This document shows, one piece after another, positions 1-64,000 of a stretch of 64,000 bases of DNA. Numbering within the stretch: the first letter of the stretch is position 1; each line of letters begins with the position of its first letter. The translations under genes and the position numbers were made by a program. Under the pieces are notes generated by a model that worked only from the letters and a program-made list of their open reading frames with translations, was not told the DNA's origin and made no database searches. Source of the DNA: Mariannaea sp. PMI_226 (taxonomy: Eukaryota > Ascomycota > Sordariomycetes > Hypocreales > Nectriaceae). The DNA is taken from contig JANFOG010000002.1 of NCBI GenBank assembly GCA_024336345.1, positions 1,612,001 to 1,676,000 on the forward strand, written 5' to 3'.

Positions 1-491
1 GGTGTCAAGCCAGTCGACTCTTGATGGGGGGGGGGGGGGGGCGGTAACTTACTTGTGTGAAGATATGAGACGGTTACCTATCATACCATCATTCGAATAT
101 CACAATCCTAAAAGATCTGGGTCGGAGATGCTCTTTTTTTTTTTTTTTGGAAGAAGGGAAATTAGCCAAATCTCCACAGTAGAAATCCTTATTATTACAT
201 CGCTCAGTCATCAGATGAAGGCAATCAGCTCTGCAATATGAACTTGAAATCCACGTATGTGGATTTTCTTTTTTGTTGACGTTGATACAAACAGTGATAC
301 TCCTTCGCTAATGAATATTCTATCATACAGACCGATACTGGTAAAAACAAAAAAGTCCAAAAGCATCCTTTTTCTCTAACAATCCATGCCCACTCTCGGC
401 TCTCCCTCTTTCGCCCTCCCTCTTCAATGCAGCTCGTGGCGCGCATGACAACGCATATACTAACGTACATCTTGAACAAGTTCTAGCAATC
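1..491. other. 3' flank of MOT1, no gene seen
   Basis: No coding region with a recognisable product is visible here. The stretch lies downstream of the MOT1 stop codon and presumably holds its 3' UTR and terminator. It contains a run of 14 G at about 28-41 and a 16-nt T run at about 133-148. Short open frames on both strands have low-complexity translations and no family features. Confidence 0.6.
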
Positions 492-3400
492 TCATGACAT
501 GGTCTTCATGAAATCGTCAAGATCGAAACTTTCCTCATATTGCTTGTTGTCCCATAACTCTCCCAGGTCATCCAGCCAAGCCTTCTTTCCAGGCTGTCTT
601 AATACGTCGCCTGTTTCAATATCCACCATGTCTTCTTCTCGTCCTTCTAAGCCATTCTGGGGCTTCTCTGATATGAGACTTGGACCAGAGTCTCCCAAGT
701 TGAACAAATCGAGGATCTGATCTGTATCCATTGTTGAAAGACCTGCGTTCTGCTGATTCACGACTGTTGACGCAACATCAATCTTGAAGCGCTGGAGACT
801 AAGAATCTTCTCCTCCAGAGTTCCGCGTGTGATCAATCGATAAACATTGACGACCTTCTTCTGACCAATTCGGTGAGCTCTGTCCATGGCCTGCAAGTCT
901 TTCTGAGGATTCCAATCATGCTCCACAAAGATGACAGTATCTGCACCCGTGAGGTTCAGACCCAAACCACCGACACTGGTGGTTAGTAGTAGGACATCAT
1001 ATGAGGGGTCGCTATTGAACTTGTTGACAATGTCCTGTCGTTTGTTGGCCTCTACTGAACCGTCGAGGCGCAAGTGTGATACTGAAGGAAGCATCTCCTT
1101 CAACACCTTGTTTTGGACCATATCCAGCATTTCCTTCATCTGACAGAAGATGAGTGCTCTGTGTGGTTTAATAGGTTGATACAAAGGATCGTTGGAATCT
1201 CCTCCCTCAACACCGATACCACAATCCACTAAGAGGTCTCTCAAGGCGGTCAGCTTAGGGGCGTGTTGGGGGTCTTCAATTGATGTGCCTTGTTTCTGTA
1301 GTATTCTCTGTGTATCATCGTAATGGTTGCTTCCGGGTTTCATAACCATGGCAGGCGAATTGCACAGCTTTCGCATATATTGTAGGGCTTGGAAGATGTG
1401 TTGCTTTGCGTCCTTGTCGTCGCGACCAGCCTCTGCTTGGATTTTCTTGCCTTGCTTCTTCGTGAAGTCTTCGAAAAGCTTCTTCTGCAGATCGCTCAAG
1501 TCGCAGTAGTAGTTTTGCAAAATCTTCGGTGGAAGATCATTGAGTACCTCTTCCTTAAGACGTCGTAGCAGGAAGGGGAGAACTTGCTTATGGAGGGCTT
1601 CAATGGCAAGGGCACCAGCTTCCTGCTCTTTCGTTGATGCCTTGCTAAATCGACTCGCGGCGATAGGCTTTGCAAATCGATCCAAGAAGACCTTTTCAGC
1701 ACCCAAGAAACCGGGCATGAGGAAGTCAAACAGAGACCACAGCTCAAGAACGTTGTTCTGGATGGGTGTACCAGTGAGAATGAGGCGGTGATTGCTTGCA
1801 AGGCGCTTCACTGCCTGGGTGATCTTGGCCTTAGGGTTCTTGATGAGATGGCCCTCATCCAGGACAACGTAGTTCCAGTTATGTTTGTCGAGAATGTCGG
1901 AGTCGTTGCGGCAAACATCGTATGATGTAATAACAATATCAGTTTGTCCAAGCCTCTCCTTAATGGCCTTTCGTTCCGAAGGTGGCCCAACGTACGCCGT
2001 AACGCTCAAGAAGGGCGCATAAGTCTTGATCTCCTGCTGCCAGTGTCCAGAGAGTGTGGGAGGGCACACGATAAGGGAAGGCAGCTTTCTAACATCGGGA
2101 GACTCGGTCTTTGCATACTCTTCAGCACGTTGATGGTGGTCGCTCGCCACTATGCAGATAGTTTGAAGCGTCTTTCCGAGACCCATATCATCACAAAGGA
2201 TACCGTGCAGGTGGTATTTGTTGAGGAAATTCAGCCAGTTAACGCCATCCTGCTGATAAGATCGCAGCTCTGCTTTGATTGCGACAGGAATCTGGAATGG
2301 TTCCACTTTCTTGGGGTCAAGCAACTGAGCAATGAAGGTTCGTTCTCGATCTCTGCCCTTGAGCATTTCTTCGGAAAGGCCTGGCGGATCCGGAATGCCA
2401 GTTTCCAGGGGCACAAGTTTCACTAAAGTAGCGAATGAGGTGGTGGCAATCAGCCGAATCTCATTGTCCGAGTCGCTCATGCGTCCGAGAACTGGTACTA
2501 TGAGGAAAATAACGTAGGGTAAAATAGCGTCGCCCATAACAGCAATCAAGTGGTAAACAGCTTCGATGGCACCTTGACGGAAGTTGAGGTCCAAGGGGTT
2601 ATTGATAGAAGGCAGGACCTTCTCGACTAGAGCAGTCATGCCCTCCACGGTGATGACGCTGCAGATTGTGGCCAGGCACTTGGCAGCCATATATCGGAAG
2701 ACGGAGAGTTCGGAGTGGAGAGCTTTGATAACCAAGGGCATCAGCTGTATAACGAAAGAATGCAAGGCGGGGTCGAGTGTTGGTGTCATGGTTCTGATAA
2801 CAGACATGGCGTCAACGATTTCTTGACCAAAGGTCTGTTCAGGATCCTTGGCCTCGGCAGGAAGATCGTTTGTGAACGCCTTGACCAAGGGTTGCTCCAT
2901 GAAAGTCTGTAGGCTAGGCACAACTTCCAGGAGGCTGGCTCCATATGTTTTGGAGAGAATTTCCAAAGCCTCCTTGGCACCGCGTCTCGTGATGCGAGCA
3001 GCCTTTGCTTCTCGAGCCCATTTAGCGGCGTCAGCGTGGTCAACCCGATCTTCCTCCTTTTGCATCGAGAGAACGCAGTCAGTCTTACTGGCATGCACAG
3101 GGAATTCTGGTGTCTCGGCGACCTCAACGCAGGAAAACTTGACCAAGTTTGCAACGACCTTTCCAGCAGGACCCTTTCGGCCCTTATCAGTGAAAAGCTG
3201 CACAAGCCTGGCGATGGTATCCGCTGACCGAGTCTGGAGTAGCTGGTTCTCTTCCAGTTTAATAGAATCCATGACACCCTTGATCAGTGGGCTTGGTTTC
3301 TTGGGCAAGATTTTCATGGCGACCATTGCACAGGCGGCTGCTGCTTTGATGCGAATATCTCGAGCCGCCTTCACGACCTTTGCTTCCTCAATCGTGCTGA

Positions 3401-6394
3401 CCGTAATATCCCGCGCTTCGGCAAGCTGCTGGCTTGCGATGAGTCGTTGACCAGGAGACATGGCCTTCTTCAGCCTCTCATAATCATCGCCGACGCATTT
3501 CTCAGCAGTAGTAATAGAGAAAGCGCTGGGGCCAGCCTCAGCCTCGCCTTGAACAACGACGGGCAGAACAGGCAATTTGCTATGTGACACCTTGCCATGA
3601 TCACGGAAGAAGTGAAGCAGTTGCTGGCATTGCGTGCGGACACGTTGAATGTAGTTGACAAGATCTCTGTAGGATGCCGGACGTTCCGATTCCACGATAC
3701 GCTGTAGGTTATCGATGTATCGAGCGGAATCATCTGGGGACTGACAGTGCTTGGCGAATTCCTCGATAACAGCACAGGCTGTAAGTTGGGTGGATGAATA
3801 AGCTGAGGAGAGTCCGGGAACTAGCAAGGCATCATATTCATCGAGGAACTTGGCTGGAACTGAAGCCATGACAAGACCCATAGCTCTAGCCGCTGATACG
3901 CGTGAGCGTATCAGGACATCCATGCCCACTAGGTCAACATCGCCCTGCATCATATGGCCGTCGACATCGTGGGTTAAGCTAGTGGTAGGGACGTCTTCAA
4001 TCTTGGTAGATTTCCTTCGTCGCTTAGATGCTCGATCAGAGCCATCGGGAGACGACACTTTGCGCGGGGTCTGTTGAACCACGCCTGGCAATGCATAAGT
4101 ACCACCAGATGGTTTCTGGAAAAGCGTTGCGTTCATAGGGATTGGGTTGCGCGAGACACCAATGGGATGCAACGTAAGCTGCATCATGGAGTCAACGTGA
4201 GCTGCAAATTCGTCTGCGAGCACCTCGGGGTTCTTGGCCAGGCTTCTGACCAACGCTGTCCATAGTTCCATTGACATATTAAGAGCATCCTTGTCCCTCT
4301 CGACTAGAATGTTTTGAAATATCAATCTCAAGATTCTTCCAGTAAGCCAGCCCTGTGACGTCTCTTCGCTAAGGTTGGCAAAGGTCAATAGAGCCTTCAA
4401 TACAGCAACGCGGACTGATGTAATCGTGTGTCGCAGGAAGGGGTAGAGGCGAGGCACAAGCAGGGTGAAGGAACGTTCTTCATCCTGAGCGGCGGATGTT
4501 TTCATAGCCTCTAATACCTCGGGGAAGCTACAGAGTGTAGCAAGAAGGTCCATGATACGGCCTGTGCTGGCGCTCAAGTCATCTCCAAGGTTTGAAAGAC
4601 TTTCCCAAATAATATTCACAAGTCCTTCCAGCTGGGTCGGTCGCATTGCAACAAACTCCTTGGCCATTGGGATCAGGGTTGCAGCACTGACGGAACGAAC
4701 GTCATCGTCTATATCACCAAGACCCTTCATTACTGCTCGAATGACGCCGTCAATCATGTCGCCATCCTGGAGAAGCAGGTCTTTTCGCACTGCCACAACA
4801 TATCGCAAACCGATCATGCCGCCATGGCAAACTGCCCAAACCGGCCTGTCAAGTTTGAGATCATCTTGCATGACCATACGGTACAATATCTGATATGTAC
4901 TGTAAACCGATGCCGAAGGAAGGTGCTTCAGAACAGAACCAAGAGATTGTCCCACAGTTTCTCTGATTGGTGCAACAGACGTGTCGGAACTATAATCAGT
5001 GAATCGATCTAGCATGAGGACGCCACAAAGGCGGCATGCGAGGTCATCGAGCCATTGACGATTGAGGGCATCGTTCTCGTCTCGAGTCTTCGATCGTAAC
5101 CTTCCAGCACCTCCACCGTGCACGCGAAGGACCTCTCTCAAACCCATGGCTGCACCATGTCGAGTTTCCCATGAGGGATCAAAGAGGTCCACCTTGAGAA
5201 AATCGCACAACCGTTCATACGGCCACTCAGCACCTTCTATCGACTCTTCCGCCTCGAGTTCCGACTTAATAGGGATGACGGGACCTTTGAACTCGCTTAC
5301 AACTTTAGTATCCTCATCTACATCAGCAGGTCGCTCGAGATTGAAATAGTCGTTCATTTTTCCGTTTTTCTTGGAATCTCCGTCGGCCATTGGGGTATCC
5401 TCATTGAGACCTTCGGATCCTGCGGTCACTGGCCGTCGAATGGAAAGATCACCGAATCCTCCCTTGCCCTGAGAAGCCTTCATGGCTTCCCTTTTTCGTT
5501 TTCTTTTCAAAACATTGAGCTGTCTTGAACTCAATCCAGATTCTTCAGCTGGCTGGCTGTGGCTTGAGGTGTTCATACGACCCACACTGTTGCCATTGCC
5601 ATTATCCAGAGGCGTGTGCGGAGTGGCATCGTTACTAGGGATAGCCATTTCCTCATCCTCGAATTTTCTCCCAAGGAGACCTAATCGCCCAATAAGGGTC
5701 TTCCGTTGATGTTCGAGGCGAGCCTGGGGATCTAATGATGCTAGCCCATACTCGATGCCGCCGCCACGTAGCAGCTCGCGGCCATACTGCAAGATAATCT
5801 CGACATCAAGTGATTCAAGTCTGAAGGAATTGTCTTCTGGTATGCCCGATTCCTTGTCATTTTCCTCCTTCTTGATGTTGCCATTTTCACAGACGGGTTC
5901 CTCCTTCTTGGGCTCATTAGGTTCATCTTCCGAGTTTGGGTCGTGTAGAGGGGCATTTTCAGCAATTTTGCCAATTGCGGATGCAGCTGTCCTCCTTGTC
6001 TCCCAGTCCTTGTGCCGCAGGTATGGTACAACACGGGACAGAAGATTGAACAGCTCATCAGGGTGTTGTTTCTGCCAGTCAGCAAGCTGATTGACAGCAG
6101 TGTCTCGGATTAACCTCGTACTCCCCGTCTCGAGGATCCTGTCACCTGTTAGTTATCTAAATGATAGATGCATTTGGAAAGTTGGAATTAGGTTTGATGA
6201 TTTCCTATGGCAAGTATCTCTCACTGTAGCTGAATTGCCATGAAAGCACTACCATGAAGACACTGCCATGAAGGGGATAACCCAGTGCAACTCAGTGAGT
6301 ACTCACGTGACTAATCTGTCGAGTCTATAGGCATTGTTAGTGAGTTGACAAAGATTTAACCGGGAATGAGAGGGGGAACCAACCTTGAGGCCAT
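492..6394 (-). CDS. MOT1: TATA-binding-protein-associated Snf2-family ATPase Mot1 (BTAF1/TAF172)
   Basis: Mot1 uses ATP to strip TBP from DNA and redistributes it between promoters in the nucleus. The model has three exons on the minus strand: 6394-6384 (11 nt), 6324-6307 (18 nt) and 6138-492. The introns are 59 and 168 nt, with CACTAAC and ATAACTAAC branch sites. The product is 1891 aa, close to yeast Mot1. The start was chosen because the two small exons yield an N-terminus beginning MASRLDRLVT, as in the family. The N-terminal two thirds is helical and HEAT-like, with a charged linker. The C-terminal Snf2 motor starts near residue 1304. It has Walker A DDMGLGKT at 1326-1333, a DEGH box at 1437-1440 and helicase-C motif RAHRIGQ at 1763-1769. 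Identification is very secure; the two 5' micro-exons are the only delicate part. Confidence 0.96.
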
Positions 6395-9300
6395 TTTGTC
6401 TCGGATCTGAGTGCGTCAATACTCTCAGTCCTCATGGCATTTCGAGAGAGAAAAAAAAAACTATTTTGTGACGTTGTTAGTGGCCAATACTTAGGCGTAC
6501 ATGGTAACAATTTTGAGAAGTCGAGTAGACCCATGCGCAAGGCCGGAACCAGGCGATGGACGGCATTTAGTATCCAACAGCGCGGGACCGTGTAGCGCGA
6601 CGCGACATACCGGGTGATGTGGGGCACCGGGCTAGAGATGCATGCATCCGAGCAGGAGGACGTAAGGGAAGAGGTTACAGCACGAAGCACTGATCCGTTC
6701 TCACGGAGACGGCAGGGAAACTCCGGCCCGGATTGGATGCGCAGGGAGGGCCCGGAGACGGTCGATTGAGTCTTGGACTCTGGGACCTCTCGTGCAAACA
6801 AACGGAAGATGGAGATAATGAGAAGAGTGATTGTCAAGGACAAGAAGTGCCCAATGTGTGGCTGAGGATGGGGCAGCAGTATGATTGGGTGTGGCGGGAT
6901 CGAAAGGTAGGGGCCGGACGAAAAGAAAAGAAAAAAGATCGGCTAGATGACCAAAGGTGACTTACCTGGTGCAGCGATGGTGAGCTCCAGGGGGGCCGCC
7001 GGGTAGGGTGTTCAAAGCACAGGCTGGCTTTGGCTGGCTTCGGCGTTCATCAAGGGTTTAGTAAGCTCGTGGTTTCTGCAGATGCAAGGCGTATGCACCA
7101 TTGACATCAAAACAAAAAGGAGGCTCGAAAAAACCGGGGGAGATGCGGATGCGATGCGATGCGATCCAACCAGACAGATTAGGGTGATGGATAGTACTGC
7201 GTTGGTTGTTTTGGTGACGTTATTGCCTGGTCGCCCCGGTTGACTGGGCTGCGGAGGTCAAACACAGTCTGGGAGCCTGGGGGTGTGATTTGCAGGGCGG
7301 ACGGAGCACCAGGCAGAGGCGTAATCTCACTCTGTGTAAGTGCGAGTTTGGCTGGCTGGCTGGCTGGCCCAGGTAACCAACTGGAGCCAAGTTACCTATG
7401 CAAAGGGAGAACCCAAACAGGTGTGAAAGGTAACGAAAAGGGTAGGACAAGTCATTTAAAAAAAGAGTATGGTTTCAAAAAATAAAAATAGAAATTAGAA
7501 GAAGAAGAAAAAAGAGGAAGCAGAAAAGAAGCAGTGAGAAAACTGAGCGCAAATACTCGAACAACCTCGGTGCTGAGTAGTTGTCGCGCAAAACGTTGGG
7601 TGACGGTGTCCCTGCTAATTTGGTGCTGGGTGCCGTGCGCTGCTGTTTGCTGGGTGCTGGGTTGCTGGTGCTCTGCTCCCAACTTTTTTGTGTGTGGTCC
7701 CGATGGCCAGGTGGAAAATCGGGGTGGAGGGCAGGCCGGATATTCATATGTTAATGGTTGTATTTTTATACACGCGCGGCACCCAGGGCCAACGGTTTCC
7801 CTTCTTGCGCTCGCCTAATTTCCTTCTTACCTTGTTAGCGTCATTTCGGAAGAGGAGGGGGTGGCCCCTGCTCTGCTTGTCTCTAGCTGACCTCTGATAT
7901 TCCAGAACCAGTACGTACTACTCCGTAAGTACATACACCTTCTTCCTTTTTTTCTTTTTTTTTTTTTTTTCCCGCGGGCTCTTCCTTTTGGCCCACTCAA
8001 TATGTGCTCCACTGGGGCTTGCCAACTGGGGCTGGAGCCGGGCTTGCACGGCTTCTTGCCCTCTCCAGCTCCTCGAGCTGCCCTTACGTCGTACATCTCA
8101 AGGCAGCTAGCCAGCCTCATGCCGGCCCTTGCGAGCACTACCTACCTAAATGCTGACCTCGCAGGGGCCTTTCTTTTGACATGCGGCCAGCTCGCCGTCA
8201 TTGTTTGCTTTTTCATCTTCGATCTCAATCTAGTCGACTTCGTCGTCTGCGACGCTCGTCCCTCTCCTTCTTCAGTTGGTACTTTGTAGCCATCATCTTC
8301 CCTCTTCGGAGCTCCTTGTCTGGCTTGCACCAATCGCCGAGTTAATCCCTTCTAGGGATAGTCTGCCTCCCAGCAATGTACTGGCTTGTGGGCATGGGCA
8401 CTTGAACTACAGTCTACCACCCTCCGAGTTTTTGGCATCATCATCCTTACATACTTTATCTTCAGTACCTACATAGTTACCTAATAAAGTACTTTATTCG
8501 GCCACCTACCCTAAACTCCATGTTTTTCTCATCACAATGATTGTCCAGCCAGCAACTGTGATAGACTTGAATGGGCTACTACTCCACCGGCCATATAATT
8601 AATACACTGTTTTATTTTCTTTTATTTTCTTTTATTTTTCATTGTTTGGATTTTGTCTTGGACTGTCTTTATTGGCTTGGACTGACTCTCATACATCAGG
8701 CGTCGCTCAACTTTCATCGATTTCTTGACGGGCCAAACTTAGATGTGCTGTGCCACTTGGCCACTGCAAGGGTCCTACTGAAGAACCTGCCTGGTCCATA
8801 GAAACCCGTGCCTGGTGGTACCACGACGCCACTTCGCAACACTCTTGATATCCTATGCTGTCTGCCTCAGGCCATTGCATATCCGTCATGAGCTAATATT
8901 GCCCTTGACCCCGCCCCTTCCGGCGCGACACATGTCAGGCATACGAGTGCTGGAAGATCGTCGAGTGAGTCGTAGTTCAAAGAGTCCCATTTACGCGTCA
9001 TGCACTCGCTGTGTGAAGAACCGCAACTATTCAGACTTCCTTGGCCCATTATAGGCTGCAACGTGTTACCCAGTGGTCCGCGTAGTACGTACTGTAGCTC
9101 CTTGTCAGAACCAGCCCAGACGCGCGCGAGCACTCGTGGCAGACCTTTCCCGACTTACTTCTCACACACCAGCCACAGTCACATTCCTTGAAGTGAGTGC
9201 GGACATAATGAGTTCATCGATGCGCAAACAAGAGTCGATATCAAAACCTGACAAGGGACGTGCACATGACAAAGGGCAGATCGGAAGACCCCATCGATAA

Positions 9301-10845
9301 TCAACCCCATCTTGATTCTAAGACCATATCGCAGACAATACAGTAAAAAAACGGTTGCCTGACTGGCTTGGCCGTGTTCCAAGGATGAGCAGAGGACAAT
9401 ACCGTTATGCGGTAGCCTTGTTGCGCTCAGAATATTCGTTGCCTTATATGACGTTGTTTAAGTCTGGAAGTGCGAAACAAATACCACAAAATATTTTCTT
9501 CACTTTCTCTCTCTTCCATAGGAAACGGAAAAAGGTGCACCCAATACTGTGAATTGACGGCGTTGCCTTTTGTTCGTCGGTCTCCTGAGCGGATAGGTAC
9601 TTGCATATATGGAAGTCAATTGACAACGTTACCCACACTGTAGCCCTCTGTCTTAGCCCACGGCAGCTGGATTCTATTCTGCCTTTCCTCTTCCCCTGAC
9701 GATCCCAAGATATCCAGTACTACATACTTCAAGGTTCAAGTGTGCTGAGGAAAAATAAGCAACTCGTAAATACATTCATTTTCTAGTTGAAAACCATCTG
9801 ATAGCTTCGAAACGACGGTGTTGACGGTGTTGATACGGCCGTACACTACGTCATAGTTGGCGCGGGACTATCGCTACGTCGCATGCCATACTGTTCACAG
9901 AATCGAGGGGCACTTTGAACCCCATAGCTTACAATTCCAGAGGCAAAGTGTCATCTGCACGATTGACAGGTGCAACCAGCCCTTGCCTGGAGCATCTAAT
10001 CACATCGAGGATTGAGGCAGAGCGACAGAGCAGAAGGCTGCAACCCCAATAGTATTGGATCTCCTTCGTACTCATGCTAGTTCGCTGGCGAAGACGCGTA
10101 AGAGAGGTTCCCATAGGAGGCGGATTTAGGGTGATTTTGTTACGCGATATGATAGATGGGGAGGTCTCGCTCTTTTCCATCGTACATCTCTTGCATTTTT
10201 TTAATTGGCGTGCATCCATTTTCAGTATACACGTCAATTAACGCCAAAAGTTGCATGGTATTAGGAACGATATAACCGTGCTGCAAAGAATTTCGTTGAA
10301 ACGTCGATGTTCGTGTTAACAACTTAGCTAAAGATAGAAAGAGCAAGTGGTATTTACAAAGACCTGGGCGACAAATCCTTACCATGGGTGTACGCAGTAG
10401 TCAGTAATTACACAGGCGAGCTCCTCCAGCTGCACAGATTACTCCGTATTTTGATCGCCAACAAGGGTCTAATGATTCGAGACCAAGCTTTTTGCTGGCC
10501 AACGCCCGCACGGACCAGATAATAAAGAGCCTGCCCCAGCATTTTTTTTGAGAGGAAGTGACGCGCAGCGATTTAAATGCCTTAGGTACGTACCTACCCA
10601 CAGTCGGTTCGAGGTAGTAATAAAGTTGGCACCTTATAATCAAGGCACCCTCTCACGTCGCAACAGCCACACCCACCACGCGAGAGCCCACTTGATCGCG
10701 GTGCTTGGGCAGACGCGTCGAATCGCATCAGTTCGCATCCCCGAGGCAAAAATCCACAGACAAAGCCGAGACTGCGCTGTGTCTCGCTGACAAGCTCTCT
10801 GACCCCCCCCTCGCATGTTGCGCAAAGGCGCTGGCGCAGCCCATC
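6395..10845. promoter_or_regulatory. 4.45 kb region between the divergent MOT1 and SMC3 genes
   Basis: Both neighbours point outward, so this stretch carries both promoters. No convincing gene was found. Short open frames at 7534-7818, 8002-8289 and 8571-8801 have low-complexity or hydrophobic translations without family features. Visible sequence features are a GATGC repeat near 7145-7165, a (GGCT)n tract near 7350-7368, a long T-rich run at about 7940-7970, TACTCCGTA words at 7919-7927 and 10440-10448, and TACCTA-type words near 8140, 8466 and 10590. A long 5' UTR or a non-coding RNA is possible but not visible. Confidence 0.5.
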
Positions 10846-13800
10846 ATGTATATCAAGCAAATCATCATCCAAGGCTTCAAGAGGTAAGCCGCCGCAACGG
10901 AATCTCCTTCACCCACCTCGTCAATCTCGTCGACATTCGCCGCGTGTGCAATCTATCGCTAACGTCTCTCATAGCTACAAGGAACAAACCGTCATTGAAC
11001 CATTCTCCCCGAAAACTAACGTCATCGTCGGTCGCAATGGCTCTGGAAAGAGTAACTTCTTCGCAGCGATTCGCTTTGTTCTCAGCGATGCCTATACCCA
11101 GATGAGTCGCGAGGAGCGACAGGGTCTTCTGCACGAAGGCTCTGGCTCTGCAGTTATGTCTGCTTACGTTGAGATCATTTTTGACAATAGCGATGATCGA
11201 TTCTTGACCGGAAACAAGGAGCTCGTCCTCCGGCGCACCATTGGTCTCAAGAAGGACGAGTATTCCGTTGACCGCAAAGTTGTTACCAAGACCGACGTCA
11301 TGAACCTCCTCGAAGCTGCAGGCTTTTCGCGATCGAATCCTTACTACATTGTGCCTCAGGGTCGAGTCACTGCACTTACCAACATGAAGGAGTCGGATAG
11401 ACTTAACCTGCTCAAAGAAGTCGCCGGAACTCATGTTTACGAACAACGTCGTGCCGAGTCACTGAAAATCATGAATGAGACAAACAACAAGCGGGAAAAG
11501 ATCGATGAGCTTCTGGTCTACATCAAAGAACGACTGGACGAGCTTGAGGAAGAGAAGGAGGAATTGCGGGGTTTTCAAGATAAGGACCGAGAGAGGCGAT
11601 GTCTTGAGTACGCCTACCACCACCGAGAACAAGTCACTATTCAGTCAGCCCTTGAAGATCTCGATAACGCCCGACAAGACGGCCTAGATTCTTCGGATAC
11701 TAGCCGACAGGAGTTTCTCGATGGAGAGAAGGCCATCTCCCGACTGGATGCCGAGATTCACAAGCTTCAGCGGGAGATGGAGCTTCTCCAAATCGATCGA
11801 CGACAAATGGAAGAAGACCGACGAGATAGCGCGAAAACCCTAGCTAAGGTTGAGATGAAGGCAAAGAACTTGAAGGAGGGTCAGTCTGCCCGAGAGCAGG
11901 CTCGGGCTCAACATGCCGCCGACTTGGGATCCGTCCAATCAGAAATTGCTGTCAAAGAGGCCGAACTTTCCTCCATCCTACCCCAATATAACCAGAGAAA
12001 GGCTTCCGAGACCGAGATTCGCCAAGAGTTGGATACTGCTGAGGCAAAGAGATCCCGTCTTTTCGCAAAGGAAAGTCAAGGTTCTAGATTTAAGAACAAA
12101 TCCCAGCGTGACGAATGGCTCAGAAACGAAATTAGCGAACTGGGAATGACCATCAGCGCTCAAAAGGCCAACAAGATTGATGCTGAGGAAGAAGTGACAA
12201 GAGTTCAGCAAGCAATCGCCCAAACCGAGCAGGAAGTGATGGAATTACGCTCTCGTTTGAGCAACTGGAATGCCGATACCACCAATATTGCAGATGAGGT
12301 GACCAGGGCCAAAGATCTCCTAGAAAAGCTAAACGATGAGCGCAAGCTTGTTAGACGAGAGGATGACAAACTTAACTCGATCATATCCAATGCTCGGCAA
12401 GAGAAGGAGAGTTCCGAACGTGAACTGTCTCATACTATGGATGGGGCCACCGCTCGTGGATTGGCCACTATTCGACGCTTGAAGCAAGAACGGGACATTC
12501 CAGGAGCGTATGGAACATTAGCAGAGCTTCTCGAAGTCAACGATGCGTATAGACTTCCCGTGGAGCAGATTGCTGGTGCCAGTCTATTCCACTATGTTGT
12601 TGACAACGCCGAAACCGCCACCTATCTTGCCGACGTCTTGTTCAGGCAACGTGGTGGCCGTGTGACATTCATGCCCCTCGCCCAGCTACGGCCTCGCAAG
12701 ATGAATCTTCCAAGATCCAATGATGCTGTGCCTCTCCTGAGCAAGATTGCGTATGACGATAAGTTCGAAAAGGCCTTCCAACAGGTTTTCGGCAAGGTTG
12801 TCGTTTGTCCCAACTTGACGGTTGCTAGTCAATATGCCAGAAGTCACGGCGTGGATGGTATCACTGCAGAGGGTGATACGACTAACAAGAGAGGTGCAAT
12901 GACCGGTGGTTACATTGATCCCCGAAAGTCTCGCCTCGAAGCTGTCCAAGCTGTTAACAAATGGCGAGATGAGTATGAGACGCTCATTGGCCAGTCTCAG
13001 GACATACGCAGACAGATCGAGCTCAAAGACCAAGAAATTACCGCCGCTATGTCCGAAGTGCAGAAATATGAACAAAGATTCCGCCGTGCTGAGGATGGAT
13101 TTGAGCCCTTGAAGCATGAGCTACGAAACAAACTGGCGCACTTGGAGACCATGCGTATTCAACTCGAGTCAGCACAGAGGCGCCGTGATGCTGTTGAGAA
13201 GAATATGAACGGTTTCATGCAGGAGGTAGCTGCACATGAAGCTGAAATCGGAACCGACTTCAAGAAGAGCCTTACGACAGCCGAACAGCAGCAGTTGGAG
13301 GAGCTCGGAGGAAGAGTTTCAGAGCTACAAAAGCAGTGGAACGAAATCAGCAGAGCCCGCCAAGACCTTGAACGCCGGAAACAAGTTCTTGAAGTTGATC
13401 TCCGACAGAACCTACAGATGAAGCTCGACCAGCTCAGCAGTCAGGCATTCGAGAACTCTGGGTCGGGATCTTCTACTGGTACCTTGAAGGAGACGCAGCG
13501 AGAACTGAAAAAGGCACAGAGCGCGCTCAAATCAGCCGATGCTAGCCTGCATGAGACGGAAGCCAAGATGAGTGATCTGCTACAGAACTTGGAGCAAAAA
13601 GGCGCACAGAAGGCTGAGCGAGAGCAAATGCAGCAGGAACTCTCGGCAAGAATCGAGAAGCAACAGAAGAGGATGGATAAGAGTCTCAGAAGGAAGGCAT
13701 TGCTGACAACCCAGGCTGCGGAGTGTGCCAAGAATATTCGAGATCTGGGTGTTCTTCCCGAGGAGGCTTTTGACAAGTATGAAAACATGGAAGCCAAGAC

Positions 13801-14659
13801 TGTGAGTAATTTGTGTGAAATAGACTGCAAGACGCAAAAAAAACTGACTTAGGTATACTGCAGATTACCAACAAACTCAAGCGAGTAAATGAGGCGCTCA
13901 AGAAGTACAAGCATGTCAACAAGAAGGCATTTGAACAGTACAACAACTTCACTACCCAGCAAGATCATCTGATGAAGCGACGTAAGGAACTGGATGATTC
14001 CCAGGCATCCATTGAAGAGCTTGTGGAGCACTTGGATCGTCGCAAAGACGAAGCCATTGAGCGAACTTTCAAGCAGGTGTCCAAGGAGTTCTCAACCATT
14101 TTCGAGAAGCTGGTGCCTGCTGGTCATGGCCATCTGGTTATCCAGAGAAGAACTGATCGCCGCCCAGAACCCGAGGAGTCAGACGACGAGGGTGGACGCG
14201 GCAGCGTGGAGAACTACGTCGGCGTAGGCATCAGCGTTTCGTTCAACTCCAAGCACCTGGATGAACAGCAACGAATCCAGCAGCTTAGTGGAGGTCAAAA
14301 GAGTGAGATTTCCACCCCCCCTTTGTGTATCAATGACACCACGTTTCTGACAGTAAACAGGTTTGTGCGCTCTATGCCTCATTTTTGCCCTCCAGCAGAC
14401 TGAGAGCAGCCCCATGGTCATCTTCGACGAGGTAGACGCCAATTTGGATGCGCAATACCGAACCGCCGTCGCCGCTCTCCTTGACTCCATCTCAAACGAG
14501 GCTGGAACCCAGTTTATCTGCACCACGTTCCGACCGGAGATTGTCCATGTCGCAGACAAGTGTTACGGCGTGACGTTCAGGAACAAGACCAGTGGAATCA
14601 ACTGTGTCAGTACCGAGGATGCGCTCAATTTCGTCGAGGGACAAGCGAAGCCTGCCTAA
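10846..14659 (+). CDS. SMC3: Cohesin subunit SMC3
   Basis: SMC3 pairs with SMC1 to form the ATPase core of cohesin, which holds sister chromatids together and shapes loops. Four exons: 10846-10883, 10975-13801, 13864-14302 and 14361-14659. The introns are 91, 62 and 58 nt. The product is 1200 aa, the usual SMC3 length. The N-terminus begins [12 protein letters not shown], and the next residue is completed across intron 1. Walker A GRNGSGKS is at residues 32-39. A coiled coil follows, then the hinge at about 515-665 and the returning coiled coil. The ABC signature LSGGQKS is at 1096-1102, and Walker B has D1124 and E1125 followed by VDANLD. The third intron interrupts the signature between K1101 and S1102. 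The start is fixed by the conserved N-terminus. Confidence 0.97.
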
Positions 14660-15661
14660 AAAAAAAGCGTTTGTCGCTTCCACCTCTCCTGAGCGAGTTA
14701 GCCGAGCTGGGATATAATCTGGGATGATACGTAGATACGTAGCACTGCTTGTCGGAAGGATTTATGGCGTTGGAAGGTTTAAGACGATGTTTCATGCGGT
14801 CACGAATGTGTTTCTGGGTTGCCATCTCGTTGTGTTGTAGACGATAGCTTTTGTGATATAGGGCCACGTCGGTGGAGTGATGAATACCTATTGTACCAAC
14901 AAGCTAGGAGCATGATTCCACACCTCTCTTTCTTCTTCTTTTTCTCTTTACTTCCATTATCATAAGAACGATAGCGTCCACGCACTATGTTGTCTTTTTA
15001 TTCGTGAACAGTGGTTCATCGTCCCGTGTGACAGTTCGGTCTTTCGCCTATTGTCTTTCAACACCGAGATTTTATCTCGTGATGTTATTTCCTATGGCAA
15101 CGTAACGTTCGCTTGACCGTGGTTGCAACCCCCCCCCTCCCCAGATGCTATCAAGCCTATAACGCCTGAGTCTCAGTGCAGTGAGTGGTCACAAAAGCGT
15201 GTGATCTGGCACAACCCCACATGTTCAAGGGCTAGGACAGAGGCCCTGACGGTTGTAGGGGATCGCGAAGAGCATTCTACTGAGAGATTGAAACAAATTC
15301 AGAATCTAAAATAAAGAAATTCGGACGAGATCGACCGAAGAATAATGAACTTGGCAAAAGAAATGACAGAAGGATGTAGAGCCTCTTATATCAAGCCAAG
15401 GGCTAGGATGAGCGGAGCGAGCGTTTGCAGTTCTTCCCACATAGATAACTGCTTAATAAAACAACCTTATTCAATAGGGAAACTGTATAACTACGTTACT
15501 TAACCAATTGCCAGTTCCAAGAGCCAATAGCCAGAGAGAACGAGGTGTAAGAGCTCGGAAAGATGGAGGAATTCCATCCCGTCAGATCCAATCAGAGCAC
15601 ATGTGTCGTGTGTACCCTTTGTGGAGTCGTGCGTACCTTTGCGGAGTCTACGAAGCAACAA
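14660..15661. other. SMC3 3' flank and upstream region of the orphan ORF
   Basis: No recognisable gene. The first few hundred bases presumably hold the SMC3 3' UTR. The stretch near 14925-14950 is T/C-rich. A short open frame at 15123-15314 has no family features. The right part leads into a TATA box at 15662. Confidence 0.5.
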
Positions 15662-15669
15662 TATAAAAG
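15662..15669 (+). promoter_or_regulatory. Candidate TATA box (TATAAAAG)
   Basis: TATAAAAG lies 385 nt upstream of the first ATG of the 144-aa ORF at 16047. No ATG in any frame occurs between the box and that start codon. That is what a functional core promoter followed by a clean leader would look like. No transcript data are available to confirm it. Confidence 0.4.
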
Positions 15670-16046
15670 ACAGGCAGAGGTCGCAGCGTAATTGGATTTC
15701 GCTTTCTTCCTTTCAAAAGCAGGCGGACTTTTCACTTGTTCAGAGACCATCAATCCTGAGATTGTTGGATTCCCACCCTTCTTCCCCCCGCGGTTCAGCG
15801 ACGTTGCGTTGCGATCAGACGAAGACAGAGGACCAGGTCCAACTGATCCCTTGGGTTTACTGATTCTGCCAACGAGCAGTGAGAATCTTGCCCAAAGAGG
15901 CCATATAATATCCGCGTTGGCAAGTAACCTTCGCGTTGAGCATCAGTTTCCCTCCTTGATTTCCACGTCTGTTTTGAACAAACCCGCTGTGGTTGTGCAC
16001 GAAGAGAGACTGAGTAGGTCTTTTCGTACTCTTGTGCCTATCCGCG

Positions 16047-16481
16047 ATGAACTCAATGGATTACTTTGACTCTAATGATCCTTCCGGGGCGAGCTTGCTC
16101 GATCTCGAAACACTTAGGCAGTCTCTTCTCAAGGCGGCCTTTCAAGTGAGTATCATGCGACGGGGTATCATCTTGACTTGGCTAGACATCAGGCCTGATG
16201 GAGAGTTTGAGCCAAAATTCCGCTTGGTTGATCTGAGAATTGATCCTATCATTGATCCGACCATTGATCCGATCATTGACCAGCGCTTTTTGGTGGCCCA
16301 GAGTCTAGAAGTTCTACTGCGCTATGTTATGAGTTACAGCGATGCACGGAGACGGTATGCGATTGAAGCCAAGCGGGTGCTGCGGATACCCCATACTGAG
16401 CCTATTGCTCGAAGACTGAATGATGAATCCAGACTCTTGACCGTGGAGGAAGTCAGGACTATTTTGCAGCAGCTCAAGTGA
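16047..16481 (+). CDS. Unrecognised 144-aa protein, possible orphan gene
   Basis: I do not recognise this protein. It is a single uninterrupted frame of 144 codons. It begins at the first ATG after a TATA box, in a leader of about 385 nt that contains no ATG at all. The translation is acidic at its N-terminus and then looks like amphipathic helices rich in Leu, Arg, Asp and Glu. Residues 65-76 form an Ile-Asp-Pro repeat encoded by 12-bp tandem units at 16239-16286. There is no signal peptide, transmembrane segment or known motif. A GTGAGT at about 16147 could mark a donor, but the nearest acceptor would give a 40-nt intron and shift the frame, so an intronless model is preferred. It may be lineage-restricted or a chance frame; confidence is moderate at best. 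Confidence 0.42.
   Translation: MNSMDYFDSNDPSGASLLDLETLRQSLLKAAFQVSIMRRGIILTWLDIRPDGEFEPKFRLVDLRIDPIIDPTIDPIIDQRFLVAQSLEVLLRYVMSYSDARRRYAIEAKRVLRIPHTEPIARRLNDESRLLTVEEVRTILQQLK
16239..16286 (+). repeat. Four 12-bp tandem units (ATTGATCCNAYC-like)
   Basis: Three clear copies of a unit beginning ATTGATCC start at 16239, 16251 and 16263, and a decayed fourth starts at 16275. The unit length is a multiple of three, so the repeat keeps the frame of the 144-aa ORF and produces an Ile-Asp-Pro repeat. Confidence 0.8.
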
Positions 16482-17503
16482 TGCAATCTGTCACTATGGA
16501 GTTGGCCGAGAGTTTGGCTTAACCACACCTGTTCGAGTGTCATTATTCAATCTGATTTTGCATCTGAATTTGGGCTGAGATTGATCGTATGTTTTGGTAG
16601 CTCAAGAGTACAACTAGTTGTGTAGCAGATTTCTATTATACGATTGCGATTTATGCGACAGTGCTCTCCATATCTTGTAATCGATCCCTCCATCTCCCAA
16701 TCCTCTTCTGACTAGAGTGACCCTAAGTTTCTCTTTGTGAGGGATGAAGTAAAATATATTGGTGATCAAAGGTAATATGCCACAATTTTTGAGCAGATTA
16801 GAGCTCCATTAGTAAACCACCATCAATTTGTTCTGGTGAATGTATATAGTGTGATCATCTGTTCCTTCATTCCGCGACGTCCGAGGGAGCAGAATGGTAG
16901 ACACTTACTGTAATGACGTATCTCATGTGGAAATGTTTCCTCGGGGGGGACATCAACCGCTGGGAGCCTGATGGGGAAAATCTGGAATTGGGCGTCTTTA
17001 CAGCTTGTACCAAGTATCAAGCAGACAGAGTTCCTTTTATAAAAAAATATCACCCGACTGGGTTGCTTATTATGAAAGATAATCTTGCTCAATATCCCTA
17101 GGCCATGAAAAAAAAACCCCCCCGAGAGGCAGATTGCTTTATTTGGAAATAATCATCTTCCTTGAAAGTAAGTCATTGCAGCTAGCTCCAACAACATCAA
17201 CCAACCCCGGCCGCATGAGACGCCAGCGTAAACCCCAAGTAACTTGAGCCGTCAAGATGCAGAGAAGAAGACTGATCTACATGCAAGAAGGACAATAGAG
17301 CAAGGACGACCTCTTGTGAGGGGGTTTGTTCGGAGGTTTTGGTTGGGGGGCCATGGAAGAATATCTGTACAGCGAGTATACACAGTAATTGTACACGCAG
17401 CATCCCAAATGACGCTGCTCTATATCCCTCTTTTCTTCATTTCTTTTCTTCATCATCTTCAATCATCCTCTTCTTTCCGTCACTTTCTCGTACTTGCTCC
17501 TCT
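16482..17503. other. Intergenic, convergent with the mL46 3' end
   Basis: No supported gene. The stretch is relatively AT-rich near 16730-16860 and contains short A runs near 17040 and 17108. It should hold the 3' end of the orphan ORF transcript, if there is one, and the mL46 3' UTR. The pyrimidine-rich segment at about 17430-17500 lies next to the mL46 stop. Confidence 0.5.
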
Positions 17504-18718
17504 CTACCTGTCAGCCATCATGTTCCTCACACCCTTAAAATAAGCGGGAGAGAACTCCTTCTCGAGCTCCTCGCGGGTCAACCATTTGAAGTCGGAGTAA
17601 CCGAAACGGTTGCCCTTCAGATCAGCTTGGCCGGCCATAATGCGGCCCTTGATGAAGAAGGTCTTATCACCCTTCTTATCGACCGTGCCGTCGGCCTTGA
17701 GGACAGGCTGAGTAACAACGTGAGCGACTGGCACGCGTCCAACAACCCAAGTGTTCATGTTGACGCCAGCAGCCTCATCTAGAGTTCGCTTGGCAGACTG
17801 ATTAACAACGACGACTGTTAGCTTCTACTCAAGTTGAAATCTAATGTGGATAAATATGTAGATATAGATGCTGGAAAATCTCACCTCATGTAGGTTTTCG
17901 CCGTTGACAATCACATCAGAGGGGAATACCCAACCATCGTCGCCCTTTACGACCAGATACAGGGTCCGGTCGAGCTGACGATCCAAACGGCGCACATCAC
18001 CCTTCTGATCAGCCTCAGTCTCACGACCGGCAGGAGGGTCGACGGGGATAACATCAGCAGCGGCAATGACTTCAGCGTCATCAGATACACGAGCCTCGGC
18101 ATCCTTGAGCAGGGCCTTGACCACGCTCTGTTGATCACTAAGGGCATCGCCGACGAGCAGCTCGTCGTCCCAGGCCTTGGATGACTTGCCGTTGTAGACA
18201 CCCAGCTCTTTAGCAACAGTGCCCTTACGATCTTGGACCTTGATGTTCCAGTCTAGGCGGCGGGCGGTGTCGGGCTTATAGTAGATGCTGGTAATGAAGG
18301 GGGTGTTGAGGCGCTCCTCCAGGCGCTTCTGGTAGAAGAAGAAGGCATTCTCAAAGGGTTCGAGCTTGCGTGTGACTAGTGGCGGGCGGGTGAGGATCAT
18401 GCCAGAGCGGACGTTGTAGGATGATGGAGGGGGTTGCAACGGAGCCGAGGTCGGGGTGGGTGCATTGGGACTGGTGGCCGTCGTGGCCGAAGAATAGAGG
18501 CGTCTGACGAATGGAGAGGAGGATGAGGAGGAGGAAGCACACCGGGCGCAGATGTTGGGTGATGCTGTTGAGAGAGCAAGAAGGTCAGCATCATATTCGG
18601 ATACACCTTTTCAACGCACACGACCAGACATGAGAAGGTCAATTGAGGAGCATAAGACCGGCAACTCACTTGATAGAACAGCCTGAACGGCTCGCCCGCC
18701 CCTACTTGAGGCGGCCAT
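17504..18718 (-). CDS. Mitochondrial large-subunit ribosomal protein mL46 (yeast Mrpl17)
   Basis: This is a structural protein of the mitochondrial large ribosomal subunit with a Nudix-like fold. Three exons on the minus strand: 18718-18670, 18564-17885 and 17824-17504. The introns are 105 and 60 nt. The product is 349 aa. The first 60 residues are rich in Ser, Ala and Arg with almost no acidic residues, including a VRRLYSS stretch, and look like a mitochondrial presequence. The family block with PFENAFFFYQKRLEERL follows near residues 84-105. A second conserved block starts around K244 and runs through the R-T-L-D segment and NTWVVGRVP near 267-275. For the last intron, the acceptor giving K-L-T-V after L-H-E was chosen because it alone keeps the frame. 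Identification is strong. Confidence 0.9.
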
Positions 18719-20114
18719 GGTGCAAATTAAGGGGGGGGAGAGGGTGTGATGGTAGACTCCCGGCGTATAAGCGAACAACTCCGTTGAAGCTGGTGATGTT
18801 CAGGCCGCTTCGCGCCTCTCGAACTTTTTCCAATGCTTAGACAGAGCTGGGCGTTCCGTTTCGAAGCCCCTCTCTCATTGGCCAAAAAACCAATCCCGCT
18901 GTCTTACATAACAGGAGGGGGCACCAGCCTCAGCAAACATCCACCAGCCTCAGCTCGCAGCCTCAATTGACTTCCTTGGTTTCGTCTGGTAAGGTACCTA
19001 CCTACCTAAGGCGCCTACTAAAAAAAATGGTTCCCTCAATACCTCAGGCAGAAGTACCCACTACGGGTCCCCATGGGCATAACCCCGAGATTCCCACAAA
19101 CTCGACCTCTTCTCCTTTCTCTTCTTCTTTTCTTCTTTTCTTCTCTCAAGGCGCCATTTCCTTATCGTCAAGACCTGTTCCACCTCCAGAACGTCCTGAT
19201 CATTTATCGCGTGCCGAGAGTGCATTTTTTAACCGCAGTCTTTTCGCTAGCGGGGCCTGCAAATTTTATTATCCCACCGGGTTCTGTTAGATAGATACTG
19301 CTGACATCTCATCAATCATGCTCATAAAAAAGAACTGTTCTGGGCTCTCTTGTCAAAACTAATCATACACCAAGAGGGTTTTTCCGGACAGTGCAGCTCA
19401 CGAGTGAACGGGGCACGGCATTATACTGTACTGCCCTGTCCTGATCACGCACGCCTTATGCTCGTCCCGTGAGATTCACCTATTTTTTTTTTTCTGTGAC
19501 GCCACCGTGACCTCCTCGATTGCAGCTGGGCCAATTCGATCACTGGAACGTGGTTTTTTATTTTTGAGCCTGTCTAATTTCGAGCTATGAACCCGTACTA
19601 GTTCGAATTTTGCATCGTGACGAGTCGCAGCCAAGACCCTGAGCAATGTTGCTGGTACCAAGTACCCCTCAGCCTGTTATCTCATTGTCACTTGCTGAAA
19701 GCTTGATTGTTAGGTTGCCTCGACTCGCCCGAAGATACAATAATTCTTTGTATTTGTTACGCAAATTCAGGGCTCCTCTACCCCTACGCCTCGCATGGTC
19801 TCATCGACCTCGACGATGATGGGGAGTACATATAACATATAAGTTAATGATTCAGAACAAACTGTCTTCGCAAAAAAGTGTCAAAAAATCAACTTATTAT
19901 AGCAAAAGACAACACGGCCAGGCCTAACAACCCAAGGTTCCAATGTAACTTGACGCAACTCCGGCACGGCACCATCGCTACAAATCAGGAATAATCTCTC
20001 CGTCAAAATAATGCTGGGTATCAAACCAATATGGACCGCCCATCCAATCCACGAAACGCCTGATTGAAATCAAATTCCGCTCACTGATTGTGTTCTTCCG
20101 TGGTCACGTTATTA
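18719..20114. promoter_or_regulatory. mL46 promoter and 3' flank of the PHRF1-like gene
   Basis: No gene seen. A run of G lies near 18730-18739. A TACCTACCTAC word lies near 18996. A CTTCTT pyrimidine tract covers about 19110-19145. Open frames here translate to low-complexity sequence. The left end must contain the mL46 promoter and the right end the 3' UTR of the minus-strand gene ending at 20115. Confidence 0.5.
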
Positions 20115-22261
20115 TTAAGCCTGCAGCTCCGATACCGCCTGGGCCACCTCTTTGTTGGCTCGTTTCTCCCATGATCGGCGGGCTTCGTCGTTCAGTGACG
20201 ACGCATTCTTGACTTCATCATAGAGTTTTCTTGAGATATCTCTATTGATGGTTGCATATTGCTCCGTTGTCAGCTTCTGAGCCCGCCAATGTGGCCTGAG
20301 AGCACTCTTGACAATGTCATTGATGTTTTTCTTCTCTTCTTGTGTCATAGTCCACCGTGTCGGGGATAGCTGAGTTTGCAGCTGAGGCAGCTGCTGTTGT
20401 GGGGGTTGATTTTGTTCCTCTGCCTGGGCTGGGACCTGTACTAGTCGACGCGGACGAGGCTGGCGTAGCTCCAGTGGACGGCCTTCGAGTCTAGGCGGTC
20501 GAGATTCCGAATCGCTGTGTTCATTTGTCAGACGAGGTGGTGAGTTCCGAGTGGGAGAGTTTCCAGTGGGCGATTTCCGAGTGGGTGATTTCCGAGGGGG
20601 GGATCTTCGGGTTGGTGAACTTCGGGTTGGTGAGTAATTCGCAGGGGGGTACCTGGGCTGAATATGGGTGCTGAGGGAAAGTGTTGGTGATGTTGGTCGG
20701 CCACCCACGCTAGGTAATGGCGGCGGAGTGAGTGAAAGTGCGCGTGGGCTACTGTAAGCAGAAGGTGATGCGATAGGGGAGATGGCTGGTGATGATGCAT
20801 CTGGAGGGGGCCGCCACCCGATGATGTTCAGCGAGGTTTCATCTTCCGACGTGGTATACGGTTCGAGTTCTTTGAGAAGCGACGAGACCAAAGGGGGATC
20901 GCTATTGCCTCGGCTCAAAGCGCCGTTGCTCGATGACCCGTTGGTGGCCCTAAGGGCTGAAGGCCCAGCCACGACTGGGGAAGGCACCGAACTTGGGCCC
21001 TCACCATTGTGAGTTGGTAAGCGTCGGGTGCGAGGCCGTTTTAGCTTTCGTTCTGGTTCCTGTGCAGGTTCCCTTGGAGACGCAGTCACAGACCTTGCCT
21101 TGCGCTTGCGCGCATTCGGTGGCGAGGTTGTGTCTTCGGCTTCACGAACACGATCAAGGGCGCCCCAAGCCCGTCTCTCGTCTCGGGTTTCCTCCACTGG
21201 TGGTGGAGGTGGTGGTTGAAGACGTTCGCTAATAGCCGGTGGAATATTATTCGCAAAGGCATCTCGAGCGCCCAGACGGTGGGCAATGTCAACCCGCTGC
21301 TGCCATCGCTCCAGTTCCCGACGGCCAAGTTCTTGGAATCTTCGGTACTGCTCGAGTTCCTCATCCTCCTCGTCATGGTTGTCTAGATCCAGTTCGCTCA
21401 TCTCGTAAAATCGACCTGAGAACTGTCCCCAAGCACCTTGCCACTCAGCATTGCGAGCCTGTCGGCGAGCTCGCCTGAGACGAGCTCTGGTTCGAACATG
21501 ATGGCCTCGAACGCTTCGAGGAACTGGGCGCCTGACAACTTGGGGTCGTGTGGGTTGTTCGTCCACCTCGATTGGTTCCGGGTCAGTAGTGAGCTGAAAG
21601 AGATGAGCACATTCCATGCAGTACCAGTCACCATCAGGAACAATATCGAGCCCGACGCAGTGGGTGTGGTATGCTGCATCGCAGCTATCGCAGAGGAGGA
21701 GGATATCTTCTCGCTCGGAGGAGTTGCAGATGGGGCAAGGGTTGTTTTGTTCCTCCTCCTCCTCGGGGTTCTCGCCTAACCATTGTTGAAAATCGAATTC
21801 GGCGACTTGCTTCTTGTCTTGGACTTCGTACTCGGAAATGACAGTGCCTGGACACAGGAGTAGATGAATCAGCGGGTGGACGCATGTATGGAGGGGGGCA
21901 AAGATACATGAGGCAACTTACCGTCAACGCCGTTGTACACGCGCACAGAGTGAAAAGGATTCCTGCAGATGGGACAGGTATTTGTTTTCTGGGCCCATGA
22001 ACGAATGCAGACATCATGAATGATATGATTACAACCATCGAGGGCAGCGACAATATCAAGGTAGTTGACATCTTCGTTGTTGTCGCCATTCGTCTGGGGG
22101 GCGGTAGCGGCGGGTACCGGGACGGCGTCACCAACAGTGTCCCCATTAACATGAGAAACAGTTGGAGCTGCACCGGCACCAGCACCACCATGGTCCTTGT
22201 CAAGGGACGAGGGGTGCGGTAGAGGATCCAGGCATATAATGCACTGCTCCGGTTCAGACAT
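20115..22261 (-). CDS. RING-PHD zinc-finger protein with C-terminal SRI-like segment (PHRF1-like)
   Basis: Likely a nuclear ubiquitin ligase with a chromatin-reading PHD finger, as in human PHRF1 and its fission-yeast relative. Two exons on the minus strand: 22261-21922 and 21847-20115, with a 74-nt intron; the product is 690 aa. A RING-H2 has ligands C7, C10, C77, H79, H82, C85, C96 and C99. A Gly/Ala/Asn-rich insertion of about 65 residues separates the second and third ligands. The PHD is C4HC3: C151, C154, C166, C169, H174, C177, C190 and C193. Basic and proline-rich linkers follow, with seven SPxR-type repeats at 517-552. The last segment, 614-690, has an IVKSALRPHW core like the Set2-Rpb1-interacting domain found at the end of PHRF1. 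The domains are clear; the function is inferred from the family. Confidence 0.87.
20532..20639 (-). repeat. Seven in-frame 15-bp repeats encoding SP(T/P)R units
   Basis: Inside the PHRF1-like gene, about 105 bp repeats a 15-bp unit encoding pentapeptides of the form x-x-S-P-T/P, with R or K next to most of them. The copies differ from each other, so this is not a fresh microsatellite. Confidence 0.85.
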
Positions 22262-25200
22262 GATATTGAATGCAATAATACAGTCTGAAATTTGATGAAA
22301 ACATGTAAAAAAAGAGGATCAAGCGCTGATGATTTGCAGCGGAGTTGCGTTGGAAAAGAGCGGGCGGTCGGACGGGTAAGGTGGTGATGGATTGATTTCC
22401 TTTGGGGGGGGCGGAGGCGGCGGCGGCGGGATGGTTTGGGTTGGTGATGTACGTATTAGTGGAGGGGACCGCCTGAAGAGTTGCACTGCTTGGACCTAGA
22501 ATTTTTGAAGAAGGAAGAAAGTTGAGCAGCGGTGCTTCAGAGGCGGTTTTCAGCGCGTGCTAGGGGACCAAGATGGGGCCAATCAGGGAGAACCGGGGGG
22601 GGGGCTGCTAGGACCCTGTGAGATGCCTGATGTAGTCCCTTCGACTGCTAATTGGAAGAAGAGGTAAGACGGTAACAGACAGGTACGAAGTGAGTCTGTG
22701 GAGCAGGGTATCGGAGCCAGGTACCGTCAGCAGGCAGGCAGGTAAGTACCTACTCTTTCCTCAAGCTTGGCGAGGAGATGGCTGGCTGGGCGATTGGGAT
22801 GTTAGATGGTAACCTTGAAGGCGCCCACAAGACAAAGTTGTCCCTGACAAGTCGAGAACCAATCCTTGGCTGGGGAAGGCCCAATAGATTTGGGCCTCGA
22901 ATTTTGGCCTTCGACTTTTGGCCTTGGGACTCGGATCTTTCGTGTTGGGGGCCTCGGTGCTGCCAGTATTCCCCGGGGGTGAGTTTTTATCATGCACAAT
23001 GTGCTTGATGGTTTCAGATATGTGCCCAAAAGGTGAGTGAGTAAGCTGCTGAATGCTACGTTTTCTCTTGGTGAATTTTTTTTTTGCCCTTTATTTTCTC
23101 GGTGCGTGCAAAAATCTTGCTCCTTTTCTTTCACTCTCTTCGTTTCTCAGCTCTCTTCCACTCCTCCCTTAGACTGTTTCGCACAGCGATGTACCGTGAC
23201 GGAACCAGTTGCATATACGTACAGTACGGAGCAGGTACGGAGTATGGAGGCGAGAATTCCAAAATAGGATAGACGGATGGCTGGGTGAGCAGATGCGTTT
23301 TAACGGCGAGTGATGGACCGTAATGAATAATAACCAGACGCCACCCAGAACGAATTGTGAACCTTGCTCTCTTGCTGGCTGGATCTACTTGGTGACCACC
23401 TTGAAGGCGTCCAGAAGAGGAAAGTGCAACAGTGACTGGGAGGATAAAGGGGCGAGGGGGAATCAGATAACAAGAGGGTAAATAAATAAAAGAAATGTAG
23501 AGGAGAAGAGTCTCGATTTTTTCTTCAAATAAAGAGGAAAAAAAAATAAACCGAAACTTGTCCCTCTTCGCGAAGATTGGAAGGGTTCGTGGTCGGTCAA
23601 TGGTCCCGTCCGCGATAGGTACCTAGGCAGACGCGGAGTGGTAGGAGTGAAGAGTCACGGGTGTGGTAAACAACAGCTCACCAAAAGCCACGTTGAGGCG
23701 ATCGACAGGGTAGGCTGAGAGAGGATTCGGGAGGGAGAATATATGCAATATTGCCCAGGATACTGATTCAGCAAGAGCTGAAGAGACGAGGCAAAAGAAA
23801 TGGTGCAGAAGAGTACTTGCAATGGAGAAATGAATCAATCAATCAATCAATCAATGGGGTGGATGGGTGGGTTGATAGGGCAAGTAGGTTGGTTAGGTAG
23901 TTGGCCGGGTTAGCAACTACCAAACTCTGCGCTTGACTGCACTTTCTTCCCAAGTCTCGAAAATGCGTACTTTTGTACTGTTTTGAGCAATTGGGCAAGG
24001 TAGGTATTATTATTATTATTGTTATTAATTGGTAACATAGGTAGGTAAGGTAGGCATTTGTTATGACGGTTCGTTCATCAAAGGCTTTGACATGGGGAGT
24101 TGTGGTCCAATGAATTGGGACGCCAGGATTCTCACACGTGTGTGACTTGCTTCCGCTTTCTGCATTATGCGTTAGGTACCAGGTCAACTGAGCATGGTGG
24201 CTAATGAGAAAACAAAAGAAATCAGAGTATCATTAGTAGTATTCCAGATGGATTGTCAAGAATCTCTTTGACAAGATACACTATTACTTGATCTTCAATC
24301 CATATCACCGCTCCGTTTCTTCATACGGTATTCGAAGAAAGAGGCCTCGTAACTGATGCTGACTGCGGTATCTAAATTTGGTCCTTCACAATCGGTGGCG
24401 CAGCTTCAGCGGTTACTTAGTGGGCGGGAATCTCGCGAACTTGGGCGTGGGGGGTTTTGGGCTTCACATAGAGAGGGACTCATCCTTTTCCACCTCTTAT
24501 TCTTCCCCCTGATGCCCATGTGTCTTTTAAATCAGAATGAACATTCAACAACTTCAGTCAGCTACTTCAATCAGCCAAACCCTCATACATCTTGTCGGTC
24601 AGCTACACATCACTGGTCTGAGCACCCCCTCCCTGCCTTGTTGCCCCCCCTCCCCAGGAATTTTGCCGGTCGGATGAGAGACGACCGCGTGATGAGTTTA
24701 CTCATGCTTGGCCTCGACCTATGTTTGTCACAAATCACTGTACTTAATAGTACACAGAGTCGGTATTAAAAGAATGTTAGTTCGGTTCATCGGTTAGCCA
24801 GGATATTCTGAACGAGTTGAAAAGTCTTCCTGTTATTCAGAGTACAGAGTAACCAGGCACCGAGTTGAATTCCAGCAATCAAGATAAAATATCCCGCACA
24901 CAATAATTGAGTAATTCCGAAACAGCTCCTAAATGGACCTCCTTCTCTTGAGCGGGGAGCCAATCCCCTCCAAGTCTTTAGACAGCTTCTGGTTCCTTAC
25001 ATGCACGCTTTAAAGTGTTACTAGACTAGAACGAACCAGTCAGCCCGTGCTTGCGCCCTGCCTTGCTGAGCTCACATTACGTAGGTACTTTATCCCTCTC
25101 ATGCGCTTCATGTCACCGCAAGTTCTAAGCTGTTTACGACATTGACTTGCCCTGCCTCTTCTTGACATCTACACCTATTCTGTACCTGTCCCATGACATG

Positions 25201-26082
25201 CCTAGATACGCTTGCACATTATCGGACATAGAGCCCACCTCATCATCTTTCTTATCCTTGTGGTCAACCAATCTTCGCGGCACAACTAGCAATGCTACGG
25301 CCAGGCGCATAGCACAAGACCCTAAAAAATCCCTATACTCAACAGCAGGGAGGAAAAAGGATCCGCATGTTACAATCTAGCTTGTTTTCAATTTTGTTGC
25401 TCAGGGTCGTTGACTCATAAGCGGAAATCGTCACACAAGTCGCGGCCATTCACGATGCGTTGCGCGCTGCTCGCGCGGCAGAGCTCCACTGCACTATGCT
25501 TGAGAAGGAGGGATGCGTCGCCGAGATTGGCCCACTGGGAGTGACTGGTTCGCTCAAGTAGAGACCTTGAGTATTTTGACAATGCCGATTTAAATCAAAC
25601 TTACATGCCGTATCACCACCATGCCGGATGAGCGAGTTGAGCGATGCGATTAAGAATCCAGGCATGCCTCAGCAGATTTCTCTGCCTTATGACTCTTCCA
25701 ATTTGACAGAGAAACATTGCAAAGAAAATTGGATATTCATGTCATTGCGACTGCCAGATCCTTCAGAGAAACAAGTCATCGAAGTTCTACCCGTTTCGCA
25801 ACTGGGGTCCTCACTCCACAAGCCCAGAATGATGTCGCTGTTTGATCCAAAAAAAAAAATCACAACTCGGCCTCGGCCTGAGAATAGTCGCAGTGTCTTG
25901 TTCAAGGGTCTGAGACCATGCAACTTTTTTTTTCATTGCTAATCGACCGGCCTCTATGACCGAAGATCGGGTGCTGACGCCCAGTTCGTCAACTCGTAGT
26001 GTAGGCACGAAATCCATTTCCCCCCATACACCAGACCGAAAAGCAAATCCGAAACCTCCTCTCGCCAAAGCATAAACTCTTT
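22262..26082. promoter_or_regulatory. 3.8 kb promoter region of the PHRF1-like gene and 3' flank of eL43
   Basis: No gene recognised. Visible are a G-run and CGG-rich tract at about 22405-22430, TACGGAG words near 23225 and 23236-23244, an (AATC)n microsatellite at about 23833-23855, an (ATT)n tract at about 24005-24027, several TAGGTA words around 24035-24050, and short A runs near 25852. Open frames at 24356-24769 and 25628-25942 show no family features and were not accepted. Confidence 0.5.
23833..23855. repeat. (AATC)n microsatellite
   Basis: About five and a half tandem copies of AATC lie upstream of the PHRF1-like gene. Confidence 0.85.
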
Positions 26083-26755
26083 TTAAACCTCAGCAATCTC
26101 ACGCAGACGTCGCAGGGTCGATCGCATGGCGGCGGCAGCGGGGGTGCTGTATCACGGTTAGCTCTCTGTTATTGCGTGTGTATCCAGTCCAACTTGGAGG
26201 AGCTGTGTCGAAGGAAGACGCACGAGACGGTGTAAGCACCACCAGCAACGGTGCGCTTGCAAGACTTGCAGTCCCAGATACCGGTAGCGTTACGTCGGAC
26301 GGTGGTCTTGCCGCAGAAGGTGCAGGTGTACTTGGCGTGCTGGGTGATTTCCATCTTCTTCACCTGCTTTCGCAGGGAAGCACCGTAGCTATATGGCGAG
26401 CTGGTTAGTTTGTGCGTTCTCCAGAGTTGGTGCCCAGACCCCGATCAATTTATCGTCACTCAGTCCGAATCGAGATCCGCCACGTCCATGAAATGCGCCG
26501 CCGAGATGTCTCTCCTAACTGAGCACATTATATTTTCCATCCATTCTCTTGGGCGACAGTTCAGGCCGTGGCAGAATTCGAGATGCAGATCCGAGGCCAA
26601 TGTTGAGGGTTGTCGGCGGCAGGGTTTCTTTCGTTTGGGACTCACCGGGTACCGTATTTACCGCTGGCGACAATGTTAGCACTTTCTGGAATACAGCTTC
26701 AATCGGCAACAAGGTATACGCACGTAACGCCGACCTTCTTCGTTCGCTTGGTCAT
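26083..26755 (-). CDS. RPL43: 60S ribosomal protein eL43 (L37a)
   Basis: eL43 is a zinc-ribbon protein of the cytosolic large ribosomal subunit. Four exons on the minus strand: 26755-26724, 26663-26646 (18 nt), 26388-26224 and 26146-26083. The introns are 60, 257 and 77 nt. The product is exactly 92 aa, the family length. The N-terminus [19 protein letters not shown] and the C-terminus ending RRLREIAEV are both typical. The zinc ligands are C39, C42, C57 and C60. The intron-rich 5' half and the tiny second exon are common in fungal ribosomal protein genes. It is divergent from the oxidoreductase gene at 27524, with 768 bp between the two start codons. Confidence 0.96.
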
Positions 26756-27523
26756 CTTGGCTGTTTATGTGTGGGACGTCTTGAGGAGGGTAAAGACGAA
26801 AAAGATGGACGGGCGGAGGTGTAGTTTTGCTCACGGAGTACTTGCACCAAAAATCTAGGAAAGTTCGGAGTTGTGGTTTCCTTTAGGGCAAGCACGTGAG
26901 GAAGCGAACGGAGTCCCACATTGAATTCAGCGACGAGTCTGAATTTTTTTGTGAACTCGGTAAGACTTCGGGTAAACTCCCCTTGACCAGAGTTGAGGCC
27001 GTCCTACTCATTCGACCTTGCGCGTGTTCGCAGTCATGATTCATGATTCGTTCCATGACCTACAGTATGTGTATGAATACATTGATATTGATGATAATGA
27101 AGGTGGAAGATGTAAATTACGAGGTGGTTTTATAAGCTACTATTGTTTGAGATTACTGGTGTTTACTGGATGAAAGCCCTGATATTTCTCTCTAATGATC
27201 TGCCACATGTTACAAATACATCTATCAACCCCTCACCTCCTGTCTGTCCAAGCCGAGGATATCACCAGCTGTAAATATGCAGAAGGAACTTAAAACTGCG
27301 AGAAAACAAGCTCCTAACCATTGACGAATTGAATGACCCAGCTGCAACACAGACAGGAATCTAGCCCCGTTCGACTTAGGTGGGCCGTTGCCAATTGACC
27401 AGGTTTCAGAAGACTAGAAGCACCTAAAAGGCGGCTCGGTATCGAGGTACACAATTCCTACCTCCTCTCGCCTGTCTCATACCGTAATTCATTGTCGGTA
27501 AATTTTCACATTATATCGTCATC
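26756..27523. promoter_or_regulatory. Shared upstream region of eL43 and the oxidoreductase gene
   Basis: A 768-bp divergent intergenic region. No coding sequence is visible. CACGGAGTAC near 26834 is a one-base variant of the TACGGAGTA word seen elsewhere in the window. The pieces around 27030 and 27080 are short direct repeats of TCATGAT and TTGATA types. Confidence 0.5.
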
Positions 27524-29056
27524 ATGAAGCTCAAGAAACACGGTCGGCAGTATGACATTGTCGTTTTTGGAGCTACAGGTGAGCTAAAGACTAGGATGAG
27601 ATAAAACAGACAAGGATAGGTATGCTAACGAAGTTATGAGGCTATACTGGCAAATTGTTGGCCGAGTACATCACCGAAAACTTGCCCACTGATTTGAAAT
27701 GGGCAGTTGCTGGTCGCTCGGAGGCCAAACTTCAATTGGTGGTAGACGAAAACAAGAAGGCGAATCCGGATCGGCTTCCTCCAGGTAATTTTTCACCGTC
27801 CCCAGATCGTATAGCAAAGGGAGAGAATGAGAGGGGCTAAGGAGGCATCGATATTGTAGCAATCGAGGTTACCAATCTCAATGATGAGGAATTGGCCAGC
27901 CTGGCAAAGAAGGCCTGTGTGCTTCTTTCAACTGTCGGCCCTTATGCTAAGTATGGCGAGCCTGCGTTCAAAGCCTGCGCCGAGAATGGAACACACTACG
28001 TCGACGTAACTGGCGAAATGGTTTGGGTTGAAAGAATGATCAAGAAGTACGAGGGGGCAGCCAAGGCCAGTGGTGCTATTCTTGTTCCTCAGGCAGGTAT
28101 TGAGTCTGCCCCTCCGGATCTAAGCACTTGGGCAATGGCCAAAACTCTTCGCACTGAGCTTGGGCTCCCAACCAAGGACGTCAAGTTCTGCATCTACAAT
28201 CTTAGGTGTGTTCATGGTTTCTTTTCTTAGGGTGTCTGCAGAGATGTAGCTAAACCGATACAGCTCGTCACCCTCGGGAGGAACTAGCGCCTCAGCCCTT
28301 GGATTACTGGATGAGTATTCCCTCGCAGAGATTCAAGCTGCCAGTCAACCATATGCTCTGTCTCCTGTTCCACATGCAGAGCCCTCGAGGGTACCGAGCA
28401 CTCTCGCTGAGAAGATCTTTGGAGTGCGAACTATACCTTCGCTGGGTGTATTAACCACCTGTCCTATTGCATCCTCAGATGCCGCCATTGTTGAGCGGAC
28501 GTGGGGACTTCTCCAGGAGACGCCATCGAGAAAGGACCAAGCTTACGGACCCAAGTTCACCTTTTCAGAGTATCTCAAGACCCGAAACTGGCTCAGCGGA
28601 GTCTTTTTCCATTGGGCGCTGATAATTGGCTTCATGGCTGTCTCATTCATCTCCCCTCTTCGACAACTTCTCAAGAGATATGTTGTCCAACCTGGAGACG
28701 GTACGAAGAAGGAGGACGCAGCGAACGAGGCGATTGAGTACCGCGGTGTGGCCTACCCAGACTCCGAGAAACCCTCTGGAAAGGCCGCCTTCTGCAGAAC
28801 TTTCTACCATGGGGGTATATATTATTGTGAGTGACAAAGGAAGACACATCAGTATATATATACGAACGAAAGAGGTCATAATATGCTGACTTTAGTAGTG
28901 ACGGGCTTGCTTATGGCGGAGGCTGCCTTGACCATTCTTGAAGACGACCTTGAGTTGGGAGGAGGAATCTATACTCCTGCTTGCCTCGGACAAGGCTTCA
29001 TTGACCGGCTTGAAGATGCTGGCGTCCATTTCGAGGTCAAGGTAATTGATGTCTGA
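27524..29056 (+). CDS. Saccharopine-dehydrogenase-like oxidoreductase (SCCPDH family)
   Basis: Five exons: 27524-27578, 27641-27784, 27860-28205, 28264-28826 and 28896-29056. The introns are 62, 75, 58 and 69 nt. The product is 422 aa, near the family's usual length. A Rossmann motif G16-x2-G19-x2-G22 lies in an N-terminal VVFGATGYTG, followed by an AGRS motif. The central block CAENGTHYVDVTGE is typical of these membrane-associated SCCPDH-like proteins rather than of the lysine-pathway enzyme. A hydrophobic segment at about 293-314 (WALIIGFMAVSFI) probably anchors it to a membrane or lipid droplet. Two introns have alternative in-frame acceptors, at 27844 or 27859 and at 28895 or 28898. The 27859 acceptor was chosen because its branch-like CTAAG is well spaced and the junction reads as in the family. 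The substrate is unknown. Confidence 0.88.
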
Positions 29057-29834
29057 GTGTCGGTGATATACAATTGGAAATCACACTTCTGAAAGTTGGA
29101 GTGGAATGGCTATGCAGACGAGCTAGTTAGGCGGGATGGTATGACGATGATAACGAGATTATCTTGTGGAGAGACTCTTACGCACAGATTTAAAAGTTTT
29201 ATGAGAAGGAATTTGAATGATGACGCTATTCACATGTGATAATTCATCCGTGACCAGTCAGTTTAATATTTCATCTAGAGGACACTGCAAGCCTGTGATT
29301 ATCTTCAATCCAGTGGTACTATGTAGAATAACATCCAGGCGAGCACAGCAGGTACATGTAGTGTGTTGTGGAGTAGCCGGGGCCCATGTGCGCTGTAGAG
29401 GTTGTTTTAGTGGCTTTCACCCCCCCCTTGTTGAGTCGCCCAAGGTCCCGCAGTAGCTCTGCTGTTGGCCCATCAAGGCTCATCGAGGCCCATCGAGGCC
29501 CATTCAGGCCCTGAAGGAGCACTAGGTCGTCCATCATTTTTTGCCGACTTCAGTTGCTCCATAGTAGGACGTCATCATTCATCACTGCATCTTCTCTCCC
29601 AATCCCAGAAAAAAAAGGGAAGCTTTCTTGTCACCAGTTCCCATTACCACCACCACTGCTATTTTCGTCGCCAGGCGAGAGTTTACTTACACTGGAATCT
29701 CATCCCCTTCAGGTTGGGGATATGCGCGCTCGTTTTTAAAATTTCTTATCCCGCTCACTTTGTTGTTTGGGACCGTTTCCCAGGTCGTGGCCTACCATTG
29801 AATCCATTGTCACATCGCCGATCAGACCGAAAAT
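29057..29834. promoter_or_regulatory. Upstream region of the RMD1/RMD8-like gene
   Basis: No gene seen. The left part should hold the 3' UTR of the oxidoreductase gene. Four 10-bp direct repeats lie at 29468-29507. A T/C-rich leader lies directly before the start codon at 29835. Confidence 0.5.
29468..29510 (+). repeat. Four 10-bp tandem units (GCCCATCGAG-like)
   Basis: Units start at 29468, 29478, 29488 and 29498, followed by a partial GCCC. Each differs from GCCCATCGAG by zero to two or three bases. The repeat lies about 330 bp upstream of the RMD1/RMD8-like start codon. Confidence 0.8.
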
Positions 29835-31578
29835 ATGGACGACTCTCACACCACCTCCGCGTCACCTAATGCAACCGCGAGCGAAGCAACGCCTCTTCTA
29901 CCTTCGACTCCGACCCGACCTAAGGGAACGCGGACAGTTACTTTCAGCGACAACCCCGTCACCAGGACCTTCGAGCCTATCCGGCAACAATTGCCAGCGC
30001 GAGGCCCTCACCACAGCTCCCACCATGCGGCCTCGACCAGCGGCTCCAGTGGCCCTCCCATGCTGGCCGCCCTGAACAACAAGCTCCGTCGACGACATAG
30101 CCAACACGGCACCGTGCCTGCAGTCACACAATTAGGTGTCGGACCAAAGCTCGGCCCTCAGCGGAGCACGAAGAAGACGGAGAAGCTCAAGCTCCTACCC
30201 AATCCAGATATCGATGCCGAAGAGGAGGACGAGGAGAGCGGGAGGGATGTCTACTCTCAGTACACCAGGATTAAGGACCCAACCGCACGCAGAGATGCAG
30301 CGCGGCTAGGAAAGGCGGATCGCGACAGATTGCCGCGTGTCACTGCGTATTGTACTGCCAATCGCTATGAGATGGACGGCCTGATGCGCTTCTTCAAGGG
30401 AAGGGGGAAGTCGAGGGGCGCAAATCCCAAGCTCATCGATGAATGCATATACACGCCATATTGCTATCCCAAGAGCGTCCGTGGCCGATTGGACCCGGTC
30501 CAGACTTATGAGCGGCGACACTCGACGGGCGGAGAGGCAATGGATGGAGCTCATCAAAGAAGGGAGGATTTAATCGACCTGCGCGGTGAAGACAGCGAAC
30601 GTCGCAACGGCCTTTCGGGACACAACGGTCACTCCGGTCACTCGAACACGGATAACTCACACATAACTAATGAGGATCTTCTGGGACACGACAACCAAAG
30701 CGCTATTGCTGACAACAATCCTGACTTTGATACTCACATTCACACACCAGAGGTCTTCCTTTTCGACTACGGAGTCGTCGTCATCTGGGGAATGACAGAG
30801 GCGCAAGAAGCAAAATTCCTCAAAGAGATTGCCAAATTCGAGACGGAGAAGCTCGCCGCAGATGACGTCGAGGTTGAGCTGTTCAACTTTTATTACACGA
30901 GAGAATACCAAGCCCGAATCTACAACGACTTCATCACACTCCGCGATAAGACTAACTACATGACCAAGCTAGCAATATCTCACGCCCTGGCGCAGAGCGT
31001 CAAGGTAAGTAATCTTTTCTACCAACACCCAGGGTAGATAAATGCTGACGAAGCTCATTCAAGACTTCACTCTTTGAAGAGCTGATCGCTTCAACGGTCG
31101 AAACTTGCAAAGATATACCCACCCAAATCGCTCTCACCGGCAAAATCGCACTGCGACGATCACAAATCAACATGCAGATTGGCGAGCTCTTCATCCTCCG
31201 CATCAACATTCACCTCAACGGTTCGGTCCTCGACACTCCGGAGCTGTTCTGGGTCGAACCGCAATTGGAGCCCGTATACCAGGCAGTACGGAGTTACCTC
31301 GAGATGGACCAGCGCGTCGGCCTCCTAACAGAGCGTCTGGACGTCATTGCCGATCTATTAGCGGTTCTAAAGGGAGAGTTAAGTCACGGCCATGACGAGA
31401 AGTTGGAATGGATTGGTAAGCCATTTTCCTTTCCACGACTTTGATGCAAATGCTTCGTTGTTTGGAAAATTCAAACGATACTAATCAATTCCCACTACGC
31501 ATAGTTATTGTCCTCATTGCCATGGAAATCTTGGTCGCTGCCATTAACATCGTGGTGGACTTGTACGTAGGAGAGTAG
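29835..31578 (+). CDS. RMD1/RMD8-like DUF155 protein with C-terminal membrane anchor
   Basis: The DUF155 (RMND1/Rmd1/Sif2) family; yeast members were found through meiotic nuclear division defects, and biochemical activity is unknown. Three exons: 29835-31004, 31064-31415 and 31505-31578. The introns are 59 and 89 nt. The product is 531 aa. Residues 1-165 are Ser/Thr/Pro-rich and probably disordered, without a mitochondrial presequence, which argues against the mitochondrial RMND1 branch. The conserved domain starts with VTAYCTANRYEM at 169-180. It is interrupted by a His/Asn/Asp-rich insertion at about 228-300 and resumes with EVFLFDYGVVVIWGM at 306-320. It ends in a transmembrane segment at about 508-528 (VIVLIAMEILVAAINIVVDL). 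The last exon encodes just that membrane segment. Confidence 0.86.
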
Positions 31579-32088
31579 AGCTACTTGAGCCCGCTCAAGT
31601 CTATTCCATCGACTCTTTTGTCTCTCAAGTTTTCCTTGTTAATTTTTCTTTTTGGTCGTTCTTGGCTGGATCATGGTATCTTGTCAACGGGTTGGCATGC
31701 GTGCACAACAACTGCTTTTTTCTATTATCTTTTCAGGCCCCCTCCCCAAAAAAAAGAAAAGGAAGACAACACTTCACAACGATAAAGGACAGTAATGAAA
31801 TGTCATATGTATTATATGTATGTTATCTCTTTTACAATATTAGACGGCATGGCTTCGCGGCATGGCTTCGCGACACGGATTGGACATTGATGCAACGACA
31901 AGCGGTCGTCGATGATGCTGCTTTGCTCCTGTGTTTCCTATTCCTTTTTGTTGTAGCATGACGCGAAAAAAAGAACAAGCCGCCATTTAGGCCTCCATGA
32001 TCCTATGGCTAAATATTAAATGAACCAATGTAACCCTTAACCCACCAAAGAACGCCCTCTTCCAAACGCCAATACCTGGCACAATGGT
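31579..32088. other. Convergent intergenic region
   Basis: The 510 bp between the RMD1/RMD8-like stop and the NHP10-like stop must contain both 3' ends. It holds T-rich and A-rich patches and a perfect 13-bp duplication at 31846-31871. No gene is visible. Confidence 0.6.
31846..31871 (+). repeat. Perfect 13-bp tandem duplication
   Basis: GGCATGGCTTCGC occurs twice in a row, at 31846-31858 and 31859-31871, in the 3' flank of the RMD1/RMD8-like gene. Confidence 0.9.
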
Positions 32089-33192
32089 CTAGTCGTCTGC
32101 TTTATCAGCCTGAGTGTCCTGATCTTCAGTGTCATAGTTGGCCATCTCAACATCCTCGTCTTGCGTGTTAGGCCTATCAGATTCCTCAGGCTTGCTATCC
32201 TTATCGCCTTTGCCGCCCTTGTCCTTGGTATCCTCCTCATCCTCGTTGTCATCTTTCGGGCTCTCGCCCTCCTTGTCACGCTTGTCATGTTTGTTGCTCT
32301 TTTTGGGAGATGAATCTTCCTTCTTCTCCTCTTCCTCGGCTTTGGCTACAGCCTTTTCAAACTTGGTTTGGAACTCGTCCTTTTCAGCGCTAGGAAGCTC
32401 TTTCCAGAGTCGAGCTAGTTCTTCTTCAACGTCTAGATCAGAGTCTCCGTCCTTCTTCTTGGCTTCAAGAGACTCTCTTTGCTCGTCCGCGAAGATTTCG
32501 AAAGCGTCAGCGGGTTTCTTAGACTTGGAGACGCCATTGGGGTGGGTCTCGTCGGTGGGAGATTGTGCGGCGTCGGCACCGGCGGCGTTCGACTTGGACT
32601 CGATGTCCACGGCCACGGATTTGCGATGGCCTCGTTTAGTGCGCAGTGGCTTATCCTTGGGCTTCCGTGGGTTAACCATTAACTCAGCTAAACCGTCGAG
32701 GTTCTATTCCGGGAGGACACAAGTATCAACATTGTAATGAGAGATGGAATCGTAGAGCGCGTGTCGCGAGGCTGGTGTTCCCAGTGCGGCGGATTCAGGC
32801 AAAAAAAAAAAAAGAACAAGATAGAAGGGAGAGGAGTACAGCCCAGAAACAGGTGTAGTAGAGAAGAAAGCAAAAGGCAAGATTTATCATACCGTGGGTG
32901 GCGGACTAGGGCTGCCATCAGAGTCTTCGACATTGGTGCTGGTTCGTTTTGCGAGTTGCTCAAGCAAGAAGGCGCGCTCTATCCGCAGTTTTTCGACCTG
33001 GCGCTTGATACGGGCGAGACGAAGGCGAGCGGCATCGTTCGAATTTTCGACTTCGTTGGTGCGATTCTTGAGCTGGATACACTTTCGACGATAGGCCTCC
33101 TCAACGGAGGGAGGGAGGGTTGAGGGAATGGCTGATGCAGGGCGAGGTGGAACGTCAGCTTCGGGGGCTTTTCGCTTAAGAGTGATAGGCAT
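32089..33192 (-). CDS. HMG-box protein resembling INO80 subunit Nhp10/Nht1
   Basis: Two exons on the minus strand: 33192-32893 and 32703-32089, with a 189-nt intron; the product is 304 aa. Residues 30-85 form a strongly predicted coiled coil (RLRLARIKRQVEKLRIERAF region). An HMG-box-like segment follows at about 163-222: it starts KKPADAFEIFADEQRE and contains the LARLWKELPSAEKDEF turn. The tail is a long run of Lys/Glu/Asp. A coiled coil followed by an HMG box and an acidic tail matches the Nhp10 (budding yeast) and Nht1 (fission yeast) subunits of the INO80 nucleosome remodeler. The acceptor giving NLDGLAEL was chosen because it restores the frame. The HMG family call is good; the INO80 assignment is inferred from architecture. 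Confidence 0.8.
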
Positions 33193-34435
33193 GACTGATG
33201 AGGGTTCGAAGAATTATTTGAGTTGAAAGATGGTAGCGGAAATAGAGAAGCGCGTGGCTCGATGGATGGATGGATTGATGGTTGGATTGATGGAGAATGA
33301 AGAGATGGGGAGGGAGAAGAGGGAGAAGATGGGCAATGGGCAAAAGCGGCCGAGGAGTGATCTTGTGGGTTCAGTTGCCGCTCCCCGTGCTGAGATTGAG
33401 ATCCGGCTCAGCCTGAGGAAGGTCGCGTAGTAGCGAAGAAGGATGCGTCTGTGCCGGAATCAAGTCGCAACCAGTGGCTGAAAGCGAGAAGGGGTTGGGG
33501 ACAAAGGGGAAGATTGATTGATAGGTAGGCAGGCGGATTTGAGAAGCAGAGTTGGGGGTAAAGGGGAGGAAGGGGAGGAAGGGATAACCGAGAATTCAGA
33601 AGCTGGAGGGAGAGTTCAAGGCTTACTGGGCATGGTTGAGAGAGAGTGGGCTGGTTGGTGGTGGTGGTTGTGGTGGTGTGTGGGCGAGACTCCACGCCCA
33701 GCACGGAACACAAGGGCCTGCAATTGATGGATATACAGACGATGCAAAGTTGAAGTGCTTCGTGTATCAAGGTCGGGGTTGATGAGTGTTTTATTCGCAC
33801 GCAACAGAGACTGAGAACGAGTGCTGCAGATAGAATAGGAAGGGATTATTAGGAGGTACGGGTTAATTACAAGCAAGGTACGGAGTAGGAATTAACTAAG
33901 GTAGTTAAACAAACAATGCGCGCGCGTTGGCGCAGTGCAGTAGCCAAGGTACAGATTACTGTGCCTAATAAAGGGTCCCATTCGCGGCTCCTACCTACCT
34001 ATCCGTTCGAGATGGAGCCGGGGGAGAGAAGAGCTAGTGTACCTCATGCAGCCAGTCCGGAAGCTGTGTAGGTACAGTACCTACGGGACTGACAATACAT
34101 ACGTAGTAGGTGTTGCACAGTAAGAGCGAACTTAGCCACAGGGGCAAGGACGAACGGGACGTGGCTTGACATGGCACTGTGGCTGAACAACCCCCTGGCT
34201 CCCCAAGTCAGTTTGTAGTCCTCTAGTCTGTAATCAGGTACCTACCTTAGGTCTAGGCAGGTAAATCTGTACCTCCCGTCTTTCTCTCCCAAATCCCCAC
34301 TAATAAATTCCACCACCACAGAAGGTGTTGGATTACCCAAGATTTTACGTGGAGGGGACTCTCGAGAGAAAGCTAACGAACCCTCCCCTGAGCATCCATC
34401 CTCAAATTCCGTGAGCGTGCAAGTTCCCTGCCAAC
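33193..34435. promoter_or_regulatory. Shared upstream region of the NHP10-like gene and CCT8
   Basis: A 1.24 kb divergent region. It contains TGGATGGA and TTGATGGT short repeats near 33260-33290, GGGGAGGAA repeats near 33563-33585, GGTGGTGGTTGTGGTGG near 33657-33675, a TACGGAGTA word at 33879-33887 and TACCTACC words near 33992 and 34240. No gene accepted. Confidence 0.5.
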
Positions 34436-36442
34436 ATGTCGCTCAATATCCCCAACGCCCCTAATGCGGGCCTCTTCAAGCAGGGCTACAACAAGTGAGT
34501 TCATGACCATCCTGCCAGTCGCCGTCAATTTGCCATGCTCGTCTCTGTTTCTTTGTTTCTCTGTCCCTCTACTGCATGTGGTGGCAGCGAGCTCCCCGCC
34601 ATTTGCCCCCTCCATGATATTCTATGTCTTCGACATCCTCAAGACAACACATAATGCACACAATCCAATATGGAATCAAGTGAAAATCACTCTCTTCTGG
34701 CTCTTAACTAACATTCGGATTTTTTACTACGTCAGCTACGACTCCGAAGATGGCGCTGTCCTCCGCAACATCGACGCATGCCGTGCCATTGCTTCCACCG
34801 TGCAGACCTCTCTCGGTCCCTATGGCCGCAACAAGATCGTCATCAACCACCTCCAGAAGATGATCCTCACCTCCGATGCTGCCACCATTCTCCGCGAGCT
34901 CGATGTCGTCCACCCCGCCGCTAAGCTTCTCGTCATGGCCTCCCAGCAACAGGAGTCTGAGATGGGTGACGCGACCAACCTTGTGATTGTCCTTGCTGGT
35001 GAGCTTCTGCGAAAGGCCGAGGACCTACTACGCATGGGTCTCAAGACGTCTGATATTGTCATTGGTTACGAGAAGGCCCAGAAGTTTGCTCTCGAGTCTC
35101 TCGAGGAACTTTCCGTCAACAAGGTGGAGGATATGCGTGACCAGGAGGAGCTGAGCAAGGCTCTACGCACTGTCATCGCCAGCAAGCAGAACGGCAATGA
35201 GAACTTCCTCGCTGACCTTGTTGCCGAGGCTGTTCTCGCTGTCCTCCCCAAAAACCCCGCCAACTTCAACGTCGACAACATCCGTGTCGTCAAGATCATG
35301 GGTGGAAGCCTAGACCAGAGCAGAGTTGTCAAGGGCATGGTCTTCCCCAAGGAGCCTACTGGCTCTGTCAAGAAGGCCCGTCGTGCCAAGGTTGGTGTTT
35401 ATACCTGCCCTATCGATATCAGTCAAACAGAGACCAAGGGTACAGTTCTCCTGAAGAACGCCAAGGAGATGATCGACTTCACCAAGGGAGAGGAGACCCA
35501 GCTCGAGACCACCATCAAGGAGCTCCACGATTCAGGCCTGCGAGTCGTTGTCTGTGGTGATAAGATTGGTGATCTGGCCCTCCACTACCTCAACCGCTAT
35601 GGTATCCTTGCCATCCGTATTCTCAGCAAGTTTGAGCTCCGAAGAGTCTGCCGCGTCGTTGGCGCTACCCCACTTGCCCGTCTAGGTGCCCCCATGCCCG
35701 ATGAGATGGGTACCATTGACGTTGTCGAGACTCTTGAGATTGGTGGTGACCGTGTTACTGTGTTCCGACAGGAAGATGAGGTTACCCGTACCGCTACCCT
35801 AGTCCTCCGCGGCGCCACCCAGAACCATCTCGATGATGTTGAACGAGCCGTCGATGACGGCGTCAACGTTGTCAAGGCCATCACCCGTGATCCTCGACTG
35901 GTCCCTGGCGCTGGTGCCACAGAGGTGCAGCTTGCCGAGAGGATACAAGCCCACGGAGAAAAGACTCCTGGCCTCAGCCAATACGCCATCAAGAAGTTTG
36001 GTGAGGCCTTTGAAGTCGTTCCCCGAATCATCGCTGAGAGCGCTGGTCTGGACGCTACCGAAGTCCTGAGCAACCTGTATGCTGCTCACCACAACACCAA
36101 TAACTGGGATACTGGTGTTGATATCGATGTAAGATTCATTGCCTGGTAACTCTGTGCAGCTCATACTTACTCTCATACACAGGCCGACGATAAGAGCTGT
36201 ACTATTGACACTAAGGAGGAGGGCATTCTTGACCTTCTCGTCTCCAAGCAGTGGGCTATCAAGCTCGCTACCGAGGCCGCCCGAACAGTCCTCTCAGTCG
36301 ACCAAATTATTGTGGCACGACAAGCTGGTGGCCCCAAGCCCCCAGGTCCCAACCCTGTAAGTTCAAAGTCTATGAACGCTCCCCCTTGTACATACATACA
36401 GCTGCTAACACCCCCCTCTTCAAGAACTGGGACGAGGACTAG
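34436..36442 (+). CDS. CCT8: T-complex protein 1 subunit theta (CCT8)
   Basis: Theta subunit of the cytosolic chaperonin TRiC/CCT, which folds actin, tubulin and WD-repeat proteins with ATP. Four exons: 34436-34494, 34736-36128, 36183-36356 and 36425-36442. The introns are 241, 54 and 68 nt. The product is 547 aa, the family length. Characteristic segments are SLGPYGRNKIVINH near 48-61, the TSDAATILRELDVVHPAAKL region near 67-86, the ATP-site motif read here as GDATN at 97-101, and PGAGATE near residue 412. The last exon is only 18 nt and encodes NWDED and the stop. The first exon encodes the conserved N-terminal MSLNIPNAPNAGLFKQGYN. Identification is secure. Confidence 0.96.
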
Positions 36443-37913
36443 AGCGAGACAACATATCCAAAAAGGGACTGAACGAAGGAAATGGTCCGATGTAGTAACG
36501 TACCGGAGGCTTGGATTGGTTAGAATATCCTTAGCGAGGCGGTTTATGCATGTGCAAAAACGGATGAATGTCAGGGGAAAAGAGAAATGGAAATTATACA
36601 CGGCGTACAAAGATCTGTCATGCCACTTACCTAGAGTACCAACCCTGTCCGGGAACTTCTGGATGGAGTAGACCCAGGGACACACCCAATAATGCTACAT
36701 TCCGTTACAATCAAATCGCCCGTATCAGGTAACCGCATGCATGTATCATTATCATCCCTTGTTCCTCTCGAGTTGAAGACGTATGGAATGATCACCACCC
36801 TTGGGCTTGGTCCTATCCTCTCGTCTGTCGTTGCTACCACCATGCTCAGTAGCTCAGATATTATCACTGATCCGCGTAATAAGCGCAAATGGCAGCATGT
36901 CTGAATAAATGCTGCCCTTTTTTCTTTTCCCCGCGCATAATCTCTACATGTGCGGAAACAAAGACGTAGGTGTGGCACGACGACGAAAGTCCTACTTGGG
37001 CTTGAGCACAACGGGCAGACGCCACCGCTCTCGACTCGAGGCAAGTTGCATTTCCATTGGCAACCTGCTTTCCAACAGATGAAATCACAAATTGGGGGCC
37101 GGCGGCGTATTCCTTCCTCTAACACAAGGCCTTACAAACATAATAAATAGAGCAAGAAGCAAGTGGCATGTCAATGAACTCGTAAATTGTGTAGCGTTGC
37201 GCGTATCTAGCTAGCCAGGAACATGCAGGCCAATATCATGATACGTACTAATACTGTATGTCTCCGTAAAGGACCGCCGCCTAAACAGAGCTTGTGTTGG
37301 TGATATACAGGGCAAAATCGACACCAGAAGAATAAACAATGGCAAAGCACCAGGGGTATTAAGCCAAAAAGAAAAAGAAAATAAACAAATAAGGCGCGGC
37401 AAGAGTTCCAGAAAATATTGAATTCCTCCACTCCATCCCCCTAAACACATCAGGGTGGTCTTCTTTCTAACCAGTACAAAACCAGGTTTGCACAATGAAA
37501 CCCAGTCAAAGAAGCAGCTAGCGATCCTTCTGTCGACAGACAGGGTTGTGATCACTCAACGCCAGAGAAGCAGAAGAAAAATAAACCCGAAAAGGACGAA
37601 ATAAGTAAGTGAGCAGTGAGTTAGGGTATAGTTCAACTGCTCTTTTGACCCCCAAGAGTTGGAGATTGGGGGAGGTGTGATGTGGTATCGACGTACAAAA
37701 CAAGCAGAACCAGTACGTGTATCACCACGCCAACGTCAAATGCAAGTAAAGTTGGATAGATGCAGGAGAGGACATGAAAAACGTCCAATGTTATGTGAGG
37801 TCGTAAGTGTCGTAAACCAAATCAGAATTCCAGACGCCATCCACTGTCGCGCCAATACATGATGCTTAGGGAGAATCAGGGTGAAGGAAAAGGGAAAAAG
37901 GTAGCAAGAAAAA
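36443..37913. other. Convergent intergenic region between CCT8 and the RING-PH-VWA gene
   Basis: About 1.47 kb between two converging genes, with no recognisable coding sequence. It should hold both 3' UTRs and terminators. An A-rich patch near 37365-37395 could relate to 3' ends. Open frames at 36337-37125 translate to sequence without family features. Confidence 0.5.
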
Positions 37914-40900
37914 TTAGGCCTCTTCCATGATGCCAACCTCGCCGCCGCCATCTTCGCGCCATTCACGGCTCTTCTCCGTGAGACGCTTCACGCCGCCAAC
38001 ACGTCCAGCCCAAAGACTCTCAATCGGAGTACGGAAAGTGAATGCCCTCTGGGAGCTGATGACGCCAATTGCCTGCAACACGGCTTTTCGACTGTCGCGA
38101 CTGAAGACTGCAGGATGGTTGATCCACTCAAGACTACTTTCGAGCTCCGCGTCCAAGGAATGAACAGTGTTGGCGTCAATGCCGCTGCTAAGGCCTAGAC
38201 CGTCGTTGGAACGACTACGGCCGATTTGTTGACCAGGCGCGAATCCATTTGCGCCAGAGGAGGTCGCCGAAGCAGGAGGAGAAGGACTATTTTTTCGATC
38301 AGGGCTGGCCGAAAGACCAGAAGGGCTATCGCTCGCAGGATGAGGCGTCGAAGGCGTTGATCTATTGTTCATTGGGGGAATGGGAGGTAGACCACCCTTC
38401 CCAAGCCCCTTCAGGATAGACCGGGTTTCGTTCAGGAGGGTGTGAGCGCGGTCATGCTGGCCACGACTCACCAGAGTCAGAGCACGAGTGAGCATGTCTG
38501 AGGTGAGCAATTCCATACGGCGTTGCACAATGCTGGGGTGAGGGGGAATAGGAGGTGAGTTTTGCCAAGGCTTCTTTGAACTTGAAGTAGCTGGCAACAT
38601 GGTGATGGCCAGTAGGGATGGGCGAGGCATCTGAGTGACTGTGCCATCACGCAAAATATCTCCCCAGGTGAGGTCTGCCTGAATCAGAGGTACTTCCTCA
38701 ACGGACAATGTACGCTCACCATCAGTATCGACCGAACCGCCCAGTGCCTCGAGTCCGGAAACAATATTATCCCAGGGATCTTGAGGGAGTTGCTCCTGAG
38801 ACGCGTTGTCAGGAAGAATCACGAGCTGAACAAGAACATCACGCTTGTCACCGAACCTCAGGTCGCCGAGGGATGCTTCAGCATCCCGTCCAGTAGCTCG
38901 CTTGGTGATCTGCAAAGCACCGCTGATCTTATGGAACTTGGCCGGGGAACCCTCGGGCAATTTGAGCTTGAGCTTGACGTTCTGGTGAGATAGAGTCTGC
39001 ATGCTGCCGAGACAGCCAGCAAGGCACTCTCGAAGCATCATCCAATCCTTGACATAGGTGTACGACGCCTTGGTTCGTGTGGAAAGCTCGATCATGGTAT
39101 CGGGTTTATGTGTCATTCCCAGTCCGAAGGAGTGAATTGTGATCTTGGCGGCCTCGGCTCTTGAGACAACGAAGTCGACACTATCGGCATCGGAGGTGGA
39201 AGCGTCACTGATAAGCATAATGGAGGCGATCGGGTTGTTATGCTTGCGTTGCATAAGCAGGTCCATTGCAACGTTGGCACCTTCAACGACGTCCGCGCGA
39301 TGGCTCTTCTGACCCACAGGCTTGATCGAAGACAGGATATTGCTCCATCCTGGCCAAGCCTTGGTCGTCATACCAACAATTGGAACACCACCACCACCAG
39401 ACCCGAATGTAACAAGGCCCATGCGATCGCGGTCACCAAGAGTGTTCACCATAAACTTCAAGGCGTCGCGAACAAGGTTGATCTTGACTCCCTGCATCGA
39501 GGAGGAAATGGGAACCACAATAACGACATCAATCGGGACGTGGATAGACGTAAGCATCGGGCTCTTCGGAAACGTAGTATACTCGGTAGGGGCTGTAGTG
39601 GCGGAGCGAGCACCACCCCAAGAAGAGGCTACCGAGGAGACTCTCTGTGGTCTAGATCGCTGCCAATCCTCCTCATCTGTCTCTGATACCTCTCCGCGAT
39701 CAAAGTCAGGGCTTCTCACAGGAGACGTCTCGATCGCGTTGAGATCGGCCAAAGCCTGCTGCCATAGCTTGAGCTGGTTGCGATTTTCGAAACGTAGGTG
39801 AAACTGTGGCAGCTCGGCAACAGAGAGACTTAGAGTCAGAACATTCTCATCGATAGCTCCCGTCTCAGCTACCTCATTGAGGTGCTTCTTGATGAGAATC
39901 GAGCCCTTCAGAGTACATCGAGTAGGTTTGCGTGCCACGCTGCCATCGTCCCACTGCTGTGCCATATGTGGTGGAATCTTCTTCTCCTTGACACAAATGA
40001 GCATCTCAGCAAAGAGAAAACATTCCAGCTCTTGCCATGAGACTTTATCCTTCCCAACTCGAAGGGTACCGTACAGTCTCAACTTTCCAAACCTACTGAA
40101 GTCAAGGCCGTGCCAGTTCTCCACTCGGTTGCGTAGATTCTCGGTCATCTCTTCCAAAACTTCTGCTGACTCATAAGGATAGAAGCGTGGCGCGCTGCGA
40201 GCCGGAGACGGTGGTCGACCGTACGTTTCTTCAATTCGCGGGTTAACTGGTGTAGGCTGTGGAGCTGGCACCCCTAGATCTTCAGGATCAGGTCTCCATT
40301 TATTGTCTGGTACCTCAACAGTGACCAAGCAAGTAAGAGTCTGTTGCTGGCGTGAGCGACTCATTGTTGGGAACTCAGAACGGACAGTGACAAGAGGCGC
40401 AGGGATTGGATTGCGAGTAATTGGTCGCGGGTTCGCGGCAGGTGTCGTCTCCATAGCCTGAACATCGTAGTCATGGCGCCGATGAGGTCCGCCACTCTGG
40501 GTTGTTTCAGGGTAGCCCCCGGATGACGCGACTCCTGTGGCCTCGCTATCACTTCGGTTATGCCGTGAAGCTCCGTATCGATCGGAATCCCTAGTGTCTC
40601 TATGGCCTCTCGGGGCACTGTCTCGAGTAGCAAGAGAAGCACCAATCGAGCCAGCAATCGATGCTTGCTGTACTGGGCGCCTCTGAGAGCTCTCGAGGCT
40701 GGGAGGGCGAACTGTTTGACTATCCCATGGAGTCGCGCTGGGAGTGGGTGTAGGAGATAGAGCCGATCTAGAGTCAACATTGGCAGAACGCACAATGTTG
40801 CTGATTTTCTCTGCGCTATGGTCAGAAGTCGTCGTTCAAAAAAAAAAAAAAAATACAAGCTCAATTGCATTAACATACCAATATCAATCACATTGCCCCC

Positions 40901-41572
40901 TCGGCTAGTGTCGAGATGCAGCGGTGCATCGCATGTAGGACAGTACTGCGATTCGAATTCTCGAATGAATTCATAAAAGCACGCCTCATGAGAGACGTGG
41001 GAACACGAAAATTGGAGAATTCGCTCGCCGCGCAGAGTGTGCTCAAGCGGTTCCTCGCATACAGCGCACTCACTGCCTACAAAAGTTCGCTCTCTCCGAG
41101 AGCGGCTTCTATCCGTGTTGCTTGACATTATGTTGTTATCAAGACCACCAACTCGGCGCGAAGCGCTACTGACTCCTGATCTAACAGAGATCGTGGACGA
41201 GTTGGATTGTTGGCCGTGGTATTTGGTTTTGGGTGCAGGTTTTTTTAATCGAGCTAGATTGAAGGTATCAGTAAGCAGTTTCGAAGAGAAGTGGAAAAGA
41301 GGAATACGGAATATCCGTCACGCCCCAAAATGTAGGAACGCAGTCCAAATCAAAGGCTCACGCGTACCTCTCTCAGGAACAGGAGCTGCATCAGTAAAGG
41401 ACCTGGATCCTAGGATTGATTCGGAGCGGTGGCCGCTAGATTTGGAACCCAGTGAACCAACCAAACCGAGCTCACGAAGATTTGAAGTAAAGCTTCTGTC
41501 GTCGTCGTCGGAAAATTTACTGGAGATTGAAGGAGAGTCGTAAACTTGAGTCTTGCGAAATCGCCGAAACAT
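37914..41572 (-). CDS. RING-H2/PH/VWA protein, Far1/Ste5-type scaffold architecture
   Basis: Three exons on the minus strand: 41572-41368, 41253-40879 and 40810-37914. The introns are 114 and 68 nt. The product is 1158 aa. The RING-H2 has ligands C131, C134, C152, H154, H157, C160, C173 and C176. A disordered linker follows. A PH-like domain at about 436-551 begins LRLYGTLRV and ends in the amphipathic helix LKLWQQALADL. A von Willebrand A domain covers about 617-805. In its MIDAS the expected Asp of D-x-S-x-S is Pro627, while S629 and S631 remain. A Pro/Ser-rich C-terminus follows, with a helical block near 960-1000. RING, PH and VWA in this order are the hallmark of the budding-yeast pheromone scaffolds Far1 and Ste5. 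That suggests a scaffold for Gbeta and a MAP-kinase cascade, but it is inference; fungal annotations often call such proteins only RING/VWA proteins. Confidence 0.85.
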
Positions 41573-42294
41573 TTACGTGGAAACTAGGTTATCGTATACC
41601 GATTGTGTAGTAGTCGTCACAATAGTCTCCCAACAATACATAAGGATGCTATATGACCAATGAGGGCATATCAGGTCGAAGGAATGGCATTTGCGTGTAG
41701 CGTGGAAGTCGAAAGATTGATCGAGACAGGAGTCGGGTCTATGCTTCTCTTGGTAAGAAAATAGTTGTGTGGAGGGGGAACTAGGAGCAGAATCGTGCAT
41801 CGGAAGTCTGAATAGGGAGGTAAAAGCGATAATAATTAAAACGAAAGAGATGAGGATGGCCTGTGCATAATGATGATGGGAGCTTCCAGAAGTTCCCCCC
41901 TGATAGAAAAGCAGAACACAATTGTGCCGCGCAAACACGAACGCAAACGTAGAAGTGTAAAGATGCGAAAACTTGCAAATGATGATGCAGCGTTGGTGGA
42001 AACAGAACGGTTGGTGTTGATAGGGGGGTAAAATGGTAGGAAATTTCTTGAGGGGTTGGCGCAGAAAATGAACTGTGATTGCAATGTGTTGCGGCTTACA
42101 CACCTTTGATTTACCAAAAGTCGTGAGTATGTCGTAAGGATGAGAACGAAGCAGTCAGTCGTCAAGACCTCATTCGCACAATTTCTGAGGAAGTAGATGC
42201 GAAAAGGGGGGAAGACAGTCTCAAGACTATCACCAGCGAACGGTCGGTCAAAGATCGGCGACACCCCAAAAAACGCGTTTCGGTCTCCGTTCGC

Positions 42295-42322
42295 AAAAAA
42301 AAAAAAAAAAAAAAAAAAAAAA
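42295..42322. repeat. A28 homopolymer
   Basis: An uninterrupted run of 28 A on the plus strand (T on the coding strand of the RING-PH-VWA gene), about 720 bp upstream of that gene's start codon. Confidence 0.9.
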
Positions 42323-45300
42323 GATCCAATAAGGAGGGTCTTGGTGCACTTTTGCGCTGGATTCCGATACTTTGCTTTTTAGCACATCCTTGACAACACA
42401 AATGCCGTCTTCATCCTGGATAGTTACTCACGTTTGAAAGGTGATAATGCAAGTCGTTTCTCCACTAACGGTAGAAGGAAGCCACAATCGTCGCACCACG
42501 GTAGTCGTCAGGCGATATCTTTGCTTTTTGGGCTTTTTGGGATTTTTGGGAGTCGCGGGCTTGCCCGACGAAGATTTGACGGATTGGAGGTTGTGGAGTT
42601 CGAATATCGTGTAAGAGCTATATTTGGGTTAAGGTAGCCTGCTGTTGCTGTTGCTGCAACTGTTTGTCTTCGAATTCGCTTGATTGACTGGTGAACGACA
42701 AGTGGATTGGTTGTATTTGGAAATGATATGTGAGGCGAAGCAGTCAAAGGAAAAATTAAGGCAAGTCTGGTAGGTAGGCAGGTTGTTGGTAGTAGTAGTA
42801 GGAATGCAGGAAAGGAGGGAAGGAAGGAAGGAAGGAGGGGAGGGGGGGTGGGAGAGGTGGGAACAAGGAAGGAGGAAGGCAGGTACAGAGAGCACACAGA
42901 GAGAGCCAAACCGAGAGGAAGGAACAGCAGGGCGGGCCCAAGCGACTTTTATTAATTCTTCGTCGAACTTCATTTGAACCGTACGACCGGACCTTGTCAA
43001 TTGGACATGATCCAGTCAGTGCCTGTCCACAAGTCATGTCTTGTCGGTGCGGTGCAGTGCTTTAGGAGAGGGGAGGTGGTAGGAGCTTTGTGCTACTTTA
43101 ACCGACAAGGTCTATGACTCCGTCGTCCATGTTGTTTTCACAAGTCAATGCACGCTCCGGGGAACGAGATGTCGGTTCCTCGCAGCTGGTGGAAACACTT
43201 CCAGCCGCCCCCTGGCCGCTTTGCTCTTGGTACGAAGCACTAAGAGGCTTGCGCACTCCCAATGTAGGTACTGAAGAGGTTCCGGGGTGGGCCCCAGGGA
43301 TCTAGCCCCCAGCGCCCCGGCACCCTAAAAACAGCCCTGTCGCCATGAGTTACAACTCCGTACGAAGTACATGCATTTGCCAGGGCCTTGCGACGTTGAA
43401 CAGTGGGTGGGGCGGCTGCAGGAGCGCCACAAGCCCTCAAGTGCCTCCGAGCGAACCAAGTACCGTAGCACTTTGTACTTACACAGTACAAGCCCTGCTT
43501 ACGGAGAGGCTAGATTCTGTAGGTACCTCGGGTAGCAGAGCGTACTCCGTACAGTATAAGTAAAAAGGAAAAAGAAAATTCCCAAAGATGGATGCGAGCC
43601 AGCCTCCGAAATACTACCTAGCTCCTATGGTATAAGAGGCGAATCCAGAATTGGGGGGGGTGGATGCCCTTCCTCAGGATGCGGCACCTATTTATTGATT
43701 ACCGCTGTACGAGTTGTTATAATTGGTTTTGGGATTGGTGATAAATGATCACCTCGTGCCATCTTCTCTGTCCAACCATTGCTCCCTTCCTTCGTAGGAA
43801 TAGAGATGCGCCAGCCTGTCCGACAAAAAAAAACAGCCTATGGTTATCTCAAAGCGGAGCATCTTCGACCTACATACATACCGGTACAGTACATGGTAGT
43901 CTACATTCAGCATGTAGTTTGTGCAGCCAGCACAGTACAGATTATCCCCTCATCTCTTGAACTGCCCGTCTCTTCGACAAAGGGACCGCTTCGCAGTCTG
44001 TGTTGAAAAGGCTAGACATCAGTATTGTGGACCTTATATCAGAGCCATTACTTGCTTACAGGGGCCGCTATAAGTGGCCCCCCACTACCTAGGCTATACC
44101 TTGTCAAACCAGACCTGGCTAGTCGCACAGGGGCCTTACCCAAGGGGTCTATGGTCATCTCTGTAAAGGGCCTTTTTCAGGGATTCTACTGGGATTTTTA
44201 GTACCCGCCTGAACGGACCAGACACTTGGCTGGGATCTTTTCACGTGGCTGTAACGGGAGCGGACTGGGAGCATCACTCTGGTCCGGCTTGTGGTTTTGT
44301 GATTGCCGTACAGAGCATCCATTGGAGCACAACGTAACGTTATCAAACATCAAAACAGCTAATCACCCTTCGTCTTGCTGTACCGGTACCAGCAGTACCT
44401 ACCTCGGTAGGTTATAAACAGCTGGAAAGCCAAGTCAACGAAAAGTCTCCCAAAGATGTTAGAAAGTGTCTCAGTTTCACAATTGAGAATCCACTGTCTT
44501 CATCCACACAAAATTGAGACACCACGCGGTACGATGTAATCATTGACTCAAACTAGATACCTCTCTCTCGTCCAAGGAGGCAGTGTGAGAGGCTTTCATA
44601 GAATCGATCGGCGCTATGAAGGATGCAAATGATCTGATCTGTCGAACGCATTCCTCGTTACAAGTGACTTTTCCTTCACATCCTTACTTTCACATACTAC
44701 CACAACACCAAGATATGATCTCCTCGGTTTTGTTGCTTTGCTTCCTTCTTCTTTTGATGATAATATTGTAAAGCCAAAGAAAAAGAAACGCTTCGAAGGA
44801 TGGTATGATAGGGGATTAGGATTTTTTTTCTCAAGGCACAACCCAAAAGCAACATCGGTTACTAGTTATACGCGGAGGTACTCTCAATGTCGCCTACCGG
44901 GTCTTACAACTTCTCTATATAGCATTTCCCCAGCTTCAATTTGCATCCAGCACCGTCTCTCACGCTTTGCGAAGAATAGCCCTGGCATACATGATCGACA
45001 ACGGCTACCGGACAAGCGCCCTTGATGTAGGTTAGGGCAGTATATCAGGCAGCCGAATTGATTGGAGGCCATTTTTATTCCACAACCGTAACGAGGAAGA
45101 GATCTTTTGCGGCGGTCGGCTTTGAGAGGATCCTTTCGGCCGCCCATTCACCGACTCCTCCTTCTAATCGGGACCATTGACTAGCCAACTACTATGATGC
45201 TCTCCGTATTGGGAGGTACGAAGTACAGATACACCGTAAGTGGTTGCAGGAAACGATGTGATGTGCCGGAAACAAAGCCGGGTTCAGCGTTGTAATTAGT

Positions 45301-45540
45301 TGCCAGTTGCCAGGCGGACCCACGAAGTGAAACTCGAATGTGGCATAGGACGAGACGAAAAAGTAACCTATAGCAAGGAGTACATTGAAGACAGACGAGA
45401 AACGTGACGGCAACGGTGATGCGACGGTTGGGAACATGGCTGTGTGCTCGCCGATCTCAGGGGCCAAAACCTTCGTCATGAGCTCATGTCCACAGGTATA
45501 ACGGTGCAATAATAATCCTTTTATTATTTCGACCTACATT

Positions 45541-45559
45541 CGTACGAAGTATTCGTACG
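45541..45559. repeat. Perfect inverted repeat, 8-bp arms, 3-nt loop
   Basis: CGTACGAA at 45541-45548 and TTCGTACG at 45552-45559 are exact reverse complements around GTA. The site lies in the middle of the gene-free 10 kb. Confidence 0.85.
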
Positions 45560-48500
45560 GCCGGGGTGGTTGACTACACAGTGGCCCCTCAGGTTCGCAC
45601 CACACCCTTGCAGCATGCAATGCTCTCCTCATTTCAACAAGCAGACCACCACAGACAATAGCGGCATTGGGTCAGAGACATGGGGAAGTCTATTCTAGCC
45701 CTCTGAAAGCCCACATCCTTCTTTGCATTGATGATGAATGCAAAACAATAACGATTCGGGGCAGAATATGAAATCAAAGTGAGACGAGGGCCCGGGTACG
45801 TTCAGGGTGGCTGGCTTGCACGAGAGTGGCAAGCTTCATTCGATGGCGTTCGGGCTGAAACAAAGATGCCCCTAAACGGCCGCTGGTATACACCCTAAAC
45901 CCTGTTGAAGATGGCGTCAACATTCATAAATATTCAAGTAGCATCGAGAGAGAGAGAGAATATCTCGTTATCACAGTATTTGTATTATGATGATCATTGT
46001 GTATGTGATTATTGCGTCTCTGGCGCATGGCCTGCATATATCCCACTTGATACTATCGCATGTCTCTCCCTTTTCAGTAATAACTTCTCCTTGAAACACA
46101 TGTCGCTATTTCAGGATTGCAGACCCAGATTCACACATATACTACGTAATGACAACCTCTCGTAATTATGTCTAGTGCCCGTATCTAACGCGTCCAACGA
46201 GAACTTGGGTACATGGTGCGTCTTATTCACTACTTCGATAGCATTTGCGTTGTAGGTTCCCCGCGAACAAAATTCGTAGCTCAATTACTTACCTAAGGTG
46301 GTTGTGCCTACAGGAAAAAGATGCACAGTAATTAAATAAGTTACTTTTTGAGACAGCAAGCACAGATAATACTCCCATTCGGTCAAATTCAGGTCCCAAG
46401 TTCTGGGTCCTGGATGGGGTCAGAGGAGACGGCGGGTGGGCGGATAGCTTGCCGGCATGCAACCTATGAGCCAGGGTTCAGCCATGGTCGTCGCTCATCA
46501 AAATCTCACTCATGGCGTCTTGACTCTCGCAGCGTCGGACGATTCCACTCTGATAGGACCGGCTGTCTCACAAGATGCTTCCTGGGCCCTGCGCCTCATC
46601 TCTGCCTTGACCTCTGAACGCGTACCGACTCAGTTGTAGTTGTCTTCCCTTCCCCCCTTCTCCACTAGATTTCTACCTGAAAAGGAATTTACATACAGAA
46701 CATCTCATGTCTGCGTACTATGCACATACTGTACGTAGTAAATTATCAGATCAGATTAGAATACGCGAATGCAAACCATCCAGTCGGAGGTTGCCTTTCA
46801 GCAAGGTGGTGCAGCTCATGGTAACCACCAGTTAGCAAGCAACGCTCCCCCCGAAGTCGATGACCACAAGGGTGATTAAATAAGTGTATATGAAGGTATG
46901 GATTGGTGGTATACGAGGTGATTACTTTGCGATGTTTGAAGATACCACACACACACTGTATACAATGTCGACTCTATTGTTGAATCTCGCGTTCTGGCGC
47001 ACACTATCATGCCTCCAATGACATACTGGACGGAATATTGACGGGACTGCGTGGGCTATCTAACTCGAATGAGCAGGATGTAATCTGTCGGTACAGTGTG
47101 GGACGCGCAAATGCAGCCACTTGGGGCTTTGGGCGACGGGATAAAAGCGATTGCTTGACGCTTGGATTAGGGCGAATCTAAGGTACAGACGGCATGGTGC
47201 GGAGCGAAGCACCGGGCGAAGTGGAATGGGGCGAGGAACTGGCCCATTGGTACCTGGGGAGGAGGTAAGCAGGCACCTCAGGCACCTTATGTACATAGTA
47301 GAAATACGGGGTGCCCCGTACGGTGGGATATTGCCCACAATGAGACTCACCACAGAAGGGCTAGTGCAACTAGGATCCTGCCTGCAACGCACCCATGCCA
47401 CTGCTGAAGAGCATCGTCCTATCTGGGTAGGGATGAACGTTCAGGGTAGGAGATTTTCTACTTCTCTTCCCGCTCTCAAGTCTTTTCTCTCCGCCGGACA
47501 CCAAGAGGTTCAAACTTACGGAGTAGTAGACACACAGCTTAATCCATCCTAGAGTACGAATCGACGTCGTTTGATTGGTCGATTGAGAAAGCCGCCGTAA
47601 CCTGGGTCGAGCCTGTCCATATTGTAAGATATGTGATCACATTGGGCTTTGTTCGATTGTGCTCAATGAGTATCGCTCCTGTCGCGGCAAAGCAGCTGAA
47701 CCTTTTCAAAACCACCTATACCTATCCACAATCAGGAAAACCGGCGGCCGCTCACCGCGGATGATTACCTATCCTCTACTTCATGCAAGCAGGCTCCATC
47801 TCAAGGCTTTTACTTGCTGTACACAGAAGCTAACGACTTATCATTACATTTCCGAATCCCAATGTTCCTACTTGTATGGCTTACAGAGGCAAGGTACTTG
47901 ACGGCTACTAGCACTTGACAATTTCTCGTCGGCGGCACCACGGCGATCACTGCCTCCTCCCGCCTTGGGAAATCCCAGGCGCTGTATCGCTACTGTACGT
48001 GTAACCCCAACATTGTTGCTCAGATGTGCCGGGAGGGATCCAAGACTACCTTTGAGATTTGGCCGCGAAGTCCACCTTGACCTCCTCCTCCAACAAATAC
48101 GCATACGAGACTACTCACCCACTCAGATGGGTGAGGGCGAGCCTAACTCCTAGTTTATAGCCCAAATTAAGCCCAATACTGGCACATCCTGAACTGAGCC
48201 TGCAGCAGCAGCTTTTTCTTACTACACGCGCTCGCTTCGAAGTACTCATTTAGGTAACCCGCTTCCGATGCGTCTCGATATACGATGTAAACTCCAGAAT
48301 GCTAGAGGTATGGATCGATCTGAGCGCAAGGTCTGAGCGTGCACAGAGGAGGTTTTACGGGGCCTCTCCCTAGTCGTGTCCCCCGTTGAGCACGAAGAGA
48401 GAGACCAACATTTGGCCCTGACGACATACGACTTGCCGCCTCGGGGCGGGTTGAGATCACATCAGCAAACTAATACTGTATGTCTGATCGCCGCCACAAG

Positions 48501-49269
48501 GTCTATTCCCCTTCCAGCACCCTTTACCGAGTACAAAGTTACTGTACACAAGTAGAACAGGTCACGCTCCTCTGTGCTTCTTTCGAGAAGAATTCTGGCA
48601 TGCATGCAACTCCCCCGCTCGGCATTATTCATGTGCGCCACAGTCCCTCTTTTTGGCTGGAGAAATACACTTGTCCAACCCCCTCCTTTCTCTGCCCTGG
48701 CACGGACGTTAAACTTGCAGATAGCTATCTGCTTTGAGCTGCCACCACACCACTGGTCTTTCTTGTCACTTCAGCTGACTGAACTTCCTGGACCTTGCGG
48801 AGCTACATAGCCCTACTTCTGCAGGTTGGGTTCTACGGATCTTGATGGCGCACCCTCGAATCGGCTTTTGCTCCAAAACGAGATAGGTCGTTGGGTCCCC
48901 TCGAGTTCCTGCTACTCTTACACTTGCTCAACCCCAGAAAACCGCAGATCGTGTTTTCTTGACTCGTGTGAGTAGTGGGCATACACTTGTTCATAATATT
49001 TTTTCTTCCCTGCCCAAGATCGCGTTAACGGCTGATTGCGGATAGCATCGCACCTCAGATATTGTCTGGTTGGCTCCATTCGTGTTGACCTGTGGTGAGG
49101 TGTAAACCGGTGTGGTCCACAGCCCTTCATCCCATGCAATGATGTAAGGGCTACATATTGAATGCTGGTCCCCTGATGTGTTCTCTGTTCGATTGTAGAT
49201 TTCGAGTCCGGAAAGCGCGGTTACTCGTTATTTTTCGCCCTGATTATCGGCGTGTTGCGGCGGAAGAGA

Positions 49270-49290
49270 GGGGGGGGGGGGGGGGGGGGG
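49270..49290. repeat. G21 homopolymer
   Basis: A run of 21 G, followed by CGCGGCGC. Runs this long can form G-quadruplexes and are also prone to length error in sequencing. Confidence 0.9.
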
Positions 49291-51627
49291 CGCGGCGCAG
49301 CCAAAGGCCATCTTGGACAGGTACGGCGAGAGTCCGATGCCTTGCATCAATAAGACCGCTTTCAGAGTCATTATTTGTCAAGAAGCTTGATTTTGCAGGT
49401 CCTTGAGGGCGTCTTGACATGTGTTCATGGGCAAACAGCTGTGCGCTCGGACCTTGCCTCGCTCGTCTCTGGATGATTGCTCTATCATGAGATTTGTTCT
49501 GACACTGATACCACGTGGCGGGCTGTCATCTTGCCCTCAGCTCTCAGTCCAGTGCTATTCCAGAACAACTCTAAAGGCGGCGCACTGAGACACACACTTG
49601 CTGCTGGCTTCGGTCTTGTGATGCACGGTGGCCACCAATTGCAGCCCAAAGGCGGTCTACTCATGCGTGCGCTACGAGTCAGGGCGTCCACAGGATTGCG
49701 TGCGTCGATCTCCCGCCGAACGCCAGAAGCTTTTGGCGCAAGCCATGTGAGCAACTCCAGGAATTGATTTTCGAAGCACACCCGCAACGCTTGCCAGGAG
49801 GGAGATCCAAATCCACGCCGCAATTCACACGTCGATCATCTGACAGTGATACAATACATTTTCACAGCAACGACAATAACTCTGATACCTGCCCGAATTA
49901 CGATCTACTATGTACAAGCAAGCGCGATTTCAGAAGAGCTCGCCCACCAATCATTGGCCTGCAAGAACCAGATGTGCGTCGTCGTAGTGGGATAACATTT
50001 ATGCTCATCTCATTATTTTCCATATTTGAAAAAACCATTTGTGCTATGCAAAGTCGTACCAGGTTTTTGCAAGCAGCTTTTCTCAGGCTGTCGGGTTGTT
50101 TCTCTTGGTGTCCATCAAATCAAGGGACAGATGGTTTCCTTGGCTATATGTGGTCTCATATATAATCTAGGATAGGTGACTATTGGTTGTGCCCTGGTTT
50201 ATTACTCTCAACTGGAGAATCTTGCTCATCTCCTGAGATGTGCCGCTCCTTTACTCCGAAGTGCATACTAACATTCTCTCAGGATGTGAGAAGCCTTCGT
50301 CCTCGATGCTGCCCTCTGGAACACCTCGTCGTCACTGGCCCCCCTCCCGAGTAGATTTGGCGTCGATATTACTGTCACTGACACAGAACATCTTACATTA
50401 AGGCTTGCCTTCCGCTTACCTTGGGCGAGGCAGTCTTCTTCACCAGTGGTTTCAAGAATTCCCCCTGACTAGGGGTCTTAAGTTCCAACTTCCAACTAAA
50501 TTCATTCCCGGTCAGGCGGGGTTGTCATCACGTTGCCGAGCGGGGTGCAACCATGTTGATGCATCTCGGGTCCCACTGGTCTACCAGACTCTTTTTTTTT
50601 TTCTGTTGCCTGGATGACTGGTCCAATACCCACCAACGGCCACATCCTTTCACGCGGGGAATCGTAGCTAGGCGTCCATCCTTCCCGTGCCGTTTGATGG
50701 GATGAAAGCTGGTACCCTCTGCATCCTCCGACGGAGATGCGTTGAGAACCTTGTGTGTAATTATTCCGGTCTTGAAAACAAGGTTGGCCACTTTCAAGCC
50801 ACATTATCGGTACTCTGCAACCTACTACCAAAATTGTTGGGATGTGACGCTCAGCTCTGGCACGCTTGAAATGCTTGGCGATGTGCTTTCAGCTTGGGCC
50901 AAGGTTGACCTGACCGTGCGTCTCTGCTCTCAGAGACTCTGTACGTATTATTACCTTTCACCAAGAATCATCTATCGACCATTCTTGCCAGTGATCAAGG
51001 TCAAGTATGTGATCACGGCGCCATTACTCTGAACGTTGCATCAAATACGTTTAGAGTTGGAATGACTAAAAATGTCTCCATCATGGTGCACTAGTTGGCA
51101 AATCCAAGGTAAAATGGCCGGCAATGGACTGCTCTTCTATCGCTGGCCTTCAACGAGATAAACTCATTTCATAACACGCTTGTTCCTATGTATTGAGACA
51201 TGCCTGTACGATGTTTTGATCCGTCTATAAGCTACCTTGAGCCACGGTAACTGTGTACATTAACTAAATGCTGATAAATTCAGATGAACTCCTAACAACA
51301 CCAACCATCTAGTACTTTTCATATGGAAGCCATCTCGGTCTCTTGCTAAAGCTCCCGGAGGACTTTTCAAATCATGGGAATATATCAAAATAAGATGCCT
51401 TCCTTCGTTTCTCTGGGTGACGACTCCATGCCTCACCATAAAACCATGCAAGTGATGTGTTTAGTCTCGTCTCTAACGGACTCTCTGGTCGGACAGGTTC
51501 CATCTCAACAACAGATCATGGTCAGTCTTCTTTCAACCTAGAGAGGGAAGAACGACGCAAGCTAGAATAGGGATGACATAGATAAGCAGAAGGCGGGAAG
51601 CCCGATTGTGATCTGTATGCCTCGCCT

Positions 51628-52564
51628 TTACCGACGGCGAGCTGCCACCGCAGTTCGGTTTCTCTTCAGAAGCAAATCCTTCGAGTTCTTGCTCTGCTTG
51701 CTCGTCTTGGGCGCCATTCGCTCATCTGCCTTCTTCGCCACGCGGTACACCGTAGACCCAACCCGCTCGTCCCGAGGACCGCGAGACTCGCTGGCCAGAC
51801 TCTTCTCAATGTCCGCAATCTTTCTCTTCTTGGCCCGCGCAACAACGGCATTTGAATTTTCGTCCTCGTCCTCGCTTGATGGGTCCTCGAGGAACTCGGC
51901 CGGCAGAAGATCGGGGACCTTAATCTTATCAGTCCGACGCCTCCTGCCAGCCGTCTCAACAGGTACTGGTGGTTCTTCGGCTGCTGAGCTTTCCACTGCA
52001 GACGCCTTTGCCTCATCCTGTGCCTTCTTCCGTTCCTCGGCTTGCTGCTTGAAGAGCACATCCCTTTGCTGACGCTTCCGCTTCTTCTCCGCCGCTTGTC
52101 TGAAGGTTCATTTAGTTAAGTTACAGGGGGAAAAAAGAGAAAACGGAAAGGCTGAATAAAAGTTGGGATAATAAAACTCACTCTTGAGCGGCCTTCTGGG
52201 CTGCTTGTGTTGATTTCTTCGCCTCCGATGCTACCCTGGTAGTCGAAACAGCCTCAGGCGCCTCGTCATCGCTCTCCTCATCTTCCTCCTCCACCTCGGG
52301 TGCAGGAGCAGGAGCTTTCGCGATGACAGGTGGAACGGCATCCGCACTCTCAGCAGCGTCATCGTCGTCTGTAAATACCTTCAGATTGCCCTTGGCAGGT
52401 ACTGAAGGGGAGGCCGCTGAGGTGGAGACTTCGCCATCCTTTGCTCTGACAGGCAACTTCTTCTGTGTCTGAGAATCAACCGAATCAGGCGCATCAACAA
52501 CACTGGTATCTGCTGCTGCTGCTGCTTCCAGCTCAGATTTTCTTTTCCGAGTCATAGGGGCCAT
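51628..52564 (-). CDS. UTP16: U3 snoRNA-associated protein UTP16/Bud21
   Basis: A component of the small-subunit processome, which acts with U3 snoRNA on pre-18S rRNA in the nucleolus. Two exons on the minus strand: 52564-52182 and 52099-51628, with an 82-nt intron; the product is 284 aa. The N-terminal half is acidic and low in complexity, with DDDDAAESADAV and EEEDEESDDEAPE stretches. The C-terminal half carries the conserved family block: a Lys/Arg/Gln-rich helix, then KIKVPDLLPAEFLED, an acidic patch, and a tail containing GSTVYRVAKK and a very basic LLKRNRTAVAARRR end. The composition fits a nucleolar rRNA-processing factor. The start is the first ATG, followed by a basic MTRKRK that may act as a nuclear signal. 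Confidence 0.85.
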
Positions 52565-53056
52565 TGTGACTGTGTGTGTTCGTTTCGTGTGAGATTTCAC
52601 CAAAAAAAAAGAAAAAGGTTGCAGTGAAGTGATGAGAAGATGCGTGTGGCAGAGTGTTGAGAGCCAAATTACAAAAACCAGTAGAAGAACCAAGCAATTG
52701 GAAAAAATGCTTTTCTCTCTCTGTGCCTGCAAAATCCCTGCTGTCAAGTTTGCAGAAATTCTTACGCGATGAAGTGATTCGGATACTGCTGTTTAGGTAA
52801 AATGCCCATGAGCAAGCATGGAAAAAAAAAAATTATATCAGAGGTCGTTGCGCGAGGAGCCCTATGATTGGCTGATTCTACCGTGGCTTACTGCTGGTGT
52901 GGCTGGAGCCCCCAATCGGCCTCATACAATGGCGATCCCCAGTACATCCACCTGTTCACTTACAAAAACTGGTTTCAGTTTCGGCAATTGCTGGATAGAT
53001 ACCAGCCGGTTCATTTCTCTAGTCTCGCATTCATTTTTTTCCAGTTATATCTCACT
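52565..53056. promoter_or_regulatory. Shared upstream region of UTP16 and the mitochondrial TPR-like gene
   Basis: 492 bp separate the two divergent start codons. A short A run lies at about 52822-52832. T-rich tracts lie near both starts. No further coding sequence is visible. The frame of the plus-strand gene extends upstream of 53057 without a stop, but the upstream part contains no better start. Confidence 0.55.
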
Positions 53057-54216
53057 ATGTCCCGCCATCTGAGGAACCGGCAGCTTTGTGCTCAGCTGTG
53101 GCCCTGTCCCGCAAGAGCAGCATCTTCAAGGACGCCTGCTTTATTGCTCGCGCGAGCTGCTGCTATCCCATCACAGCGTCCTATAGTTGACGGATCATGT
53201 CAATCTCGAACATATGCTGCACCGCGAGCTCCTAGGCCTGCTCCTAGACCCAGTCCCAGACCAGCGCCCAAGGCTGTACCAAGGCCAGTGCCATCCGTCT
53301 CTGAGAAGTTCAATCTCAATGGCATCACTGAAGAGGACTTTGAGGCAGCCGTGAAAGCAACCGGAGTTTTCAATAGTATGTCAGCGGCAGAATACTACGC
53401 AGTTGCAAAACGATTTGATGACGCCATCAGAAATGGCACAAGTCCTTACAATGTGAGGCTGGATGGGGGTGAGTGAACTTCAAGGGCATCCAAATGATGA
53501 TATAAATTAAAAAAAAAAAAACCCCGCTAACGAAGTGCTCTCAAGTCCCCGTATCTGCGTTGTATGATGTAGGGTGTATCATATTCTATGTAAAGGGAAC
53601 GACAGGGCAAAGCGCGACATATGCGTCCGTCATGTGGTTATCGGCATCCGAGATGGGCAGTCGTCCCGCGACCATCTCGTTGGCCCGAATGATCGTTCGC
53701 AACGACGCCTGGGGCAAGATGGCTCACTTCAAAGGGGTTGAGCAACGCTTCAGAAAACTCTCCGCTGAGGGGAAGGATCCCAACGCCCTCACCGTCCAGG
53801 CCGAGCTGCTATACGTGCTTGGAAACTATAACGAGGCGGCCAAGGCAGCGAAGAGGGCGCTAGAGGTCGGAAACAACAAGTTTGAATGGGAACCGGAGTG
53901 CAGACTATTCCTAGCAAAATCATACATCAAACTAGGAAAGAAAGTTGAAGCCAAAGAGGTGCTGGATTCCTTGGAGCATTTATCCCTTGGCGAGGTACAC
54001 GAGACCCTTGGCCAGCTGCTTCTATCTACCGACCCAGAAAAGGCACAGCAGCACATCTTCATGGCGGGATACAATGGAAGGCCTGGCATGTATGGTTTGC
54101 TCTCAGAGGCTGCCATTGATGGCCAGGCAAGCGCCAAAGATGCAGAAGAGAGAAAAGAGATGAATCGCTGGGCAATGGAGTGGGCACGCCTAGCTGACAA
54201 GAATGCAGAGTTTTAA
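53057..54216 (+). CDS. Probable mitochondrial TPR-like protein, unknown function
   Basis: Two exons: 53057-53468 and 53546-54216, with a 77-nt intron that has a CGCTAAC branch site; the product is 360 aa. The first 50 residues are rich in Arg, Ala and Ser, with almost no acidic residues, and look like a mitochondrial presequence. A Pro/Arg repeat (PRPAPRPSPRPAP) at about 55-75 separates it from a folded part. The C-terminal 200 residues show helix-turn-helix repeats of TPR or Sel1 type, such as ALTVQAELLYVLGNYNEAAKAAKRALE and a RLFLAKSYIKLGKKVEAKEVL unit. An alternative in-frame acceptor at 53572 would remove nine residues. The family is not recognised beyond this; a role in mitochondrial assembly is only a guess from targeting and repeats. 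Confidence 0.75.
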
Positions 54217-54270
54217 AGTAATTTTTTTTTTGTCCAAGAAGGGAGTTTCATTACTGTACGATAGCCAATT
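54217..54270. other. 54-bp gap between convergent stop codons
   Basis: The TPR-like gene and the photolyase gene end tail to tail, 54 bp apart. Their 3' UTRs must overlap unless both are very short. A T9 run at 54224-54232 lies in the gap. Confidence 0.7.
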
Positions 54271-56230
54271 TCATGGACGGCGCTGTTTCCCAGAGAACAT
54301 ATCTATCAATGTCTTCTGCTTTTTCTGATTCGTCCCAGACTTGGCGTTGCTGTTGCGTTTTCTTTGCTGGTCAGCCCCATGGTCATCTAGGTCAGCGTGG
54401 GCGCCGTCATCGCTGTCAAACTCATCTTGCATCTCTGCTTCATCTCCGTGTGGAAACTTCTCTCGCCATGTCCCATCCAAGACTTCACTGTCATTACCAT
54501 GAAGGCCAACGCTAAAGGCTGTCTTCATCGCATTCAGACAGATGTTCCTCCGCTCAGAAAAGTCAAACATCGGTTTGGGATATGTTCCCTCTTCCTTGTC
54601 CGTTAACCCGTCACCCTTGATACGTACACCGGCTCTCCTTTGATCTGGCAAAGGCGCTTTCCACGGCTCATAGATGTACTTTTCATCCATGTTCTTTAAT
54701 TCAGGTACCCATCGACGAACGAAGTTGCCCTGCTTATCCCACTTCTTCCCAAACGAGATAGGGCTATAGCATCGATAGTATTGCGAGAAGAAAGCCGTGC
54801 AAGACAGCCATTGCCAGTTCCCAGCATTGCAGGCCGGTTCGTGGTCCAGCAGCCACTCTTCAAAGACTTCGCATCCCCGCTCCCAATCGACATAGCACCC
54901 GCCTCTGGTGAGGAAGCATGCGACGCTGTGGCGCCCGAGATGATGGATCCAGCCTTCCTCTTTGAGCTGGCGCATGAGAGCATCGATCCACGGGAAGCCT
55001 GTGACGCCATTTTTCCATCTCTTGAACCACTGTTCGGCTTGTTCAGAGTCAACATGATACTCTCCTGTGATCATGTCTGTATCGGGATCCCTCTTGGACG
55101 GTAGATGCCAAGGGATAAATCGACAGTACGGGTTCTTCGCGGTTTGACTGAAAACACTTCCCAGAGCTGCCTGGGCTGCGAAATACATATCTCGGAAAAG
55201 CAACTGGCCGATGAGGCTTTCTGGTGGTGTCGAAGCCCCTTTGCCGAATTCATCGACAACCTCTTTGACGCGCCAATAAAACTCTCGAACGGAGAGCGCA
55301 CCGAAGTGTAAGAAGGGCGAAAGAAGAGTTGTCGCTTGAGGCTCAAATTGAGCGGGGTTTGTCCTAGGTTTTTCAAACGTCGCTGTGTATCTCTTATTGG
55401 CGATGATCTTCTCGAGTGACTTCAGAGCTACCGTTTCCCCTCCACGATGAGGAGTTGTGGCGGATGGAAATCCCAGCTCCTCCATGGTTTCTATGGCGAA
55501 ATCCCCGTTAGGCCCCGAAATTTGATTGTAGCCTGTATCCTTTTCAGTCCTCACTTCCTTGTTGAGGTCGGTATTCGTGTCGGGTTGGTCTTGTTCAAAG
55601 CCCACGGGCATCTCTCCGGGATTCGGCAGATGATCCGGAGCTGGTATTGGTTTGCGGATCTTCCCAACTTTCTTTCCAGCCTCCTGAAGCTGGGTGATGG
55701 ACATTGTAGGCTTTCCTCCGTGCTTCTCGACCACTTGGTCGCTGTCCCAAAGAGTTCTGCCGGAGCGGACGATGACCTCAACGCCCGCGTCTTGGGCGGC
55801 CTGGGCAACAACACCATCTCTTTCGCGAGCATAATCATCGGTGTCTTTCTCAAATACTAGATGGGTCACCTCCCAGGCTTTGAAGAGCTTTGGAAATAGT
55901 GTCTGGGGCGCTTCTCTTAAGACGAACAGCTTTGAGTTGGGGTTGAGCTTGGTTATGGAACTAGACAAGTCATTCTGGCAGTCCAACCTGATTCCCGGTT
56001 AGAATGAAAGCTTCAGGCGCTCTCGGTGGCCTAAAATAAGATATTGCCTCTTACAGAAATTGCCATCGGTTCAGACCTCCCCTTGCTCGATAGACATAGT
56101 GCGGATCCCAGGTAAAAATAGGCCACAACACGTCCGGATCAAGGTCCAAGGCAGCCTTGAGAGCCGGAGAGTCATGGAGGCGTAGATCCGTACGGAACCA
56201 GTATATTACTCTTGGGTTTCCCTTTGCCAT
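54271..56230 (-). CDS. (6-4) photolyase/animal-type cryptochrome
   Basis: A flavoprotein that repairs (6-4) UV photoproducts with blue light; fungal members also act in light signalling. Two exons on the minus strand: 56230-56055 and 55987-54271, with a 67-nt intron; the product is 630 aa. The N-terminal alpha/beta antenna domain starts near VIYWFRTDLRLHDSPAL. The FAD-binding helical domain includes LLSPFLHFGALSVREFYWRV near 280-299 and GNWQWLSCTAFF near 448-459. The catalytic histidine pair of (6-4) enzymes is present as H408 and H412 in WIHHLGRHSVACFLTRGG, which favours a (6-4) enzyme over a CPD photolyase or DASH. The C-terminus is acidic, then basic, and ends with a PIP-box-like peptide at 616-623. 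The start is the ATG nearest the conserved N-terminus. Confidence 0.92.
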
Positions 56231-59200
56231 TCTTTGCAATATTCCTTGTTACGATCCTTTGACGTTTTTGGATTACTTTGGTGAGGGCACATATCGCACA
56301 AAAATTGCATTTGCTTCGCATTTGAGCAAGTCGATGATGTCAACGACCGTGAAGCAAGCCCCAGCCCCAAGCTCAGCCACAGCCACATATAAACGAGATG
56401 TGCATTAGTGAGACAAGGCTGGGAAAAAACAAAGAATATTGACGCGTTTTGAATCTCATCGTTCGAGCAGCAGATCGTGCTTGGTCTGTGAGGCACGGAT
56501 GCCTGCGTGATTGCGAGTGATTGTCTCTGGAATGTTTATTGCTTATTCTACCTATATATCGAGAGGTGCTGTGTATCAAAAATCAACATTGGAGTGATCC
56601 TTTGGAGTGATCCTCAGTCTTCTTTACGGACTTTTGGTATTCAGATGAGAGATATCAAAATAGTTACTCGATACTATTTGCTTAGGCAAAGGCGAGGTGG
56701 TCAGTATTAGCCGTGCATTGGCTCAGCGTCACGGACGCCTCGCATCTATCCATAGCTTGTCGAACCTTGAGCTGTTAACAAAGGAAAAGCCATTAGGAAA
56801 CCTCACCAAAGTAATACCAACTCGTATAGACAAAGCAACTTGCATGGGAAATGATAATCAGGGGCGATGGTACGTGGCGGTTATTTCACATTTGCTATCC
56901 GCCAAGCGAATCATGGTAGTTGTAGACAACTCGTGGAAAAGGTCTCAGACGTTGCTTTTCCTGAGACTATGTAGACATATTGGCGGTTGCTATTAATTAT
57001 TACCCGCCCTACATGGCTAGTTGAGGAGAGTAGAAGGGAAAGTTCTTCTTGTCCCTCTCTCTCACGCACTCTCCCGTCCCGTCTCGTCACGGCAAAGCAC
57101 GGTTAGAGAGGGTCAAGAGAGGGCTCAACTTATTCGCTCTCGGTTTGCCATGTGAATTGCACCGGCGCCGAGCTATTCAGAGACATTGATTCACAAGCTG
57201 TCAAGCCGCTGCCCTACAGGCTACGTAGGAGAGGGTTCTGCGGCTGAGTGGCACGGATGAGCGCCAGGGAGATATACGCAATACAACAGGAGGAGGTATG
57301 CAAATGCTCTGGGCGTCTTGCAGAAGACTATCCAACATTCTAGTAGACTAATCATATGTTAGGTAGCAGTCATATATATTCTGGTTGAGCGTGTCTCACT
57401 TTTTGGTTGGGCTCATAACCTACTGCCTAGGTAGTTGGTCTTTAAGGACGCCGCCTCCCCTTCGTTCCAAGCTGATTCGTTTGTGAAAGTATAGTCCGAT
57501 TTTGCACTGGCGGCCTAGTTTTCCTTGGCTTCCTTTTTTTTTTCCTTTTTATTATTTTTGGGATGGTGGAAGAGAGGGGGGTGAAGGGGAGGGGGGGTTG
57601 TTGATAAACTGGTTTAATTGCGTTCATGCGATATTCACCAAATCAAGACAGAACCAACCACTGGACTGTGCTGCTTCTCCTTTATGTTTGCCACCCTCCA
57701 GCGAATGAGATAGCAGAGTGCTGCCTATTCAAATCCACCCACTGCCTCTTGAGAAGTGCTAAGAGTAATTATTCTCCGAAGCTCCCTACTTAAATCCATA
57801 TTACAACGTCCACCACATAAGGGGACGAGCCGTGTCTGCAGGCCTCTGATGTTCCCTCCTTAGGTCATCGTATCTGCGATCGTGGTCGCCTTTGCAGGCC
57901 AAATGAGCGATGAAGGGTGTGTGCATGAGCTGTCTCACGACTCGACTGTGCTTCACATCGATCTCTCTGTGTCTATGGGGCGGGGAGAGAGGGGGGGGGG
58001 GGGTCGGGCACATGGGGATATTGGACGCACATGAACCAGCCCGTTGAGCAACTTTCGCTTTTCCGTGACTGAGGCTGTGTTGGCCAGCGCCCAGCACATG
58101 CCGAAGCGAGATTCCCTTTTGTGTAGCTCGGACGCTGTGTCTCGGTGTTCGTTGCGGGTTTGTTTGCTGCACCTACCTCGGTATCCTACCCTGGAGGAAA
58201 CCGCACTCTTTGGTTCGGAGCATGTCTGAGGGGATGCTCTTGTTGGGAATTAATCAGTGGACAATTCGTGGATTAAATACCGACTAAACGTTGCTATCCG
58301 CATTTGATGCACAGTACTATGCATGAACCAAAAAGCTGTCATCAACATATTGGTATATCGTCAATGGACAATGGACCATCACCAGTCAGATTGTAGCGTT
58401 TCCATTCTCGGTTGATGCCAACGTTCTCTTTTAGCAGTAACATGCGGTGGGAATTGCAGCAGCTTGCAGAAGGAACACAAGGCAGATGACAAAAGTCCAA
58501 GTAATCATACATGCTTACTCATACGTATATTGCTTAATCTGTATGATCAACAAATAAGTCCAACCAGGTCGCGAAATCCCTGTACCGAGTCAAGCGGAAT
58601 GAGCCGGCGGCAGACACATCGCAACACGAGGTGCGGAGACCAATCACCAGGTGGAACAAGGCTGCTCTGCCCATGTTGACCACAAGACGTAAGTCTCGGC
58701 AGCCAAATAGGCATGCCGTAAGTTCTATTTTCTTATTCTACTGACAGAAGTAACTCGTACGCTTACAGTCCCACACGCGCACACCGGTGATACCTGCATA
58801 ACCAAATGGGAAGCGGTAGGTCTGAATGAACAAGATTTTGTATCAGAAAGTTGGGTGAGGTAGAGGATGGTCGATGCTACCAAGACACGGCCTAGCGAGA
58901 GGCCACGACTAGTTAGATAATGAATGATTGGCAATGGCGAGCTGGAATGAGAATGAGGCCTTTGAACTATTGACCAACGCCGAAAGCATAGCAGTATTTC
59001 ATACGCAGTCGTCAATCGAGACTAACAGCAAGAAGAAAAATGATCTGCAGCCAAAAATGGCAGTGGATGACTCTCGACAACAGACCGCACGCGGTCGGTG
59101 GTTTGCTCGCACTTAGTACCCTTTTGTATTCTGTAATGTGGCGTGGGATATTGTGCGACGTGTTGATTCTTGCATAGAGTCTTATAGCTCACAGAAGTCT

Positions 59201-59746
59201 ATTATTAGCAAAAGATGCCGTGTCTCGATCAATTAAAAAGGCAGAGCGAAGACTTGGAAGGGGGGGGGGGAGGGGGATGGCTGGACGACGAAGCCCTCCT
59301 GGTGGTAGCCCGTTGCTCGAGACACAGCGAGGCTCGAAATGGATGGGCGTGGGCTGGGACGCTTAGGAACTCGATGCCAATATGATGGCTCAGAATCGAT
59401 CTGCGTACTATCAGGTGGCTGCAGTCTTTGAGGCCTTTTGTCATGAGGTCGCGGGAGACGGGTTGTTTATTCATCACCCACCCTGGCTGTGTAGCCAAGG
59501 AGTCATCTGCTGTCTAGCTGTACGAATACTACTGTATGTATGTCTGTCCTTGTGCTCGTATGCGTATCGTTGAGCCATGTCTATTCGCGCTTGTAGGGTG
59601 AGACATCCAAGGATGATGCCCCCAAGCCAGATGAAGTAGTTGTTTACTACGTATTAAATCGTGAGCGTAGTAATTTCTGCCTTCATAGCAATCCACCAAC
59701 CAAGGCCCCCCCTCAGCTCTGAAAAGGATTCGCCGCGAATTACCGC

Positions 59747-59774
59747 GCTCAGGGCACGCTCAGGGCACGCTCAC
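59747..59774 (+). repeat. 11-bp tandem repeat (GCTCAGGGCAC)
   Basis: Two perfect copies at 59747-59757 and 59758-59768, followed by a partial third copy (GCTCAC). Confidence 0.85.
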
Positions 59775-62700
59775 CTGGAATAATGTAAGCTGACCCAAGC
59801 TGAGGGATGAAATTAGTGACCAAGATGAACAGAACTTCTAGAACCCACTTGGTAACTGATGCCTAATAGTATACAGAAAGAACAAACAAAAAAAAGCCCT
59901 GCTCGCTGTTTGACTGGGGTTGGTAGTTTCAAGAGATGACTGCATGTCATTTTGTCTCCACAATGTGGGCTTGGATAGAGATGATGAGAATAACGAGATC
60001 GAAGACAGAGGACTAGCAATTTTTTTTTTCTTGTGCTGAACCTGAACTCGGAGCGCCCGGAGGATGACAGCAAAGAGCATCATCGTGGGACTCCAAACGC
60101 AGGCCATATTGGTCTTGGGCCTTGGAAGGCTGTGGGAGCCGAGCCGGGGATTTCAGGGCGGGTACACACATGTTCCCTGCATGACAGGGCATGTCCTTGG
60201 GGAGGCATGGAGCATGATCTGCAAGGCAGTCAGTGACCGCTGCAGCTAACACTTGACTGAGCTGGGCAGACGAGCTCTTGGCTGCAGCGCATGTGGACAG
60301 CGCAATTCGAATGATTGCTTGCGGTGTGCGTACTTGCGGTGTGTCGCGACAGTATGCATTGAATTGACAATCTAGCATTGATTTTGATGTGGTTGATGCT
60401 GTTGCTGCTATCGTCTTCCCTAGTAGGAGTGTGCAAAGTGGTGACTTTCATACATAGTGCAGACAGTACGAGGTTATTGCATGGAGTCAAGCTCAGTAGA
60501 CTAACTGAGCACGTATGTGTGGATGAGACACTCACAAAAAATTACATGAAGAATCAATTGGTACCTGAAACTAATTCGAGTCTGGCAAAGCCGCTGGCCG
60601 TTGAAACATGGCTTCCCGCGCCGCCGCCACTTTCTCGGACAAGCCTAGTGTAATAGGGCTTGATACGATGAGAGGCAACTCAAGAAACGACAGATCGGTC
60701 TTGAGACTTGGTCAACACCAAGTTGGGCAACTTGTTCGGACGAAGGATTGGAAAGTCTATCGAAGTTAATATCAAAAGCTTACTATGTAGATCAGTCAAT
60801 CGGGAAAGCTGGGGAAAAGGGATTACCTGGTACTGACGTATTGATACAAATACACTCAGGTGCCTGCGATTCCATCCGAAGCGCACCTAGACTAAAGACG
60901 TAGGTAGTGTGCGTCCAGGACACCCACTAACTATTGAATCAAGCAATGCCTGCCCTGGGTATTTCTCTAGTAGACTTTTCTTTCGTAGCTGTGCGTGATG
61001 TAGCTTCATTTCATGAACGCTCTCTCACGCATCTGACCCTTTTCGGACGCAATCTCGTCATACTTTGCACATTCTAACCTAGCCTAGCCTCATTGTTTTC
61101 CCTGTTTTTGCCCCTTCAAGACATCTCGGAGACAAATTATTGTGCCCGTTCGTGTCGACTCATGAAGATACTAGGGATGTTAGGTATGAAACGAAAGACA
61201 CACCATCAACACCGCCCGTCGCCTTGTCCGGAAGGGGGCGCACAGAACATTACCTGGTTAGAAAAGAAGAAGAAAATGATGTAAATATGAAACATGCGGA
61301 GTAGGCATGAGCCTTGAAACCATTTGAGACATGTGGTTGGACCATTCGATGGTCTCTGCTCTCCACTCCTACCCATCAACAAAGTCGCGTCGAGCGCTGC
61401 GCCAACATGACCTCGAAAAACGAGCCATAGCTGCATTCAATTGACACTTCTTCAACACTGGAACAGACGCGGGACACGGGCCTGTAAAGCATGGCATTGC
61501 AAACAAGCATGCGAATGAAACGGGACCAGATAGCCAGAGGAGGGGGTGAGGTTCATGGCGGCAGGGGCATCGTTCCTCCTCCCCTCCGCGTAGTGATGCC
61601 CTACGAGAATCCTTCCTCTCAGCTGGTATCAGTGAACCTAATTGCGAAGCTGGGAAGGTTCTCTACCTGGCTCATCCACCCATCTGGCCGGCACCAGAGA
61701 AATTAACAACCGATAATATTAGCCGAAAAAGCTTTTTCACACACGATAGGATCGAAGCGGATCGACTGGGAGATCAACCAGAAGACCCAAAAGTAAAAAA
61801 AAAAAAAAAAATCCTCTCCTCAAGACTCTTTGCTGTGCCCTCTCTGAGAAGATCCCCGCCCATTGGAGGAGGGGGGGGGGGGGTAACATCGCGTGCATCG
61901 GGGAATCTGACCCGGGTCGAAAGTTCAGTAGATTTACTACTGAAAGCGCTGAGTAAACAAGTCTCGGGATGGCGACTGTTGAATGCCGAAGCAAACACTT
62001 TACGTGCCCTCCTTCGACTGGTTATCTCGTCTCTATTTACTTTGCAGACGTTGCAACGCCCTTCGCTTTTTTGGCATCAATGCCAACAAAACAAAACAAA
62101 ACAAAAGATTTGTTTGTTGATTGCGGACCCTGAGAAGAAAAAAAAAGAACGCCGTCTCTGACGGCGCCACCTCCGGTCCGCATGGCATCCGCATGGCACC
62201 CGCAATAGTTAGTTTGGTAGCTTTTGGCGTGTTAGTGATCTGGGCTATGGTTGAGAGAGGCCAATAACCACCATGTCGTCAGCATGATGAATCAGTAAAA
62301 TGAGACGAGTAGGCGAAAACTTTCTGTACCTTGACTAAAAGGCAGTAGATAACCAAGTGATTGACTACGTACTAGACCCTTTGGAGCTGCGGGTGATGGG
62401 CATACAACATCGATGAAAAGATGGTAACATCGGGCTCCGGGCGGTAGGGCTTGATCCTGATTTCGAGAATGGCTCCTCCCCGCAGTAGTAGGATTTTCCA
62501 TCACTCGTGGGGACCCATAATGAATCCATAATGACACTGCTCCATTGCATGGGTAATATACAGTTTTGGGCCATTTCCGTGCTGAGCTGGTTGCATTGTT
62601 GAGAGGTTGGTGACGAGGGGAAGATGATGAGAGAATGGCAGATAAGAATATCACGATAACTGCAATGTGATGTTTCAACCCTTGGTGCCTCAGAAGTACC

Positions 62701-63499
62701 TATCTAAGTAGGCAGGTAAAGTAAGGTATCTAGGCTGTTGATCTTGCTTCACTGGTTCCGACTTTGATAGGTAGGTAGGTAGAGCACCAACCTGCTCTAT
62801 CTGTCAATTCCCTTACTTACCCCCCAAAACAAAGAACTCACAGAGACTCACACATCAACATATCCCTCAAGTACCTCTTTTTGATTCTATTTCTCTTTGC
62901 TTCCATCTTCCTTAGTTACCAACCAAGGGCTGGTACCTAGCTTGGCAAAGAACACCAATGGGTCCATCCACACCCAACTTATCCGACACAACTAAACTGA
63001 TGCTCTTTGGCCATTCAGGTAGCCGTTGAAAGAGGTGGGTTGGGAGGCTGCACGCCCCTCCATCTTCCGGTAGGATCCACTTCTATCCTAGGAGCCATTG
63101 GGAGAGGAGATCACTTGCAGTGCAGCTCCTCCTGTATGCCGAGAGGGACGGTAATTAGCTGGCCTGTCCTGTGATGCAGCGGATGGCAAGCAGTGAAAGT
63201 GACTCGGAGAGACCTCCCTCGGAGATCGGACTGGGGAGGGAGGGGGGGGACCCCTGTCAAATGGTCCAGGAACCAGGGACCTCCAGGGCGGGTCGGTACC
63301 TACATTGACGTCCACTGAAAACGCTGGAGCCCACGGAGTTGAGGGCGTTCCTGGGCTTACTACACACCCGGGACACCCACCCATTCACTCACTTTTTGTG
63401 TTGCAGTTGGTGGGCAGGGTCCCGCACAAACTCAACACTATCAACGTCCGTTCACCATCACAAAGCACACAAACAACCTGGTAACCTTGGCTCCGATGC

Positions 63500-64000
63500 C
63501 ACCACCACTTGCTTTTTTTTCTAGTCTTTTTCCGTTTCTTTTGGGAGGAGGCCAGGAGGGGCACGTCCCCATTGACAATTTTGACCTTGACACACTGACA
63601 CACTTGACTGACACCTTTGACATGGGTGCGCCCATCTGCGTTCCCCTCGTAAGCCTCTCTTTTCGTGCTCTGTGCTGCATCAGCTCCAGTTCTCGTGTTC
63701 CACACCCTCGCCCAGCTGCGTCCACACGCCTCTTCCGCTTCGCCTCTTTCTCTTCTTCTTATTAGTCCCTTGACCCTTCGTTTGGTTTCTCCTTCGGCTT
63801 CTCCTCTGGTTTCACTCTTTCATCCTTTCTTTCCTTTCACTCGTTTCCCAAATCCTTCCTTTGCTGCATACGAAGCATTCATACCGATCCCTCGGTTACC
63901 CTCGTTTCACCCCAGTAGACTTATACATCTTTCACTCTCTTCCAAGAAAACAACACACATCTATCATCCTAGATTGTTGACTTTTGTGTCTACTATCTGG
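63500..64000 (+). promoter_or_regulatory. Pyrimidine-rich promoter/leader of a gene beyond the right edge (inferred)
   Basis: The plus strand is increasingly rich in CTT, TCC and TTTC from about 63650 to the end, with CTTTCATCCTTTCTTTCCTT-like tracts. Fungal promoters and transcription start regions often have such pyrimidine tracts on the coding strand. There is no confirmed start codon inside the window. Inference only. Confidence 0.35.

What the first reader, a model, noticed from the sequence alone, without database searches (positions are those of the whole stretch)
37914..41572. RING-H2/PH/VWA protein: a Far1/Ste5-type scaffold in a filamentous fungus
One protein combines an N-terminal RING-H2 (C131, C134, C152, H154, H157, C160, C173, C176), a PH-like domain (about 436-551) and a VWA domain (about 617-805). 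That domain order is the signature of the yeast pheromone-pathway scaffolds Far1 and Ste5, where the RING binds Gbeta, PH binds phosphoinositides and VWA engages the MAP-kinase kinase. Filamentous fungi are usually described without a Ste5. The gene may organise mating or cell-fusion MAPK signalling here, possibly without any CDK-inhibitor part. The domain order is read from sequence; the scaffold role is inferred.
Basis: partly seen in the sequence, partly recalled or inferred. Interest (0 to 1): 0.75.

Follow-up and report, generated by a model that had tools for sequence, protein, structure and literature searches.

The report
Known fungal mating scaffold (Far1-like/Fmp1)
The gene is a real RING-PH-VWA protein, and it looks like the filamentous-fungus copy of an already described mating-signal scaffold (Far1-like, also called Fmp1), so the main point is known; what stays open is whether it shares descent with the yeast scaffolds Ste5 and Far1.

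Summary
A three-exon gene at 37914-41572 (minus strand) encodes 1158 residues with the eight RING-H2 ligands at the positions stated, a PH domain (Pfam PH_10, E 1.9e-30) and a VWA domain (E 1.1e-13). The genome matches Mariannaea sp. PMI_226.

Relatives are described as BcFar1 (Botrytis, PMC4010548, which names NCU07565 and AN5167) and Fmp1 (Cryptococcus, PMC9790007). A Fmp1 fragment binds the MAPK Cpk1, and deleting Neurospora NCU07565 is reported to impair perithecia. Cote et al. 2011 (not held; seen through citing papers) surveyed these scaffolds.

What I add:
- The first MIDAS Asp of the VWA is lost in 101 of 101 aligned rows.
- The PH belongs to the same Pfam family as that of Cdc24.
- The predicted VWA, beta-sandwich and helices together match ArnB-type and, by Foldseek, Sec23/24 structures.
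- The RING lacks the full E3 signature.

Homology to Ste5 stayed inconclusive: Ste5 VWA structures were not listed by sequence (E up to 10) or among the 50 fold rows shown. A vegetative hyphal-fusion role is unlikely; a sexual one is supported in relatives.

The parts
37914..41572 (-). Far1-like/Fmp1-type gene, three exons (41572-41368, 41253-40879, 40810-37914), 1158 aa
   Evidence: P0001 of Mariannaea sp. PMI_226 is 100% identical over 91% of the query
40919..41077 (-). RING-H2 finger, aa 128-180
   Evidence: eight ligands; weak Pfam zf-RING_2 E 8.4e-4, below cut-off; ligands kept in 30 of 30 ascomycete rows
40443..40556 (-). conserved linker between RING and PH, aa 279-316; candidate kinase-docking stretch (inference from position only)
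   Evidence: high identity at most positions in 60 homologues of 1100 aa or more; Ste5 has its Fus3-binding segment between RING and PH (PMC9048679)
40314..40394 (-). first strands of the beta-sandwich, aa 333-359
   Evidence: AlphaFold2 model, strands at model residues 16-21, 25-27, 33-42
39750..40097 (-). PH domain (PH_10), aa 432-547
   Evidence: Pfam PF15411 E 1.9e-30; seven strands and C-terminal helix in the model
39033..39530 (-). VWA domain, aa 621-786
39498..39512 (-). degenerate MIDAS (aa 627-631, P-I-S-S-S), first Asp missing
   Evidence: P in 30 of 30 ascomycete rows, S (65) or A (6) in 71 of 71 basidiomycete-side rows
38817..38993 (-). beta-sandwich, second part, aa 800-858
   Evidence: model; 4fx5 and 8s05 align across it together with the VWA
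38595..38699 (-). beta-sandwich, third part, aa 898-932
   Evidence: model
38397..38537 (-). helical hairpin, aa 952-998
   Evidence: model
38052..38174 (-). C-terminal helices, aa 1073-1113
   Evidence: model

Best explanation
This is the Mariannaea member, most likely the orthologue, of the Far1-like/Fmp1 scaffold of filamentous ascomycetes and basidiomycetes. Most likely, after a pheromone receptor fires, the N-terminal RING region binds free Gbeta-gamma and helps the protein self-associate, the PH domain helps hold it at the membrane, and the MIDAS-less VWA with its beta-sandwich and helical part acts as a protein-docking surface. That surface brings the Fus3/MAK-2-type MAP kinase, and probably its MAPKK, to the receptor during mating and fruiting-body initiation. 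Shown in relatives: domain order, need for mating or fertility, MAPK binding by a Fmp1 fragment holding PH, RING and VWA. Inferred: orthology to the tested genes, Gbeta-gamma, lipid and MAPKK contacts, and any polarity (Cdc24) arm.
For: Domain order and near-identical positions to BcFar1 (1173 aa; RING 134-186, PH 428-566, VWA 632-812) against 1158 aa with RING 128-180, PH 432-547, VWA 621-786 here. No second copy found in the genome at E 0.01. Listed close homologues are 72-89% identical (BLASTP) over 73-100% of the query; basidiomycete-side rows are 25-34% identical by alignment. Fmp1: deletion almost abolishes cell fusion in two Cryptococcus species, delta-NCU07565 is defective in perithecia, over 91% of Fmp1-affected genes are also regulated by Cpk1, MBP-Fmp1(735-1690) pulls down Cpk1 (PMC9790007). 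Pheromone receptors STE2 and STE3, a Ste12-type factor and Ggamma are present in this genome. MIDAS Asp lost in 101 of 101 rows, as one would expect of a docking rather than metal-dependent VWA (inference). The RING lacks a full E3 signature in both groups.
Against: Delta-bcfar1 in Botrytis had no obvious phenotype (PMC4010548; the word apothecia does not occur in its main text, so sexual crosses may not have been tested). HAM-5 already scaffolds MAK-2 in Neurospora and is also needed for perithecial development (PMC6455062), so a second scaffold could be partly redundant. I found no Gbeta, lipid or MAPKK contact shown for any filamentous member. Candida albicans Far1 is tabulated without detected interaction with Ste11, Hst7, Cek1 or Cek2 (PMC6693483), so a Far1-like protein need not carry kinases. 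PMC9790007 itself judges Fmp1 and Ste5 remote or unrelated. Sequences of NCU07565, BcFar1 and Fmp1 were not compared directly.
Confidence: 0.68

Rival explanations
1. It is a polarity adaptor (Far1 mode): it couples Gbeta-gamma to Cdc24/Bem1 to orient trichogyne or hyphal growth, and MAPK effects are secondary.
For: BcFar1 was found by BLASTP with yeast Far1p, with similarity in the RING only (PMC4010548). PH_10 was found at three places in this genome: this gene, Cdc24 (CDC24, RhoGEF, PH_10 and PB1 together) and a small gene. Candida Far1 is tabulated without detected contact to MAPK-cascade kinases (PMC6693483).
Against: A Fmp1 fragment binds the MAPK Cpk1, and over 91% of Fmp1-affected genes are Cpk1-regulated. 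[quoted passage not shown]
Confidence: 0.18
2. It is a RING E3 ubiquitin ligase of the plant WAV3 kind, as some database names say.
For: Names on P0026, P0035, P0087. Solved structures matched by the RING include many E3 RINGs, all weak (best E 0.00023).
Against: Ascomycete rows have no Arg/Lys after the last Cys (0 of 30; N 13, D 12, E 4, F 1). Basidiomycete-side rows have no Pro after C7 (0 of 62 with a residue there), though 54 of 71 have Arg (the E3 signature itself is recalled). No Vwaint family listed up to E 1 (HMMER's filters drop most matches above 0.1).
Confidence: 0.1
3. On descent (a separate question from function): the family works like Ste5 but is not related to it; RING, PH and VWA were combined independently.
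For: PMC9790007 found no orthologous relation by reciprocal BLAST and judged the VWA models markedly different. Here Ste5 VWA entries (3FZE, 4F2H, named in PMC10584130) were not listed by phmmer or two profile searches up to E 10.
Against: Same three-domain order and same pathway in two phyla, unlikely by chance (inference). BcFar1 was reached by BLASTP from Far1p via the RING. Ste5 is reported as the least conserved pathway member even among yeasts (PMC9048679).
Confidence: 0.3

Closest known systems
BcFar1 (Botrytis cinerea), with NCU07565 and AN5167 (PMC4010548)
   Same: Length, RING-PH-VWA order and positions.
   Different: Four introns reported against two here. Its deletion showed no obvious phenotype.
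Fmp1 (Cryptococcus deneoformans CNF00230; PMC9790007)
   Same: PH, RING and VWA; mating role; Neurospora homologue NCU07565 tested.
   Different: Longer protein (construct runs to residue 1690). The paper doubts homology to Ste5.
Ste5 and Far1 (Saccharomyces cerevisiae)
   Same: Domain order RING, PH, VWA (Ste5: 177-229, 388-518, 593-786; PMC9048679).
   Different: No sequence match found to Ste5 VWA chains; here more than 300 residues follow the VWA, with a beta-sandwich and helices.
ArnB-type proteins 8s05 and 5a8j and bacterial VWA protein 4fx5 (fold only); Sec23/24 by Foldseek
   Different: About 11-12% identity; a PH is inserted before the VWA; no coat function implied.
HAM-5 (Neurospora MAK-2 scaffold)
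   Same: Scaffolds the same kind of MAPK cascade.
   Different: Different fold (Gbeta-like according to PMC13144348); no such domain here.
Cdc24 (this genome, L010)
   Same: PH domain of the same Pfam family PH_10.
   Different: CDC24, RhoGEF and PB1 domains.

Membership tests
Far1-like/Fmp1 family of filamentous fungi and basidiomycetes | RING, PH and VWA in this order at matching positions | tested here: met
   against positions in PMC4010548
Far1-like/Fmp1 family of filamentous fungi and basidiomycetes | no second copy in the genome; relatives in ascomycetes and basidiomycetes | tested here: met
Far1-like/Fmp1 family of filamentous fungi and basidiomycetes | direct sequence match to NCU07565, AN5167, BcFar1 or CNF00230 | not tested
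   I did not see these exact sequences among the listed proteins; orthology inferred
Far1-like/Fmp1 family of filamentous fungi and basidiomycetes | needed for mating; binds the mating MAPK | not testable with these tools
   reported for Fmp1 and, for fertility, NCU07565
Ste5/Far1 family (Saccharomycotina) | RING-PH-VWA order | tested here: met
Ste5/Far1 family (Saccharomycotina) | sequence homology to the Ste5 VWA (3FZE, 4F2H) | tested here: inconclusive
   not listed up to E 10 by one sequence or two profiles; Ste5 diverges fast
Ste5/Far1 family (Saccharomycotina) | structural match to the Ste5 VWA or PH | tested here: inconclusive
   not among the 50 rows shown; PH barely tested there
Ste5/Far1 family (Saccharomycotina) | Gbeta binding by the RING, MAPKK and MAPK binding | not testable with these tools
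   needs binding assays
Ste5/Far1 family (Saccharomycotina) | CDK-inhibitor segment (Far1 only) | not tested
   no yeast Far1 sequence was at hand
WAV3-type RING-VWA E3 ligase | Vwaint domain after the VWA (feature recalled) | tested here: not met
   not among the 14 families listed up to E 1
WAV3-type RING-VWA E3 ligase | RING with hydrophobic residue, Pro and Arg/Lys linchpin for E2 (signature recalled) | tested here: inconclusive
   V and P present but N, D, E or F at the linchpin in 30 of 30 ascomycete rows; Arg in 54 of 71 but no Pro in basidiomycete-side rows
HAM-5 | Gbeta-like fold | tested here: not met
   no such family; PH, VWA and sandwich in the model

The most novel reading that the evidence does not exclude
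The RING-PH-VWA protein is the ancestral pheromone scaffold of Dikarya. It is built on an ArnB/Sec23-24-like core (split beta-sandwich, VWA without metal site, helices) into which a Cdc24-type PH was inserted, so one protein once served both polarity and MAPK branches. Yeast Ste5 and Far1 would be trimmed, fast-evolving descendants, and the view that mating scaffolds arose independently in each lineage would be wrong for this one.
Probability: 0.35. Interest if true: 0.5.

Novelty: already known. Interest (0 to 1): 0.22.

Why it matters
A paper on Neurospora cell fusion states that filamentous ascomycetes lack a STE5 orthologue (PMC4238974), and a 2026 paper describes MAPK scaffolds as not evolutionarily conserved (PMC13144348; the name Fmp1 does not occur in it), while two other papers describe this very family. 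Joining these strands makes a clean test possible in Neurospora: HAM-5 for vegetative fusion, NCU07565 for Gbeta-gamma-dependent mating. For the genome itself the result is ordinary: a conserved part of the mating pathway whose public name (Pleckstrin homology domain-containing protein) is uninformative.

Tried and rejected
A first AlphaFold2 run on P0001 with 40 close homologues failed (mean pLDDT 34.1) and was not used. A second run with 123 rows worked better (mean pLDDT 72.7, 202 of 813 residues below 50).

Yeast Far1 and Ste5 sequences could not be obtained: homologue searches list only the best 120 of 655 and of 173 hits. Ste5 VWA entries were absent from sequence searches of the PDB and from the 50 rows shown in each fold search; this does not exclude them.

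MAP-kinase docking motifs: seven loose pattern matches, none striking and five within folded parts; not used. SP/TP sites: 20 in the protein, 13 of them aligned as S/T-P in 48 or more of 60 homologues; possible phosphorylation, no claim made.

MATalpha HMG-box gave no match in the genome, and nothing rang in the controls either: no conclusion.

A vegetative-fusion scaffold role was put low because of HAM-5, the lack of Gbeta-gamma need in germling fusion and the bcfar1 result.

Papers: seven searches; I judged most entries by the listing only. Of PMC9790007 I read section 8 and passages; of the other papers opened, passages only: PMC4010548, PMC13144348, PMC9048679, PMC4238974, PMC6455062, PMC3718343, PMC6693483, PMC10584130, PMC8022970, PMC6382970, PMC5578929, PMC4438637, PMC10607740, PMC7711526. 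The far1 of Monilinia in PMC10607740 is an unrelated 82-residue protein; PMC5578929 and PMC7711526 speak of yeast Far1 only in the passages shown. Most subscription papers are not held.

Full report
Observation. The genome is that of Mariannaea sp. PMI_226: P0001 is 100% identical over 91% of the query, and its contig length (4,505,408) equals that of the window's contig. The deposited model has 1048 residues and starts 110 residues later. Of the 119 other listed homologues (P0002-P0120), the 60 that are at least 1100 aa long all start with Met, and M1, F2 and R4 of the longer start are kept in at least 90% of them, so the longer model is preferred. The eight RING ligands, the PH and the VWA are where stated. 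The RING scores below Pfam's cut-off on its own, but its ligands are kept in 30 of 30 ascomycete rows.

Relatives. In the first search 655 proteins passed E 0.001 among 7987 scored; the best 120 were listed, and the named ones are, to my knowledge, Sordariomycetes. Forty of the 120 were scanned, and 40 of 40 match PH_10 and VWA. A search with the length window moved up found one protein, P0121 of the smut Thecaphora frezii, 28% identical over 54% of the query, with the same order of parts. Searching from it gave 173 hits, best 120 listed, the named ones nearly all basidiomycetes. The own genome showed no second copy at E 0.01. Database names for the family disagree: Protein STE5, E3 ligase WAV3, related to CDC24.

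Two details bear on mechanism. First, the MIDAS Asp of the VWA is Pro in 30 of 30 ascomycete rows and Ser (65) or Ala (6) in 71 of 71 basidiomycete-side rows, the 101 rows being a choice from 240 listed proteins; metal-dependent ligand binding of the integrin kind is therefore unlikely (inference). Second, PH_10 was found at three places in this genome: here, in Cdc24 (CDC24, RhoGEF and PB1 beside it) and in a small gene. The RING shows V and P but N, D, E or F at the linchpin position in ascomycete rows, and R without P in basidiomycete-side rows (the E3 signature is recalled), which speaks mildly against a standard E3.

What is in print. PMC4010548 (passages) describes BcFar1 with RING, PH and VWA, names NCU07565 and AN5167 as orthologues, and reports no obvious phenotype on deletion. 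PMC9790007 (section 8 and passages) names the Cryptococcus protein Fmp1, reports mating defects on deletion in two Cryptococcus species and in Neurospora (NCU07565, perithecia), an overlap of over 91% with Cpk1-regulated genes, and a pull-down of Cpk1 by a fragment with PH, RING and VWA. It also argues that Fmp1 and Ste5 are remote or unrelated. Cote et al. 2011 is not held; PMC3718343 cites it for at least one scaffold in basidiomycetes and ascomycetes except Schizosaccharomyces, and from memory its abstract says that Pezizomycetes have a single Far1-like protein. A Pseudogymnoascus genome paper tabulates far1 as present (PMC4438637). [quoted passage not shown] PMC6455062 says ham-5 is also needed for perithecial development.

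Mechanism. Best supported: a receptor-proximal mating scaffold. RING to Gbeta-gamma, PH to membrane and VWA core to kinases are inferred from yeast; MAPK binding and need for mating are reported in relatives. Receptors STE2 and STE3, a Ste12-type factor and Ggamma are present in this genome. Against: no phenotype in Botrytis, HAM-5 as a scaffold for the same cascade, and Candida Far1 tabulated without kinase contacts.

Membership. It meets the features of the Far1-like/Fmp1 family that could be tested here. Membership in the Ste5/Far1 family by descent is undecided: order met, sequence and fold comparison inconclusive. Verdict: observation confirmed, interpretation partly supported, already known; interest 0.22.

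Noticed in passing
window 41129-41572 (and P0001): The deposited Mariannaea protein starts 110 residues late (at MSSNTD, 41128), missing exon 1 and the start of exon 2.
   Followed up: yes
P0152: A protein of this family is filed under the fern Adiantum nelumboides, among Exobasidiomycete-like entries; it looks like fungal contamination of a plant assembly.
   Followed up: no
P0122, P0124, P0125, P0130, P0134: Ustilaginomycete members are named 'related to CDC24', most likely because of the shared PH_10 domain.
   Followed up: partly
L011 926-1554 (PH_10 at G000:C1:5270479-5270697): A third PH_10 stretch in a small gene; no other Pfam domain was found in the two frames scanned.
   Followed up: partly
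window 495-6152 (-): DUF3535, SNF2, Helicase_C and HEAT repeats: looks like a Mot1/BTAF1-type protein.
   Followed up: no
window 34392-36146 (+): TCP-1/cpn60 chaperonin subunit beside the gene.
   Followed up: no
window 54274-55998 (-): DNA photolyase/cryptochrome family.
   Followed up: no
window 10640-13849 (+): SMC-family ATPase with hinge domain.
   Followed up: no
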